Below the pieces are notes generated by a model, which made no database searches, had not been told where the DNA came from, and saw only the letters and a program-made list of their open reading frames with translations. Positions 1-59,284 of a DNA stretch of 59,284 nucleotides are shown piece by piece. The stretch is from Candidatus Nitrosocosmicus sp. (GTDB lineage: Archaea > Thermoproteota > Nitrososphaeria > Nitrososphaerales > Nitrososphaeraceae). The position numbers and the translations under genes were made by a program. Position 1 is the first letter of the stretch, and each line of letters begins with the position of its first letter. Location of the stretch: contig JAICXY010000009.1 of the NCBI GenBank assembly GCA_025934495.1, positions 1-59,284 on the forward strand, written 5' to 3'.

Positions 1-176
1 AAGCTATTTACAATGGTATTATAATGTGGAATTTGATTTTTTGATTCATCTATTGATTTATTGATGTTATGTTTGGTTTCATCAAGTGATCTGTTGACTG
101 ATTCTTTGAAATCATTGCTATTGTTATTATTATTATTGTATGAATATTCTGTATTGCTTGTAGTGTTCTTTGACAT
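1..176 (-). CDS. Asn-rich hypothetical protein, N-terminal part only
   Basis: An open frame starts with ATG at 176 on the minus strand and runs off the left edge, giving 58 residues. It begins MSKNTTSNTEYSY, then has a run of asparagines (residues 14-19), then a charged, probably helical stretch with two similar heptad-like repeats (SLDETKHNINKS, SIDESKNQ). No family is recognised; the helical repeats recall phasin-like or coiled-coil proteins, but that is only an impression. A TATA-like ATTTAAAC stretch lies about 25 bases upstream, at 198-205. Confidence 0.55.
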   Translation of the reverse strand, partial: MSKNTTSNTEYSYNNNNNNSNDFKESVNRSLDETKHNINKSIDESKNQIPHYNTIVNS

Positions 177-467
177 TAATGTATATTGGTTATTATGCTA
201 TTTAAACATTGGTAATTATAGGAATTTGTAACCAAATAAAACCTTGGTAATAAATGTAACTCAATAAGATTATAGATTATGCTACAACTATTGATTTAGG
301 ATATGTGTAGATGTGACTATTCCTTTGTTGCCACTGCAATTATGATCCTAATATCCATGTGGAATTTGATTTTGATTTTAATTTGGACTTCTTAAGAGAA
401 ATTGAGGCAGTTTTATCTTGTGAGTTGATAACATTTTGTAATTAAATAGGAGTTGTAGATTTCAAAC
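177..467. other. AT-rich intergenic region between divergent genes
   Basis: About 290 bases with no credible ORF lie between the leftward partial gene and the rightward pair of small membrane ORFs. A promoter for the leftward gene is plausible near 198-205; nothing else stands out. Confidence 0.5.
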
Positions 468-632
468 ATGCAATTTGTTATACAGTTGCTGGTTTTCTCT
501 GTTATTGATGCATTTATTGTTGCATTTTTAAAATTACTTGACTATAAAAAAGATTATTTTAATTATCATGCGGTTCAATTAATTTCTTCAATCTTTTTAT
601 TCCTGATTGTCATGGTGGTAGTAATTAGATGA
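468..632 (+). CDS. Small two-helix membrane protein, 54 aa
   Basis: ATG at 468 opens a 54-residue frame with two hydrophobic segments, roughly residues 3-24 and 36-53, joined by a charged loop (LDYKKDYFNYH). Its stop TGA overlaps the ATG of the next ORF (ATGA at 629-632), an arrangement typical of translational coupling. No family is recognised. The overlap and clean hydrophobic pattern suggest a real gene, but no homology supports it. Confidence 0.4.
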   Translation: MQFVIQLLVFSVIDAFIVAFLKLLDYKKDYFNYHAVQLISSIFLFLIVMVVVIR

Positions 633-829
633 ATGAGCAATTAGATCCTTCTTTAATACTATTCATAAAAAAAGATATTGTAGAACTAAAACAAAGAAAC
701 TTTCCTTTATCCTATTCGCGCATAGGGTATCTGAAAGTCATAGTGATAGGTGGCTTGCTTGGTGGATTGTTTACTGCAATATCTTTACTCCATATTAATT
801 GTGATGAAGTTTTTGAGAAACATCTGTAA
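629..829 (+). CDS. Small single-pass membrane protein, 66 aa
   Basis: A 66-residue ORF has a charged N-terminal half (KKDIVELKQRNFPLSYSR) and one strong transmembrane segment at residues 37-55 (VIVIGGLLGGLFTAISLL). It overlaps the preceding 54-aa membrane ORF by four bases, so the two are probably co-translated and may form a heteromeric membrane pair. No family is recognised; this is an inference from layout and hydropathy. Confidence 0.42.
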   Translation: MNEQLDPSLILFIKKDIVELKQRNFPLSYSRIGYLKVIVIGGLLGGLFTAISLLHINCDEVFEKHL

Positions 830-990
830 ATATATCGGATAATGTGCAGGTATTGTATTGCAAATGGAAACAGTGAATTTTCTAATAACATAAAATTGCG
901 CCAAAGGATGATACTGCAATAAGTATTCCTCTTTTAAAAGACAGTATTTAAAAAAAGATTACCATTGAATCAGACGCGCCAATACTATAA

Positions 991-1845
991 TTGATGACTT
1001 CTTGGCAGTTACTCTATCGCCTTTTGAAAGGTGCATTTCCTGATACGTTGTATCATAATGAAAGAAAAATGACTAGTTTTGAGCAAAAGAACGGCGACAT
1101 AATTATACATTTTGGAGAAGATCAAAAAGACAAATCATGTCATCTTTTAATGGGTTCCGATGGAGCAAGGTCTATAATGCATCACCAATTGCTTCCGCAA
1201 ATATTATCTTCTTATGTTAAATATGTAGCTTGGAGAGGACTTGTTGATGAGAAAGTTTCTTCAAAAGTATTGGATATCTTTTCAAATAAATTTAACTTTT
1301 CCATTGGAAAGAAAACTCATGTTTTATGCTATCTAATTCTTAGTCCGAATGGAGAATTATCTACAGGAATGAAGCATCTCAATTGGGTATGGTATGTTAA
1401 TACCTCTCTTAAAGATGATATGTTTAAAAAAGTAATAGTTGACAAAAATGGAATTATTAGAGCGTTATCAGTTCCTGCTGGGATGGTAAATGAAAATATA
1501 GTAAAAGAGCAAAAAACAATTGCTCATGATACACTGCCAGATATAGTTTCAGCATCTTGTTTTTGCAACAAAAGAGTTTATACAAAGCGATTTATGATCT
1601 ACCTGTTCCTAAAATGGCATTTGATCGAATATGTCTAATCGGAGATACATTTTTTGTTGTGAGGCTGCATATTGCCGCAAGTACATCAAAAGCAGTCAAA
1701 AATTGCAGTTGCGTTAGCCAAATTCCTACTACAATACCGGGGAGATGTAAGTACCGTATTAAAAATGTGGGAGTCATCACAATTAGCCTTGGGTAATTAT
1801 CTCTTGTCTTTAGGAATTATCTTTGACAGTAGTTCTCAGATGTAA
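991..1845 (+). pseudogene. Decayed FAD-dependent aromatic monooxygenase
   Basis: The fragment matches the middle and C-terminal parts of class A flavoprotein monooxygenases (PHBH / 6-hydroxynicotinate 3-monooxygenase type). It keeps MTSWQLLYRLLKGAFP, the GSDGARS motif and YVAWRGLVDE in one frame. Near 1560-1590 a frameshift moves to YDLPVPKMAFDRICLIGD, the second FAD-binding motif, with GDTFF where GDAA is usual. Near 1750 another shift leads to DVSTVLKMWESSQLALGNYL and a stop at 1843-1845. The N-terminal dinucleotide-binding GxGxxG segment (about 100 residues) is missing, and an in-frame TAA lies just upstream. At least two frameshifts plus N-terminal loss make this a dead gene. Confidence 0.8.
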
Positions 1846-2438
1846 ATGCAATTCAGAAATAAAAAGACATTTCTTAAATATTTAAAAAATTTTATTTAAA
1901 AATCCACTATGAAATGTTAAATGTTAAATTGGATATTAGCAAATATTGTGACAGCCATTTATATTCACTATTAATATGATCACGATCGCCTAATAAAGGA
2001 TAGACATATCAATGCGGCCAGGAACCTTTAGAGAATAAAGATTTTTGTGTATTTAATGATTATTCTTTTGACTTGGGGATATACAATATACAAAATAAAT
2101 TCTATGCTATTTCTTAACTTGATTATGGTAGATCCCTTGCATAATTATTATACACGTATTAAAATTTTATAGATTCTCAATAACTTTTGTAATATTCTTA
2201 TTTTACTTTGCGAATCGATAAGGTATATCAACTTTATAAAAATTTTTTCTGATGACGCTAGTTAGGCAAGATCTAGTCTATCAAAACAATGATCGAAATT
2301 TTGTAATTTATAATAAAAGGTAAGTGAAAAGAGTTGAAATTACACTCAATCGAAGGGTCATTCCTACTGCTGACTTAATATTGTGGTTTTGTCGATACGA
2401 GCATTTTATTAATCAAACCTTTTAAACAAATCTAATTT
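1846..2438. other. Non-coding, AT-rich; holds MITE-like copy 1
   Basis: No credible ORF is seen. The only recognisable structure is the degenerate MITE-like element at 2131-2273, described separately. Confidence 0.5.
2131..2273. mobile_element. MITE-like element, degenerate copy 1 (143 bp)
   Basis: It starts GATCCCTTGCATAATTA and ends GTTAGGCAAGATC, an imperfect inverted repeat. It aligns along most of its length with the 142 bp element at 7087-7228: ATTAAAATTTTATAG against ATCAAAATTTTGCAG, and TGTAATATTCTTATTTTA against TATAATATTACATTTTAA. The ends match those of the IS5-type remnant at 13456-14603, so it looks like a non-autonomous derivative. TA lies on both sides, possibly a target duplication. 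It has no coding content. Confidence 0.6.
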
Positions 2439-2801
2439 TTATTTTTCTTCTTTTTCTTCTTTTTCTTCTTCTACCAACATCAATTGGTTATTGTATTCTA
2501 TTGCCAAGCTCTTCTGTTTGAGCATTTTTCTTACAATATTTGCAAATTCTACTATTTTTTCTTCATCAATTTCATTAGAATGGACTTCCGCGCGTACATA
2601 TTTTACTGGCTCAAACCTTTTCTCAAAGTAGCCATCAAACTCAATAAGTGACATTCCACTATGATCCGACGCCAATTTTCTTATAACTTCAAGATAACCT
2701 TCAACACGTGGTAGATAGTATTTTATGGAATTTCTTAATATTTTTACTTTGTATTTTCTATGACTCTCTTTTGGTTTATTCACATTTATCACGTATATCA
2801 C
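2439..2801 (-). CDS. Hypothetical protein with acidic EEK-repeat tail
   Basis: A 120-residue ORF with an alternating beta/alpha-looking body (YKVKILRNSIKYYLPRVEGYL; LIEFDGYFEKRF; YVRAEVHSNEI), then a predicted helix and a C-terminal EEEKEEKEEKEEK tail encoded by a TTC-TTT repeat on the plus strand. It has no signal peptide or membrane segment and is probably cytoplasmic. No family is recognised. Length and balanced composition suggest a genuine gene with a simple-sequence tail that may vary between strains. Confidence 0.6.
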   Translation of the reverse strand: MIYVINVNKPKESHRKYKVKILRNSIKYYLPRVEGYLEVIRKLASDHSGMSLIEFDGYFEKRFEPVKYVRAEVHSNEIDEEKIVEFANIVRKMLKQKSLAIEYNNQLMLVEEEKEEKEEK

Positions 2802-3294
2802 TAGAAGTGAACTTTAGTTGTATAAAGTAATTTATTAACTAAATATTTGTAGCAATATTTTGATTAAAAATTATATGAATTTTACTTCGTTACATGACTA
2901 TGAAATTCGTTTTTTAATGATTGGACTTTATTATCTGTTACAAATTCCGACTCAATATTTTGTAGATTTGAACTGAATGTGGCTTGTAATTACGAATAAA
3001 TTAAGCCATGCAACAAAGTATAAATTGTAAATATTAAATTGATGCTAATTAACAACTATATTGTATTATGTATTTGAGATTATGATAAAAGAATATCTAA
3101 ATGAATTTTGTGTAATTTACAAGTTCTTTTAATTTACAAAGAAAAATGCTGCTCGAATTAACGTCAAACTATTAATTCATTTTTAAAAAGGATCGTTGTA
3201 TGTTTGTATTTATGTCCGGATTAAATCTGCTTATTGGTAAAAGAGACTACTTAATTATTATAGAGATAATATAAAAATAAGAAGAATATTAATT
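2802..3294. other. Intergenic, nothing recognised
   Basis: About 490 AT-rich bases. A short match (CATGCAACAAAGTA, 3007-3020) resembles the 3' part of the dispersed repeat found at 9893, 16631, 32954 and 45071. No ORF is credible. Confidence 0.4.
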
Positions 3295-3432
3295 ATGAAT
3301 TCCAATAATTATCATGTCTGTAGAAACTGTGGTCATCTGAAAATATTGCATAAATTCATTTCCGGGCAGAATGACGATCATCATTGTCGATTGTGTCACT
3401 GTCTTGAATTTCTTGATTATTCAAACACATAA
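3295..3432 (+). CDS. Tiny zinc-ribbon protein, 45 aa
   Basis: ATG at 3295 gives a 45-residue protein with two Cys pairs, CRNCG (C9, C12) and CRLCHC (C31, C34, C36), separated by 18 residues rich in His and Asp. This is the spacing of a zinc ribbon or knuckle. There is no other domain. Tiny stand-alone zinc ribbons of this kind are common in archaea, and most have no known function. The paired cysteines argue against a chance ORF. Confidence 0.6.
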   Translation: MNSNNYHVCRNCGHLKILHKFISGQNDDHHCRLCHCLEFLDYSNT

Positions 3433-3987
3433 ACCTGATATTATGTCATTTTTTTAGGAAATCGCGGACAATAGATCAGGCATCGATGGTCTTATATCCT
3501 TATTACTTGTCAGTTACTAGATGGAAGATCTTTTACTTTTTAATTATATATGAAATTTTTGATCTTAAACGAGAGGTGATATAAAGAAATTATCAGTTTT
3601 CATTTGTTATCTATTTAAATATAAATTTTTTAAAAAGATATGATATCTATAAATAATGAAATTAGTTTTCTTATAATCTATAATTTATAGATCTCGATTA
3701 TTCGCATAAATAATTTAAATAATTTAATTTCAAATATTGTAATGATTACTCTATGAAAATATGACAATTAAATTGAATGGTTTTGATGTTATTTATTAAT
3801 TTGGATTTTAGTTTTAGTGGAAATGTATCATTGTTTACATTTTGTAATTCTTGAATGAATGGGTAAGAACCCAAAAATAACGAATGTACTAAATCTGATG
3901 AAAAGAAATTGTTGTTGTACTAAATCCTCATTTTGAGGACAAATATTTCATATAATCTTTTGCTCTTTTAAATACGATGTTTTATTT
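3433..3987. other. Intergenic, nothing recognised
   Basis: About 550 bases with very high A+T and no ORF or clear repeat. Its right end must carry the promoter of the DUF2382 gene. Confidence 0.4.
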
Positions 3988-4632
3988 ATGATACACATGA
4001 GTTCAGATATAGATTGGAATGATACTATAAAAAAAGAAGCCAGAGGAAGTAGTGACGAAGATTTGGGTGAAGTGCAAGCGATTGTAAATGGATATATTGA
4101 AGTTCAAAGAGGTCTGATAAATAAAGAAAAATTTTACATTCCTCAAAATAAAGTAGAAAGTTATGATGGCTCTGTCCTTAGATTCCATATTTCTGAGAGT
4201 GAGCTAAGTAAATATGCTGGAGATTCTTCTCCTCCATCTATAGAAGATCAATATACTTCTACTACTTTAATCGATAGAGGTGGCGGCAGTGGTGGTGGAA
4301 TAAAAGTGGATGAACCTGAGGAATATGTAATTCCTCAAGGAGAAGAAAATCTAAATATATCTAAAAATATTGCAGTAGGTCAAACTACGACAGTCAAAGA
4401 ACCTGTTACGGAAACTAAAACGGTAGATGTTCCGGTAACCCATGAGGAAATAACTATCGAAACGAGACCTCCAAGTGGCCAGACCGAAGCACAAACTCCA
4501 GTTTCTTCTACACAGAATATAACAATACCTATAAAAAAAGAAGAAGTTGAAGTTAATAAAAGGTTGGTTAAAGAAACAGATCTTTCAAAAGAAGTAGCAT
4601 CAGAAAATATTACATCATCTGATACGGAATAA
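3988..4632 (+). CDS. PRC-barrel-like / DUF2382 stress-response protein
   Basis: The 214-residue protein has two parts joined by a Gly/Ser linker (RGGGSGGG, about residues 97-104). Residues 8-75 (DWNDTIKKEARGSSDEDLG, then YIEVQRG, FYIPQNKVESYDGS) look like a PRC-barrel-type beta domain. Residues about 125-200 match the DUF2382 (YsnF-like) pattern: ETKTVDVPVTHEEITIETRP followed by IPIKKEEVEVNKRLVKET. Proteins of this architecture are associated with general stress in bacteria; the biochemical role is unknown. ATG 3997 (MSSDIDW) is an equally good start. It stands alone, with no operon partner. Confidence 0.65.
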   Translation: MIHMSSDIDWNDTIKKEARGSSDEDLGEVQAIVNGYIEVQRGLINKEKFYIPQNKVESYDGSVLRFHISESELSKYAGDSSPPSIEDQYTSTTLIDRGGGSGGGIKVDEPEEYVIPQGEENLNISKNIAVGQTTTVKEPVTETKTVDVPVTHEEITIETRPPSGQTEAQTPVSSTQNITIPIKKEEVEVNKRLVKETDLSKEVASENITSSDTE

Positions 4633-5039
4633 CCTATATATAGAAGATAACAATTTTTTATCCTATTTGTTAATATCTTTGTTCTATTCCATTATTTTTT
4701 AGTTTATCATCTTAATTATTCCTAATCATTATTATTTGTCATTAATTTTAGAGATACATTAGTTTTCTATTCTAATTTATGTTTCTATGATTTTAATGTG
4801 ATTTGATAATTATGCCTAAATTTAAAGTAAACGATACCAATGAATAGTATCTATTATTTTGAATTTAGTATAGTGTGAGTAACTATATGTTATTGTAGTT
4901 ATAAAAGATTATTCGTATTCTCTGTCTCAAATTGATGAATCTAAAACCTTTTTTATTTTACAATCAAAATTATTTATGTAATATCTTTTTTTCTATTTAA
5001 TGCGGGAATTCATATTAAAAATAATATTACAAATATTTT
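4633..5039. other. Intergenic between convergent genes
   Basis: About 400 AT-rich bases separate the 3' ends of the DUF2382 gene and polX. T-runs near both ends could serve as archaeal terminators; nothing else is visible. Confidence 0.4.
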
Positions 5040-6905
5040 TTATTTTAAATTATCTAGTAATTTTTGTACCGGTAGTGTATTGAGGATATCATTTTTTGTT
5101 GCCCAGCCTCTTCTTGCTTGACCTATTCCGAATTTCAAAAATACATAGTGCAGAGGATGATGAGCATCAGAATCAATTACAAGTTTAACATCATTTTCAA
5201 TTGCTGTTTTTATATACTCATCTTTCAAATCCAATCTATCGTAATGCGCATCTATTTCTAAAACAGTCTTTGTATCTTTTGCCACTTCTATTAATTTTGG
5301 AATGTTAACGGGATAACCGTCTCTTTTATTTATTATTCTTCCTGTTGGATGAAAGATTATATCTACATTGGGATTTTGAGCTGTATCAACAAGTCTCTTT
5401 GTCTGTATTTCAATAGGCAAAGAGAAACTAGAATGAATGGTAGCACCAACAATATCTAGCTTATCAAGTGTATTGTCTGTAATATCTAATGATCCATCCT
5501 TAAGGATGTTCACTTCTGCTGATGATAGTATACGAAAATCTGTAAAATTTAATTTCTCGTGACTGTCATCTTTGTTATTTTCATATATATGATAATCTTT
5601 ATTTTGTATATCCGAAAAAAAATTGCCATTTTTTATTTTATCATTTAATTCATTAATTTTATTTGTTTGATTTAGTATTTGTTCTTCGTCTAATCCTCTA
5701 GTTATCTTTAAACTTTTGGTATGATCCGTAATAGCTATATAGTCCAGTCCAAACTCTTTTGCATAGAGTGCCATTTCTTCGATGCTCATTTTACCATCTG
5801 TATTATTAGTGTGAACTTGAAGATCTCCTTTTAGATCTCTATATCCTACTAATTGTGATATTTGACTCTCTTTTGATTTATCTTTATTTTCTCTTGCTTT
5901 TTTTGCTAATTCTATTTCCCCCTTGTTCTCTCTCATCTCTGGAGGTATCCATTCTAAACCTAGTTTATTGTATATTTCCTCTTCTGTCAAACCTGCTATC
6001 TTTTTTTCTTTTAGGTTTAAATCAAATAGTCCCCATTCATTCAATTTAAGTTCCTTTGATTGAGCTATCCTTCTTAATGCTATTCCATGCTCTTTACTTC
6101 CAGTAAAATATAATAATGCTGAGCCATAGCTTTCTTCAGGAACTACCAATAAATCCGAATCAATCCCATTATTTAATTTAACAAATGCTTTGGAAGATCC
6201 TTTACCTAAAATTTCTTTAACTTCTGACATATTAATGAATGATTCAATAACTTTATCAGGCTCATCTGATACTACCAAAAAATCTATATCCTTTATTGTT
6301 TCTTTCATACGTAAAAATGAGCCGACAGCTATAACCTTTCTAACCGTATACAATTCTGATAAATATTTTTCAATCTGTTTTACTAGTGGATAAACTTCTC
6401 CAATAAGAAATTTGCCCTTACTGTTTTTATAATTCTTGATTTTTTTTAAAATTGTGTCTTCTTTTTTTTGAGAGAACCCTGTAATCGTTCTTATTTTACC
6501 TTCTGTACCTGCTTTTTCAAGTTCATCTAAATTTTTTATTTTTAGGTTATCATAAATTAGTTTCAGTGTTTTTGGACCAATACCTTCCAACCCTAAAAAT
6601 TCATCGATATTGATTGGTAATTCTGATCTTAACTGATTGTAATACTGGATTTCACCAGTTTTTAGATATTCTTCTATCTTGGAAGCAATTGCTTTTCCAA
6701 TTGATGGTATTTTTAATAAACCTCCAATACCTTCTGTTCTATAAAGAATTTCTATGTTTATTGATAAATTTTCAATTTTATCAGCTGCTTTATTATAGGC
6801 TTTATTTTTAAAACTTGATATATTGTTATTTTTGGTTGTCTCTATCTCTAAAAGAAATGAGATCTTGCGTAGAATATTTGCTATTTCTGCATTAGTTTTA
6901 TTCAT
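5040..6905 (-). CDS. polX: DNA polymerase X family with PHP domain
   Basis: This 621-residue protein has the full PolX-PHP layout. Helix-hairpin-helix segments lie at about 59-81 (KIPSIGKAIASKIEEYL) and 106-121 (LEGIGPKTLKLI). The nucleotidyltransferase core has GSFLRMKETIKDIDFLVV, with Asp206/Asp208 as metal ligands, and GIDSDLLVV carries a third carboxylate. The C-terminal PHP phosphoesterase has its metal motifs at 361-372 (DLQVHTNNTDGK), ITDHT, AEVNI, HSSF, HPTGR, EIDAH and DSDAH. A polar insert at about 421-454 enlarges the PHP domain. Such enzymes fill short gaps in base-excision repair, with the PHP part giving 3'-5' exonuclease or 3'-end trimming. It stands alone between long gaps. 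Confidence 0.93.
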   Translation of the reverse strand: MNKTNAEIANILRKISFLLEIETTKNNNISSFKNKAYNKAADKIENLSINIEILYRTEGIGGLLKIPSIGKAIASKIEEYLKTGEIQYYNQLRSELPINIDEFLGLEGIGPKTLKLIYDNLKIKNLDELEKAGTEGKIRTITGFSQKKEDTILKKIKNYKNSKGKFLIGEVYPLVKQIEKYLSELYTVRKVIAVGSFLRMKETIKDIDFLVVSDEPDKVIESFINMSEVKEILGKGSSKAFVKLNNGIDSDLLVVPEESYGSALLYFTGSKEHGIALRRIAQSKELKLNEWGLFDLNLKEKKIAGLTEEEIYNKLGLEWIPPEMRENKGEIELAKKARENKDKSKESQISQLVGYRDLKGDLQVHTNNTDGKMSIEEMALYAKEFGLDYIAITDHTKSLKITRGLDEEQILNQTNKINELNDKIKNGNFFSDIQNKDYHIYENNKDDSHEKLNFTDFRILSSAEVNILKDGSLDITDNTLDKLDIVGATIHSSFSLPIEIQTKRLVDTAQNPNVDIIFHPTGRIINKRDGYPVNIPKLIEVAKDTKTVLEIDAHYDRLDLKDEYIKTAIENDVKLVIDSDAHHPLHYVFLKFGIGQARRGWATKNDILNTLPVQKLLDNLK

Positions 6906-8068
6906 TATGTATTATTTGAATATTTGAATAGATATTCATTAAATTTACTTCTTTAGTGATTTTATATTGATTTGGATTAATTAAATATGGTATTAATCTA
7001 TATGCCTATCGTTATTTTATTTTATTGTATCTTTTAATTTTATTTTTTAAATAAAAGTCTTAATTTTTTTATATTTATTATCTATGGATCTCTTGCATAA
7101 TTAGACACCTATCAAAATTTTGCAGCCTATAAATGAAATTGTATAATATTACATTTTAATTTGCTGGTTATGATCAAGATGTATCTATCATTAGAAATTT
7201 TTCTAATGGTCTAATTATGCAAGAGATCTTATATTTATAAGAAATTATAAAAGCTAATTTATAAATGCGCCTATAAATATTTTTATAAATCTTCTTTTAG
7301 TAATCGAGTGAATTTTCACCTTTCTTTCTGTTGGACTATATTTACTATATACACCTATCTTTATCATATGATTAGCTATTCTTCCCAATGTATTAATATA
7401 TATAGTCAGGATTAGTTTTTCTCTTTTATTTTGCTATTTCTGATGACTTTCTATAAATCCATGGCTTTTTTGATACTAAATGTATGATTGAAAAAGTCTT
7501 TGATATTGCAACAATCGTTACTGCTTGCATCATATTATTGCATCTAGTTAGTATTGATGTTTTGTATGAAGTATGTACTCCTTTGTATAATTATATCGTA
7601 TGTCGAATATTCGGATAAGGATGTGTAAAACATAGAGTGTAGTTGTAATATGTACAGCGGTCATAATAATCAAAGAGCAAGGTGATTTCTTATTAAAGAA
7701 GTCGAAATTTTAAAAGAATATCAAAAAGGACCTGTAAAGAGAGTCTCAAGGCGTTTCAGAAAGAATTAAAGAGTTGGAGGCAAATTAGAGATTTTTTTAT
7801 TTTTAAATACATGTATATGAATTTAAATGAGTTTTCGATATTCTTTTTTATAACAATTAGTTGTTTGTCTTGTTCATTTGGATTATCCGTGGTCGAGCAT
7901 TTATCTTCTTAAATCTTGATCCGAATATTAGGAGTATCTTTTTAAACTAATTTTTCCATCATCATGTATTTTTATATTTTAAAACAAAAAAATAATGAAA
8001 TCAATACCAAATTCAATATCCTTCCAATGAGATTCTAATTTGAGGGTTTAAATAATGTACAAAAAAAC
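6906..8068. other. Long non-coding stretch with MITE-like copy 2
   Basis: Apart from the inverted-repeat element at 7087-7228 no gene is recognised. Around 7690-7760 one frame reads EILKEYQKGPVKRVSRRFRKN before a stop, without a convincing start; it may be a short remnant. The rest is A+T-rich without obvious structure. Confidence 0.4.
7087..7228. mobile_element. MITE-like element, copy 2 (142 bp)
   Basis: It begins GATCTCTTGCATAATTAGAC and ends with the exact inverse (GTCTAATTATGCAAGAGATC), a perfect 20 bp terminal inverted repeat around a non-coding core. It aligns with the degenerate copy at 2131-2273 over most of its length and shares its ends with the IS5-type transposase remnant at 13456-14603. 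Size, perfect ends and lack of coding fit a miniature inverted-repeat element mobilised in trans. The intact ends suggest that it is the younger copy. Confidence 0.75.
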
Positions 8069-8197
8069 TTAATCTTTTTCTTTGTTATTTTCATTTGAAG
8101 AGCAACCAGTTTCAGGATTAATGTCCTTTATCGATTTATCAAAAATTTTTTTTCTATTTTTATTGGACATGTCATTTGGTTTAAAAACTGCTCCCAT
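8069..8197 (-). CDS. Possible small polar protein, 42 aa
   Basis: ATG at 8197 on the minus strand opens a 42-residue polar ORF (MGAVFKPNDMSNKNRKKIF, then DKSIKDINPETGCSSNENN) that ends in a charged tail. Composition is protein-like, unlike the surrounding random frames, but no family is recognised and no ribosome-binding site is evident. Treat as tentative. Confidence 0.35.
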   Translation of the reverse strand: MGAVFKPNDMSNKNRKKIFDKSIKDINPETGCSSNENNKEKD

Positions 8198-8754
8198 TAC
8201 TATAATAACACAACCGAAAATAATAAACTTTTTCTAATACGATGTTTTGATAGTAAATTATATGTGTATCCATTTTATATCATATTTAAATAAAATTTTT
8301 ATTTCAATACTTGTTTAATTCTCAATTAATTTTATTAATCTATTTTACGGTATTTGCAGAAAAGTATTCCTTTATGCAAATTATATCTTTCATAATATGA
8401 CTGTTTGGTTTTAAATGAAAATAACCTACTAAATGATTGTATATACCGACTTACATGAATTCTCAAATAGATTTTAGATAATTTGTAGAAAGAGCAATAT
8501 AATAAAGTTCAAAGATAGTAAAAAAAATAAGGCGATTTAACCCGGATATCAAAAAGTATCTGTTGAGAGATCCACGAGTTAATGTTATTTAGTATGGATC
8601 ATCAAATATTGCCATCTTAAAATACCATATAAAAGGTAAATTTTAGAATTAATGTAATGTTTTCAATTCTATGAACGGTTATTGTGGTATTTTAGATTTA
8701 CAAAAATGTAATCAAAATTAGATATTTGTCTTTATTATCTGTTAATTTTATATA
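8198..8754. other. Intergenic, nothing recognised
   Basis: About 560 bases. A slightly less AT-rich patch around 8530-8585 has no clear hairpin or ORF. Confidence 0.35.
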
Positions 8755-9270
8755 CTACTCCTTTTTTATATTTGGACGCCATATATTGATAAGAACGCTT
8801 TTATCTCTTTCACTAATGATATCTTTCCATCTTTTTATATTTATATCTATTCTGGCAAGATAGCACGTTTTCATTATTTCTATTCTATTTGTTAGTTTTT
8901 CAATCAAGTTCTCTATTGAAGGATTATGTCCTACAATTAGGACTCTGGAATAGATATCCGGTATGTCTGCAATAACTTTAATATATTGTTCTGAAGTTTG
9001 ATTATATAATGATGAGTCTGAATTTATTTTTCCCTTAAATCCTGAAAATTCCACTATTAGTTCTGATGTATCTATGGCCCTTTTAGCAGTAGAACTTATA
9101 ATATAGTCTGGTACCAAATTCAACTCTCTTAACAATTTACCCATTTTTGATCCTTGATTTCTTCCTCGTTTGTTGAGCGATCTTTCATGATCAATTAGAC
9201 TGTCCTCCTTCCAGTTAGATTTAGCATGTCTTAGGACAAGAAGGGTTTTTTTATTATCTATTAACGCCAA
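8755..9270 (-). CDS. sixA: SixA-like phosphohistidine phosphatase
   Basis: This 171-residue histidine-phosphatase-superfamily protein carries the hallmark RHAKS motif (Arg14-His15, the phospho-acceptor) and the second catalytic histidine in VGHNPS (His115), with STAKRAIDTSE between them. The length matches the compact SixA branch, which removes phosphate from histidine in bacterial phosphorelays. In archaea the substrate is uncertain: a small phosphoester or a phospho-protein are both possible. It is monocistronic, flanked by long gaps, so context gives no clue to a partner. Confidence 0.85.
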   Translation of the reverse strand: MALIDNKKTLLVLRHAKSNWKEDSLIDHERSLNKRGRNQGSKMGKLLRELNLVPDYIISSTAKRAIDTSELIVEFSGFKGKINSDSSLYNQTSEQYIKVIADIPDIYSRVLIVGHNPSIENLIEKLTNRIEIMKTCYLARIDINIKRWKDIISERDKSVLINIWRPNIKKE

Positions 9271-10172
9271 CTAAAATCCCACAGTGATTGTTTGTATCTT
9301 ATATATAATGCGATTATTGATATATACATTGGATAACAAAAATAATATTGTCTCATCAATTTTTCTTTTTCTAATTTTAACATGTAATTACTTTTGAAGA
9401 AATTTAATGGCTTCATTGCTTCATTATAATCCATATTTGCATTTTTCTATTACTCGTGTTTTAATTTTGTGATGTTTTGCTGAACCGCTAATTTTATATT
9501 GTTTGTGGATACCTTTTACGTTGTATAAATTATAATAAAAAAATTTTATATGATCTCTATTGCAATTCTTATTTAAAATATTATAATATTTGTAAGAAAC
9601 TTATTTTATTGGATCGTTTTATATTTGAAAAAGAAAAAAGTAATTTGAAATAAAATAAAACTGGAATATTCATGTTGGTGTATGTGGAAATGAGTGATTA
9701 AAATATCTAAAACTTTCTAAAACGGCTATTGCCATTAAGGAATAAATTTATTCTATTGACGTTAATTTGGTGATTAAACAAAAAATTATCTAGACTCTAC
9801 TTTGGTGTATGCTTAATAATAAAGTTAAAGACATATCTTGTTCATAGCAACACTAATTGAATTATTTGCTATTTGTTTTACATTCTTGATATTAAAACGT
9901 TAAAAAACGATTTACTGAATTATGTAACAAAGCACCTTGATTTTCTACGAATTAGGTTCTCTTTCACAAATTTTTTGTATAATAATACATAAACCAAACT
10001 TGCTGGTTTTAAAACATTTGTCAAAACGATATACACATTAATTTTGATATGGTATTCATCTTATGATCTGCATTTTTGGGCTCGGTGATAGAAGAATAAA
10101 ATAATTTAAAAATTAATGCAATAAAAAATATTGGATTAAGAACCTTTCAAAGTAATTGGGGATCTTTTTGTA
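9271..10172. other. Long non-coding stretch with a dispersed repeat
   Basis: About 900 AT-rich bases without a credible gene. It contains one copy of the dispersed ~40 bp repeat (9893-9935), listed separately. Confidence 0.4.
9893..9935 (+). repeat. Dispersed intergenic repeat, copy A
   Basis: The core ACGATTTACTGAATTATG followed by TAACAAAGCA recurs in related form at 16631-16674, 32954-33010 and 45071-45129, always in the same orientation and between genes. A weaker partial match is at 46447-46477. It probably represents the end of a mobile element or a dispersed non-autonomous unit. Confidence 0.6.
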
Positions 10173-10340
10173 TTACCGCGGTTGCAAAAACGTCAAAATA
10201 TTGGCGTCAATTAAATGAGTACCTAGCGATTCAATTCCTATTGGAGCTATGAAAAGTATGTTGAAAAGAAATCTTAGTAAAATTACAATGATGATTATAG
10301 CTACTATGACCACAATTATAGTCCATAAAGTTCCTAGCAT
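10173..10340 (-). CDS. Small membrane protein, 55 aa
   Basis: ATG at 10340 on the minus strand gives MLGTLWTIIVVIVAIIIIVI followed by LLRFLFNILFIAPIG, one long or two short membrane segments, and a short polar tail. The strong hydrophobic start and regular reading frame suggest a real single- or double-pass peptide. No family is recognised, and the only neighbours are another small ORF and non-coding DNA. Confidence 0.45.
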   Translation of the reverse strand: MLGTLWTIIVVIVAIIIIVILLRFLFNILFIAPIGIESLGTHLIDANILTFLQPR

Positions 10341-10548
10341 TTTCTTATAATCTTATTTACTGCTTTGCATATTTACGTTGAGTTCAATTAACTGAGAAAA
10401 AAGTTAATGTATATGTTTATTAAACCTTTTACTATTTCTCCATCTAAATATGTGAAAATAAGATGTGCTTGATGTTATAAATAAAATCTGTGTCTTATTA
10501 TTGGTACTCTTTTATCAATTGTTTAACCATTTTTAATTACATTTAGAT

Positions 10549-10722
10549 TTATCCTCCTCCGGCACCAATTCCGCCACCAGAATTTTCAACTTCTAAATCT
10601 TGCAATTCCTTATCTGTTTCTGATTTTACCTTTGGAGAAGGTTTTAACATTTCCTTTTTTAATTCCTCACTATTTTCAACATCTTTGATATCTTTTTTTT
10701 GTTCGTTGGTATTTTCATTCAT
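10549..10722 (-). CDS. Small charged protein with Gly-rich tail, 57 aa
   Basis: ATG at 10722 (minus strand) opens a 57-residue hydrophilic ORF rich in Lys and Glu. It ends in a glycine-rich tail (SGGGIGAGGG). It is likely disordered and soluble, with no Cys and no hydrophobic segment. The terminal glycines superficially recall small archaeal modifier proteins, but there is no sign of a ubiquitin-like fold, so that reading is not supported. Protein-like composition favours a real gene of unknown function. Confidence 0.5.
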   Translation of the reverse strand: MNENTNEQKKDIKDVENSEELKKEMLKPSPKVKSETDKELQDLEVENSGGGIGAGGG

Positions 10723-11339
10723 ATTTGATAATGTGCATTAAAAATAATATAAGTATATATGATAACACAAGGACGTTCATTTTATCTTTGTTGTTACATT
10801 TATTAATAAGTAAGACAGACCTTTTTATCTAGTTTAATAACTTTTTATATAGAAATTGATTTTAATGCTTATACTGCAAACTGTAGATGTAGTTATTTTA
10901 TATATGTGAGAATATTGATATGCTCTTCTGCACTCTAATAATCCTCTATCTTTTTAATTATATAATTATTCTTTAAAAAATTTTGTTAGTGTTTTTTGTA
11001 TAAATCATACTTATTGATATAATTAAATGTTTTCAGTTTTGTAAATCATTCTAATAAAATACTCAACTAAACTGAACATTAAATATAATTAAATTAGATT
11101 ACACTTTTTTTACTTTTGATCTTCTATTATTGCCTTATATTTTTTGTATTGTTTTAACTCTTACTAAAAAAATTCTGATATATTAGATGGTTTAAAAATT
11201 ATCATTAGAATTAACAATATGGTCATCTTATTTAATGGACTTTTTAGTGCACTGGAGATGATGGTGGAACGATGTGATATGTTTAAAGAATACTTGATTA
11301 AATGATAGATGATAGTGCTCTGAAGATAGGTGAAGAAAT
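10723..11339. other. Intergenic upstream of the DUF72-PolY gene
   Basis: About 600 AT-rich bases. The leftward small ORF and the rightward fusion gene diverge from here. No repeat or RNA gene was recognised. Confidence 0.4.
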
Positions 11340-13355
11340 TTGAAATATTATGTTGGGTGCTCCGGATGGAAAAATCAGTCATGGGTTCGGGATTTTTATC
11401 CTGCTGGTTTAGATTCAAAGTATTTTCTATCATATTATTCTAAAGTTTTTAATTTTGTCCATGTTGATTTGAATGATAATCCAATTCCACCGAGTTCTTT
11501 AACAATACAGAAATGGTTAGAAGAAACCCCGGATGATTTTCGTTTTTCTATAACCATACCTTGGTATGTCGTAGAAGAGAGGTGTGGTAGTGGTAAAATA
11601 AAAAATATTGGTGAATTTTTGGAACTTTTGACACCATTACAAGACAAAATTCTTTGCATTATGATATCACCTCCAAAGACCATATCTTTAAAAGATGAAG
11701 GACGGAATTGGATTGAAAAAACATTAAATGAATGTACCTGTTATGGATATTCTGTTGTTTTTGATTTTAATAAGCCTTCTTGGTATCAAGATTTAACTTA
11801 TAACATACTCAAAAAATATGCTTCTTCTTTTGTGTGGTCGGATACAGGCTATAAAGGCTATTATCCTGCAGTAACTTCTGACTTTATTTTTCTTAAATTA
11901 TCTAGTTCTACTTTTGGGAAAAACAATGATGAAACAAGATGGATTAAATTAATCAAACAAAAAGAGAATGAATTTTTTTCTACAGAGACCAAAAATAAAA
12001 AATTCAATTTTGTAGTTGTAGTTGTAAATACACCTGATAATATAAATTCTATTACTGGTTTATTGAATTTGCAAGAGAAACAATTGTACAATTCTCAAGA
12101 TCAATCGACATTTCTTTGGACTGGAAAGGTTATAATGCATGTAGATATGGATGCTTTTTTTCCTGCCTGTGAAGAAATCCGAGATCCATCACTCAGAGGA
12201 AAAGCTCATGCTGTTATTATGACACCTGAAAGCAAAGGAAATATTACTAGAGGTGCGGTAGCATCTTGTTCGTATGAAGCTAGACAATATGGTGTTAGGT
12301 CTGCTATGTCTTTATTAAAAGCTAAAGAATTATGCCCTCATCTTATTTTAAAACCTGTAGATAAGCAATACTATGGTCAAATATCTCGTCAGGTGATGAC
12401 TTTATTGGAAGATTATGCAGATATAATAGAGAAAGCAAGTATAGATGAAGCATATCTTGATTGTACAAATAAAATTATATCTTACATCCATTCTATATCT
12501 CAATTTTCACAAATATCTGGAGATTCGGATGAAAATGCCGAGGTTGTAGAACCTGTTTCAAAAAAAAAAATACAAAAACTTTTTTCAGTTGAGGATTATG
12601 CTCAAAAAATTAAAAACTCCATTAAAGAACAATGCAATGGGCTGGTCTGTTCAGTAGGCGTTGCACCAACTAAATCTGCTGCAAAAATTGCATCAGCTTA
12701 TAAAAAACCAGATGGCCTAACTGTTGTTTATTCTCAGAATTTATTACAATTCCTTGAGTCAATGGAAGTGAATAAAATTTCAGGAATTGGTTTAAAAACG
12801 AATCAAATTTTAAAAGAAATGGGGATTAAAACTATTGGACAGCTAGCAAAATGTGATGTACAGAATCTAATTGAAAGATTTGGTAAAAAGAATGGATTAT
12901 GGATGTGGCATGTAGCTAATGGCCAGGACAATGAACCTGTATTACCAAGAGAAGATAGCATTTCAATAAGCACAGAAAAAACATTGCTAACGCCATATAA
13001 AGACAAGAAATCAATATTGGAATATCTTGTAAATGAAATAGCCGACGATGTTTATAAAAGAGTTAAAGGAAAAGGATATGAATTCAAAACAGTTGGTATT
13101 AAATTAGTGAGATCTAATTTTGTATTAGAAACAAGAGAAACAACATTTTCTACCTACCGTGATGACAAAGAGAGTATTACCTCTGCATTGGAGCCGCTAT
13201 TAGAAAAATTTCATCTGGATAAAATGAATGATAATGATGTGTTTAGCGAGATCGATTCTATATCTATACGAAAGTTGGGGATAAAGGTTTCCAATCTCTC
13301 TAAAATAGATAAAGAAAAATTACCATATCAAAAGACATTATTTGATTATATCTAA
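11340..13355 (+). CDS. DUF72 domain fused to Y-family DNA polymerase (Pol IV/DinB)
   Basis: One uninterrupted 671-residue frame holds two proteins that are normally separate. Residues 1-250 match DUF72 (YecE-like TIM barrel: YYVGCSGWKNQSWVRDFYP, WLEETPDDFRFSITIP). Residues about 263-671 are a Y-family polymerase: VIMHVDMDAFFPACEE (Asp269 metal ligand), SYEARQYGVRSAMS, ASIDEAYLD (Asp369/Glu370), VGVAPTKSAAKIAS, and the little-finger domain. An Asn/Glu-rich insert lies near 392-412. The C-terminus QKTLFDYI fits a PCNA-interacting (PIP) motif. The start is TTG because an in-frame TGA precedes it at 11331. The role is translesion DNA synthesis; the DUF72 contribution is unknown. Confidence 0.92.
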   Translation: MKYYVGCSGWKNQSWVRDFYPAGLDSKYFLSYYSKVFNFVHVDLNDNPIPPSSLTIQKWLEETPDDFRFSITIPWYVVEERCGSGKIKNIGEFLELLTPLQDKILCIMISPPKTISLKDEGRNWIEKTLNECTCYGYSVVFDFNKPSWYQDLTYNILKKYASSFVWSDTGYKGYYPAVTSDFIFLKLSSSTFGKNNDETRWIKLIKQKENEFFSTETKNKKFNFVVVVVNTPDNINSITGLLNLQEKQLYNSQDQSTFLWTGKVIMHVDMDAFFPACEEIRDPSLRGKAHAVIMTPESKGNITRGAVASCSYEARQYGVRSAMSLLKAKELCPHLILKPVDKQYYGQISRQVMTLLEDYADIIEKASIDEAYLDCTNKIISYIHSISQFSQISGDSDENAEVVEPVSKKKIQKLFSVEDYAQKIKNSIKEQCNGLVCSVGVAPTKSAAKIASAYKKPDGLTVVYSQNLLQFLESMEVNKISGIGLKTNQILKEMGIKTIGQLAKCDVQNLIERFGKKNGLWMWHVANGQDNEPVLPREDSISISTEKTLLTPYKDKKSILEYLVNEIADDVYKRVKGKGYEFKTVGIKLVRSNFVLETRETTFSTYRDDKESITSALEPLLEKFHLDKMNDNDVFSEIDSISIRKLGIKVSNLSKIDKEKLPYQKTLFDYI

Positions 13356-13455
13356 TAGTGTTTATAACTTATAGTAAAAATGCTGCATGAAATATTATTT
13401 GATTTATTGTTATTTTTATCTTTGTCCTGTTTTGTTACCTGATTTATCTTCATAA

Positions 13456-14603
13456 GATCTCTTGCATAGTTAGAATAGCTTACTATATGCTATATTGTAA
13501 GTGATTCATCAATTTCTTGTCCTTTTATTGCTTTCGTATGGCACAATATCAAAAAAATAGTACTTTTCAAATCATTCACTGCTGGCTTAACTCTACAAGA
13601 TTTTGATGATATTTACAAGAGACAGTAAAAAATATAAAAAACATGAAAATAGGATGCTTGTACAAAAGAAAAGATTGGGAAAGAGAAACAGTTACTAGAA
13701 GACACTTTGGCCGAATAAAAGGGATAGATTCCTAATGCTTTTAGTGTACTATTCCGTTTAGCTTATGTATTCAAACTTTATCAAAAATTTCCTCTATATT
13801 TTAGAAATTCCTAGTTTGTGTACTTATACTAATTGGTATATCGCCCTTAAATAACTTATATATTATGTGGATTTTTATTCAACCTTGATCAGAGCAATGT
13901 CTGCAGGGATATCAAAAGATATCTAGTTTGGTACGGCAATGTGTACCAAATCAACAAAAGATATACAACATTACAAAGAGGCTTCGAACTCCTGATGAGG
14001 TTGAACAATATTTTCCAAGCTTTCTTGCTTTTATCGATAGTGCTGAACAGCAACAGATTCCAAGATCTTTCGATAATTATAGAAAAAAGAAGACATTTTA
14101 TTCTTGAGGGGGAGAAGAAATACATCCTATTGTCAAAAATCAACTTGTGGTTAACAAATATGGTTTAGCTATTCATAAAATCGGATATAAAAAAGGAAGA
14201 AAATATGATTATATATTCGCATTTACAAGAATAAATATCCTGTCATAACAAAACAAGTTGTTACTGTAGCTGATCTAGGATACCAAGGTATAGAAAAAGA
14301 TAATCCAGATTAACTATCCACATTGCCATGTACAAAGAAAAGGGATCAATTTGTATCGGATGAAGATAAAGAGTATAACAGAATTCATTTAAAAAAAGAG
14401 ATGATGGTAGAGCATACATCATTTGTCAAATAAAAAAGTACAAGGTCCTGAATGATATATTTAGAAACAAATTAAGAAAGTACAATAGAATATCAGATAT
14501 AGTTGCAGGCCCGATAAACTATAGAATATCAAATTACCAGAACTAGGAGCAGACATAGAATACATGAGAATAATCTGAATTGTTTTTAATTATGTAAAAG
14601 ATC
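13456..14603 (+). mobile_element. Decayed IS5-type (DDE_Tnp_4) insertion sequence
   Basis: The left end GATCTCTTGCATAGTTAGAA and the right end TTAATTATGTAAAAGATC are imperfect inverted repeats bounding about 1.15 kb. Between them is a broken transposase. Fragments in several frames read SFTAGLTLQDFDDIYKR, RTPDEVEQYFPSFLAFIDSA (first catalytic Asp), YGLAIHKIGYKKGRKYDY, VVTVADLGYQGIEKD (second Asp), MMVEHTSF (catalytic Glu) and RISDIVAGPINYRI. Many stops and frameshifts show that it is dead. The ends are those of the MITE-like elements at 2131 and 7087, so this or a relative is their likely parent. Confidence 0.85.
13570..14545 (+). pseudogene. IS5-type transposase pseudogene
   Basis: Remnant of a DDE transposase of about 300 residues. 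The N-terminal part (FTAGLTLQDFDD), the DDE core and the C-terminal YRI motif are all recognisable, but spread over all three forward frames with internal stops, for example after KKKTFYS and after EKDNPD. All three catalytic acidic positions can still be read, so the gene died by frameshift and stop mutations rather than deletion. Boundaries are approximate. Confidence 0.82.
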
Positions 14604-14669
14604 TATATATTCAATAAGGACAAAAGGAATAATATGGGTAAGTCTATGTACATGTTGATAGTATAATAA

Positions 14670-16175
14670 ATGATATTAAAAAAAAGGATTAGCGGAAAAT
14701 CCAGAAAAATAATTTCTTTGCCTATTTTTGTAGTACTCTTATTAAGCCTTATAACTAATATTTTAATCATCGAAAGTAACGGTCATGTTTTACAAGCTAT
14801 GTCGTCAAAGTCATCATCATTGCCTGTAACTGTTGGTAATGGTACCAATAACAGTAATGATAAAAAAATACAAGTCCAACAACAACAACAACAACTACCA
14901 TCAAAACCCAAGACACATGAATATACACTTATTGCAGAAGATACCACATTAGAAATAGCACCTGGTATTCGTGTGGATGCTTGGACTTATAATGGTACTA
15001 TTCCAGGTCCTACTTTAACAGCAACAGAGGGTGATAGAGTTATAGTTCATTTTATTAACAAAACTCCACTACCGCATACTGTTCACCTTCATGGTGATCA
15101 TGCTAGCAAGGAAGATGGTGTATTTGAACAAGTGCCTGCTAATGGAACTTATACATATGATTTTATTGCCGAACCAGCTGGTGCACTAATGTATCATTGT
15201 CATGTTTCTCCAGTTATGCAGCACGTAAGAATGGGTTTGTACGGAGCTTTTATAGTTTATCCAAAAACACCTTTACCTCCAGCAAGAGAATATGTTTTTG
15301 TTGATGGTGAATATGATACTCAAAACCAATTAAATCCGTTACCAGAATATTATTTTTTTAATGGCTATGCTGAACAATATATGAATCATCCTCTTCCTGT
15401 AAAAACTAATGAAACTGTCCGAATTTATCTTATAAATGCAGGCCTCTCTCCAGCATATGGCATGCATATTCATGGAACATTATTTAAAGCGTATCCATCT
15501 GGCATTTGGGAGAACCCACCATTAAAAGTACAATCATGGGAATTGGCATCGGGTAATACTGCAATCTTGGAGGCCAAGTGGCCCTGGCCTGGTAAATATG
15601 TATTTCATTTCCATGGAATACCTGAAGAAAGAGGCGCGATGGGATACTTTGATGTTACAAATGCGACTGTCAACGCGGTCGATGGAAAGGATATATCCAT
15701 TTCAAAAACTATAAACATGAACGACTGGCAGATGAACCTGACAAATAGTTTACAGAAAGCAGACCCTAAAGGAAAGGTAACTGCAACAACTAATACCACT
15801 GCACCTGCAAAAAATAATAATGAAATGAGCAAAATGGTACATCAATCTTCCCCTTCCATATCTTCTTCCAATACTTCCACTGAAGTCTCGGTAGTAAAAG
15901 GAGCGGCTACCCTTGGCAGTAAAGCATTTTCGCCAAGTCCTCTTAAAATCAAAGTAGGGAGCACAGTTACATGGATAAACAATGATAATAATATACACAC
16001 CATTACATCTGGCAAACCAAATGCTCCTAATGCAGGTGAGGCATTTGATTCTGGTTTAACTGCTCTAATTATGCCAGCTAAAACCTTTTCTCACAAGTTT
16101 ACAAATACTGGGGAATTTTCATACTTTTGTAGATTACACCCTACTATGATAGGAACAATCGAGGTGGTTCCATAA
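14670..16175 (+). CDS. NirK-like two-domain multicopper oxidase with C-terminal cupredoxin
   Basis: This exported 501-residue protein has an N-terminal membrane anchor/signal (residues 15-35) and a Gln-rich linker. Two cupredoxin domains follow, with PHTVHLHG (H136, H139, H141), MYHCHVSPVMQHVRMG (H176-C177-H178, H185), MHIHG (H266, H268) and FHFHGIPEERGAMG (H313, H315). After a low-complexity linker comes a third, plastocyanin-like domain with H443, C487, H490 and M493. Spacing resembles thaumarchaeal NirK-type enzymes, but HLHG and HCH are laccase-like, and Leu190 aligns where NirK has its axial Met. It probably acts outside the membrane in nitrite/NO redox chemistry or as a copper oxidase; the exact reaction is unproven. 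It stands alone. Confidence 0.88.
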   Translation: MILKKRISGKSRKIISLPIFVVLLLSLITNILIIESNGHVLQAMSSKSSSLPVTVGNGTNNSNDKKIQVQQQQQQLPSKPKTHEYTLIAEDTTLEIAPGIRVDAWTYNGTIPGPTLTATEGDRVIVHFINKTPLPHTVHLHGDHASKEDGVFEQVPANGTYTYDFIAEPAGALMYHCHVSPVMQHVRMGLYGAFIVYPKTPLPPAREYVFVDGEYDTQNQLNPLPEYYFFNGYAEQYMNHPLPVKTNETVRIYLINAGLSPAYGMHIHGTLFKAYPSGIWENPPLKVQSWELASGNTAILEAKWPWPGKYVFHFHGIPEERGAMGYFDVTNATVNAVDGKDISISKTINMNDWQMNLTNSLQKADPKGKVTATTNTTAPAKNNNEMSKMVHQSSPSISSSNTSTEVSVVKGAATLGSKAFSPSPLKIKVGSTVTWINNDNNIHTITSGKPNAPNAGEAFDSGLTALIMPAKTFSHKFTNTGEFSYFCRLHPTMIGTIEVVP

Positions 16176-17072
16176 TATATGCAGAATTGGAGGACCATAT
16201 TTCGGACTTCATATCTAACAAATATTATTTAAAGAATTTATCATCCAATCAAAAAGTAAAATAATCCTATAAACCACCGATATCTTTGTCTCCTTATTAA
16301 CCTGATTTACATCGCTAACCCGAAATGATTTTGAATGATAGTAGTATAGTGGTTTTAATACCATTTTATATGATTCCTGGAACTTTATTAACTTCTGATT
16401 GCTTGATTAGCAAATTATTTTAATTTACTATTTTTTATAGAATGTGAATTAAAGTGATGTTCCTTTTTATACTGGTCTGCTTTGGTATAATAAAAACTGT
16501 TTTTACAACTGAAATAGATAGTAAAAAATTGTTTAGTTTCCTGATTTAGAATACATCTAAAATCATTCTTCGTCCATAGCAAATCATAGTGAATTATATC
16601 TATTTGCGTTATATCCTTCTTCCTTTTAAAGCGTTAATTAAAAACGATTTACTGAATTATACTATAAAGTATTGAAAAAACAAAATGTAACTTTTGATTT
16701 TTAGTTATATTTTTGATATTGTACCATAATAGTATTAATTATATTCAAGTCATTTTGTACCGTTTGTTATTTGTTCTTGTATGAGTTATTTTTATTTAAT
16801 GGTTCACTCATCTTGTGATTTAAGGCTGATTGTATGATGATATTATTTTCATTATTGTTTCTATTTTTAGTATGAATGTCTAGCATGAAATAATGTTTTA
16901 TTCTTTTATTTGTTTTATTTGTAAATAAATAATCCATTTTTTATATTTGTATTTGTTGCAAATTATATAAAAAATATACAGGATCCGCTAAAAAAAATAA
17001 ATTTTTTTTTTGTAACGAATTTATAAATATTAATAGGGTATATCGAGGATTGAATGTTGATAACAAAATAAT
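16176..17072. other. Non-coding stretch with dispersed repeat copy B
   Basis: About 900 AT-rich bases without a credible ORF. It contains the dispersed repeat at 16631-16674. A TATA-like TTTATAAATATT at about 17021-17032 probably drives the membrane-protein gene at 17073. Confidence 0.4.
16631..16674 (+). repeat. Dispersed intergenic repeat, copy B
   Basis: GCGTTAATTAAAAACGATTT followed by ACTGAATTATACTATAAAGT corresponds to copy A at 9893 (ACGATTTACTGAATTAT shared exactly). It has the same orientation, and its surroundings are non-coding. Confidence 0.6.
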
Positions 17073-17942
17073 ATGACGGATATAAATCCAATTAATGATT
17101 TAACATATAAAAAAACACTGAAATATCTTATTGTCATTCTATTTTTTAGTACAATACTTATTAGTTTGGGAATAATGTTGTCAAATGAGCATTATCGACA
17201 TTCTATTATCTATATTACATTAAATATTGCGGCAGGATTTGCTACTATTTTAGGTATGATTGCTCTTTATAGACACAAGATTATTGGAAGTCATGGCAAA
17301 TCATATTTATTTCTAACTCTGGGTATTGCATTGTGGTTTTTTGCAGATTTAAATTTATTGTATTTATATTTCTTCAATGGAATTGAAGAACAAAAACAAA
17401 TTTCTATTTCGGATATATTTTGGATTGGTGGATACATATTCCTTTCGTTACATCTAATATCTGTAATAAGAACAATTTCTATAAAAAAAATATCTAAAAC
17501 AATAGCAATCTCTTTAGTTATTGTAGTTATCTTTTTAATCTTTAATCTCATTCATTCCTCAATGCATAGTTTACTTATACACAATGGTGATATAAATAGG
17601 ATCGAAAAAGAATTTGGAATAATAAATTTGATAATTACCATTTTATATCCAATTTTAGATTTAAGTCTAATAATTCCATCTGTAATAATACTTGTAAATT
17701 TATATCCTGATTATCAACATTCTATACCATGGGTACTTTCATCATTATCTTTATTAATTAACGCAATAGCTGATAATGGATACGTTGATGATTTTATTAG
17801 AGGTTCATCAACTTTGTGGAAATGGGATTTATTCTATATCAATGACTTTATACTTATGGCTGTTGCATTGTATTGGTTTAATAAATTTCATATCTCCAAT
17901 TCGTTAAAGGAAAATAAAAATAAGAAAATAAATAATAAATGA
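17073..17942 (+). CDS. Multi-pass membrane protein of unknown function
   Basis: This 289-residue protein is dominated by hydrophobic helices: roughly residues 18-36, 45-65, 76-100 (ending in a YLYFF aromatic belt), 113-131, 140-160, 183-208, 217-236 and 255-270. That is seven or eight membrane passes, followed by a Lys/Asn-rich cytoplasmic tail (KENKNKKINNK). The topology resembles the 7TM sensory domains that precede histidine kinases, but no signalling domain follows. No family is recognised. It appears monocistronic. Confidence 0.7.
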   Translation: MTDINPINDLTYKKTLKYLIVILFFSTILISLGIMLSNEHYRHSIIYITLNIAAGFATILGMIALYRHKIIGSHGKSYLFLTLGIALWFFADLNLLYLYFFNGIEEQKQISISDIFWIGGYIFLSLHLISVIRTISIKKISKTIAISLVIVVIFLIFNLIHSSMHSLLIHNGDINRIEKEFGIINLIITILYPILDLSLIIPSVIILVNLYPDYQHSIPWVLSSLSLLINAIADNGYVDDFIRGSSTLWKWDLFYINDFILMAVALYWFNKFHISNSLKENKNKKINNK

Positions 17943-18005
17943 TCTAATTTTTTTATAATTGAAATCAAATGCGATTTATCTCCATATATAGGGCTCTAAT
18001 GTATT

Positions 18006-18116
18006 CTATTCTTCGACTTCTTGCTCGTCCTGTTCTTCTTGCTCGTCCTGTTCGGTATCTTCCAGTTCATGGGTTTCATCAATAATTTCCTCTCTTTCTG
18101 CTTCCTTATTACTCAT
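18006..18116 (-). CDS. Tiny highly acidic protein, 36 aa
   Basis: ATG at 18116 on the minus strand gives a 36-residue peptide consisting almost entirely of Glu, Asp and Gln (MSNKEAEREEIIDETHELED, then TEQDEQEEQDEQEVEE). A 15-bp near-repeat (GCTCGTCCTGTTC on the plus strand) encodes the duplicated QDEQE segment. It could be a small acidic, DNA-mimic-like or disordered protein; nothing more can be said. The repeat is visibly richer in GC than its surroundings. Confidence 0.45.
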   Translation of the reverse strand: MSNKEAEREEIIDETHELEDTEQDEQEEQDEQEVEE

Positions 18117-18546
18117 AATTACAACTTATCTAGTAATTATTTAAACATAAAAAATTTAATTTCAAATAGTTGAACTTAATCCAATATATATTTTATTTTA
18201 AAAGGATGAATCAATGAATATTAATATTACTACCATGTGCCTAAAAATAAAACAATGATGAATCTCGAAATTGCATCTGAATCAAAATTTATTTTTTAAA
18301 ATCTTTACTTGATTGAGTTATCCTGCTGAATTTTGACAACATTATTAGATTTATCGACATTATTATTATTAGAAATAAAACTATTATTGATACCATTATC
18401 GACATTCTATATCAATTTACTGATATCTTATTACTACTTATCTTTAATTATTAGAATGTAAAAAATCTTTACTTTCATTTATATATTGAAATTTAATAAA
18501 TTAAAAACATGTGATCTAATTTCAGTAATGTGTATATTTTGAATAG
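18117..18546. other. Intergenic, nothing recognised
   Basis: About 430 very AT-rich bases with a TTATTATTATT tract near 18360. No ORF or hairpin of note. Confidence 0.35.
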
Positions 18547-19257
18547 CTATAAAATATTTGATCCATTTATTTTAAGCCATTTTATTTTGTCTGGATAATT
18601 AATCATATGGTATTTTATTATTTTCCAAAATCTGTGTGAGTGATTTTTTTCTATAAGATGACTCATTTCATGTAAAACTACATATTCAATTACTTCTATT
18701 GGAGCTTTGATCAAATTTACATTTAAATTGATTATTCCTTTGTATGTAGCGCTACCCCATCTGCTCTTTAGGTTTTTTATTAATATTTTTTTTGGTCTTA
18801 TATTCAGTAAAATCGAATATTTTTCTATAAATTGATTAAAAATAATGGATGATATATTAAATAACCATTTTTCATATATTGTTTTAACTTTGTCTTTATT
18901 TACGTGCATTACAAATTCATTATTTGAGAATTCTAAATAGTCATTTTTATCTTTAACAATTTTTAGGATTACGTTTTTTCCAAGATATGGTAGTGTTGTA
19001 TTATTTTTGTAGGTTGGAAAAATGATTTCAGGTTTTTTTCCGCTATTTTCCTTTATTTTTTGTAATATCCATTCTGCTTTACTGTTCACTAAAGATTCTA
19101 TATCTTCTATAGATTTTGAAAATGGTGCTCGAATCAAAATATCATCATATTTTACCGTTATTTCACTTGTCTTTTTTCTTGCGGTTTTTATTATTTGAAA
19201 CTCTATTTCATTATTTTTATAAACAATTTTATGTTTTTGATTGGCTAAGAAAATCAT
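18547..19257 (-). CDS. YgjP/SprT-like zinc metallopeptidase (DUF45)
   Basis: This 236-residue protein matches the YgjP (DUF45) family. An N-terminal beta domain (residues 10-115) carries IRAPFSKS and AEWILQKI. The family motif LKSRWGS lies at 163-169. The metal site is VVLHEMSHLIEKNHSHRFW, with His196-Glu197-xx-His200 and a third ligand at His206 or His208. Members are soluble gluzincin-like peptidases, often near restriction-modification genes in bacteria. Here it is alone, so no substrate can be suggested. Length and all key residues are normal. Confidence 0.9.
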   Translation of the reverse strand: MIFLANQKHKIVYKNNEIEFQIIKTARKKTSEITVKYDDILIRAPFSKSIEDIESLVNSKAEWILQKIKENSGKKPEIIFPTYKNNTTLPYLGKNVILKIVKDKNDYLEFSNNEFVMHVNKDKVKTIYEKWLFNISSIIFNQFIEKYSILLNIRPKKILIKNLKSRWGSATYKGIINLNVNLIKAPIEVIEYVVLHEMSHLIEKNHSHRFWKIIKYHMINYPDKIKWLKINGSNIL

Positions 19258-19418
19258 AACTTTTTCTTCTCATTTTTTTAAAGCAAAAATCACAGATTAA
19301 TATTTATTTAATGAATGATTATTTTATTTGTTAGAGTAATTGGCAGATCGTATTATTTAATAATTTAAAAAAGAAATCCATGCGCTTTTTAAACCATTCT
19401 TAGTAATAATAGTAAGAT

Positions 19419-20749
19419 GTGTCATCTTCATTATCATCTCCGCAGAACAATAACAATAATAGGATTGAAAATGTTTTGATATTACAAGGCGGGGGTTCGA
19501 TTGGGGCTTTTGGTTGTGGTGTATTTAAAGGACTTGCAAATAATAACATTCGAATAGATATCGTTGCCGGCACTTTGATAGATGGAATAAAGGGCGCAAT
19601 TATTGCAGGGAATAAAGACAAAGAGCATCCAGAAGTCTATTAGAGCAATTTTGGCTCGAATTATCAGAAAATTATATCGATACAAGTAAACCGTCATTTG
19701 ATATTCATTCTAAATTTGTAGAACACGTATTATTTCCATTTACATATCATCATCATCCTCCTCCTCCTTATCGCCGTCGACAGAAAATGAAAAAAATCTT
19801 TTAACAAAAACAAATGAAAATTATTATCAAAAACTTAAATCTTCAATCTTTCTATAGCTCTGCTATTTTTGGAAATGATAAAATGTTTAAACCTCTATGG
19901 GTATATGAAAATCCTTTCTCTGATCCTAACTATTTTAGTCCTTCAAAGTGGACATATATATGATCATTCGCCTTTAATTGTAACATTAGAAAAATATATT
20001 GATTATGATAAATTGAAACCCGATGAAAGTCCAAATTCATGGTTGATACTAACTGCAGTTCACATTTTGACTGCAGCGCCGCTCACATTTGATAGTTTTA
20101 AACACCAGATAACATCAAAACATGTTCTTGCAACCTCTTCTTATCAATTTAAGGTGAACTGAAGTTGAAGAGGGAATCTATGCGAGGGATGGGATCTTGT
20201 TAAGTAACACTTCATTAAGAGAAGTATTGGATGCTTCTCCAATAAATGATAAAAGAATATTTTTAGTAGAAAATTGCCCGAAAAAAGCTGAATCTCTTCC
20301 AAAGAATTTGCCTGATGTATTTCATAGAGATCGAGGTGTTATTTTTTTGGATAAATCTGGGCATAATATAAAAATGTAAAGTATTTGCCTGATATTTACA
20401 TTATATAGATGAACTGTATAATGTAATAGAACAGTTCACTGATACAACAAAATTAGATGAAAAACAATTAAAAATAATTCGTTCAAAATATAAAAAATTT
20501 AAAAAAGAACACGGCGTGGATATTAAAGATATCTTTTACATCTCTCAAGACGAAACTAATCCTTCTATATTTGAAATTGCCGATTTTTCTCTCGACTCGA
20601 CCAAAAAATTCTATTGAAGAAGACAAAAAAAACAAATCAGATTTTAAATGATGGAAATTCGTTCAAGTATGGTGATAGCTTTCGCACAAAGATGTATACA
20701 TGATAGAATATGGGATGGTGGTGGTTATCGTGTTTTTAATAAGTAATCT
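19419..20749 (+). pseudogene. Decayed patatin-like phospholipase
   Basis: The start (GTG 19419) reads through VLILQGGGSIGAFGCGVFKG, the oxyanion-hole motif of patatins. The nucleophile motif that should be GTSIGG reads GTLIDG, so the catalytic Ser is lost. Downstream the match continues in changing frames: LEQFWLELSENY, SAIFGNDKMFKPLW, HSPLIVTLEKYIDYDKL, TFDSFKHQITSKHVLATSS, DGILLSNTSLREVLDASP, LDEKQLKIIRSKYKKF and DIFYISQDETNP. Repeated frameshifts and internal stops, plus the lost Ser, make it a pseudogene of a full-length protein of about 430 residues. The right boundary is approximate. Confidence 0.8.
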
Positions 20750-21101
20750 ATGTTCTTGCAAACCCTTTTTCGTTATTGTTAAATAAAATTATTCCATGTT
20801 CAAATAATTCTATTTAAATTATTTTCATTTAAAATCGACTCGTTTATAATAAATCGAATTTATCATTTTCAATAAAGCAGGCTACTACCGTTTGTTTTGT
20901 ATAAACATGATCTTTTTGGAAATTTGGTAAAAAGCGAGGATTTTATATTGTTATGCTCTGTCTTTGTTTTCTTGTCGTATCTTTTGATTAGTTGAATATT
21001 TTTTGATTCATTGATTTATCGAAATAAACGAAATAAAAAACAAATTAGAATGGAGTAGATAGAGTAATACAATATTTGGATAAACATGTTCATAACAGAT
21101 A
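20750..21101. other. Intergenic upstream of cobY
   Basis: About 350 AT-rich bases between the dead patatin gene and cobY. No ORF or repeat was recognised. Confidence 0.4.
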
Positions 21102-21788
21102 ATGTTAATCTATGGTGTTTTAATGTGTGGAGGTAAAGGAACTCGAATAAAATCTGTTATCGGTTCTGAAACGGAAAAACCTCTTATAAGAATAAAAAAT
21201 AAGCCTTTTATTGTATATTTAATAAATGCATTAAACCATGCTAACAGTTTTGAAAAAATATTTGCCGCCGTTAGTAACAACACTCAAAAAACTCGTGAAT
21301 TTCTAAATGCTAATTTTCAAAATAAAATAGTATTATTAGAAACAGCTGGTATAGGATATTCAGAAGATTATTTAACAGTAATAAAATATTTTAAAAATAC
21401 CAAATTCGAAAAAGAAAAAGAAAAAGAGAGCGAGTGCAAAAAAAAAATATTATTTCTTCCAATAGATATACCTTTAATATCTCCTGAAATATTGAAACAA
21501 ATAATCCAATTACATCAAGAAAAGCCATGTCTTACAATCATTATAGAAAAGGATTTTGTTAAAAATCATGGCATAATGTCATCCTCGTACGAATTTATGT
21601 TTGATCAAAAAAACTGTTGTTATTCGGGTATCTCTCTGATTGATGTTTCCAAGATTAATGTTGATGATTGTAATAGAGTTCAATTAATTGAAGAGGAATA
21701 CGTTATTTTAAATAAGAGTGAAATAGCTTGTAATGTAAATACCTTCAAAGATTTAAAAATAGCGGAAAATTTGATGGGATATTTTTAA
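21102..21788 (+). CDS. cobY: GTP:adenosylcobinamide-phosphate guanylyltransferase (CobY-like)
   Basis: This 228-residue nucleotidyltransferase begins with the GTP-binding loop (GVLMCGGKGTRI) followed by EKPLIRIKNKPF, the signature of MobA/CobY/GlmU-type enzymes. An internal LPIDIPLISPEIL holds the metal-binding Asp. Archaea use CobY in place of bacterial CobU to activate adenosylcobinamide-phosphate with GTP before CobS joins it to the lower base. The assignment rests on the motifs plus the presence of cobD, cobQ, cbiB and cobS 15-19 kb away. A Lys/Glu-rich insert (about residues 103-117) is unusual. Another NTP-transferase specificity cannot be excluded. Confidence 0.78.
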   Translation: MLIYGVLMCGGKGTRIKSVIGSETEKPLIRIKNKPFIVYLINALNHANSFEKIFAAVSNNTQKTREFLNANFQNKIVLLETAGIGYSEDYLTVIKYFKNTKFEKEKEKESECKKKILFLPIDIPLISPEILKQIIQLHQEKPCLTIIIEKDFVKNHGIMSSSYEFMFDQKNCCYSGISLIDVSKINVDDCNRVQLIEEEYVILNKSEIACNVNTFKDLKIAENLMGYF

Positions 21789-21816
21789 AAATTAAAATAA
21801 TTGTTAATGGATTAGA

Positions 21817-22014
21817 TTAATCCATTGTTTCTATAATTTTACCTAATATTTGAGCTTGGCCACCTGTATTTACAACTAATTCCGTATTACATGATTGACA
21901 AGTTATTATTTTTGTGCTATATGTGTATAAGATTACAGTATTTTGGCAATTTTCGCATTCTATTTTGACAAAATTACTACGAGGTTTAGGAATCATAATA
22001 TTGTGTTTTTTCAT
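21817..22014 (-). CDS. rps27e: Ribosomal protein eS27 (S27e)
   Basis: This 65-residue zinc-ribbon protein of the small ribosomal subunit has CENC (C20, C23) and CQSC (C39, C42) flanking the YTYSTKIITC core. Length and motifs are standard for archaeal S27e. It is the second gene of a pair with L44e upstream; the intergenic gap is only 30 bases and carries a strong AAGGAGGTG ribosome-binding site. Spacing shows a two-gene ribosomal-protein operon. Confidence 0.95.
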   Translation of the reverse strand: MKKHNIMIPKPRSNFVKIECENCQNTVILYTYSTKIITCQSCNTELVVNTGGQAQILGKIIETMD

Positions 22015-22024
22015 TACGTTAATA

Positions 22025-22034
22025 CACCTCCTTA
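22025..22034 (-). promoter_or_regulatory. Shine-Dalgarno site for eS27
   Basis: TAAGGAGGTG (minus strand) lies about 10 bases before the eS27 ATG at 22014. It supports internal re-initiation in the L44e-S27e transcript and fixes the start. Strong sites like this are rare in the window. Confidence 0.75.
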
Positions 22035-22044
22035 TGGTTTATAA

Positions 22045-22323
22045 TTATGCTTGGATTTCCAGCTTTCTAATTCGTCTACCTTCTTTCATTGTTTTGCGCT
22101 GACAAGTTTTACAATTATACTTTAACGTAATCTTTTTGGTAGTTTTAGCGGTTCTTTTTAATTCGGGGAATTTTTGGCCACCATAACCCTTTTTATCCTC
22201 TGCATGTCGTAGCGCACCTTGTGCAACTTTTCTATCTTTACCTTTTTTATAAATGGACACTGATTGAACAGTATGAGTTTTACATTTGGGACAAAACTTG
22301 CGCATCTCTTTCTGCATTTTCAT
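22045..22323 (-). CDS. rpl44e: Ribosomal protein eL42 (L44e)
   Basis: This 92-residue protein is the large-subunit zinc-ribbon protein near the E site. CPKC (C11, C14) and CKTC pair to bind zinc, and the conserved core KKGYGGQKFPELKRTAKTTKK includes the GGQ-like loop seen in this family. The real start may be the second or third Met (MQKEMRKFCP). It leads the pair with eS27. Confidence 0.95.
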   Translation of the reverse strand: MKMQKEMRKFCPKCKTHTVQSVSIYKKGKDRKVAQGALRHAEDKKGYGGQKFPELKRTAKTTKKITLKYNCKTCQRKTMKEGRRIRKLEIQA

Positions 22324-22498
22324 ATATAACTTAATTTCATTCTATGGGTAATTTAAAGTAAAATAATTGCTTTATGAAATTTATATTATTATCTTTGATA
22401 CATGTGCACAAACATGAAAAATTTGAATATCAAAAGAAGAAATAATTAACTTTTTTTATTTAATTGATAAATACACAAAAAATAAAATTATACAATAC

Positions 22499-22511
22499 AA
22501 AACTTATATAC
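22499..22511 (+). promoter_or_regulatory. TATA-box promoter of the 42-aa ORF
   Basis: AAACTTATATACACG lies about 27-32 bases before the ATG at 22536, which would place the transcription start almost at the start codon (leaderless mRNA), common in archaea. Confidence 0.5.
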
Positions 22512-22535
22512 ACGCTTCTCGATTAATTTTTAATT

Positions 22536-22664
22536 ATGTTAGAACAGTTAGCTCTACAAATTAGTCTAAATTGGGCTGGATGGCCCGTATGGATACCTTT
22601 AGGAACAGGTTTAACCATTGGTTTAATCTACGCACTAGCTTCTGCAGCTAGAAAAGCTAGATAA
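22536..22664 (+). CDS. Small membrane protein, 42 aa
   Basis: ATG at 22536 opens a 42-residue ORF with a Trp-rich amphipathic start (LNWAGWPVWIP), one membrane helix (LGTGLTIGLIYALASAA) and a basic end (RKAR), the topology of an anchored peptide with a positive-inside tail. A good TATA box precedes it. The well-formed promoter and composition make it a convincing small gene, wedged between the L44e operon and nep1. Function unknown. Confidence 0.6.
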   Translation: MLEQLALQISLNWAGWPVWIPLGTGLTIGLIYALASAARKAR

Positions 22665-22681
22665 ACTCCTAATTTTTTATT

Positions 22682-23371
22682 TTAATTAATATTATTTATC
22701 TTTTCAAATTCGTATATTAAACGTGAAACTACGATATGTGCTTCCAAACTAAGATTAGAAATCGAATATTTTTTTTCTAAATGCGATTCTATATGTTCTG
22801 AAAAATGACCTTTGGGAAATCCTCCTACAACAATACAGGGATTTTTAAACTGGAATAATTCCTTAGAAATATCTTCAAAGTTTTTGAAAACACCATTAAT
22901 CGAAAGACCGACAATAATATCTGGTTTTATATATGTTTGGAGTAAATCTGAAAAACTTAGGTTATCGCTTAATTCCAAAAGTACAATTCCATCTTTTGAA
23001 ACTATTTTTTTATTCTTAATCAAATCCAGAATCAATCCTTCATATCTTGCATACGATTTTGGAATTCTCACATTATCTTTTATCTTGATAACTTGATTAT
23101 TTATTGTATGAACAAAAACTTTGAGTTGATTTATTTTAAACAATGGTGTAGCAAGAGCATTTAATAAAATAATGTGTGATATATCTGGTCTTGCTCTTTT
23201 ATAATCTTGTTTTAAATTGCTTGATAAAATGGCAAAATGATGCAAAGTTCTATCCAATAATATTTCTGTAGGTTTTTTTCCACTATTTCGAATTTTTTTT
23301 AAAGATGTATGTCGAAATGTTTCAACTGGAATGGTTTCTAATGCTGTTTCTGCAATGACCAAATTTAACAA
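22682..23371 (-). CDS. nep1: rRNA N1-pseudouridine methyltransferase Nep1 (Emg1)
   Basis: This 229-residue SPOUT-class methyltransferase modifies a conserved pseudouridine in helix 35 of 16S rRNA. The N-terminal VIAETALETIP, the family signature RARPDISHIILLNAL, VFVHTINNQVI and RIPKSYARYEGLI match Nep1. The C-terminal knot holds VVGGFPKGHF (SAM-binding loop) and LSLEAHIVVSRLIYEFE. The start is TTG at 23371, consistent with MLNLVIAE. Standard length; shares the block with other translation genes. Confidence 0.93.
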   Translation of the reverse strand: MLNLVIAETALETIPVETFRHTSLKKIRNSGKKPTEILLDRTLHHFAILSSNLKQDYKRARPDISHIILLNALATPLFKINQLKVFVHTINNQVIKIKDNVRIPKSYARYEGLILDLIKNKKIVSKDGIVLLELSDNLSFSDLLQTYIKPDIIVGLSINGVFKNFEDISKELFQFKNPCIVVGGFPKGHFSEHIESHLEKKYSISNLSLEAHIVVSRLIYEFEKINNIN

Positions 23372-23450
23372 ATGATTTATTTTACTTTAAAAATTATTTA
23401 TTATTTAAAGTTATTAATAATTATATCAAAATAAAATAATAATATTTAAA

Positions 23451-23765
23451 ATGAAAAAAAATAAAAAAAAACAAATTGCTTTACAAAGAGTTAGTAATTT
23501 AATAGATACTGCTTTATATACCCAAGATTTTTTCTCAGATGATCATATCCTATCCGCTAAAAAAATTATTGAAAAATATAAAATAAAAATACCTTTTGAA
23601 TACAAGCTCCTTTTTTGTAAAAATTGTAAAAAGTTTATTGTTCCAGGTAAAAATTCAAGAATAAGAATAGGTAGATCAAAAATTAAAGCTTTGAGAATAA
23701 CCTGTAAACTATGTGGTCATACATATAGAAAGATTATAAAAGCAAAGGCAGAAATTGTAACATAA
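23451..23765 (+). CDS. rnp4: RNase P protein component 4 (Rpp21/Rpr2)
   Basis: This 104-residue basic protein has a four-Cys zinc site: CKNCKKFIVPGKNSRIRIG (C58, C61) and CKLCGH (C84, C87). The family's N-terminal alpha-helical segment (residues 5-40) precedes it. It helps RNase P trim the 5' leaders of tRNA precursors, together with Rpp29 and the RNA. The start MKKNKKKQ is unusually Lys-rich but typical of archaeal Rnp4. It lies upstream of eS19. Confidence 0.92.
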   Translation: MKKNKKKQIALQRVSNLIDTALYTQDFFSDDHILSAKKIIEKYKIKIPFEYKLLFCKNCKKFIVPGKNSRIRIGRSKIKALRITCKLCGHTYRKIIKAKAEIVT

Positions 23766-23864
23766 AATACTAAAATATCGGCCTTCGAGTAAATGACAGA
23801 ACAGAACAAGCAAAGAATAAGGATTTATAAGGGAAATTCAATGGATTAAATTTGTAATAATCAG

Positions 23865-24317
23865 ATGGCTAAAATTTTTGATGTACCCGCAGATGATTTG
23901 ATATCAAAATTATCAGAACAGCTTAAAAAAGATAAGAAAATAACTCCTCCTGAATGGTCAAATTTTGTTAAGACTGGAACTCATGCTGAAAAAATGCCTC
24001 AATACAAAGATTGGTGGTATACCAGGTGTGCATCGTTGGTAAGAAAGGTGTATTTACATGGTCCTATTGGAATTTCGGATTTAAAAAGCTATTATGGTGG
24101 TAGAAAAAGAATTAGCTATAATTTAGATCATCATAAAGATGCAGGGGGTGCAATAATTAGAAAAGCACTTCAACAGTTAGAATCAGCAGGATATATTGAT
24201 AAAAAAAGCAAAGGTAGAATGATTTCCAATGATGGAATGAAAAGGGTGGATAGGCTTGCTACAGAAATATTTAAGGAAGTTTGCAAAGATAATAAAAGTT
24301 TGGAAAGGTATGCATAA
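23865..24317 (+). CDS. rps19e: Ribosomal protein eS19 (S19e)
   Basis: This 150-residue small-subunit protein contains the signature WWYTRCASLVRKVYLHGPIG, the GGRKRISYNLDHHKDAGG loop and the C-terminal winged-helix stretch ALQQLESAGYIDKKSKGRMI. It has the expected length for archaeal S19e. Its stop overlaps the ribosome-binding site of the PDCD5-like gene, so the two are co-transcribed. Confidence 0.96.
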   Translation: MAKIFDVPADDLISKLSEQLKKDKKITPPEWSNFVKTGTHAEKMPQYKDWWYTRCASLVRKVYLHGPIGISDLKSYYGGRKRISYNLDHHKDAGGAIIRKALQQLESAGYIDKKSKGRMISNDGMKRVDRLATEIFKEVCKDNKSLERYA

Positions 24318-24323
24318 GGAGGT
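24316..24323 (+). promoter_or_regulatory. Shine-Dalgarno site for the PDCD5-like gene
   Basis: AAGGAGGT overlaps the last bases of the eS19 stop codon and lies 7 bases before the ATG at 24331, coupling translation of the two genes. Confidence 0.8.
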
Positions 24324-24330
24324 TTAAAAA

Positions 24331-24621
24331 ATGTCTGGTCCTCAATCACAACAGCCATCCGACGAGGAGATGAGAAAACAAAGGGCTGAAGCTGAGGCAA
24401 TAAAACAAAAAGCATTGGCGATGCTATTGGATTCTCAAGCAAGACAAAGACTAGCTAATGTAAAAATGGTGAAACCCGATCTTGCTGCAGCCGTAGAGAA
24501 CTATTTGATAAATGCTGCTACTAGTGGGCGATTAAACAGAGCATTAACAGATAATGAACTAAAACAGATTCTATTGAGCATACAACAACCAAAAAGGGAT
24601 TTTAAAATAAACAGATTGTAA
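24331..24621 (+). CDS. PDCD5-family DNA-binding protein
   Basis: This 96-residue protein belongs to the PDCD5 (TFAR19/DUF122) family: a charged N-terminal helix (EEMRKQRAEAEAIKQKAL), then MLLDSQARQRLANVKMVKPD and the conserved DNELKQILLSIQ three-helix core. Archaeal members bind double-stranded DNA or nascent-chain factors; their role is poorly known. It follows eS19 in a widely conserved archaeal pair. Confidence 0.93.
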   Translation: MSGPQSQQPSDEEMRKQRAEAEAIKQKALAMLLDSQARQRLANVKMVKPDLAAAVENYLINAATSGRLNRALTDNELKQILLSIQQPKRDFKINRL

Positions 24622-24713
24622 TAAAAAATTAACTATTGTTCTATTGATATATTTTTATTAATAATCATTATTTTTGAGTTAACTATATTAAGGTTTTAAA
24701 ATTACTTTTCCCA

Positions 24714-25766
24714 ATGAAGGCTGCTGTATTTAGAGAGTATAACAAAGATCCTACTAAAGTAGTAAAAATTGAAGACATAGATGTACCAAAAATAAAACCT
24801 AACGAAGTTTTAATAAAAGTGGAATCATCTGCATATAATTATAATGATTTATGGGCTATATGGGGAGACCCGGTGAAAACTCCTCTTCCACATATTTCAG
24901 GCAGTGATGTTGCTGGTAATATTGTAGAGGTTGGTGAAGATGTTACCAAATTTAAAGTAGGTGATAGAGTGGTATCGCATTCTAATATGAGTTGTAGGAT
25001 ATGTGAAATGTGTACATCTGGAAGAGAATATGATTGTAAAGACAGATCTATATGGGGATTCCAAACTGGACCATTATGGGGAGGATTTGCTCAATATACT
25101 CATTTACCCGAAGTTAATATTGCTAAACTTCCAGAAAAAGTCACATTTGATGATGCATCTGCAATGTCTATGGTGGGGATGACGGCATGGCATATGCTTG
25201 TTGGCAGAGCAAAAATCAAACCTGGCCAATCGGTTCTTATAATGGGTGGAACCAGTGGTGTCGGAATGGTGGGCATCCAAATAGCTAAACTTTATAATTG
25301 CAATGTAATTGCAACCGCTGGAAATCAACAAAAAATGGATAAATGCTCGGAATTAGGCGCAGATAACGTAGTAAATCATAGAGAATCAGATTGGTACAAA
25401 AAAGTAAGGGAGATTACAAAAAGAGAAGGTGGAGTAGACATCGTATTCGAGCATATTGGAAAAAATGTATTTCCGCAGGAAGTAAGTTTGCTTAAGATGG
25501 GTGGCACATTGGTCGCAACGGGAGCTACCACTGGTTACGATTCTACAATCGATTTAAGGTATCTTTTCTTTAAGGGAACAAATCTTCTTGGCTCAACGCA
25601 GGGAACAAAAGCAGAATTGGAGCAGGTAATATATTGGACCGATAAAGGAAAATTAAAACCACTAATACACACAACATTACCATTTTCAAATATGGTTGAA
25701 GGTCATACAATGATGGCGGGTGCCGAGCAAATAGGCAAAATTATTACATCTCCCCAAAAACTTTAA
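24714..25766 (+). CDS. MDR-family dehydrogenase/reductase (zinc-lobe type)
   Basis: This 350-residue medium-chain dehydrogenase has a GroES-like N-domain (GSDVAGNIVEVGEDVTKFKV). Structural-zinc cysteines lie at C94, C97, C100 and C108. The Rossmann loop GGTSGVGMVGIQIAKL lies at about 178-193. The catalytic-zinc Cys found in alcohol dehydrogenases is replaced (YNYNDLWAIWG), so it is more likely a quinone- or enoyl-CoA-reductase-like enzyme. Acryloyl-CoA reductase of the 3-hydroxypropionate/4-hydroxybutyrate carbon cycle belongs to this superfamily, a tempting but unproven assignment. It shares a likely operon with the lyase that follows 26 bases downstream. Confidence 0.87.
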   Translation: MKAAVFREYNKDPTKVVKIEDIDVPKIKPNEVLIKVESSAYNYNDLWAIWGDPVKTPLPHISGSDVAGNIVEVGEDVTKFKVGDRVVSHSNMSCRICEMCTSGREYDCKDRSIWGFQTGPLWGGFAQYTHLPEVNIAKLPEKVTFDDASAMSMVGMTAWHMLVGRAKIKPGQSVLIMGGTSGVGMVGIQIAKLYNCNVIATAGNQQKMDKCSELGADNVVNHRESDWYKKVREITKREGGVDIVFEHIGKNVFPQEVSLLKMGGTLVATGATTGYDSTIDLRYLFFKGTNLLGSTQGTKAELEQVIYWTDKGKLKPLIHTTLPFSNMVEGHTMMAGAEQIGKIITSPQKL

Positions 25767-25792
25767 TTTTTTGTAACTTGTCGATATAAAAT

Positions 25793-26686
25793 GTGGGCCG
25801 ATCTAGAAGTTTAATTTTCATACCTGGAAATAATACTCGTTTTTTGGAGAAATCCAAGACCATTAATTCGGATATAATTTGTTTTGATCTGGAAGATTCT
25901 GTCCCTCTTAATGAAAAAGAAACCGCAAGAAAATTAGTAAAAAAAACAGTACAGGAGTTTACTAAAATGGATCAATCTAATAAAAAAATTCTTGTATCTG
26001 TAAGAATTAATGCACCTAACTCGCATTTGGCAATAGATGATTTAAAAAATATTATATCAGAGGGAATCGATGCTATAGTAATACCAAAAGTCGAAACTAA
26101 ATTTCAAATCATCAGTCTATCAAATGTAATAAAAACAATTGAAAAAGAAAATGGTATTCCCAATAATTTTATAAAACTAATGCCCTCAATCGAATCATCA
26201 CTAGGTGTAGTGAATGCTTATTCTATTGCAAAATCTGACCAACGAATTTCATCTCTTGTTTTTGGAATTTTTGACTTTTTACATGATATGAAAATTGATA
26301 ATAATGATGCTGATATTTTAACAGGATATATGTATGCCAGGGCCAAAGTACCGGTCGATGCAAGGGCCGCAGGTATCGATTCTATTGATTCTATTTGGCA
26401 AAATATTGATGATATGAATGGTTTGGAAAAAGATTCAAACTTTGGTAGAAAATTAGGCTACACAGGAAAATGCATAATACATCCTTCTCAAATAGAGCAT
26501 GTACATAAAGTTTTTAGCCCTAATGCCCAGGATATACAATGGGCAAAAAAGGTAATATCTGCATTAGATGAGTCAATCCATGGAAAACCAATAAAGATAG
26601 GTGCAATAAATTTGGAAGGAAAAATGATCGATGCTGTGCATTATAAACAGGCAAAAAGGATCTTGGATTCACTCATACATCAGTAA
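25793..26686 (+). CDS. CitE-like lyase (HpcH/HpaI aldolase family)
   Basis: This 297-residue TIM-barrel enzyme has the CitE/malyl-CoA lyase pattern: RSLIFIPGNNTRFLEKS, ICFDLEDSVP (metal-binding acidic residues), VRINAPNS, VIPKVET, MPSIESSLGVVNAYSIA and GKCIIHPSQIEHVHKVFSP. It probably cleaves or forms a malyl- or citramalyl-type CoA thioester. The start is GTG at 25793. The close upstream MDR reductase suggests a shared acyl-CoA pathway. True citrate lyase is unlikely because no alpha or gamma subunit gene is nearby. Confidence 0.88.
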   Translation: MGRSRSLIFIPGNNTRFLEKSKTINSDIICFDLEDSVPLNEKETARKLVKKTVQEFTKMDQSNKKILVSVRINAPNSHLAIDDLKNIISEGIDAIVIPKVETKFQIISLSNVIKTIEKENGIPNNFIKLMPSIESSLGVVNAYSIAKSDQRISSLVFGIFDFLHDMKIDNNDADILTGYMYARAKVPVDARAAGIDSIDSIWQNIDDMNGLEKDSNFGRKLGYTGKCIIHPSQIEHVHKVFSPNAQDIQWAKKVISALDESIHGKPIKIGAINLEGKMIDAVHYKQAKRILDSLIHQ

Positions 26687-26714
26687 AAAAATATATTTTT
26701 TTATATTATTAAAA

Positions 26715-26757
26715 ATATTCAAATATTCAAATATTCAAATATTCAAATATTCAAATT
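26715..26757 (+). repeat. Tandem repeat (ATATTCAA x5) upstream of the rib operon
   Basis: Five exact 8-bp units ATATTCAA plus a partial copy lie just upstream of the riboflavin operon, within its probable promoter (start codon at 26778). The copy number can vary by slippage, which could alter promoter spacing. No known operator resembles it. Confidence 0.8.
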
Positions 26758-26777
26758 ATGTTATACTGATATAACTC

Positions 26778-27443
26778 ATGTTTACTGGAATTATACAAGA
26801 TTTGGTAAAAATTGATGCAGTAAAAAAAACAAATCCTTTATCTAATGTCTCTAACCCTGACATAAATAACAAAAATAGGTCGGATACCGAAATAACTCTA
26901 AATCTTAAAAAATTCAAAAAATTGAAAATTGGGGATAGTGTTGCAATAAATGGTGTTTGTTTAACTGTTGCAAAATTAAATAAAAATCTAGCTACTTTTC
27001 AAATCATTGCTGAAACTATTAGAAAAAGCTGTTTTTCCTCTATAAAAAAAGGAGATCGGGTAAATATAGAAAGAAGCCTAAGGATGGGAGATAGGCTTGA
27101 AGGCCATTTTATTCTTGGACACGTTGATTGTATAGGAAAAATTGAACATATTGAGAAAAATGAAACAGAAAGTATTATCCTAATCGAAATTACGGACAAA
27201 AGTATTTTACATCTTATTGCTCCAAAAGGATCAATTACAATAGATGGAATAAGTCTAACTGTAGTAAAGATGATTGAAAATAAGGTTGAAATTGCTTTGA
27301 TACCTCATACATTAGAAAATACAACACTAGGGATAAAAAATATTGGAGATATTGTAAATGTGGAAGTGGATATTTTGGCAAGGTATATTTCAAATATCTA
27401 CCAAAATATTGGTAATAACAAAAAAAATAGTAAAATATATTAA
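26778..27443 (+). CDS. ribE: Riboflavin synthase, bacterial-type (alpha subunit)
   Basis: This 221-residue protein has two lumazine-binding repeats: the first starts MFTGIIQDL and contains IGDSVAINGVCLTV; the second contains GHFILGHVDCIG and GSITIDGISLTVV. It converts two 6,7-dimethyl-8-ribityllumazine molecules into riboflavin. This is the trimeric bacterial/eukaryal type rather than the lumazine-synthase-like RibC known from methanogens, although its operon neighbours ArfA and ArfC are archaeal-type. An insert near residues 15-40 (KKTNPLSNVSNPDINNKNRS) lengthens the first repeat. It is the first gene of the six-gene operon. Confidence 0.95.
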   Translation: MFTGIIQDLVKIDAVKKTNPLSNVSNPDINNKNRSDTEITLNLKKFKKLKIGDSVAINGVCLTVAKLNKNLATFQIIAETIRKSCFSSIKKGDRVNIERSLRMGDRLEGHFILGHVDCIGKIEHIEKNETESIILIEITDKSILHLIAPKGSITIDGISLTVVKMIENKVEIALIPHTLENTTLGIKNIGDIVNVEVDILARYISNIYQNIGNNKKNSKIY

Positions 27444-27466
27444 CAATAGATATGAAAAAAATATGA

Positions 27467-28177
27467 TTGTCGAAAATATCTGAAGCAGTAACAGCATTAC
27501 AAAACGGACGTTTTGTTCTGATTCATGATGATGATAATAGGGAAGATGAAATCGATATGGTTGTTTCTGCTGAGAATATTTTACCTCAACATGTTTCAGT
27601 GATGAGAAAGGATGCAGGTGGACTTATATGTACCGCGGTATCCAAAGAAATTTCTATAAAATTAGGATTACCTTATATGTATGACATTTTGAAAATTTTT
27701 GGACAATCTAACAAATCTATTTCTTTAATAACTAAAAATACTTCGCCCTACGGGGATAAACCCTCTTTTTCGATCACACTAAATCATGTAAATACATATA
27801 CTGGAATTACAGATTATGACAGATCATTAACAATCTCATCATTAGCTAAAATTTGTAGGAACTTGAATATGGAAGTTGAGGACAATACTATAGCACTTGA
27901 AAAATTCCAAAATAGTTTTATAACTCCAGGTCATGTTCCTATTTTAATTGCTTCAAAAGGATTACTTAATGAAAGAATGGGGCATACAGAAATGTCTATT
28001 TTTCTTACAAGAATTGCAAATATTACAAATGTATCTACTATCTGTGAAATGTTAGATCCAGTTAACTATAAAGCATTATCATATAAAGATGCATGTAAGT
28101 ATGCTCAAGATAGGAATATCGTTATGTTGGACTCCAAAGATCTGATGACTTATGCAAATGATATAAACAACAAATGA
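27467..28177 (+). CDS. ribB: 3,4-dihydroxy-2-butanone 4-phosphate synthase
   Basis: This 236-residue enzyme makes the four-carbon unit of riboflavin from ribulose 5-phosphate. Motifs: VLIHDDDNREDEIDMV (acidic metal/substrate loop), RKDAGGLICTAV, TGITDYDRSLTI, TPGHVPILIA and RMGHTEMSI. No GTP cyclohydrolase II domain is fused. The start is TTG at 27467, because the nearby ATGs are in other frames. It ends in ATGA, overlapping the start of ribH. Confidence 0.94.
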   Translation: MSKISEAVTALQNGRFVLIHDDDNREDEIDMVVSAENILPQHVSVMRKDAGGLICTAVSKEISIKLGLPYMYDILKIFGQSNKSISLITKNTSPYGDKPSFSITLNHVNTYTGITDYDRSLTISSLAKICRNLNMEVEDNTIALEKFQNSFITPGHVPILIASKGLLNERMGHTEMSIFLTRIANITNVSTICEMLDPVNYKALSYKDACKYAQDRNIVMLDSKDLMTYANDINNK

Positions 28178-28635
28178 ATAAAATAAGAATAGGAATAGCC
28201 GTAGCAGATTTTAACAATGACATTACATTGTCGATGTTTCACGAATCAAAAAAGTATGCTCAAGATCAATCTGCAAAAGTTACCTGTGTATGTTTTGTTC
28301 CTGGAGTATTCGATATGCCTTTAATAGTCGAAGCGATGTTAAAGAAAAAAAGTATTGATGCTGTAGTAACACTGGGAGCAGTAATTAAGGGTGAAACAGG
28401 ACATGATAAAGTAATAGCATATAATACAGCTAGACTTTTAGGAGATCTTTCTTTAAAATACTGCAAACCAATAGCACTAGGGATAACTGGGCCTGAAATG
28501 ACTTTTGAACAGGCCAAAGATAGAATAATCCCTGTATCACATCATTCCGTTAATACAGCTATCTCGATGGTTAAAAAGTTAAAAAAAATTAAAAGAAATA
28601 GATTAAAAAATAAAGATATAGGAATAATAGATTAG
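28174..28635 (+). CDS. ribH: 6,7-dimethyl-8-ribityllumazine synthase
   Basis: This 153-residue lumazine synthase condenses the ArfC-derived pyrimidine (after dephosphorylation) with the RibB product. It shows VPGVFDMPLIVEAML, VVTLGAVIKGETGHDKVIAY (substrate loop, catalytic His) and the C-terminal helix. A 4-base overlap with ribB shows translational coupling. Confidence 0.94.
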   Translation: MNKIRIGIAVADFNNDITLSMFHESKKYAQDQSAKVTCVCFVPGVFDMPLIVEAMLKKKSIDAVVTLGAVIKGETGHDKVIAYNTARLLGDLSLKYCKPIALGITGPEMTFEQAKDRIIPVSHHSVNTAISMVKKLKKIKRNRLKNKDIGIID

Positions 28636-28636
28636 C

Positions 28637-29428
28637 GTGACCTATCAAACAACAGTAATAAAGTTAGAAGGATATGGCCCATGGACATTAAGTCTTGGAG
28701 GTGATAGGGAATATAAATTGCAAATATTGCAGTCAAATATATATTCTGATTTGCAAGATTTATTTTCAAATAAAAATGGGATAGTTTTTTCAAATAGATT
28801 TGATGAATTCATTGCCGTTACAAATCAAATTGATTTGGATGGACATGGAGAAATCTATGATAAAATTTCAAAGAAATACAACAAAATAAGCATGGCTATG
28901 ACAATAGGCATAGGAGTGACACCATTAGAATCAAATAAAAAATCTTATTATATAAAAAATAAAAAGGAATATTGTATTAGGTCTGGTATTTATGCAGAAA
29001 AAGAAAATTTAATGAAAGCGCCAAGGGATTCTAAAGAAATTGATTTAAGCATGGGAAAAGACATCAAAATACTTCATGTTGACATTAATAATTCCGCAGC
29101 AATAGTTAAAAATTTATCTGCTTATGAAATAACGAATTTAATTATAAACCTGTACTCAAAGATTTCAGACATCTTTTTGAAAGAAGAAAGTCTGGCATTT
29201 TATCTTGGAGGAGATAATTTTATGATAATTGCAAAAAAAAATATGACATTGGGAAAAGTTAAAGAAATTATTGAAATGTTGACCATATCAACAAAAATCA
29301 ATTTAAATTGTGGAATTGGGAATGGAAAAACAGGTAGAAAAGCCGCTGAGATGGCAACCACATCCCTTGATTTAATTCGAGATTTTAGACAAAATGGTAC
29401 AATAATTAATGTGTATGAATTGATTTGA
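28637..29428 (+). CDS. arfA: GTP cyclohydrolase III (IIa type)
   Basis: This 263-residue protein matches archaeal GTP cyclohydrolase III, which opens the guanine ring of GTP but leaves the formyl group on (FAPy product): KLEGYGPWTLSLGGDREYKL, NRFDEFIAVTNQIDLDGHGE, MTIGIGVTPLESN and YLGGDNFMIIAKK. Unlike GTP cyclohydrolase II, the formyl group must be removed by a separate deformylase. The start is GTG at 28637, one base after the ribH stop. It overlaps the amidohydrolase gene by four bases. Confidence 0.94.
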   Translation: MTYQTTVIKLEGYGPWTLSLGGDREYKLQILQSNIYSDLQDLFSNKNGIVFSNRFDEFIAVTNQIDLDGHGEIYDKISKKYNKISMAMTIGIGVTPLESNKKSYYIKNKKEYCIRSGIYAEKENLMKAPRDSKEIDLSMGKDIKILHVDINNSAAIVKNLSAYEITNLIINLYSKISDIFLKEESLAFYLGGDNFMIIAKKNMTLGKVKEIIEMLTISTKINLNCGIGNGKTGRKAAEMATTSLDLIRDFRQNGTIINVYELI

Positions 29429-30774
29429 CCGCTATTATAAAAAATATCGATATTTTGTTTGGTAGCGAATTACAATTAATACAAAATGGAATGATTATTG
29501 TAAACGATCAGGGAAAAATAGAGAAAGCCGGAAAAACATTGGATATAAAAAATAGTACATATTATTTAAAGATTGTAGAAAAAAAAAACATCAGTATTAT
29601 TGATGCCGAAGGATACTTGATAACTCCTGGACTAGTCAATTCCCATACTCATATAGGTGACGCCATAGGAAAAGATATCTCATCAAATTCAGATTTAGAT
29701 ACCCGGGTTCATCCAAATCATAGTATAAAAAAAACAATACTTGAAAGAACAGAAACAGATCATTTAAAACAATTCATGAAAAATGCTGCCATAACTATGT
29801 TAAACAAAGGAATTACAACATTTGTTGATTTTAGAGAATGTGGATTATCTGGGGTAATTTTATTGCAAGCTGCATTAAAAGACATACCCATAAAAAGTAT
29901 TATTTTAGGAAGAATCGATTTGAATAGTTTTTATGGAGATAAAATGTCTAAGAAAAGGGTTCTCCGGGAAAATAGTATATCTTCCTCCACTAGTGAAACA
30001 AAAAAAAATGAATTGGATGAAAAACGATTTTATAAAATGGGTAGTGATATATTGAATATATGTGATGGATTTGGGATTAGCGGTGCAAATGAACATGATG
30101 ACCGTACATTAGCAATTTATAAAAATATAATTAAAGAAACAAATAAACAAAATCGATTTGATAGAAAAGACAAATTACTAGTTGCAATACATGCTGCAGA
30201 GTCTATCCTATCGGGAAAAGAATCATTAAATAATACTGGAAAAACAGAGATAGATAGAACAATATTTACATTGGATCCTGATTTATATATTCATGTGACA
30301 AATCCCACAAAACATGACCTAGATTTACTTGAATCTACTCAAAAAGGTATTGTTGTGTGTCCACGAGCAAATGGCATATTGGGCGTGGGTTTTGTTCCAC
30401 TTAGAGAAATGCTTGAACGAGGATTCGATATAGCTATTGGAACTGATAATATCATGATAAACTCTCCGGATATTTTCAAAGAGATGGATTTTCTTTTAAA
30501 GAGTCAAAGAGCATTTGAAAAAAATAATTTGTTCCTTGATGCAAAAATGGTACTTAAAATGGCCACTGTTAATGGTGGAAAAATATTAAATCGAAATATA
30601 GGATGTATAGATAATGGATATCAGGCAGATCTTCTGTTCATAGATGAATATGATATTGATATGTACCCAATACATGATCCGTATATGTCCATAATTCATA
30701 GATGCTCAGAAAGAGCAATAAAAGCAATAATGATTGATGGAAAATTCGTTGATGCAAAATATTGCATAAATTAG
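29425..30774 (+). CDS. Metal-dependent amidohydrolase in the rib operon
   Basis: This 449-residue amidohydrolase-superfamily protein of the chlorohydrolase/deaminase type has the metal motif NSHTHIGD (H74, H76), AIHAAE (H256), YIHVTN (H290) and the catalytic Asp in IGTDNIM (D341). It lies between ArfA (FAPy-forming) and ArfC (reductase) with four-base coupling (TTGA). In methanogens the step between these two enzymes is done by ArfB, a creatininase-type deformylase; no ArfB homologue is visible here. It is therefore a strong candidate for a non-orthologous deformylase, though an aminohydrolase on an unrelated ring is possible. Confidence 0.9.
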   Translation: MTAIIKNIDILFGSELQLIQNGMIIVNDQGKIEKAGKTLDIKNSTYYLKIVEKKNISIIDAEGYLITPGLVNSHTHIGDAIGKDISSNSDLDTRVHPNHSIKKTILERTETDHLKQFMKNAAITMLNKGITTFVDFRECGLSGVILLQAALKDIPIKSIILGRIDLNSFYGDKMSKKRVLRENSISSSTSETKKNELDEKRFYKMGSDILNICDGFGISGANEHDDRTLAIYKNIIKETNKQNRFDRKDKLLVAIHAAESILSGKESLNNTGKTEIDRTIFTLDPDLYIHVTNPTKHDLDLLESTQKGIVVCPRANGILGVGFVPLREMLERGFDIAIGTDNIMINSPDIFKEMDFLLKSQRAFEKNNLFLDAKMVLKMATVNGGKILNRNIGCIDNGYQADLLFIDEYDIDMYPIHDPYMSIIHRCSERAIKAIMIDGKFVDAKYCIN

Positions 30775-30789
30775 TGATAAAGGATAATA

Positions 30790-31470
30790 TTGTTTGTTAT
30801 AATGAATGCAGCAATAAGTGTAGATGGAAAAATAAGTACAAGGAAAGGAGATTCAAGAATTTCTTCCTATTTAGATATTAAACGCGTTCACAAATTACGA
30901 TGTAATGTGGATGGGATATTGGTAGGAATATCTACTGTGATTAAGGATGATCCACTTTTAAATATACGCTTTACAGAATGTATGAGTACAAACAAAAATC
31001 CTGTCCGTATAGTTATAGATAGTAAAGCAAGAATTCCAATGGAATCAAATATTGTAAAAACTGCAAAAGATATAGAAACAATAATCGCAGTAACAAAAAG
31101 TGCACCTAAAAATAAATTAGATGAACTGAGGGAAAAAAATTTAAAAATAATTATTTCTGGAGAACATGGAAAAAAAGTGAATTTGATTGATGTATTTAAA
31201 CAACTAGAATCGAAATTTGAAATTAAAAAAATCCTAGTTGAAGGCGGTGGAGAGATAAATTGGTCAATCGTAAAAAATAATCTTTTTGATGAGTTAATAA
31301 TTACTATCTCTCCATTAGTAATAGGCGGGCGTAAATCTATAACATTAATAGAGGGAAAAGGTTTTGATAAAATAAAAGAATGCGCAAAACTTGAATTATC
31401 AAAAATATTTAAAAAAAATAACGGTGAAATAGTAATTTATTACAAAAATGCTACAAAAACGATCCTATAA
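30790..31470 (+). CDS. arfC: 2,5-diamino-6-ribosylamino-pyrimidinone 5'-phosphate reductase
   Basis: This 226-residue reductase of the RibD C-terminal/RIB7 family uses NADPH to reduce the ribose side chain to ribityl. It shows MNAAISVDGKIS, VDGILVGISTVIKDDPLLNIR, VRIVIDSKARIP, ILVEGGGEINWS and ISPLVIGGRKS. The start is TTG at 30790 (MFVIMNAAIS), with the internal ATG at 30802 as an alternative. It is the last gene of the operon. The only riboflavin step not represented is the phosphatase, which is also unassigned in most organisms. Confidence 0.93.
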   Translation: MFVIMNAAISVDGKISTRKGDSRISSYLDIKRVHKLRCNVDGILVGISTVIKDDPLLNIRFTECMSTNKNPVRIVIDSKARIPMESNIVKTAKDIETIIAVTKSAPKNKLDELREKNLKIIISGEHGKKVNLIDVFKQLESKFEIKKILVEGGGEINWSIVKNNLFDELIITISPLVIGGRKSITLIEGKGFDKIKECAKLELSKIFKKNNGEIVIYYKNATKTIL

Positions 31471-31492
31471 AGAAATATATAAAAAAGTTAAT

Positions 31493-32005
31493 TTATTTTG
31501 TTGCATCTGTGCCAAGTTGTTCGATTTTAAATCTTAAAGCGTCTTTTAATTTGCTATTATCTACCATGTTCAACGGTTCATTACACACTGGGCATTTAAA
31601 AAATAACTCAATCGCATAATCAAATTTGATCCTATCACATTTTTGATTTCCACAGTGATAAAATTCTGAAGATTCTTCGTACTCTAATCTACTTTCCAAT
31701 CTCTCCAATATTTTCTTTTTTTGATTATCAATAAAATTGTCTACATTGTCTCGTTTAGCTCGCCATCTATATACAAACCAGCCCTTCTTTTCATCCTTTA
31801 CTCTTATTCCAGTGATCAATGCTTTGCCAAATAAATCGTATAATACCTTGCGGATAATATTTATTCTAAGCCCTGTTGCAATGGCTATCTCCTCATCGGT
31901 GGAATCTTCTGATTTCAGTAATGCCTTTGCAACCTGCTGGTACTCTTCTCCTCCGATTAATGATGAAATTTTTATAAAAGGATCTTCTGTATCAACGTTT
32001 CGCAT
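31493..32005 (-). CDS. tfe: Transcription factor E (TFE-alpha)
   Basis: This 170-residue protein has an N-terminal winged helix (KISSLIGGEEYQQVAKALL; TDEEIAIATGLRINIIRKVL), a linker coil and a zinc ribbon (CGNQKCDR, CPVC). TFE stabilises the open promoter complex with TBP and TFB. Length and order of domains are typical of archaeal TFE-alpha. It is convergent with arfC. Confidence 0.95.
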   Translation of the reverse strand: MRNVDTEDPFIKISSLIGGEEYQQVAKALLKSEDSTDEEIAIATGLRINIIRKVLYDLFGKALITGIRVKDEKKGWFVYRWRAKRDNVDNFIDNQKKKILERLESRLEYEESSEFYHCGNQKCDRIKFDYAIELFFKCPVCNEPLNMVDNSKLKDALRFKIEQLGTDATK

Positions 32006-32106
32006 AAAGGTATTATATATTAGGCCGATTAAAAGATATATAGTTTCCTAATTCCTATTCAAATAAACAAAATGGGGAATGGTAATAAAAAAGATATTAG
32101 ATAATG

Positions 32107-32433
32107 CTATTTTATATTTGATTTGCTTGCTTTCATTTCTTTGAAACACAAAGCTATCTCTGTCTTTGTAGGTTCATTATTGAAGAATTTTGGTAAGTGT
32201 GAAGAACCGTCCATTTTAGCAGATTTACTTATACAATTGTAAAAATGAGTCATATCTGCATTTAGTTTCGGATTTGCAGAATTTAATGGTAATAGTGTAG
32301 CTTTTTTGACTGCAAAAGATTCTCCAATATTGATGTTTGATATAAGAATACTCATAACCAATAACATTGAACACATACCAAGAACATAGAATGATATTTT
32401 TGTATTTTTTATAACATTATTAATAGGAAACAC
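32107..32433 (-). CDS. Small exported or membrane-anchored protein
   Basis: This 108-residue ORF has one N-terminal hydrophobic segment (FYVLGMCSMLLVMSILI, residues 15-31) that may be an uncleaved signal anchor. A soluble part follows with two Cys (NCISKS and ALCFKEM), perhaps a disulphide. No family is recognised. It has a reasonable promoter-like AT region upstream. Confidence 0.55.
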   Translation of the reverse strand: MFPINNVIKNTKISFYVLGMCSMLLVMSILISNINIGESFAVKKATLLPLNSANPKLNADMTHFYNCISKSAKMDGSSHLPKFFNNEPTKTEIALCFKEMKASKSNIK

Positions 32434-33051
32434 ATTGATACATTCAATATTTTACTTTTATACACTACGTTATATAGCATAACAACATTTGTGATAAACA
32501 CTTTTCTAATCAATTTCTTTATAAAATTAAGTGATATGATATCTAAAATACAGGTATGGGAAATAATTAGAAAAAGATTTGTTATTTAAAAATAACCGCA
32601 CAAAATATCCCGTGAAAGTTCACTTACAACTTTGCATTAATACCTGTGGTCTATTTAGATTAGATATCTTGTCCATTTGTGTGTTATTGTTATCTATTTT
32701 GCTTGGACTGGTACTACAATTGGTTTTATTATGTGAAATAAAATTTTATAGTGATTATATCTTAATTTATTGGTGGAATATTGGTAAAAAATACTATTTG
32801 AAACACTTGATCATTATAAAAAAAATTTATAATTAGATTAGGTTGTATTTTTTATTTATTTGTAAAACTGTTTTGGTCCTCGATTCGAAAAACAGTTAGT
32901 TAAAACATGCTCTATCTATTACAATGATAACCTATTTTCACTGTTTACATAATAATTCTATCAACAAAAAGTTACAAATAATTATTTACTGAATAATAAT
33001 GCAGCAGAGTATATAATGACTCTAAAAGGGTTTACTACCATTAATTTTTCC
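32434..33051. other. Intergenic with dispersed repeat copy C
   Basis: About 600 AT-rich bases. A Leu-rich 85-codon frame at 32579-32836 has no convincing features. The dispersed repeat lies at 32954-33010, just before the 3' end of the dehydrogenase gene. Confidence 0.4.
32954..33010 (+). repeat. Dispersed intergenic repeat, copy C
   Basis: AATTCTATCAACAAAAAGTT, ACAAATAATTATTTACTGAA and TAATAATGCAGCAGAG. The left 27 bases (TTCTATCAACAAAAAGTTAC plus AAATAA) are identical to copy D at 45076; the right part matches copies A and B. Confidence 0.65.
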
Positions 33052-33957
33052 TTAAATTTTGGAATCATTTAATTCATCTAAAAATTGAAATATAGCTGAA
33101 TAATCTTTATTTTTTAGATCCGCGCAATTATTAGCCGCATGGAATAATTTGTAAGATAATCTAGTAATAGGCAAAGATATTTGTAATGATTGAGAAATTT
33201 CCATAACCAAATTCAAGTCTTTGAGCATATTTTTTAAAAAAAATGATGGAGTATAATCATCTTTTAATATTTTTTGACCTTTATTTTCGCTAATACCTGT
33301 CTTAAGTTTTGAAAGATTGAATATCTTTAGATAAACTTCTGGATCTATGCCAGAATGCTTTGCTAAAATAATTCCTTCAGATAATGCTAAGGAAATTATG
33401 GCTATGTTAAGATTTAATGCTAACTTTATAGAATTTGCGATGCCATTGTTCTCACCCAAATAAAATACATGCTTTGATATTTTATCAAAAATATTGTGCA
33501 TTTCATTAAATGATTTTTTGTCTCCTGATATCATTGTAATTAATTGACCATTTTTCGCATCAGATGGGCCGCCCATTACAGGCGCACTTAGCATTGTTAT
33601 ATCTTTTTTTTTCTTTAATAATTTTGAACAATATGCAGATTGATCCGGTCTAATGGTTGTACAATCTGCAATAATTAACTGCTTATTATTACTGTGTATT
33701 ACACCATTTTTATTAAAAAAAACATCTTTTAGTGCTTCAAAATTAGTAACACATGTTATAATATAATTGCTTTCGTTAGCCAAAGAATATACATTTTCAA
33801 ATGATTTTGCTTCCGTGTTTTCAAAAACTTTTAATTTTGTTTTATCTCTATTATATATATTGATTTTTATGCCTTGACTTAATAATCTTTCAGCAATACC
33901 AGTACCCAGCATACCTAGTCCCACAATCCCAACCGTTTTATTATAACTCCAAGTCAT
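33052..33957 (-). CDS. NAD(P)-dependent beta-hydroxyacid dehydrogenase family protein
   Basis: This 301-residue protein belongs to the 3-hydroxyisobutyrate / 6-phosphogluconate dehydrogenase family. The Rossmann motif is GIVGLGMLGTGIAERL (residues 10-25), the substrate loop is APVMGGPSDAKNGQLITMIS (about 125-144) and the catalytic lysine is in GIANSIKLALN (Lys178). It could be a 3-hydroxyisobutyrate, tartronate semialdehyde or glyoxylate-type reductase. The substrate cannot be read from sequence, and no pathway gene is adjacent. Confidence 0.9.
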   Translation of the reverse strand: MTWSYNKTVGIVGLGMLGTGIAERLLSQGIKINIYNRDKTKLKVFENTEAKSFENVYSLANESNYIITCVTNFEALKDVFFNKNGVIHSNNKQLIIADCTTIRPDQSAYCSKLLKKKKDITMLSAPVMGGPSDAKNGQLITMISGDKKSFNEMHNIFDKISKHVFYLGENNGIANSIKLALNLNIAIISLALSEGIILAKHSGIDPEVYLKIFNLSKLKTGISENKGQKILKDDYTPSFFLKNMLKDLNLVMEISQSLQISLPITRLSYKLFHAANNCADLKNKDYSAIFQFLDELNDSKI

Positions 33958-34054
33958 TATTTTTCAAATTATAAAACATTCTTAAAGGTATATTTTATTA
34001 TTATGATAGAATAAAAAAGAAAAATAAAATAGATACACCAAATAAAATAAAATA

Positions 34055-34507
34055 ATGACCTATACTCTTCTGATTGGGAATAATTTTATTTCAAACAGTC
34101 CTAAAAAAATAAAGTTTTATGATAAGCTATTGTTTTCGTTGAATGAAAAAAATGAAAATAATATACCACAAATTTCAGTAAATATTATCAATAGTGCTAA
34201 TAAAAGTATTATAGAAATAAATGAAAATAACTGTAAATATTGTGATAATTCATTAATAAAAAAAAGAGATGATGCTGACCACATTCTAATAACTGAAGAA
34301 ACCGGTGAAATAATGTTTGAATCTCGGGTTTTAGACAAAAATACTATACTTGTAAGTGGAATATTTCCTATTGATGAACAACAGAAACTAATAGCCACAC
34401 AAAACTATATAATACTTCCATCAGGGAAGTGGATTATGCATGACCGAATTGATTCAAATAATAAAGATATTGTAATTACTAATGATGGAATCAAGCTATC
34501 TAATTAA
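34055..34507 (+). CDS. Hypothetical protein, 150 aa
   Basis: This soluble 150-residue protein has mainly short beta-like segments (TYTLLIGNNF, PQISVNIINSA, HILITEETGEIMFESRV, YIILPSGKWIMHD) and one CKYC pair. It has no membrane segment or known motif. A TATA-like stretch precedes the ATG (34015-34050 region). No family is recognised; balanced composition and length support a real gene. Confidence 0.6.
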   Translation: MTYTLLIGNNFISNSPKKIKFYDKLLFSLNEKNENNIPQISVNIINSANKSIIEINENNCKYCDNSLIKKRDDADHILITEETGEIMFESRVLDKNTILVSGIFPIDEQQKLIATQNYIILPSGKWIMHDRIDSNNKDIVITNDGIKLSN

Positions 34508-34566
34508 ATATAATATTTGTATATGTATATATATATTTTAAAAATAATTACATATGATACTATTGT

Positions 34567-35007
34567 TTACCCTCTTTTTTCTTTTTCAGCAATCCATTTT
34601 CCCGATTTTTTAGCAAAAATTATATTACCTATAAATTTACCGCCACTATACACTTTGCCATATTCTTTGCTCATTCCAAAAAAGGCTGCTATCACATTGC
34701 CTTTTTGATGATAACCTGATTCAATAACCTTGATATTTAATTTTGAACTGACCTTTTTAAAAATATTTCTTGCAATGGACCAATCTCCTTCCCATTCAAC
34801 AAAATCAAAATTTCCAAAATTCAAAGTAGTTAATGAATGTTTTGAAATTGATATTTTAAAAGATTTATTATTTTTATTATTATATTCATTTATCCATTCA
34901 ATGGCAATTACGCTTTTTCCTTTTTCTATTGCAAAATTATTAGAAGTAGCCAATAATGTTAAACGTCGATAGTATGCTTTTAAATCATATAAAATTATTA
35001 CTTTCAA
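34567..35007 (-). CDS. Hypothetical protein, 146 aa
   Basis: This 146-residue basic protein has a mixed alpha/beta pattern: MKVIILYDLKAYYRRLTLLA, VIAIEWINEYNN, LTTLNFGNFDFVEWEGDWSI and VIAAFFGMSKEYGKVYSGGK. It has no Cys, signal peptide or known motif. It converges on the preceding hypothetical gene. No family is recognised. Confidence 0.6.
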   Translation of the reverse strand: MKVIILYDLKAYYRRLTLLATSNNFAIEKGKSVIAIEWINEYNNKNNKSFKISISKHSLTTLNFGNFDFVEWEGDWSIARNIFKKVSSKLNIKVIESGYHQKGNVIAAFFGMSKEYGKVYSGGKFIGNIIFAKKSGKWIAEKEKRG

Positions 35008-36324
35008 AAAACCTATCGGTTTTATAATATGTACCGTTGGAAAAATGTGAATTTTCTAAAATCCAATACCTTGTTATATGATCTAACCTGTTTAGAGGGA
35101 GATCGGACAATTAATATCTTGGGATAGAATAACCTTTTTATGATGAGCTTATGCTGAAATAGATGCGTTTTTGTTTTGATTTTATATACTAAATGACAAT
35201 TTCAAAATAATGACGATTCAAAATTGAGTATTGTCAAAAGAGAAGATCTTATAGGAATCAATTTAGGAAAAAGTCTGTCATATTATATAAAAACAACAAT
35301 GAAAGATACAAAAAAGTAATAATGGGAATTTTCATTATTTTCTGTTCTATGTTCTTATTGATTAAATTTTGGTGTAACTTCATGAAAATCTGTCAATGGC
35401 ACTATTTTTACTGCATTAAACGGTAAAATGCCTGAATCTAATGCAAATTTGCTCTATATATTATGACGCTATTGCCTCTGCTATGATAAACCATTCATGT
35501 TCTAAAACTGAAATATAAAATCAGATGATTTTTTTCAATACCATGCTTTGAACTATTTATACCTCAATCCTTGTAAATTTGTTTAAAAACTTCTATTTGC
35601 CAAGTTGTTTAATGGACAGGATTCAGGGATATGAGTTGCTAAAATGCCTAATAATTTCTAGGTTAAACTCAATTTTATATCATTGATACCTATCTATATT
35701 ATACAAAATAAAAAATGGAATATCCAGTAATAAAGGATCAGAGGTTGTACAGCATTATATCACGAAAATAGGTGAATTGGTAGATTGAAAAGAATAGTTC
35801 GAATAACATTGTATTTATTAAACCCCGTCATCACAACAAAAAAAACTAACGTGAAAACATGGTAAGGAGTTTTAATTTTATTTGATATATTTCTGAAATT
35901 ATAATAGGTGTGATTTTTATTAAATTATATATTGATGTATTATTTCCTTTCAAATATACAATACAAAAATTATCATGATCCGTTAGTATGGAAGAATTAA
36001 AGTGCTTTTAATATTAGTTTCAAAATTTTTTATCTTTTGGTGTTTTATTTGCTGGTCCTATTATTTATGAATAAATTGCAATTAATTTTACACTCCTTCA
36101 CAATAAGGAAGTAATTTTGTTAATTATTAAATCATAATTATATCCATATTAATATGAGATTCTACTTTTTCTAGATTACATTTAACTTGCTTGTTGCGTG
36201 AGATTATCTTAATTTATTAATAAATTAATCATACAAGAGATTTGTTCTTGTAACTGTTATTAATAGGTGTGATAATTGGTATCTATTATATAAATAATAT
36301 TTTTTATCTTTTAATGTAATATTA
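35008..36324. other. Long non-coding stretch, probable gene graveyard
   Basis: About 1.3 kb without a credible gene. Short frames with protein-like composition occur (for example on the minus strand around 35450-35530, reading FYISVLEHEWFIIAEAIAS), interrupted by stops, so decayed coding DNA is likely, but nothing can be named. Near 36210-36240 a weak match to the MITE right end (CATACAAGAGAT) was noted but no left partner was found. Confidence 0.4.
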
Positions 36325-37074
36325 TTATAACTGCATCTGTATCAGGCAACATAATCTGACTATTTCGTTCGTTGCACCCATGACATCCCCTGTCACTCCT
36401 CCAAAACTTTTTTTAGATATAAACAATATTATAAAGCAACAAATGATGCCTGTAATAAATACTTGCATTAATGTCAATGGGATCATTTGTCCTATTGATA
36501 TTATTAGAATCAGTGTTATAATTGTAGACATAATGATTTTTCTGCTGGATTTCATATTTTTTGTAAAAAGAGAGCTGTAGCCTTCCCATGCTGACTGGGA
36601 AAAATAAGCTTGTAATACCATTGCATATTTTGCAATAATCTCTGAAATTAAAAGCGAAACGATTAATCTTTCTATCCCATTATAGGATGAAATTGTTACT
36701 GTCATTCCTATAAAATATGAGATTATTGCTAATACTCCTGCAGCGCCTATAGCTGGATCGTGGATTACTTTATATTTTCTTTCCTTGTTACCTTTTACCA
36801 TTATGCCGTCTGCAAAATCTGCAAGTGCATCTGTATGGTGCAATCCTGTTATAATTAGAAAAAAATTTGTTATGATGAATCCTGAAATCAAATGATTAAA
36901 AAAATAAAAAGAAATAATTGCTATTGGGATAGTTAATACTCCTATAACTAATCCTATGATAGGGAAAAGATACATGTTTTTAGATATATTTTCTAAATCA
37001 TTATTTTTGGAGATCTTATCTACTGGTATTATTGTTAAAAATGATATTATTTCTAATATGGATTTAACGACCAA
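36325..37074 (-). CDS. cobS: Adenosylcobinamide-GDP ribazoletransferase (cobalamin synthase)
   Basis: This 249-residue integral membrane enzyme joins the lower base to activated cobinamide. It shows the family N-terminus (FLTIIPV), the metal site HHTDALADFADGIMVKGNKERK and FGGVTGDVMGATNEI near the C-terminus, with several membrane helices between. It is the last gene of the reverse-strand cob operon and overlaps cbiB by 11 bases. CobY supplies its GDP-cobinamide substrate. Confidence 0.95.
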   Translation of the reverse strand: MVVKSILEIISFLTIIPVDKISKNNDLENISKNMYLFPIIGLVIGVLTIPIAIISFYFFNHLISGFIITNFFLIITGLHHTDALADFADGIMVKGNKERKYKVIHDPAIGAAGVLAIISYFIGMTVTISSYNGIERLIVSLLISEIIAKYAMVLQAYFSQSAWEGYSSLFTKNMKSSRKIIMSTIITLILIISIGQMIPLTLMQVFITGIICCFIILFISKKSFGGVTGDVMGATNEIVRLCCLIQMQL

Positions 37075-38056
37075 AGAATATTGACCACCACCCCAAACTA
37101 TTTAAAAAGATGATGAGTGGAACTAAAAAACAAGTTATAAATATAAAAGTAGCAACCTTGGTTAATTTCAGTGCATTTTTGCATTTTCCTATAGTTATGC
37201 ATTCATGCATATCTCCAAGTTTATAATAGTTTATTTTTTCTAGCTGGATTTTTAATGCTCCGGCAATAGTCGACATTGGTATTCCTGCATTCAAACTCTC
37301 CGTTTTCATTCTATCTCTCTTCAAAATCGAAATGGCATTTTTCCAATCTTGATTAAGAAGCCATGATGATGGCACTAAGAAAACTACTGATATTCTTGCG
37401 GGTATTATATTCATTATGGTATCCATTTTAGCAGACATCCATCCTATGTCTTTATAATAATTATCTTTGTATCCTATCATTGAATCGAGAGTATTTACTA
37501 TTCTAAACATTACTGCTCCTGGAATGTTAAATAATCCATAATATAGCAATGGGGATAAAATTCCATCTACAAAACTTTCAGCTATGCATTCTATACATGC
37601 TGATAGTATGTTCACTTCTGATAATGTTTTTGTATCTCTGCTTACAATCTTTGATAGATCAATTCGTGCTTTTTCAATATCATTTTTTTCAATATCATTT
37701 AATATATCTTTAACGTGTTTATCCATTGATTTTATCGAAAACATGGACTTTAGAATAAAAGTAGATAAAAAAATAAATGTTATTGTTCCTATTATGGGGA
37801 GTGATGGTATTATTATTATTATTATATATGCAAAGATTCCTATCGTGGATGTTAATGATAGTGCTAAAACCGATCCCCCGATTTTTTCATATGATTTATG
37901 TTTTCTATATCCTTTTTTCACTTGGAGAGTAAAAAAGTTAATTGTTTTACCAATCCAAACAACGGGGTGAATGCTGTTTGGTGGCTCTCCAATTAAATAA
38001 TCAAAAGATATAGAAAAACAAATTGCTAAAAAAATTTCTTGTACTATTTGCATCAT
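37064..38056 (-). CDS. cbiB: Adenosylcobinamide-phosphate synthase
   Basis: This 330-residue membrane enzyme attaches (R)-1-aminopropan-2-ol phosphate to adenosylcobyric acid. Motifs: DYLIGEPPNSIHPVVWIGK near the start, IVSRDTKTLSEVNILSA, CIAESFVDGILSPLLYYG, NTLDSMIGYKDNYYKDIGW and a C-terminal hydrophobic segment. Two Met codons open the ORF. It lies 15 bases after cobQ and overlaps cobS. It is called CobD in some nomenclatures. Confidence 0.95.
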   Translation of the reverse strand: MMQIVQEIFLAICFSISFDYLIGEPPNSIHPVVWIGKTINFFTLQVKKGYRKHKSYEKIGGSVLALSLTSTIGIFAYIIIIIIPSLPIIGTITFIFLSTFILKSMFSIKSMDKHVKDILNDIEKNDIEKARIDLSKIVSRDTKTLSEVNILSACIECIAESFVDGILSPLLYYGLFNIPGAVMFRIVNTLDSMIGYKDNYYKDIGWMSAKMDTIMNIIPARISVVFLVPSSWLLNQDWKNAISILKRDRMKTESLNAGIPMSTIAGALKIQLEKINYYKLGDMHECITIGKCKNALKLTKVATFIFITCFLVPLIIFLNSLGWWSIFFGR

Positions 38057-38071
38057 GGGATATTTATTTAT

Positions 38072-38926
38072 CTATTTTACAATTTTCTTTAAAATATAAT
38101 CTATGTCTATTGTAGATTCTATGATTTTAGAAACTTTATTTATTTCTTTATTTATCCATTCTAAATTTTCAATATGATTTATATTTTTATTTTTTTGACC
38201 GTCTAGGGAATCTTCTGCCGGAATACTATGTTCTATTTTGGGTATGATGCCTAAAAACGGCTTCTGTATCTTTGCCTCGATTTTTTTTATCGCTGGTGTT
38301 AAAATATGTTCATCACCAAGAAATTTGTTAATTAAAATACCTTTTATTAAATTTCTGTATTTTGGTTTTAGTAATGTAATCGTTCCCATTATGCTTGCAA
38401 AACATCCGCCTCTTTCGATATCTGAAACCAAAACTACTGGTGATTTTACTTTCTTAGCTAAAAGCATGTTTGCTATGTCGTATTTTAAAATGTTAATCTC
38501 AGCCGGGGACCCGGCACCTTCCATTACGATTATGTCATTTTCTTTTCTTAAACTTTTAAATGTGTTTAAAACCAATTCAAATCCTGGGTCTAGAACGAAA
38601 TTTGTATAATATTGCAGAGCTGTCATTTTTGAATAGAAATTTCCACATAAATAAACTTCGCTTTCATAGTTGCCTATAGGTTTTAATAAAATGGGATTCA
38701 TTCTAACATCTGGATGTTTTCTGGCTCCGATTGCTTGTATCGCTTGGGCTTGTGCGATTATTTTGCCTGTTTTATCGATATTAAATATTATTGAAGACAT
38801 GTTTTGTGACTTAAACGGTGACACCTTGTAACCCTTGTTAGATATTATTCTACATAGTGCTGTCACCATCAGACTTTTTCCAGCTCCTGATGATGTACCC
38901 TGAATCATTAATAGTTTTGATTTCAT
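38072..38926 (-). CDS. cobQ: Cobyric acid synthase lacking the glutaminase domain
   Basis: This 284-residue protein matches only the ATP-dependent amido-ligase half of CobQ/CbiP: MIQGTSSGAGKSLMVTALCR (P-loop), SPFKSQNMS, AQAIQAIGARKHPDVRMNPI, VMEGAGSPAEIN, SDIERGGCFASIMGT and GIIPKIEHSIPAEDSLD. Family members are usually about 480-500 residues, with a C-terminal class I glutaminase. Here the frame ends at the linker (IDIDYILKKIVK), and cbiB begins 15 bases on, so the domain is truly absent. The enzyme may use free ammonia or a partner glutaminase elsewhere. Its start overlaps the stop of cobD by 4 bases. Confidence 0.9.
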   Translation of the reverse strand: MKSKLLMIQGTSSGAGKSLMVTALCRIISNKGYKVSPFKSQNMSSIIFNIDKTGKIIAQAQAIQAIGARKHPDVRMNPILLKPIGNYESEVYLCGNFYSKMTALQYYTNFVLDPGFELVLNTFKSLRKENDIIVMEGAGSPAEINILKYDIANMLLAKKVKSPVVLVSDIERGGCFASIMGTITLLKPKYRNLIKGILINKFLGDEHILTPAIKKIEAKIQKPFLGIIPKIEHSIPAEDSLDGQKNKNINHIENLEWINKEINKVSKIIESTIDIDYILKKIVK

Positions 38927-40026
38927 AATGCTTTCTTTAGAGCTTTGAATAATTCGTTATTTTCTTTTGCTGTTTTTATTGCTACTCTTATAAATTTGTC
39001 ATTCATTCCTGTAAATGTCTTACAGTCCCTTACAAGTAAATTGTTTTCATTTAATAGGGTATGTTTTAATTCTGTCGAGTTTTTATTATTTAAAATTTCT
39101 ATTAAATAAAAGTTAGCATCTGTATTTATAGTTTTGATTTCATGATTTTTATTTAGCCTCTCAAAACTTCTTTTCTTTTCTGTTTCGATTAATTTTTTTG
39201 CAGAATTTAAATATTTTTTATCTTTTAATGCCTCTCTTGCTGCCAGTTGTGCTAATCCATTTACATTCCATGCAATTACTTTATTTCTCATTTTATCGAT
39301 TATTTTTGTATTTGATATCGCATATCCTATTCTAAGACCAGCTAATCCGAATGTTTTAGTTAGTGATCGTAGAATTATTACATTTTTGTATTCTTTGGTT
39401 AAATTAATAAAATAATTATATCTTTTTTCGTCTTTATCATTTACAAATTCAACATACGATTCATCTAATAATATTGTAATTTTATCATTAATTTTTTCAA
39501 TAATCTCAATTATTTGTTTTTTTGAGTCTTTTCCAGTAGGATTATTGGGATTGCATAAAAAAATTGTGGTTATCTCGTTGGTTGGATTATTGCTATTTTT
39601 TACTATGAATTCTGGATCTATATGAAAATCTTTTTTAACTTGAGAATATGTAATTTTGGCGTTACTCCTTCTTGCTGCAAGTTCGTATTCACAAAATGTT
39701 GGAGAGGGAATCATTACTTTTCTTTTTACAAAAGTGGATGAAAAATAGTGAATTAATTCTGTTGCACCGTTACCAGTAATAATATTTTCTATTTCCTCAA
39801 TATCACAATCTAGATATTTTAGAATACTTTTTTTTAATTCTATACAGTTAGGATCTGGATAGATATATGATAAATTGATATTGTTTATTAAAGCTTTTAT
39901 TATTTTTTTTGATATGCCCAATGGATTGATATTGGAACTAAAATCGATTTTTACTAGATTGCTATTTTTTGCAGAATGAATTCCTCCATGATCGCAGTTG
40001 AAAAAATTGGATTTATTTTTTTTCAT
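38923..40026 (-). CDS. cobD: L-threonine-O-3-phosphate decarboxylase-like aminotransferase
   Basis: This 367-residue PLP enzyme (fold type I, histidinol-phosphate aminotransferase group) shows CobD-type features: HGGIHSAKNSNLVKIDFSSN near the start (HGG and DFSSNINP are hallmarks), NGATELIH, LCNPNNPTGKDS, LLDESYVEF and the PLP lysine in RSLTKTFGLAGLRIGYA. As first gene of a cobD-cobQ-cbiB-cobS operon it most likely makes aminopropanol phosphate for CbiB rather than histidine. HisC function is the alternative. Confidence 0.9.
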   Translation of the reverse strand: MKKNKSNFFNCDHGGIHSAKNSNLVKIDFSSNINPLGISKKIIKALINNINLSYIYPDPNCIELKKSILKYLDCDIEEIENIITGNGATELIHYFSSTFVKRKVMIPSPTFCEYELAARRSNAKITYSQVKKDFHIDPEFIVKNSNNPTNEITTIFLCNPNNPTGKDSKKQIIEIIEKINDKITILLDESYVEFVNDKDEKRYNYFINLTKEYKNVIILRSLTKTFGLAGLRIGYAISNTKIIDKMRNKVIAWNVNGLAQLAAREALKDKKYLNSAKKLIETEKKRSFERLNKNHEIKTINTDANFYLIEILNNKNSTELKHTLLNENNLLVRDCKTFTGMNDKFIRVAIKTAKENNELFKALKKAL

Positions 40027-40120
40027 TCTATTATATTACTTGTATTTCATTTATTCTGAATTTATTTTAGTTTTAACTTATTTAAAAAGGATTATTAAAT
40101 GATTTAGATTTGCTTATGTT

Positions 40121-41203
40121 GTGTTAAAGGTTGCATTAATTGGATCTACTGGAGCTGTTGGACAGGAATTTGTTGTTGCACTCGATAAGCATCCTTGGTT
40201 TGAATTGACCCATGTTGTCTCCTCCGAACGATCTGTTGGAAAAAAATACATTGATGCTATACGAGATTCACAATCGGGTATTCTAAAATGGCATAATAGA
40301 GAACCTGTTCCTGATTATATTCGTAATACTGTTATATCAAAATTAGATGATATCAATCCCAAAGATTTTGATCTTATTTTTACTGCTATAGAATCTGATG
40401 CTGCTCAAACAATTGAGCCTAAATTGGCTATTGATGTACCTGTTATTAGCACTGCTGCTGCATTTAGATATGAAAATGATGTTCCTATTCTTATACCTGG
40501 AATAAACGATGATCACGTTGAATTATTAAAAAAACAAAAAAAGACTCGAGGGTGGGATGGATTTATTGCTCCATTGCCAAATTGTACTACCACTGGATTA
40601 GCAATAACTCTTAAACCTATAATAACTAATTTTGGTATAAAGGGTGTTTTTATGACTTCAATGCAGGCATTATCTGGTGCAGGACGTTCTCCAGGTGTCA
40701 TAGCTTTGGATATTTTAGATAATGTGATTCCATATATTCCTAAGGAGGAAGAAAAAGTTCAGATAGAGACTAAAAAGATTCTCGGAAAATATGATTATCA
40801 ATCTGGGAGCATCATATCAGATGATCTCAAAGTTAGTTGTACATGTACAAGAGTACCTGTATCTGATGGCCATACCGAGATAGTTTTTGTTGAAACAACT
40901 AAAAATACCGATCCTGCATCTGTTGCAAAACATATGATGCAGTTTTCAGAAAATATTTCTATCAAATCTCTTCCTTCTGCTCCTAAAGAGTATATTTTGG
41001 TGAATGATGATCCTACTCGACCTCAACCTCGTATTGATAGAGAAATTAATAATGGTATGACTACTGTTGTGGGTAGGTTAAGAAAGGATACTGTATTTGA
41101 GAATGGAATAAAATATGTTCTTTTAACTCATAATGAAAAAATGGGTTCTGCAAAAGGAGCTATATTATTAGCCGAACTATTGAAAACAAAAAAAATTATA
41201 TAA
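40121..41203 (+). CDS. asd: Aspartate-semialdehyde dehydrogenase
   Basis: This 360-residue enzyme makes aspartate semialdehyde from aspartyl phosphate, the branch point to lysine, threonine and methionine. The NADP-binding loop GSTGAVGQEF is at 8-17, the active-site cysteine in PLPNCTTTGLAI is Cys155, and SGAGRSPGV and VPVSDGHTEIVFVE are further family motifs. Archaeal/fungal-type ASADH length. The start is GTG at 40121. Divergent from cobD, with only 94 bases between them for both promoters. Confidence 0.95.
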   Translation: MLKVALIGSTGAVGQEFVVALDKHPWFELTHVVSSERSVGKKYIDAIRDSQSGILKWHNREPVPDYIRNTVISKLDDINPKDFDLIFTAIESDAAQTIEPKLAIDVPVISTAAAFRYENDVPILIPGINDDHVELLKKQKKTRGWDGFIAPLPNCTTTGLAITLKPIITNFGIKGVFMTSMQALSGAGRSPGVIALDILDNVIPYIPKEEEKVQIETKKILGKYDYQSGSIISDDLKVSCTCTRVPVSDGHTEIVFVETTKNTDPASVAKHMMQFSENISIKSLPSAPKEYILVNDDPTRPQPRIDREINNGMTTVVGRLRKDTVFENGIKYVLLTHNEKMGSAKGAILLAELLKTKKII

Positions 41204-41298
41204 TATTTTTTTTGTTTTCAATAAACTTTATAAAAAAAATAAAAAAAATGAAAATAATACATTTATTAACCACCAAAATTTAGTATATCTTGCAATTT

Positions 41299-41760
41299 AT
41301 GGGAAGAATTGATGATCTAGATCTAAAGATATTGCGGGAATTATCAAAAGACGCAAGTATCTCTGTTCCCAGACTTTCAAAAAAAATTAATATTAATTCA
41401 TCTGTGGTATACAGCAGAATTAAACGTCTAGTTAAAAGGGGATTAATTAAAAAATTTACTATTATAATAAACGATGAAGCTCTGGGTTTTAATGTTAAAG
41501 CTCTTACTGGAATAACTATGGATTCTAAACTCAGGGATAATGTTCTAAAAGAACTATTTAAAATACCTGAAGTTAGAGAGGTGGCCGAAGTTACGGGACG
41601 GTTTGATATATTAGTTACGATGACTGCTCGTTCTCTTGATGAGATGCATCAAATTATCTCAGAAAAAGTTGGACGCGTTGAAGGGGTACAAAAAACTGAG
41701 ACTTTTATTGAAATGAGAAAAACTTCTCGAGAGATAATTTCCAATAATGTTTCAAAATAA
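41299..41760 (+). CDS. Lrp/AsnC-family transcription regulator
   Basis: A 153-residue regulator with the classic layout: a winged helix-turn-helix (IDDLDLKILRELSKDASISV, SSVVYSRIKRLVKRGLIKKF) and a RAM ligand-binding domain (VREVAEVTGRFDILVTMTA, MHQIISEKVGRVEGVQKTET). The ATG at 41299 gives the canonical Lrp N-terminus; an upstream in-frame TTG at 41290 is less likely. It follows asd by about 95 bases and may respond to an amino acid, but the effector is unknown. Confidence 0.93.
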   Translation: MGRIDDLDLKILRELSKDASISVPRLSKKININSSVVYSRIKRLVKRGLIKKFTIIINDEALGFNVKALTGITMDSKLRDNVLKELFKIPEVREVAEVTGRFDILVTMTARSLDEMHQIISEKVGRVEGVQKTETFIEMRKTSREIISNNVSK

Positions 41761-41836
41761 AAAAGATCTATCAAGATATAAATAACTATTTTAATTAACA
41801 TATTGTGGAAGGTTAATAGAATTTTTGGTTTTAGAG

Positions 41837-42715
41837 ATGAAAACATTTGGTAGCCAAATTAAAAATTATTATGAACTTACAAAGCCTAAAATTTGGTATT
41901 TACTAGTTTTCACAGCTTTTGGAGCAGCTATTTCAGCATCATGGTTATTTCATATCTCAGTTAGTCTTACAACGTGGATTTTATTATTATTTGGGGTAGC
42001 TGCTGGCTCTGCAGCTGCAGATACTCTTACAGGGTATAATGATAGAGATATAGACGCTATCATGGATAGGACAAAAGATCGTCCTATACCGTCAGGAAGA
42101 ATATCTCCAAAAAATGCACTAGTATTTGGACTTGTGTTGGCTGGTATTTCACTTGTTTTTTCATATTTTATTAACATTTGGGCTTGTTTTCTAATGGCTT
42201 TTGGTCTATTTGATAATATTATAGTTTATAGCAAATGGCTTAAGAGAAGCAGTCAATACAATATCATTTTAGGCGGATTTTCCGGAGCCACTCCTGCTCT
42301 TATAGGATATGTTGCTGTAACTTTTCAGCATATTGAAATAGGATTGGTAATGTCCGGTTTGGTATTTTTTTGGATACCTACTCATATTTGGAGTTTGGCT
42401 TTACATGTAAAAGAAGACTATAAAAAAGCCAAAGTTCCTATGTTGCCTGTCATCTCTAGCGAAATAATATCTGTAAGAATAATTGCTATTACCACATTGA
42501 TGATGGTAATATTTAGCATCCTACCTTTCTTATTTAATCAATTTGGTTTAATCTATTTGGTAACTGCTACTATTTTTGGCATTGTTATGATGGCTTTGTC
42601 ATTGTGGTTATTATTTAAGCCTAGCGAAAAAACTTCCTGGATTGTCTTTAAATTCAGTAGCCCTTATCTTACTGCTTTGTTTATTGCTTTTATGGTGGAT
42701 TCTTTTTTCCATTAG
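41837..42715 (+). CDS. ctaB: Heme O synthase (protoheme IX farnesyltransferase)
   Basis: A UbiA-superfamily membrane prenyltransferase, 292 residues from ATG 41837 (a TTG lies four codons earlier). It has the family start YYELTKPKIWYLLVFTAFGA, the prenyl-diphosphate motif YNDRDIDAIMDRTKDRPIPS and WIPTHIWSLALHVKEDYKKA, specific to CtaB, with about eight membrane helices. It makes heme O, the precursor of heme A for terminal oxidases. That fits an aerobic ammonia oxidiser, although no oxidase subunit lies nearby. Confidence 0.94.
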   Translation: MKTFGSQIKNYYELTKPKIWYLLVFTAFGAAISASWLFHISVSLTTWILLLFGVAAGSAAADTLTGYNDRDIDAIMDRTKDRPIPSGRISPKNALVFGLVLAGISLVFSYFINIWACFLMAFGLFDNIIVYSKWLKRSSQYNIILGGFSGATPALIGYVAVTFQHIEIGLVMSGLVFFWIPTHIWSLALHVKEDYKKAKVPMLPVISSEIISVRIIAITTLMMVIFSILPFLFNQFGLIYLVTATIFGIVMMALSLWLLFKPSEKTSWIVFKFSSPYLTALFIAFMVDSFFH

Positions 42716-42750
42716 ATTAAAATATTTATATTTAAAAAGGTTTTTTGATA

Positions 42751-43161
42751 TTATTCATTTAATTTTTTAACTTTATTAATAAATTTTTCTTTAAAACGAG
42801 GAATATTAATAATAAATCTTTCATGCTTTCCCTCACCTATAACTTCTATTTTATCTTTTGCTGATACTTTGAATAATATTCTTCTTTCATCTATGTTAAT
42901 AATTTCTGCATTTAATGTAATTTTTGCCCCTACTGGTGTAGATGCTAGGTGCTTTATATTAACTAAAGTTCCAACAGAATCCCATTCTTTATTGTTAAGA
43001 AATTGCTCTTTTAATAATAGCCTACACGTTTCTTCCATTTCTGAAATCATAGATGGAGTCGAAAAAACGTTTTCTCCTTCCCACAAAAAACTTGTTGTTT
43101 GATTGTGCTTAACTGTTATTGTTCTTTCTTTTTTTGCTTGTAGGGTAATTTTAAAATCCAT
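42751..43161 (-). CDS. FlK-like hot-dog thioesterase
   Basis: This 136-residue single hot-dog protein resembles the fluoroacetyl-CoA thioesterase-like group: GENVFSTPSMISEMEETCRL (catalytic Thr/Glu region), DSVGTLVNIKHLASTPVGAK and GEGKHERFII (substrate-side His). It would hydrolyse a small acyl-CoA; the native substrate in archaea is unknown. Convergent with ctaB, divergent from the thermosome. Confidence 0.85.
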   Translation of the reverse strand: MDFKITLQAKKERTITVKHNQTTSFLWEGENVFSTPSMISEMEETCRLLLKEQFLNNKEWDSVGTLVNIKHLASTPVGAKITLNAEIINIDERRILFKVSAKDKIEVIGEGKHERFIINIPRFKEKFINKVKKLNE

Positions 43162-43282
43162 ATCAATTATTTTGTTTTACTCTGTTAAATTTTTTTAGAA
43201 AACTTTTATTTATTATTTAAACGTTTTTACTATAATTGTGAAAACTATAAAAGAGGCAATTTAAAAATTATACTATTCTAAT

Positions 43283-43289
43283 AGGTGAT
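43283..43289 (+). promoter_or_regulatory. Shine-Dalgarno site that fixes the thermosome start
   Basis: AGGTGAT lies five bases before TTG 43294 and overlaps the upstream GTG (43285), so TTG 43294 (MASIQQT) is the likely start. A TATA-like ACTATAAAAG at 43244-43253 is about 25 bases further upstream of the probable transcript start. Confidence 0.65.
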
Positions 43290-43293
43290 ATGG

Positions 43294-44991
<1,698 letters not shown>

Positions 44992-45479
44992 CCTGGCCTA
45001 TTCGCCCAAATCGCTTAAATAACCTTTTTATATTTTCTGTTTTACTAATCTAATCTAATTTTCTGTTTTCATTTATTCTATCAACAAAAAGTTACAAATA
45101 ACGATTCTCTGAATATGCAATAAAGCATGAAAGACATTTCAAATTCTTTATTAAGACAATCTAAAAAAGATTCAACTAATTCTTGCATATTTTAGTTTGC
45201 ACTTTCTCTTTTTACATGGAAAGTAACCGTCTTCTTACATTTAGTTATCGACGAACTGTCTAGTTCTAGTTCTACTTGTATTGTTTTATTATAGAAAATA
45301 TGAGAATATATCCTCTAGTTTAAAAATAAACTATCGAGTTTGATATTTGTAATTGGTACTTTTGCAACTTATTTCCAATAGAAATGTGATTTATTTTAAT
45401 ATAAAATATTGCTTTTATCTACTTTGTTGTATGATTATTAAAATCTTTGATTCTGTGTCATATATTCTCTAAATAGATA
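44992..45479. other. Non-coding, with dispersed repeat copy D
   Basis: About 490 bases between the thermosome and the IS remnant. A T-rich tract after 45022 could terminate thsA transcription. Contains copy D of the dispersed repeat at 45071-45129. Confidence 0.45.
45071..45129 (+). repeat. Dispersed intergenic repeat, copy D
   Basis: ATTTATTCTATCAACAAAAA, GTTACAAATAACGATTCTCT and GAATATGCAATAAAGCATG. Its left half is identical to copy C over 26 bases (45076-45101), and its right half matches copies A and B. A related partial copy (GCAGAATCCTGCAACAAAGC, 46453-46472) lies on the other side of the IS remnant, in the same orientation. Confidence 0.65.
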
Positions 45480-46316
45480 GCGGCATCTTGTTATACAATG
45501 ATGCTTTCAACATCATTTTCTGTATCAGGTTTTCAGTCTAACCTCCGAGTATACATCTTTATCGAACGTTCTTTTTATTGAGGCAAATTCCGTTTCTATC
45601 GCCAATCTATCGTTGTCCATAGATTTTGCTATCCTCCAACCTTTTCAAATCTTTTTCTGGAATACAACTGATAGATTTCGAAGCCTGTGTCCCTTTTTCA
45701 ATCGAACTTGAGCATTCTTTCGTATTTTAATAAGGTAAAACTCTATTGTCCGATACATATCTAAAGATGCCATTACCTTCATAAGCACCATAGTAGCAAA
45801 TAATTTGCCTATTGCTACTGTTACATTGTCTAATTTTATAATATTATCAACCATCCTTGGTAACGGCTTGCTATCATGAACATGCTTGTCCGTGACCTTT
45901 ATCATTGAAAAAATTTTCTTGGTCTCTACATTAACTTCTACTATTATGTGGATTTTCAAATATTTTTTCTTTCTTCCATTCCACTTCTCCTTTTTCCATC
46001 CACTTGCCTCTATTTGTTATTTAATATCGGCACTATATATCGCAATGATACAATATTTGTCTTTGTCTTTGTCTTTGGATTCCTTTACTTTGCTATCTTC
46101 TTTTATTTTTATGTCTAACCTGTTTATTCTTCTTATGCTTATTGTAGTATAATCGGGAATGGAAGGTACTACTTCTCCTTTAGCATGCCATTGTGCAATT
46201 CCCTCTCCGGTTTGTATATACGGAAGATGAAAGTATCCTCTGACACATCCAAGCAACAGATGAAGAAATGTATTAGAATAGTGAAATGGTTCCCAATTTA
46301 ACCTGGTCTTATTCAT
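45480..46316 (-). pseudogene. Decayed IS5-family transposase (DDE_Tnp_1 type)
   Basis: Reading on the minus strand, fragments include an N-terminal HTH-like part (GYFHLPYIQTGEGIAQWHAK, VPSIPDYTTISIRRINRLDI), a core YLKIHIIVEVNVETKKIFSM with VTDKHVHDSKPLPRMV, and a C-terminal NDRLAIETEFASIKRTFDKD, where the catalytic Glu sits. Frameshifts and stops separate them (for example at 46017 and 45645), and a Lys/Asp simple-sequence stretch interrupts the first part. It is a dead insertion sequence of a different subgroup from that at 13.5 kb. No inverted ends were found; boundaries are approximate. Confidence 0.78.
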
Positions 46317-46691
46317 CTATTTTAGTTCTTTATTCTAGTCATCAGTCATCAAAACCGATTATAATTTCAATACGTCTAACAAGAGATTGGTTGTAAACAG
46401 GCCATTTCATACGATTTGTTGGTATCTGTTAGCTAAGTGTATTTAGGATGCAGAATCCTGCAACAAAGCAGCTTTTATCTGTATTATAAAGAGCGGTCTG
46501 AAAAATAATATTACAATTATGTAGAGAATATTCCCTTTTTGGGAAATATACAATTGGAAATAAGATGATTGTATGTTGTATCTATTATTATGAGATCTGC
46601 CTTTGTATTATGTATGCACATTTTAAATTAACTGTGGGTAAAAGAAGAAAGTACTTTATATATCAATATAGAGTCCCTTTAAATTTATAAT
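46317..46691. other. Non-coding between IS remnant and PfkB gene
   Basis: About 375 bases. Contains the partial dispersed-repeat copy near 46447-46477, and a TATA-like TTTATATATC at about 46654-46663 that probably drives the kinase gene. Confidence 0.4.
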
Positions 46692-47912
46692 TTGAACACT
46701 TTTTATTATGATCTTTCTAAATCTCTTGATAACTATTTTATTTATTTTGGTGATAAATTTGTAAATGAAGACGAAGATAAGGTAGATGAAAATCCTTTTT
46801 TTTCTCCTAAACACGATACTACATCAGTTTTTAAAAATATTTATTTTAAATTATGCGATATTCTAAAGTTTGATATAGATGTTAAAATCACTGTTCTACC
46901 TGATTTTTTTATTGATAGGATTATCCAAATTTCTAATATGAACAATTTAATTGAAATTATTGAAAATAAAATTAGGGTTGGCGGGGGTAGTATACGTGGT
47001 TTAAATAGCATTGATATAAAAGGGGGCAATGCTGTTAATGTGGCATATTGTCTTGCGAGACTTGGTGCAAAAGTTGATCTTTTTACTGTGGCGGATAAAA
47101 TTGGTTATTCCGTTTTAAATTCTACATTTAAAAAATTTAATTCCCAAGTAAATTTGCATATTAAAAATGGAAAACATGGTTTAACGACTATTTTTGAATT
47201 TACTAATCCTTCTTTTTCTGTTTCAAATGTTATGTTAAGTGACGTTGGCGATAACAGTAACTTTGGTCCTGAATCAATTGAATCTATTGCTGATATATTG
47301 CAAATTTTGTATTCCTCCTCTGCAGTAGTTTTAACAAACTGGGCATCAAATTTAAGGGGAACCGATCTATTGAAATATGTATTCGCAAATTCTCCAAATT
47401 CATTTCATTTTTTAGATCCTGCTGATATAAGTGAAAGAAGGTTGGAATTTGTTCAAGATTTAAGTGCTAATTCAAAATTAATTGATTTATTGAGCATCAA
47501 TGAAAACGAATACCTTCAAATAATTTCAGCTCTTTTAGTTAATGGAGGTACGTCTATTCCGGATAAAAAGAATGCTCTTTCGATATTACCAACGAATCTT
47601 TGCAAATCTGCCTTGTTTCTCTCAAACTTTTTTAATATGGATATTTGTATACATACTACAATAGGTTCTGTTTTGTCTGATGGATTTAATACTATATTTG
47701 TCCATGCACTTTCTCCATCTAAAATTAATATTGTTAGTGGAGCTGGGGATGCATGGGATGCTGCTTTTTTGTTTGCTCATTTGTTAAAATTTACAATTGA
47801 AGAAAAATTATGCTTTGCAAATTTATTTGCATTTTTATATTTAGAAAATTTTTATAACGATCCTCCGTCACTACAAAACATTATTGATTATATCGGTAAT
47901 TATGATTTCTAA
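46692..47912 (+). CDS. PfkB-family sugar or nucleoside kinase
   Basis: This 406-residue protein has the ribokinase fold. The substrate motif DIKGGNAVNVAYCLARLGAK is at about 114-133, and the C-terminal signature VSGAGDAWDAAFLFAHLL carries the anion hole and catalytic Asp. The N-terminal 60-100 residues are longer than usual for PfkB. The start is TTG at 46692, as no ATG is available nearby. Substrate unknown: ribose, fructose-phosphate or nucleosides are all possible for the family. It stands alone. Confidence 0.85.
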   Translation: MNTFYYDLSKSLDNYFIYFGDKFVNEDEDKVDENPFFSPKHDTTSVFKNIYFKLCDILKFDIDVKITVLPDFFIDRIIQISNMNNLIEIIENKIRVGGGSIRGLNSIDIKGGNAVNVAYCLARLGAKVDLFTVADKIGYSVLNSTFKKFNSQVNLHIKNGKHGLTTIFEFTNPSFSVSNVMLSDVGDNSNFGPESIESIADILQILYSSSAVVLTNWASNLRGTDLLKYVFANSPNSFHFLDPADISERRLEFVQDLSANSKLIDLLSINENEYLQIISALLVNGGTSIPDKKNALSILPTNLCKSALFLSNFFNMDICIHTTIGSVLSDGFNTIFVHALSPSKINIVSGAGDAWDAAFLFAHLLKFTIEEKLCFANLFAFLYLENFYNDPPSLQNIIDYIGNYDF

Positions 47913-48060
47913 ACTACTTTTCTTTTACGACACTTCTTACTTTTAATTGTGCTTATAATGTTCAGGAAATATTATTGGAGAACTTTCGAATAAAACTATG
48001 TTATATGTCTTAATAAATAACCAAAATGGTTTAGATGAATGAATGAATGAACGGCACCTT

Positions 48061-48624
48061 CTACCAAGTTAATTTAATATTTGAATTAAAAAATGAGGAG
48101 TTATAGAGAAGAAGTATTGCTGATACCGTTTTGCAATCTTTAATATGTCCATTAAAACAATAGCGAATTGCATCGTCTATCCTTACAATCATATTTGAAA
48201 TATTTTCATCATCATCCATCTTTGATGTTGAATTATCTGTTCGTAAGATGTTTTTTGCAATAAATAGATGCATTAGTTCTGTATCATAACTTGGTGCTAG
48301 ATAACATTTAGTCAATGGTATCAGATCTCCGGTGAATCCTGTTTCTTCTTCTAATTCTCTTTTTGCTGCTTCTATGGGGCTTTCTTTGTTCTCTATTTTG
48401 CCTGCAGGTATCTCAATTAAATATTCATTTACTGCATATCTATATTGTTTTATTAATATGATTTCATCATTGCTTAATATTGGGATGATGCCTACAGATG
48501 CATTATGTTCTACTACTTCTTTTCTAAAAATTTTTCCATTTATTCTAAAAGTATCTAATTTTAACTTTATTGGGCCATTGTAAATTAGTTTACTATCTAT
48601 AACTGAATGATCTTTTTCAATCAT
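48061..48624 (-). CDS. Nudix hydrolase, ADP-ribose pyrophosphatase type
   Basis: This 187-residue protein has a complete Nudix box (GKIENKESPIEAAKRELEEE plus TGF). Upstream IILIKQYRYAVNEYLIEIPA is the typical beginning of the ADP-ribose pyrophosphatase subgroup (YRYAV...EIPAGK), and CYLAPSYDTELMHLFIAKNI lies behind it. It probably hydrolyses ADP-ribose or a related nucleoside diphosphate derivative. Normal length, alone. Confidence 0.9.
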   Translation of the reverse strand: MIEKDHSVIDSKLIYNGPIKLKLDTFRINGKIFRKEVVEHNASVGIIPILSNDEIILIKQYRYAVNEYLIEIPAGKIENKESPIEAAKRELEEETGFTGDLIPLTKCYLAPSYDTELMHLFIAKNILRTDNSTSKMDDDENISNMIVRIDDAIRYCFNGHIKDCKTVSAILLLYNSSFFNSNIKLTW

Positions 48625-49381
48625 TATAATAGAAAATATTGATTTTTATTAATATTATAAATTAATATCATTTTCTTTCTTTTATTATAATTATTATTAT
48701 TTTGCTTAATATTCAAATCTCTATATGTTAAAATCGTATACTCTTCGATACTCAAAAGATTTTTTAATTTGTCGGTTTTAATGGTATAAATGCTCCAATA
48801 GGTTCACTGTATGAAATCTTTATTTCTGCCAAGGCGCCAATAATCGGCCTAGAATCTATGAACATACTCTATAAGATTTTGAGGCTCTGACCGAATCAAC
48901 ATCCTAAACAACTGTACAACTGCCACTAGTGGATAGATGGATGTTTCCGTTAAATATTGTATAAAAAGATAAGAATAAGAAATAAGACTGATTTGTATAT
49001 GAGAATATTACTATAAAGATAACGTTTGATGTAATAATTTAGTGTATAAAATTAAATCTAATACAATAATAGAATAGATGGCCTGTTATGGTATGATTTT
49101 TATGGATGTTTACCCTAACGAAAACTCGATGGGTTAAAAATGTTCTATTTTTACTGCGATTTGTGGAAATAAGACACCTTCACAGTTTTTATTGTATATT
49201 TGATAAAATACTTACAAATTTTTAATGAAACGAAATGTAAAATTAAACTCGATTTTGTTAGTCTATTATATGTTGGTTTATTAAAATCCATTCCTAATCT
49301 TAAAAGTAATTTCAAAATACTTATTAAAAAGGCTGTTAAAAATAACAAAAAGCCTATATAGTACATGAAGTATCTGAGAAC
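48625..49381. other. Non-coding with a possible gene remnant
   Basis: About 750 bases. On the minus strand, 48764-48865 reads MFIDSRPIIGALAEIKISYS followed by EPIGAFIPLKPTN, with protein-like, beta-rich composition; it may be the tail of a lost secreted protein. The patch is less AT-rich than its surroundings. A TATA box for the CHRD gene lies at the right end. Confidence 0.4.
49353..49362 (+). promoter_or_regulatory. TATA-box promoter of the CHRD gene
   Basis: CCTATATAGT lies about 24 bases before the ATG at 49382, which predicts a leaderless transcript and supports this start over the internal Met codons. Confidence 0.5.
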
Positions 49382-49984
49382 ATGATATTGGAACAAACCA
49401 TATCAAATAAACACAAATATATTGATTTGGTGAGGAAATCTAGTAGAAATTTTAAATTTGTAAAGATGGTTGTTATAATGTTAATAACTGGCGTGGGATT
49501 AATATCTACCGTACCGATTTTGGCTTATGCACAACAACAACAACAACAAGCAACGAATTTTATTGCAAATCTTTCAGGCAAGGATGTTCAACCAACACCG
49601 GTAAATACTCCTGCAACAGGAACAGCTAAATTTCAGTTAAATCAGAACGGAACCATGTCTTATGAAGTGGATGCCAAGAATTTAGATAAAGTTATTGATG
49701 CTAGCATTGATTACAAGAATACCACAGAAGTAGTACCATTAGTCAATCCATATGCAACAGTACCTGCTGGGTTTAACCATTTTAAATCTATCTATCCTAC
49801 TGGACCGATTAATGGAAAATTAACCGATGGTGTTATTACTTCAGACAAACTAATGGCTAGCCTAACTGGAAAAAATGTTACAGATCTAGCAAATACTATG
49901 AAGGGTGGATCACTTTACGTGGTTATTCGTACACAACCCCATCAAGATGGTGAAATTGCAGGGCAAATAGTGCAATCCAAATAA
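49382..49984 (+). CDS. Secreted CHRD-domain protein
   Basis: This 200-residue protein has a signal segment at residues 28-50 (MVVIMLITGVGLISTVPIL, then AYAQQQQQQ, a likely cleavage site). One CHRD domain covers the rest: NFIANLSGKDVQPTPVNTPA, GTAKFQLNQNGTMSYEVDAK, ASIDYKNTTEVVPL, a long loop and LYVVIRTQPHQDGEIAGQIV. CHRD domains occur in chordin and in many bacterial and thaumarchaeal exported proteins, where their role is unknown. The N-terminal 27 residues before the hydrophobic stretch are longer than a usual signal peptide. Confidence 0.85.
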   Translation: MILEQTISNKHKYIDLVRKSSRNFKFVKMVVIMLITGVGLISTVPILAYAQQQQQQATNFIANLSGKDVQPTPVNTPATGTAKFQLNQNGTMSYEVDAKNLDKVIDASIDYKNTTEVVPLVNPYATVPAGFNHFKSIYPTGPINGKLTDGVITSDKLMASLTGKNVTDLANTMKGGSLYVVIRTQPHQDGEIAGQIVQSK

Positions 49985-50325
49985 TTTTTTGTAATGTAAT
50001 ATTTCTTTTATCCATCTCTTTTTTTTAAATTAAGAATTTATTCTGATTGTATTCCTACTATTTTTGAACACCGCAGGGAAGTGAAATCACCTGCTTTCTA
50101 TATGGATAGGCTCCATAGGTTGACACAAAGTTATAAACCTGGTATACCCTAAATTATTTCTCTTTACAATCGTTTATATTTTTGTAATTGTATTTTGATT
50201 TTGGTTCTCTTACATTTTTTCTATGTCGTATTTTTATACATATTACTATTTTCTCTTTTACATTATTTTTCTCTAACCGTCTTAAAAAAACTTTAATCTG
50301 GTGATTTTTCAAATTATTATCTGTT
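49985..50325. other. Intergenic holding a GC-richer structured patch
   Basis: About 340 bases between the CHRD gene and purP. The patch at 50069-50152 (listed as a possible ncRNA) stands out from AT-rich flanks. Confidence 0.5.
50069..50152 (+). ncRNA. Candidate structured RNA (GC-enriched, multiple hairpins)
   Basis: Counting bases gives about 44 % G+C over roughly 80 bases, against clearly lower G+C on both sides. Hairpins are visible: GCAGG..CCTGC enclosing GTGAAATCAC; TATGG..CCATA; GGTT..AACC; and the palindrome GGTATACC. It lacks box C/D or obvious H/ACA signals and is not a tRNA. In AT-rich archaea such GC islands often mark RNA genes. It could equally be a leader or terminator structure for the adjacent genes; the strand is uncertain. 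Confidence 0.4.
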
Positions 50326-51402
50326 ATGACTGCATCCTATATTGAAACAGAAAATAATCAAAACTCTGCTAATTCTAGATATATTATGACTTTAGGATCA
50401 CATTGTTCCTTACAGGTTTTAAAAGGGGCTAAAGATGAAGGATTTGAAACACTATTAATTTGTGAAGAAAAAAGACTTTCTCTGTACAAAAGGTTTAAAT
50501 TTATTGATAAACTTATTGTATTAGATAATTTCCAAAATCTCTTGGATGGTGATTTTCAAAAAAAATTAGTTGATGAATATAACCCTATATTGATACCTCA
50601 TGGAACATTAATTTCTTCTATACCTATGGATGACCTTGAAAAAATTAAAATACCAATTTTTGGTAACAAATGGATCTTACGATGGGAATCTGATAGATCG
50701 TTAAAACAACGTCTAATGAATGAATCTTTATTACCAGCTCCACAACAAATATTGTCTAAAAATGATATTGACGGATTATGTATTGTTAAATTACATGGAG
50801 CAGCTGGTGGTAAAGGTTATTTTTTAGTTACCGATAAAAAAAGTTTTGAAGAACAATCTCAAAAACTTGTAGAAGATGGTATTATTGATTCAGAAAATCA
50901 ACTTTTTATACAAAAATATGCTAATGGTGTTCCTGTTTATTTGCAATTTTTTTATTCTCCTATTGAAAATGAATTGGAGTTATTGGGTATTGATAGACGC
51001 TATGAAACGGATATTGATGCAATAGGTAGAATTCCAGCAAAAATTCAAATGTCTTCTGATTTACAACCCTCTTATACTGTAATAGGGAACATCCCTATAG
51101 TATTGAGAGAATCACTATTACCCGAAGTTTATTCTATGGGTGAAAGGTTTGTTAGTGCTGCCAGCAAACTTGTACCTCCTGGTATACCTGGGCCTTTTTG
51201 TATAGAGGGTGTTTATGATAACAACGCTAACTTTATTTCATTTGAATTCTCTGCCAGGATTGTAGCAGGCACCAATCTATATGTTTCTGGTTCACCGTAT
51301 TCAGACTTGCTATATAATACTCCTGTAAGTATGGGTCGGAGAATCGCCATGGAGGTAAAGAAGGCTATAAACTTGTCTAAACTTGGATTAATTTTAACAT
51401 GA
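50326..51402 (+). CDS. purP: FAICAR synthetase, formate-dependent
   Basis: This 358-residue ATP-grasp enzyme matches archaeal PurP, which formylates AICAR with formate and ATP in purine synthesis. It has TLGSHCSLQVLKGAKDEGFE, PHGTLISSIPMDDLE, FGNKWILRWESDRSLKQRLM, VKLHGAAGGKGYFLV (ATP loop), GPFCIEGVY and FEFSARIVAGTN, then a C-terminal GSPYSDLLYN. A small paralogue family exists in archaea, so a related ligase activity is an alternative. Normal length. Confidence 0.92.
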   Translation: MTASYIETENNQNSANSRYIMTLGSHCSLQVLKGAKDEGFETLLICEEKRLSLYKRFKFIDKLIVLDNFQNLLDGDFQKKLVDEYNPILIPHGTLISSIPMDDLEKIKIPIFGNKWILRWESDRSLKQRLMNESLLPAPQQILSKNDIDGLCIVKLHGAAGGKGYFLVTDKKSFEEQSQKLVEDGIIDSENQLFIQKYANGVPVYLQFFYSPIENELELLGIDRRYETDIDAIGRIPAKIQMSSDLQPSYTVIGNIPIVLRESLLPEVYSMGERFVSAASKLVPPGIPGPFCIEGVYDNNANFISFEFSARIVAGTNLYVSGSPYSDLLYNTPVSMGRRIAMEVKKAINLSKLGLILT

Positions 51403-51730
51403 TTATATTGTTAATAATATAACTGCTTTATTGCATTTACAAAAGCAGTTATATTTATACAGAATTTTTATATCTGGTAGATTACGATGATTTTCATGAG
51501 GATTTAATACTGAAACATTAATTAAAATGATTTACAATAATCATACAAAAATGCAGATGTGATAAATTAGTTTATTAGTAAATCAAAATATTTCTTGTTA
51601 TCCTGATGTTTCTTTCTTGGTTGTGGAATCAATCGTATGTTGACTTAAAGTAAGTATATTAAATTATAGTTTTTTTAACTTGGCTTTGGTTGAATTTTGT
51701 TCACTCAAAGACATAAATTCAAAAAAGAGA
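51403..51730. other. Intergenic, nothing recognised
   Basis: About 330 AT-rich bases between convergent genes. No repeat or ORF was recognised. Confidence 0.4.
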
Positions 51731-52276
51731 TCACTTTTTCTTTCTGATGACAGTTTTGCCTTTATCTGATGGAATGATTTTCATCTTTCCGCCCGAAAAT
51801 CTTCTATCAAACTGTTTTCCCTCAAATAATCTGTCAAGGAAAATGGCTAATGCTGCTATTTCTGAGTGGGGCTGATTTCCTATGGATATATTGTAGTCAG
51901 ATAAAAAATAAATCTCCTTTGGGACCTTTTCAGCTCCTATTATCACTAGTATTTTTTGTCCTATTATTTTAATTTCATCAATTACTTCATTAATTTGAAG
52001 TCCATACATAGTCAAATGGATTATTTTACCTTGTTTTTCTTTCCATTCTTTAATTAGCTTTTTCCAATTATCGATTATCTCTAGTTTAAACTCATTTAAT
52101 CCCCCCCATGAATCATTAACCTTATTGATTGTATTTTTTATTTCCTCATCTACATCGGTCATGTACATAGTATTACATCCAAAAGCTCTGGATACAAGTA
52201 TTGCATGGGTTGTTGTTCTATCGTCTCTCACGAGCCTATGGCCTATTCTAAGGACAGCAACCTCTCTGTTTAACAA
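51731..52276 (-). CDS. trm56: tRNA (cytidine-56) 2'-O-methyltransferase aTrm56
   Basis: This 181-residue SPOUT methyltransferase modifies C56 in the T-loop of archaeal tRNAs. Markers: VLRIGHRLVRDDRTTTHAIL at the start, VSRAFGC, LTMYGLQINEVIDEIK, VIIGAEKVPKEIYFLSDYNI (SAM knot) and QPHSEIAALAIFLDRLFEGK. A basic C-terminal tail ends in RKKK. Length and motifs are normal. It lies 38 bases after the MBF1 gene, a probable two-gene operon. Confidence 0.95.
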   Translation of the reverse strand: MLNREVAVLRIGHRLVRDDRTTTHAILVSRAFGCNTMYMTDVDEEIKNTINKVNDSWGGLNEFKLEIIDNWKKLIKEWKEKQGKIIHLTMYGLQINEVIDEIKIIGQKILVIIGAEKVPKEIYFLSDYNISIGNQPHSEIAALAIFLDRLFEGKQFDRRFSGGKMKIIPSDKGKTVIRKKK

Positions 52277-52314
52277 TTTTTAATATATTCAAGTAGAAGA
52301 TATCGACATATCTT

Positions 52315-52833
52315 TTACTGTTCTGTAGATTCTTCGTTTGGATTTATATATAATTTTATTCCCAAAAAATTTTCCAGTTTTTTTGATAAAATTTCATCAG
52401 GTTTTATTGTACCTGTTTCAACTTTTTTTAACAGAGTTACCTTTTCATTTATTTTCTGTCCCAGTTGATCATGTGTTATGCCTTTTTTATTTCTAGCATC
52501 TCTAATAACTTTTGGAAATTCTGGATCCAAAATCATTTCATCAGTTAAATTTATTTTTTTAAGTGGTGGGGGTTTATTTCTTGGCATTGGTTTTATTCTA
52601 GTAGAAAATGGACTTTGTTTTGTTGATGTTGATGTTGATGAAGTAGAATAGTGTGAAGCTGGTTTTCCAATAATTCTTGTATTTTTCCCATGAATGGTTC
52701 TAAAGTTACTATTGGATTCTATTGGTTTACCCCTTTTTGAGCATGATATACAAACATTAAAAACCGAATTTTCTATCATTACTTTTTTTTTATCATCTGT
52801 TTGCTTTCCACATAATTCACAAAAAGAAACCAT
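52315..52833 (-). CDS. mbf1: Multiprotein bridging factor 1 (MBF1-like)
   Basis: This 172-residue protein has an N-terminal zinc ribbon (CELCG, CISC), a low-complexity Ser/Thr/Pro/Lys linker (about 60-90) and a C-terminal Cro-type helix-turn-helix (ITHDQLGQKINEKVTLLKKV). Archaeal MBF1 has the same layout and binds the ribosome and transcription complexes. It leads the pair with aTrm56. Confidence 0.93.
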   Translation of the reverse strand: MVSFCELCGKQTDDKKKVMIENSVFNVCISCSKRGKPIESNSNFRTIHGKNTRIIGKPASHYSTSSTSTSTKQSPFSTRIKPMPRNKPPPLKKINLTDEMILDPEFPKVIRDARNKKGITHDQLGQKINEKVTLLKKVETGTIKPDEILSKKLENFLGIKLYINPNEESTEQ

Positions 52834-52960
52834 GTTTCTTTAATTAAATAGTAATTTATTAGTATTTATTATTTTTAATAATTATTTAATTATCTCAAAG
52901 TAAAAGAGTGTATTTATAATACTTATAACTTTTATAATTGCTTTTATAATTAAATGATCT

Positions 52961-53467
52961 TTGAAGAAACTGTTAGTAGATCCATACCTAAAAATATCTT
53001 CGCATATTAATTTTCTTTTTGGTAAAGAAATAAGCTCTGTTTTGCCGAAAGATGTAGAAATTGAATATTCTAGAAAAACTGGACGAATAAAGAATTTTGG
53101 TTTAAATGGAAATTTGATTGGAACTTTTAGGACCGATGGTGGAATTGCATTGACAATTTATGGAGCTGAGCTTTTCTTGAAAAATGAAAATTTCATTTTC
53201 AATTGCATAACGCCTATTGAGGATGCTATTCCATTTGTTTCCGAAGGTCGATCTTTATTTGTTAAACATGTATTAACCTGTGGAACTAATGTTAAAACTG
53301 GATCAGATGTAGCAATTATAGACGCAAAGCAGAATATTTTGGCGGTGGGGCGGTCATTATTACCTTTTTCATATTATCAAGATAAAATCGATGAGATCTC
53401 TGCTAGATCTCTTCTAAGAGGCGTTGGAGTTAAAATTAGAGAAGGAATAAAAAGTAGAAGTACATAG
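52961..53467 (+). CDS. PUA-domain RNA-binding protein
   Basis: This 168-residue protein has an N-terminal pre-PUA segment and a PUA domain at about 75-155 (IPFVSEGRSLFVKHVLTCGT, then VKTGSDVAIIDAKQNILAVG). It belongs to the stand-alone archaeal PUA group related to archaeosine-transglycosylase C-termini and the MCT-1/Tma20 family. It may bind tRNA or the ribosome. The TTG start (52961) is forced: the ATG at 52954 is in another frame. It is followed 8 bases later by nac. Confidence 0.85.
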   Translation: MKKLLVDPYLKISSHINFLFGKEISSVLPKDVEIEYSRKTGRIKNFGLNGNLIGTFRTDGGIALTIYGAELFLKNENFIFNCITPIEDAIPFVSEGRSLFVKHVLTCGTNVKTGSDVAIIDAKQNILAVGRSLLPFSYYQDKIDEISARSLLRGVGVKIREGIKSRST

Positions 53468-53475
53468 AGAATTCT

Positions 53476-53814
53476 ATGATGCGATCAGGCAATAGAGATA
53501 TGCGAAGAATGCTCGACCGAATGGGTCTGGACATGAAAGATTTAAGCTCGGTCGAAGAAGTTATTATAAGAACTGATACTAAAGAAATATTTTTGAAAAA
53601 ACCACAAGTTGTTGAAATGAAAGGAAAGGATAGCACTATATTTCAAGTTGTTGCTACCGAAATTGAAGAAAGTAATAGATCTGTACCATCATTTAAAGAT
53701 GAGGATGTTATTTTGGTCATGCAACAGGCTAATGTATCTAAAGAAAAAGCTATTGTTGCATTAACAGAAACCAAAGGTGATATAGCACAGGCTATATTGA
53801 ATTTGACGGTCTAA
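53476..53814 (+). CDS. nac: Nascent polypeptide-associated complex (NAC) protein
   Basis: This 112-residue chaperone-like factor sits at the ribosome exit tunnel. It has the basic ribosome-binding N-terminus (RDMRRMLDRMGLDMKDL), the NAC beta-barrel (EEVIIRTDTKEIFLKKPQVV) and a C-terminal UBA domain (DEDVILVMQQANVSKEKAIV, ALTETKGDIAQAIL). Archaeal NAC forms homodimers. It follows the PUA gene by 8 bases, a translation-linked operon. Confidence 0.95.
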   Translation: MMRSGNRDMRRMLDRMGLDMKDLSSVEEVIIRTDTKEIFLKKPQVVEMKGKDSTIFQVVATEIEESNRSVPSFKDEDVILVMQQANVSKEKAIVALTETKGDIAQAILNLTV

Positions 53815-54061
53815 TAATGTTCGATGAATATCTACCTTGGAAAAGATGGATACAAAAATTTTATTTATACTAAAGGGGCATTAAATATTTTCATTTGACT
53901 CCATGGAAAAATCATGAACTAGGCTTAAATTTAATTAAATGATAAAAACTATGATTGATATATTTTCTTATATTTACTCTGATAGTATAAAGATATTTTG
54001 TATTTTTCCATAATATTTAAATGTCTTGCATTGCTGCTTTAATTCAGATTTAACAATAAAT

Positions 54062-54706
54062 ATGCTCAACCTAGTAAGTTGTCCACCCGTTATTGTTGCA
54101 ACACTTTCAGGGCGCTCGTATTATAAAATCACAAGTGCTCTAAAAGCCCTTGATTTAAGTTTTCTATCTCTTTCTCCTGAGGAAGCAGCGTTATGTAATG
54201 CAAAAATAATAATTACTACCTTAAATGAATCAAAAATTGTAAAAAGAAATGATGTTTTCCTAGATACAGAATTGGAAAAATCTCCGCTTTCTGTTAAGGC
54301 AAAAATATTGCAAAATTTTATGAGTTCTTGTTGCTATTCTAACGATCAGTTGATTGTAGGCATTGATCCTGGAAAAAGAATTGGCATATCTATTTTATAT
54401 TATAATTTCGAATTGGATAAAATAATTGTATTATCTGTACAATCTGCTATTGAAAAAATATCTGTAATTTTATCTGCCATTGACTCTCAAAAAAAAATTG
54501 TTAGAATAGGTGATGGTAGTTTAACTTTATCCTATCATATTGCTAATGTTTTAAAAAAATATTTTAAAGATGAAGTGATAGTTGAAATTGTTGATGAATC
54601 TGGTACATCTATTAGACAAGGAACTGAGATAAATCGACGAGGAATACGGGATATAAGCTCGGCAAGAAAAATAGCATTTAGAAATGGCCGTATATATGAA
54701 AGATAG
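54062..54706 (+). CDS. RNase H-fold (RuvC/YqgF-like) archaeal protein
   Basis: From ATG 54062 it encodes 214 residues. The N-terminal 90 residues form an alpha/beta unit (PPVIVATLSGRSYYKITSAL). Then comes VGIDPGKRIGISILYY, a typical first beta-hairpin of RNase H-fold proteins with an acidic residue (DPG), followed by VRIGDGSLTLSYHIANVL and IVDESGTSIR. This is the scaffold of RuvC and YqgF/Holliday-type nucleases, but the active set is incomplete from sequence alone. A nucleic-acid role is plausible. No specific family name can be given. Confidence 0.7.
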   Translation: MLNLVSCPPVIVATLSGRSYYKITSALKALDLSFLSLSPEEAALCNAKIIITTLNESKIVKRNDVFLDTELEKSPLSVKAKILQNFMSSCCYSNDQLIVGIDPGKRIGISILYYNFELDKIIVLSVQSAIEKISVILSAIDSQKKIVRIGDGSLTLSYHIANVLKKYFKDEVIVEIVDESGTSIRQGTEINRRGIRDISSARKIAFRNGRIYER

Positions 54707-54789
54707 TTTATATGATGTTATTTAATTTTTATTTTTGAATAAAAGATAAAATTATATTAATTGATGATGGATTAATTTTTTATTCTTAT

Positions 54790-54864
54790 GCGAAGTTGGC
54801 CCAGCCTGGTTAAGGTACGAGCTTCCCAAGCTCGGGATCGCGGGTTCAAATCCCGCACTTCGCA
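54790..54864 (+). tRNA. tRNA-Gly (anticodon CCC)
   Basis: A complete cloverleaf: acceptor GCGAAGT/ACTTCGC with discriminator A; anticodon arm CGAGC-TTCCCAA-GCTCG with anticodon CCC, reading GGG (Gly); T arm GCGGG-TTCAAAT-CCCGC. No intron, and no encoded CCA directly after the discriminator. A decayed relative lies at 56432-56500. Confidence 0.95.
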
Positions 54865-55166
54865 TTTTAATATATTTGAGTTGTACAATAAGAATAAACT
54901 TGTAGATAAGAGAAATACATTTTGTCTATTGTTGCAACTATCACAAAATGGCCATATTAAAGTTGGAAATGGATAAAAAAATCATTTTATTTTAATATTA
55001 TCGCCTTAATACTATTGTCTTTAATTATATAATTCAAATTATATGTTATATCCAAAAGACTGTACACCATATCTATATAGTACTGGAATCGGGACCCAAA
55101 TATCCAGTTGTAGATCAACATGCAAAGATATAGTTATGATTTAGATGACCCTGATATGTGCATAAT
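54865..55166. other. Non-coding downstream of tRNA-Gly
   Basis: About 300 AT-rich bases between tRNA-Gly and the GNAT gene; nothing was recognised. It could be the left part of a tRNA-flanked island. Confidence 0.4.
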
Positions 55167-56039
55167 TTAGTATGCCAAAGATGGAAGAAAAGGTATCAAT
55201 GGTTCTTGGTAAGGACCAATAGTCATAAGATTTGCAGGCCAGCCGATTTGAAAGCCATTTTCGAGCAACCAATTGATTATCTCGCGGTTCCGAGCAGGTA
55301 CAAAGAAACCAGGACCAGGGATTACAGACGCATTAGCAATCAGTGCCTTCAGATCCTCATTTGATTTTGCAACTGCGTGACCAAATATACCTATTCCTGC
55401 TGAGTAACCTGTAATAATGCCTTCTCTTTCTATCAATGCAGCTACGCCTTGGTCCTTGGCCAGACGCAATTCCATTTCCCTTGAAAAACCGTAGGTTAAT
55501 TTACAAAGATCGTTGCATCTACTAACATCACTATCATCGTGAAGCATGTGAACATCGTCACTGCTTGTATTAATCCTATCTTTTAGTGGTTGACCTTGCA
55601 TCAAAAATAAAGGTTCTCGAAGGGTGAAGCCAGACTTTGTATATAATACGAATGAACGAATGTGACTTGGCGATTGCACTAATCTAATCTGGTCATGGTT
55701 TTGTTTTCTAGCCTGAGATAGAACAGCATCCATCAATATTCTGCCCACACCTCTTCCTTCTGCTGAAGGATGGACTGTAAGTGGACCTATCACTGCTACA
55801 GGCGAAGGCGGAAATTTATGAAGGAATACGCTTCCTAATGTCTTGCCTTGTCGCTCTGCTAGAATACCCCATGAATTTGGATTTCCAAGAAGCCTTCTAA
55901 TAAGATCTATGCCAAATTCTTCAGAAGGTTGTTCGGGAGGATAACCGTGAGCGGAAGAAATGGTTTTGTGTGCCTCGTATCCAATCTTACCACAGATCTC
56001 TATATCATTCTGCTCAATGGGTCGAATTATTGCACTCAT
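55167..56039 (-). CDS. GNAT acetyltransferase with C-terminal extension
   Basis: This 290-residue protein has an N-terminal GNAT fold: IGPLTVHPSAEGRGVGRILM contains the acetyl-CoA pyrophosphate loop (R/QxxGxG type), followed by VLYTKSGFTLREPLFLMQG. A second half (about 170-285) may be a degenerate second GNAT unit (FSREMELRLAKDQGVAALIE, GPGFFVPARNREIINWLLEN). Substrate unknown. Its codons are visibly richer in G and C than neighbouring genes, and it lies between tRNA-Gly and a decayed tRNA-Gly copy, which suggests recent lateral acquisition. Confidence 0.87.
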   Translation of the reverse strand: MSAIIRPIEQNDIEICGKIGYEAHKTISSAHGYPPEQPSEEFGIDLIRRLLGNPNSWGILAERQGKTLGSVFLHKFPPSPVAVIGPLTVHPSAEGRGVGRILMDAVLSQARKQNHDQIRLVQSPSHIRSFVLYTKSGFTLREPLFLMQGQPLKDRINTSSDDVHMLHDDSDVSRCNDLCKLTYGFSREMELRLAKDQGVAALIEREGIITGYSAGIGIFGHAVAKSNEDLKALIANASVIPGPGFFVPARNREIINWLLENGFQIGWPANLMTIGPYQEPLIPFLPSLAY

Positions 56040-56431
56040 TTATAAATTGCAGAGTTATTTCTGTAAAAAGTTTACTATTAAATTAAATTAGTATGGTATA
56101 ATTGTAGTATTTACCCAATTAATTTACACAATTATTTATGGATATCTTTGTAACTGTAAGATATATTAAAATACTTATCCTCCTCCTTGTTTTCTTTTAT
56201 TATCCTCGCCTGGTAATAGTATCCATTACTGTATAAAATATGATGTTTATTGATTCTATAATATTGTAGCAGAGAAATAATGCAATAACCTTGTCAAGTT
56301 CTATGATTATTGTTATATGGGCGGATAGTCTTATTTGTTCCATGGACTCTGAATACTTTACATTTGGAGACAGGTGATTGCAAAATATATAAATTTATTC
56401 TATTGTATACCATAAGCCGACTTGTCTAATC
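56040..56431. other. Non-coding upstream of the GNAT gene
   Basis: About 390 bases with no ORF recognised. The GNAT promoter must be near its left end. Confidence 0.35.
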
Positions 56432-56500
56432 GTGAGGATGCAATCCTATTCACAGTATAACTCTCCCTAAGGTTTGCAGGTTCAAATCCCATACCTCGCA
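56432..56500 (+). pseudogene. Decayed tRNA-Gly(CCC)-like copy
   Basis: Sixty-nine bases keep a 6-bp acceptor stem (GTGAGG with CCTCGC, one G-T pair), discriminator A, a CCC in the anticodon loop (CTCCCTA) and a T-loop (GGTTCAAATCCC) identical to that of tRNA-Gly at 54790. The D arm is broken and the T and anticodon stems are mismatched. It is a pseudo-tRNA or the far attachment-site copy of an element that integrated in tRNA-Gly. Confidence 0.65.
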
Positions 56501-56650
56501 TTTGTTCTCTTAAATGATTGTTCTAGTTATTTGTTATTATGTATACCATGGAATGCATTAAGACCCTGTTAACTTGGAAAAATCTATATCTTTAAAACAA
56601 CCATATATTATATGAAATTAGAAATAGAACACCTTCACAAATTATAGGTT

Positions 56651-57207
56651 ATGGGATGTATTTGTACTTTTTAGGTTTATCATTTGGAAATGCTGCAAAG
56701 CATTATCTTTCTTAAAAATAGTAAAAATAAGCCAGTTAGTCTGGAACTGAATACAAAAGTACAGGCCAAAGAGATTTCAAAAGAAAAGGAAAATCAAAGA
56801 ATACATAATTGATGAAACTATGATAAAAGTAGGTTCTGAACTAACATGGCTTTGGGTTATTATCGAATCATTAAATAAACATATCCTTTTCTTTCACATA
56901 TTCAAAGAGTGAAACATGTTTGTAGTCGAACTATTTTTGTCAATGGCAGTACAAAAATATGGCCAGTATCCAGTTTCACAGATGTTGTACTTGGGATCCA
57001 CAAGCGTGTAGATTCTTGAAACTAACGTATCACCTTCATTCTCATTATGAGAAAAGTATTATTGAAATAACAATGCAATATATAAAAGATAGAACTGAAA
57101 TCTTTGATGATTATTTTCCTTGTAAAAAGAACAAGTGTAAATTAAACCATGTTAAACAATGGCTCAAGTTGTTTGTTTATCCACATAGTAAAGAAATAAT
57201 TTCTTAA
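56651..57207 (+). pseudogene. Decayed IS6/IS240-like transposase
   Basis: Plus-strand fragments in shifting frames read LYFLGLSFGNAAKHYLS, then KEYIIDETMIKVGSELTWLW (first catalytic Asp), VIIESLNKHILFFHIFKE, NMFVVELFLSMAVQKYGQYP and VSTDVV or DPQACRFLKLTYHLHSHYEK, and finally SIIEITMQYIKDRTEIFDDY with the C-terminal Glu region. This is the order of an IS6/IS240-type DDE transposase. Several stops and frameshifts kill it. Its right end abuts the IS630-like element. Confidence 0.8.
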
Positions 57208-57208
57208 G

Positions 57209-58350
57209 TTAACAGTTATGTAAACACATGGATGCTTTCTCTTGTAAACTAATACTGCTTGTTTTGCCTCCATGTTTTTTGTTATAGTTGTATGCCCAAT
57301 CTAATATGGCTTTACCAATATCTTGTTCATTTAAAAATATGGGATTGTTTATAGCTGCATGTGCCTGCATCCAATATAACCATCTGACTTCAATCAGGTT
57401 TAGTTCCGGTGATCTGGTTGTTGGAAGAAATACTAACTGTATTCTTGGATGATGCCTGGCTAGAGTTTCTTTTACCTTATTTGATATGTGTATCGATACG
57501 TTATCAACTATCAAAAATATCTGTTTTACACTGAAATCATATTTTGATCTACTCCTTTTATGAAATCAAGGAGCTGCTGCTGTCCTGTCTTTTGTTTATA
57601 GGAGTGTATCAATATCTGTGATTATCAGTATGATCATAAACACCATCAAATACATTTAGAATGCCTTTTATCTTTTGTTGAGCCTTGGATACCTTTGACT
57701 GTACAAGGACCATGAGGTCCCACCATATGTTTTTACTACTACATCTCCCTCCTTCTCATCTTCGTAAAGAAGGACTGAATCAACAGGTAACTTATTGTAT
57801 CTTAGTTCTTCAATACGTTTTTTTTTCAAATGGTATTCTGGATCTGTGCTGTTTCCAGGAGTAATCTTTGATTGCCTTGTCTGTACCTTATTCCATGTTT
57901 TAAAAATATATTTCTAATCTCTGTATGACTTATGGACTACAAGATTCAGTTCCTTATTGGAGATATATGTATCCTCAAGCAAGAACACGAGGTAATGACC
58001 ATGTTGAGAAGGGTAGTTCATATTGGTTGGTCTCTTGGGTTTTTGGTGGCGATCTCCGCTCTATCTTTTTCTCAATCTTGTCTGTTATCCTGAGTGGTTT
58101 GTGTGCAGGTGTTTTCTGGATATGATACCTTCAATGCCTTTCTCATTGTATCAATGTATCCACTTTCTTATGTTAACATCATATGGTGATTGGTTGCCAT
58201 CATCCTTATTTCGGGAACTGTATATCCTTTATCTTTAATCAGGAGAATCTTTGCCCTATAACTGGATTCTTCATCATCCTGTTCTATCATATCATAAAAT
58301 GTTTCTTTGATCATCATCGGTAATCTGCTTGAGGAAAGTATTATCCTCAT
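57209..58350 (-). pseudogene. IS630-family transposase pseudogene
   Basis: The N-terminal HTH part (YRAKILLIKDKGYTVPEIRM) is at 58168-58350. The middle reads DPEYHLKKKRIEELRYNKLP and SVLLYEDEKEGDVVVKTYGG (first Asp region), KQIFLIVDNVSIHISNKVKE (second Asp), then FLPTTRSPELNLIEVRW (catalytic Glu) and a stop inside the left inverted repeat. Frames change at several places and stops interrupt the region 57540-58160, so it is inactive. Confidence 0.85.
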
Positions 58351-58454
58351 AATGATGGTAATATTTTAAGGGTTAGCTAAAGATGTTGTAATGGTGTATC
58401 TAAACAAGCAGTATTAGTTTACAAGAGAAAGCATCCATGTGTTTACACAACTAT
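57212..58454 (-). mobile_element. Decayed IS630-like insertion sequence
   Basis: Long inverted repeats bound about 1.24 kb: 57212-57265 and 58403-58454 are near-exact inverse copies (core TGTAAACACATGGATGCTTT). TTAA lies at each end, consistent with the TA target duplication of IS630/Tc1 elements. The transposase inside is on the minus strand and broken. The high identity of its ends over some 50 bases suggests late arrival. Confidence 0.85.
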
Positions 58455-58874
58455 TAACAGAAAGCATTAATAACAGCGTCTTTCAAAGCCAGATCTATAT
58501 AGACAATAAATCCAGGTGCAAATTCACCAAGTCAAAAACTCTGCCAGCCAAACTGCATCAGCTTCCATTACAAACAACGGTGGCAACTCAGAATTTTTAT
58601 AAAAAGCCTGGAAATACATCAATTAATAACAACAATATATAATGAAAAAAAGATTCAATTTTTTTATAACTTTTTGAACCTTTTTAATTGTTCTTGTTCT
58701 TGTTATCGTACAATATTCATCTTTAAAGGAAAAGACTTCTATTTTAAGAAACCATATAATCCATTTGTTGTCTCTATAGGTACAGAAAAATGTATTCAAA
58801 ATACATATGTATGTGGTGTATGTTCTGAATTTTGTTTTTCTCTTTCCAAAAGAACCTCATACTCTTTCTTATAC
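58455..58874. other. Non-coding beyond the IS630 remnant
   Basis: About 420 bases. Short Lys/Asn- or Cys-rich open frames exist, but none looks like a gene. No further repeat was recognised. Confidence 0.4.
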
Positions 58875-59284
58875 CTAATTCTTTATAAATAAAATTCTAT
58901 AACTTGATGTTTCTTTGTCCAAATGAAGGTTTATCATGTAAATACATGTGCTTAACCCTTTACCTTTAACATCTATTACTAATGAATGAAAGCCATCCTC
59001 ATTATATGATTGATGATTTACAATGTTATACAGCCTTGGATAATCAATTTCAAATTGAGAATTATTGTTTTTGGTATTCACACCTTTGTAATTATTAGGC
59101 AATAAAGAATAATCATCATCATCATAAACTATTCCCTGCTCACTACCGCCTGCTACCAGGTTTACAGATTTTTCAGAATAGTAAGATATTAGACCGGTAT
59201 CACTTTAATTTAAGGTTATCATATTATTTTTCCATTTCCCTTTCAGATAAATTGGAATGTAACTTTATACCTGCCATAGATATT
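58875..59284 (-). pseudogene. Broken DipZ-type C-terminal domain (thioredoxin family), edge fragment
   Basis: On the minus strand, read from the right edge: IYLKGKWKNNMITLN, an in-frame TAA, then SDTGLISYYSEKSVNLVAGG, SEQGIVYDDDDYSLLPNNYK, IDYPRLYNIVNHQSYNEDGF and HSLVIDVKGKGLSTCIYM. This follows the pattern of the beta-sandwich domain at the C-terminus of DipZ/TlpA-like thioredoxin proteins (W.., V.LV, PRLY.LV, H.L.I...G). The internal stop and an upstream frameshift indicate a pseudogene, the rest of which lies outside the window. Confidence 0.55.

Follow-up and report, generated by a model that had tools for sequence, protein, structure and literature searches.

The window (the whole 59,284-nucleotide stretch of DNA analysed here) carries a gene in which a DUF72 barrel is fused to a Y-family DNA polymerase, and this fusion is confirmed as real and not as an artefact by its recurrence in related genomes. 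The explanation that best accounts for the observations as a whole, and which we consider reasonably probable, is that the fused protein is a translesion polymerase tethered to PCNA, whose N-terminal DUF72 module is non-catalytic. Fusion and a corresponding operon tie DUF72, a family with no assigned function, to DNA damage bypass.

Structure of the fused gene

Table 1. Features of the fused gene and neighbouring genes in the window.
Feature	Residues	Coordinates	Strand	Evidence and remarks
Fused gene, DUF72 barrel + Y-family DNA polymerase	1–671	11340..13355	+	671 aa, TTG start, TAA stop, no interruption
DUF72 domain	20–246	11397..12077	+	Pfam PF01904, 79.7 bits (E 4e-22)
Linker from barrel to polymerase	248–257	12081..12110	+	pLDDT <50 in full-length model
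IMS palm/fingers	268–452	12141..12695	+	Pfam PF00817, E 7e-41
Catalytic Asp269 (HVD)	269	12144..12146	+	Column nearly invariant (22-sequence alignment)
Catalytic Asp369-Glu370 (SIDEA)	369–370	12444..12449	+	Columns nearly invariant (22-sequence alignment)
Low-confidence insert after SIDEAYLDCT	393–412	12516..12575	+	Alignment; pLDDT <50
Helix-hairpin-helix thumb	477–530	12768..12929	+	PF21704 and PF21999 above cut-off
IMS_C little-finger domain	542–658	12963..13313	+	PF11799, E 1e-13
C-terminal PIP box QKTLFDYI	664–671	13329..13352	+	Conserved in relatives
Family X DNA polymerase + PHP domain	621 aa	5040-6905	-	~4.4 kb upstream of fused gene
Multicopper oxidase with C-terminal cupredoxin domain		14670-16175	+	
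YgjP-type metallopeptidase		18547-19257	-	Weak SprT-like match; 5 kb from fused gene

The fused gene lies on contig C73 of the window genome (3.56 Mb, 200 contigs, 95.7% complete), and at this completeness the genome yields no Y-family match other than its product. The TTG start codon aligns with the ATG of several relatives, whose proteins begin with, e.g., MKFYIGCSGW or MKYYVGC, and is hence credible.

The polymerase part contains IMS followed by IMS_C, with the D and D-E catalytic acids of the Y family in place, and is matched best by Y-family polymerases of the Dpo4/Dbh type in a Foldseek search (E-values to 4e-34); its predicted role is lesion bypass. All fused polymerases, and all solo polymerases of the same clade, for which the C-terminus is available have a PIP-like C-terminus, and the pattern Q-x-x-[LIM]-x-x-[FY] is conserved across the fused proteins; from this short motif we infer PCNA binding by the fused protein. 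Similar to archaeal Dpo4/Dbh, DinB, and Pol IV, the protein has palm, fingers, thumb, little finger, the D/DE acids, and a C-terminal PIP; it differs from them by the N-terminal DUF72 barrel and by a genus-specific insert after SIDEAYLDCT. This insert is of low complexity and variable; it is long in the genus of the window only, and short or absent in other genera.

An earlier note, made from the sequence of the window, had described one open frame joining DUF72 to a complete Y-family polymerase, with intact acids D269 and D369/E370 and a terminal PIP-like QKTLFDYI. Each of these points agrees with the present data: Pfam and the 671-codon frame bear out the fusion, the acids are nearly invariant among the window protein and 21 others aligned with it, and a PIP-like terminal motif recurs in every fused protein with an available C-terminus. 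The search of domain databases and the count of genomes that the note had called for returned DUF72, IMS, and IMS_C, and the fusion in 25 of 70 genomes.

The PF01904 score of the fused DUF72 domain exceeds the gathering score of 25.3, while operonic DUF72s and relatives such as the solo paralogue on contig C145 of the window genome score 175–204 bits. Modelled alone with AlphaFold2 (pLDDT 81, pTM 0.83), the domain is predicted to form eight strands, in a barrel that spans residues 2–241. The best PDB matches of this model in Foldseek are 1vpq, 1vpy, and 1ztv, all of them DUF72 structures (TM 0.64–0.69); the match to the UVDE structure 3c0l is far weaker (E 3.5e-3). Thus the predicted eight-stranded barrel and the Pfam match are common to the fused domain and the DUF72/YecE-like proteins Tm1631 (1vpq) and EF0366 (1vpy/1ztv); in contrast to these, the fused domain lacks the presumed phosphate/DNA pocket residues and a PIP of its own, and is joined to a polymerase. 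Its resemblance to the TIM-barrel nucleases EndoIV and UVDE is weak, and this comparison concerns the overall fold only. The full-length model (pLDDT 79, pTM 0.50) does not fix the arrangement of the two domains or define an interface, due to the low pTM and the low-confidence linker, which in the model is probably flexible.

Distribution and losses of the fusion

The uninterrupted fusion is present in 25 of the 70 Nitrososphaeraceae genomes searched, in frames of about 600–745 aa, and two further copies run into contig ends. If the truncated copy in genus g2 is counted, 8 of the 12 genera of the family have it. Six of the carriers (G004, G006, G013, G025, G037, G042) are single-contig genomes. 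Hence, a sequencing error hiding a stop between residues 250 and 262 is ruled out, and absence of the fusion from all close relatives, which the note had named as a refutation, is not what is seen. The same observations, together with the conserved W-x-G linker boundary that precedes the polymerase in the alignment of relatives, leave a negligible probability to an assembly or frameshift artefact merging two genes; nothing was found in favour of it. Long DUF72 frames at L213, L220, L227, and L231, from a second archaeal phylum, to which L040 belongs, were considered as candidate fusions elsewhere in archaea and rejected: they contain no second Pfam domain, and the excess length is stop-to-stop overhang.

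The DUF72 domain can be dispensed with in some lineages. Genera g9 and g11, among others, have polymerases of the fused clade that lack it, and in the tree these are nested among the fused ones; tblastn detected no DUF72 remnants upstream of the g9 and g11 solo polymerases. In G028 (L013/L119), the N-terminus of a solo polymerase retains the last strand of the barrel and the linker, i.e., a C-terminal remnant of DUF72, so that at least here the domain has been secondarily lost. In G012 (L012), most of about 15 stops lie within a decayed DUF72 region; the frame of the polymerase, too, is interrupted close to its beginning. Some other Nitrososphaeraceae genomes have a second, solo Y-polymerase.

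Erosion of the DUF72 pocket

In Tm1631, which has been modelled as an EndoIV-like DNA binder and proposed to be an endonuclease, Konc et al. suggested Y48, K72, H79, Q114, R145, and R191 as DNA/phosphate contacts (PMC3828134); a second paper also models this protein on DNA (PMC4939058). We located these six positions by means of a family HMM and an alignment to 1vpq. All six are kept in all 11 operonic DUF72s, and at least five in all 36 solo DUF72s; the fused domains keep 0–3 (26 rows, representing 25 distinct proteins, as L014 and L170 are identical), and the window protein keeps none. H79 is gone in 26 of 26 fused rows, R145 is retained in two, and the FNN motif is either missing or cannot be aligned. 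Apparent structural residues (GxxGW, FYP, W146, T177) are still present, and the alignment reveals conserved motifs specific to the fused proteins, GR-WL and SW(Y/F)Q(D/E)LTY.

For the DUF72 part, pairwise dN/dS is 0.11–0.25, close to that of the polymerase part, with purifying selection in all compared pairs, which indicates that the domain is maintained and not decaying. The fused domain is thus homologous to DUF72, but its pocket is degenerate, and it appears to be a working pseudo-DUF72 module. Loss of catalysis here denotes loss of the conserved pocket, since no DUF72 activity is demonstrated in the papers found.

The DUF72–polymerase operon and PIP-like tails

In 10 genomes from other families of the order, a Y-polymerase gene is immediately preceded, on the same strand, by an intact separate gene for DUF72; the same gene order is seen in one euryarchaeal record (L040). 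Among the best 30 loci of that polymerase clade, DUF72 is upstream of the polymerase in 30 of 30, the genes abutting or overlapping. In 25 of these 30 loci, which are a targeted sample, the C-terminus of the operonic DUF72 carries a PIP or QxxLF motif, under a slightly loose motif definition. A strict PIP pattern occurs in the last 14 residues of 34 of 100 non-fused archaeal DUF72s, compared to a mean of 1.2 and a maximum of 6 after shuffling, and a PIP in the last 12 residues of 5 of 1291 other long frames from the same loci; the PIP-tail counts are not phylogenetically independent. Apparently, the PIP-like tail of archaeal DUF72s has not been described before.

Among solo DUF72s, the tail KKQKTLGNF is frequent in family f9 (L183–L205), and short QKKLF or QKTLF tails are seen in the second phylum (L208–L236). 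Several genomes of family f9 have a Y-polymerase and no match to DUF72. No DUF72 was found beside bacterial Y-polymerases in 72 mostly bacterial loci, searched with flanks of at most 6 kb and an archaea-biased HMM. In well-known control genomes, DUF72 is present in 9 of 14; Sulfolobus acidocaldarius has matches to both DUF72 and the Y-polymerase family (dbh).

An independent study also reports DUF72 genes as enriched near the TLS polymerase PolB2 (PMC11791011). Both cases, hence, have DUF72 by a TLS polymerase locus; however, the PolB2 mutasome neighbourhood comprises a B-family polymerase, iRadA/PPB2, and a separate DUF72 gene (PMC11791011), whereas here the polymerase is of the Y family and DUF72 is in an operon with it or fused to it.

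Proposed mechanism

The proposed mechanism combines the observed domain content, conservation, pocket loss, and operon context with PCNA binding, lesion recognition, and regulation, which we infer. Ancestrally, DUF72 and the Y-polymerase would have worked at the same PCNA ring, where DUF72 would recognise or process a lesion or aberrant primer-template, past which the polymerase would then synthesise. One DUF72 copy would have become joined to the polymerase in Nitrososphaeraceae, and the physical tether would have made a PIP of the fused domain's own unnecessary. The pocket chemistry may thereby have been freed from selection, while the intact, PIP-bearing C145 paralogue (ending in YQTSMSDFSK) remains in the window genome. 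The fused DUF72 would be kept as a part of the bypass polymerase that has no catalytic role but serves in docking, DNA positioning, or regulation.

The earlier note had taken the fusion as a hint at DNA damage handling, e.g., sanitising or sensing of damaged bases, or nucleolytic trimming. The link between DUF72 and DNA damage is strengthened by the operons (30 of 30 loci) and the PIP-like tails (34 of 100). Sanitising or trimming by the fused domain itself is not borne out, as its pocket is eroded, and this loss argues against nucleolytic or hydrolytic action through the usual pocket; a role in sensing or positioning is possible. The statement that DUF72 proteins have no established biochemical function agrees with the papers found.

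Extended to the family, the same reasoning leads to a tentative generalisation, which we regard as possible: DUF72 would be a PCNA-tethered archaeal TLS partner that recognises or processes lesions, joined to Y-polymerases more than once, as an intact-pocket operon and as a pseudoenzyme-like regulator fusion.

Alternative explanations and origin of the linkage

Two alternatives concern the role of the fused domain. It might still be an enzyme, a lesion nuclease or nucleotide hydrolase, that uses different, clade-specific residues; its low dN/dS and the fused-specific motifs could be read this way, as could the endonuclease proposed for Tm1631, but the contrast between the eroded pocket of the fused domains and the intact one of operonic and solo DUF72s, the universal loss of H79 and near-universal loss of R145, and the absence of metal ions from DUF72 crystal structures (PMC3828134) make this improbable. 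Alternatively, the domain could serve solubility, stability, or dimerisation with no role at lesions, the fusion being a neutral chance event that became fixed in a single family. The repeated loss of the domain inside the clade agrees with such an event, and a homodimer surface has been predicted on Tm1631 (PMC3828134); nevertheless, the same two protein families are also paired in operons of the sister families and of one euryarchaeal genome, and the domain is under purifying selection. Both points speak against this alternative, and we hold it unlikely. The reading as a non-catalytic module of the bypass polymerase is the one we prefer.

Another question is whether the two families were linked once or twice. 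In a single linkage, the fusion would be the fused form of the operon of the neighbouring families, produced by loss of the stop codon. The operon indeed has the same order, DUF72 first and polymerase second, with genes abutting or overlapping, and a clade of fused and operon polymerases is compatible with the polymerase data (p-AU 0.18); however, a clade of fused and operonic DUF72s is rejected by the DUF72 data (p-AU 0.003). The fused DUF72s form one clade (support 100/100), which groups in the tree with solo Nitrososphaeraceae DUF72s, e.g., the C145 copy; fused and C145-type solo DUF72s share one side of a branch with support 96/93, and many members of the group containing the fused clade have PIP-like tails. 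The stem branches are long, which is a caveat. A single linkage is accordingly doubtful, and DUF72 and the Y-polymerase were probably linked more than once.

Relation to known systems

Accessory modules are familiar in TLS polymerases, such as the BRCT domain of Rev1 and UmuD/RecA of Pol V. Here, likewise, a non-polymerase module would target or regulate a Y-family polymerase; there is no homology between these modules and DUF72, and a TIM-like barrel is unusual as an accessory domain.

No published account of the fusion, of a DUF72–Y-polymerase operon, or of a DUF72 PIP motif was found in a search that left subscription journals and preprints mostly outside. The lactococcal "yecE" literature concerns a diacylglycerol kinase and is unrelated. 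For the widespread DUF72/YecE family, without a demonstrated function in the papers searched, operon, fusion, and PIP-like tails together suggest a concrete, testable pathway, and the occurrence of an intact DUF72 (operon) and a pocket-less one (fusion) with the same kind of polymerase provides a built-in comparison for the role of the pocket.

Gene neighbourhood

Three neighbours of the fused gene in the window are listed in Table 1. The family X polymerase gene, which gives the window another polymerase of the repair type, has no match at the fusion loci of relatives, where the flanks are mostly short. A multicopper oxidase gene is also present. In ten other genomes of the genus (L005–L012, L015, L016), the fused gene is followed on its own strand by one for a YgjP-type metallopeptidase, and a link of this neighbour to DNA–protein crosslink repair is possible.
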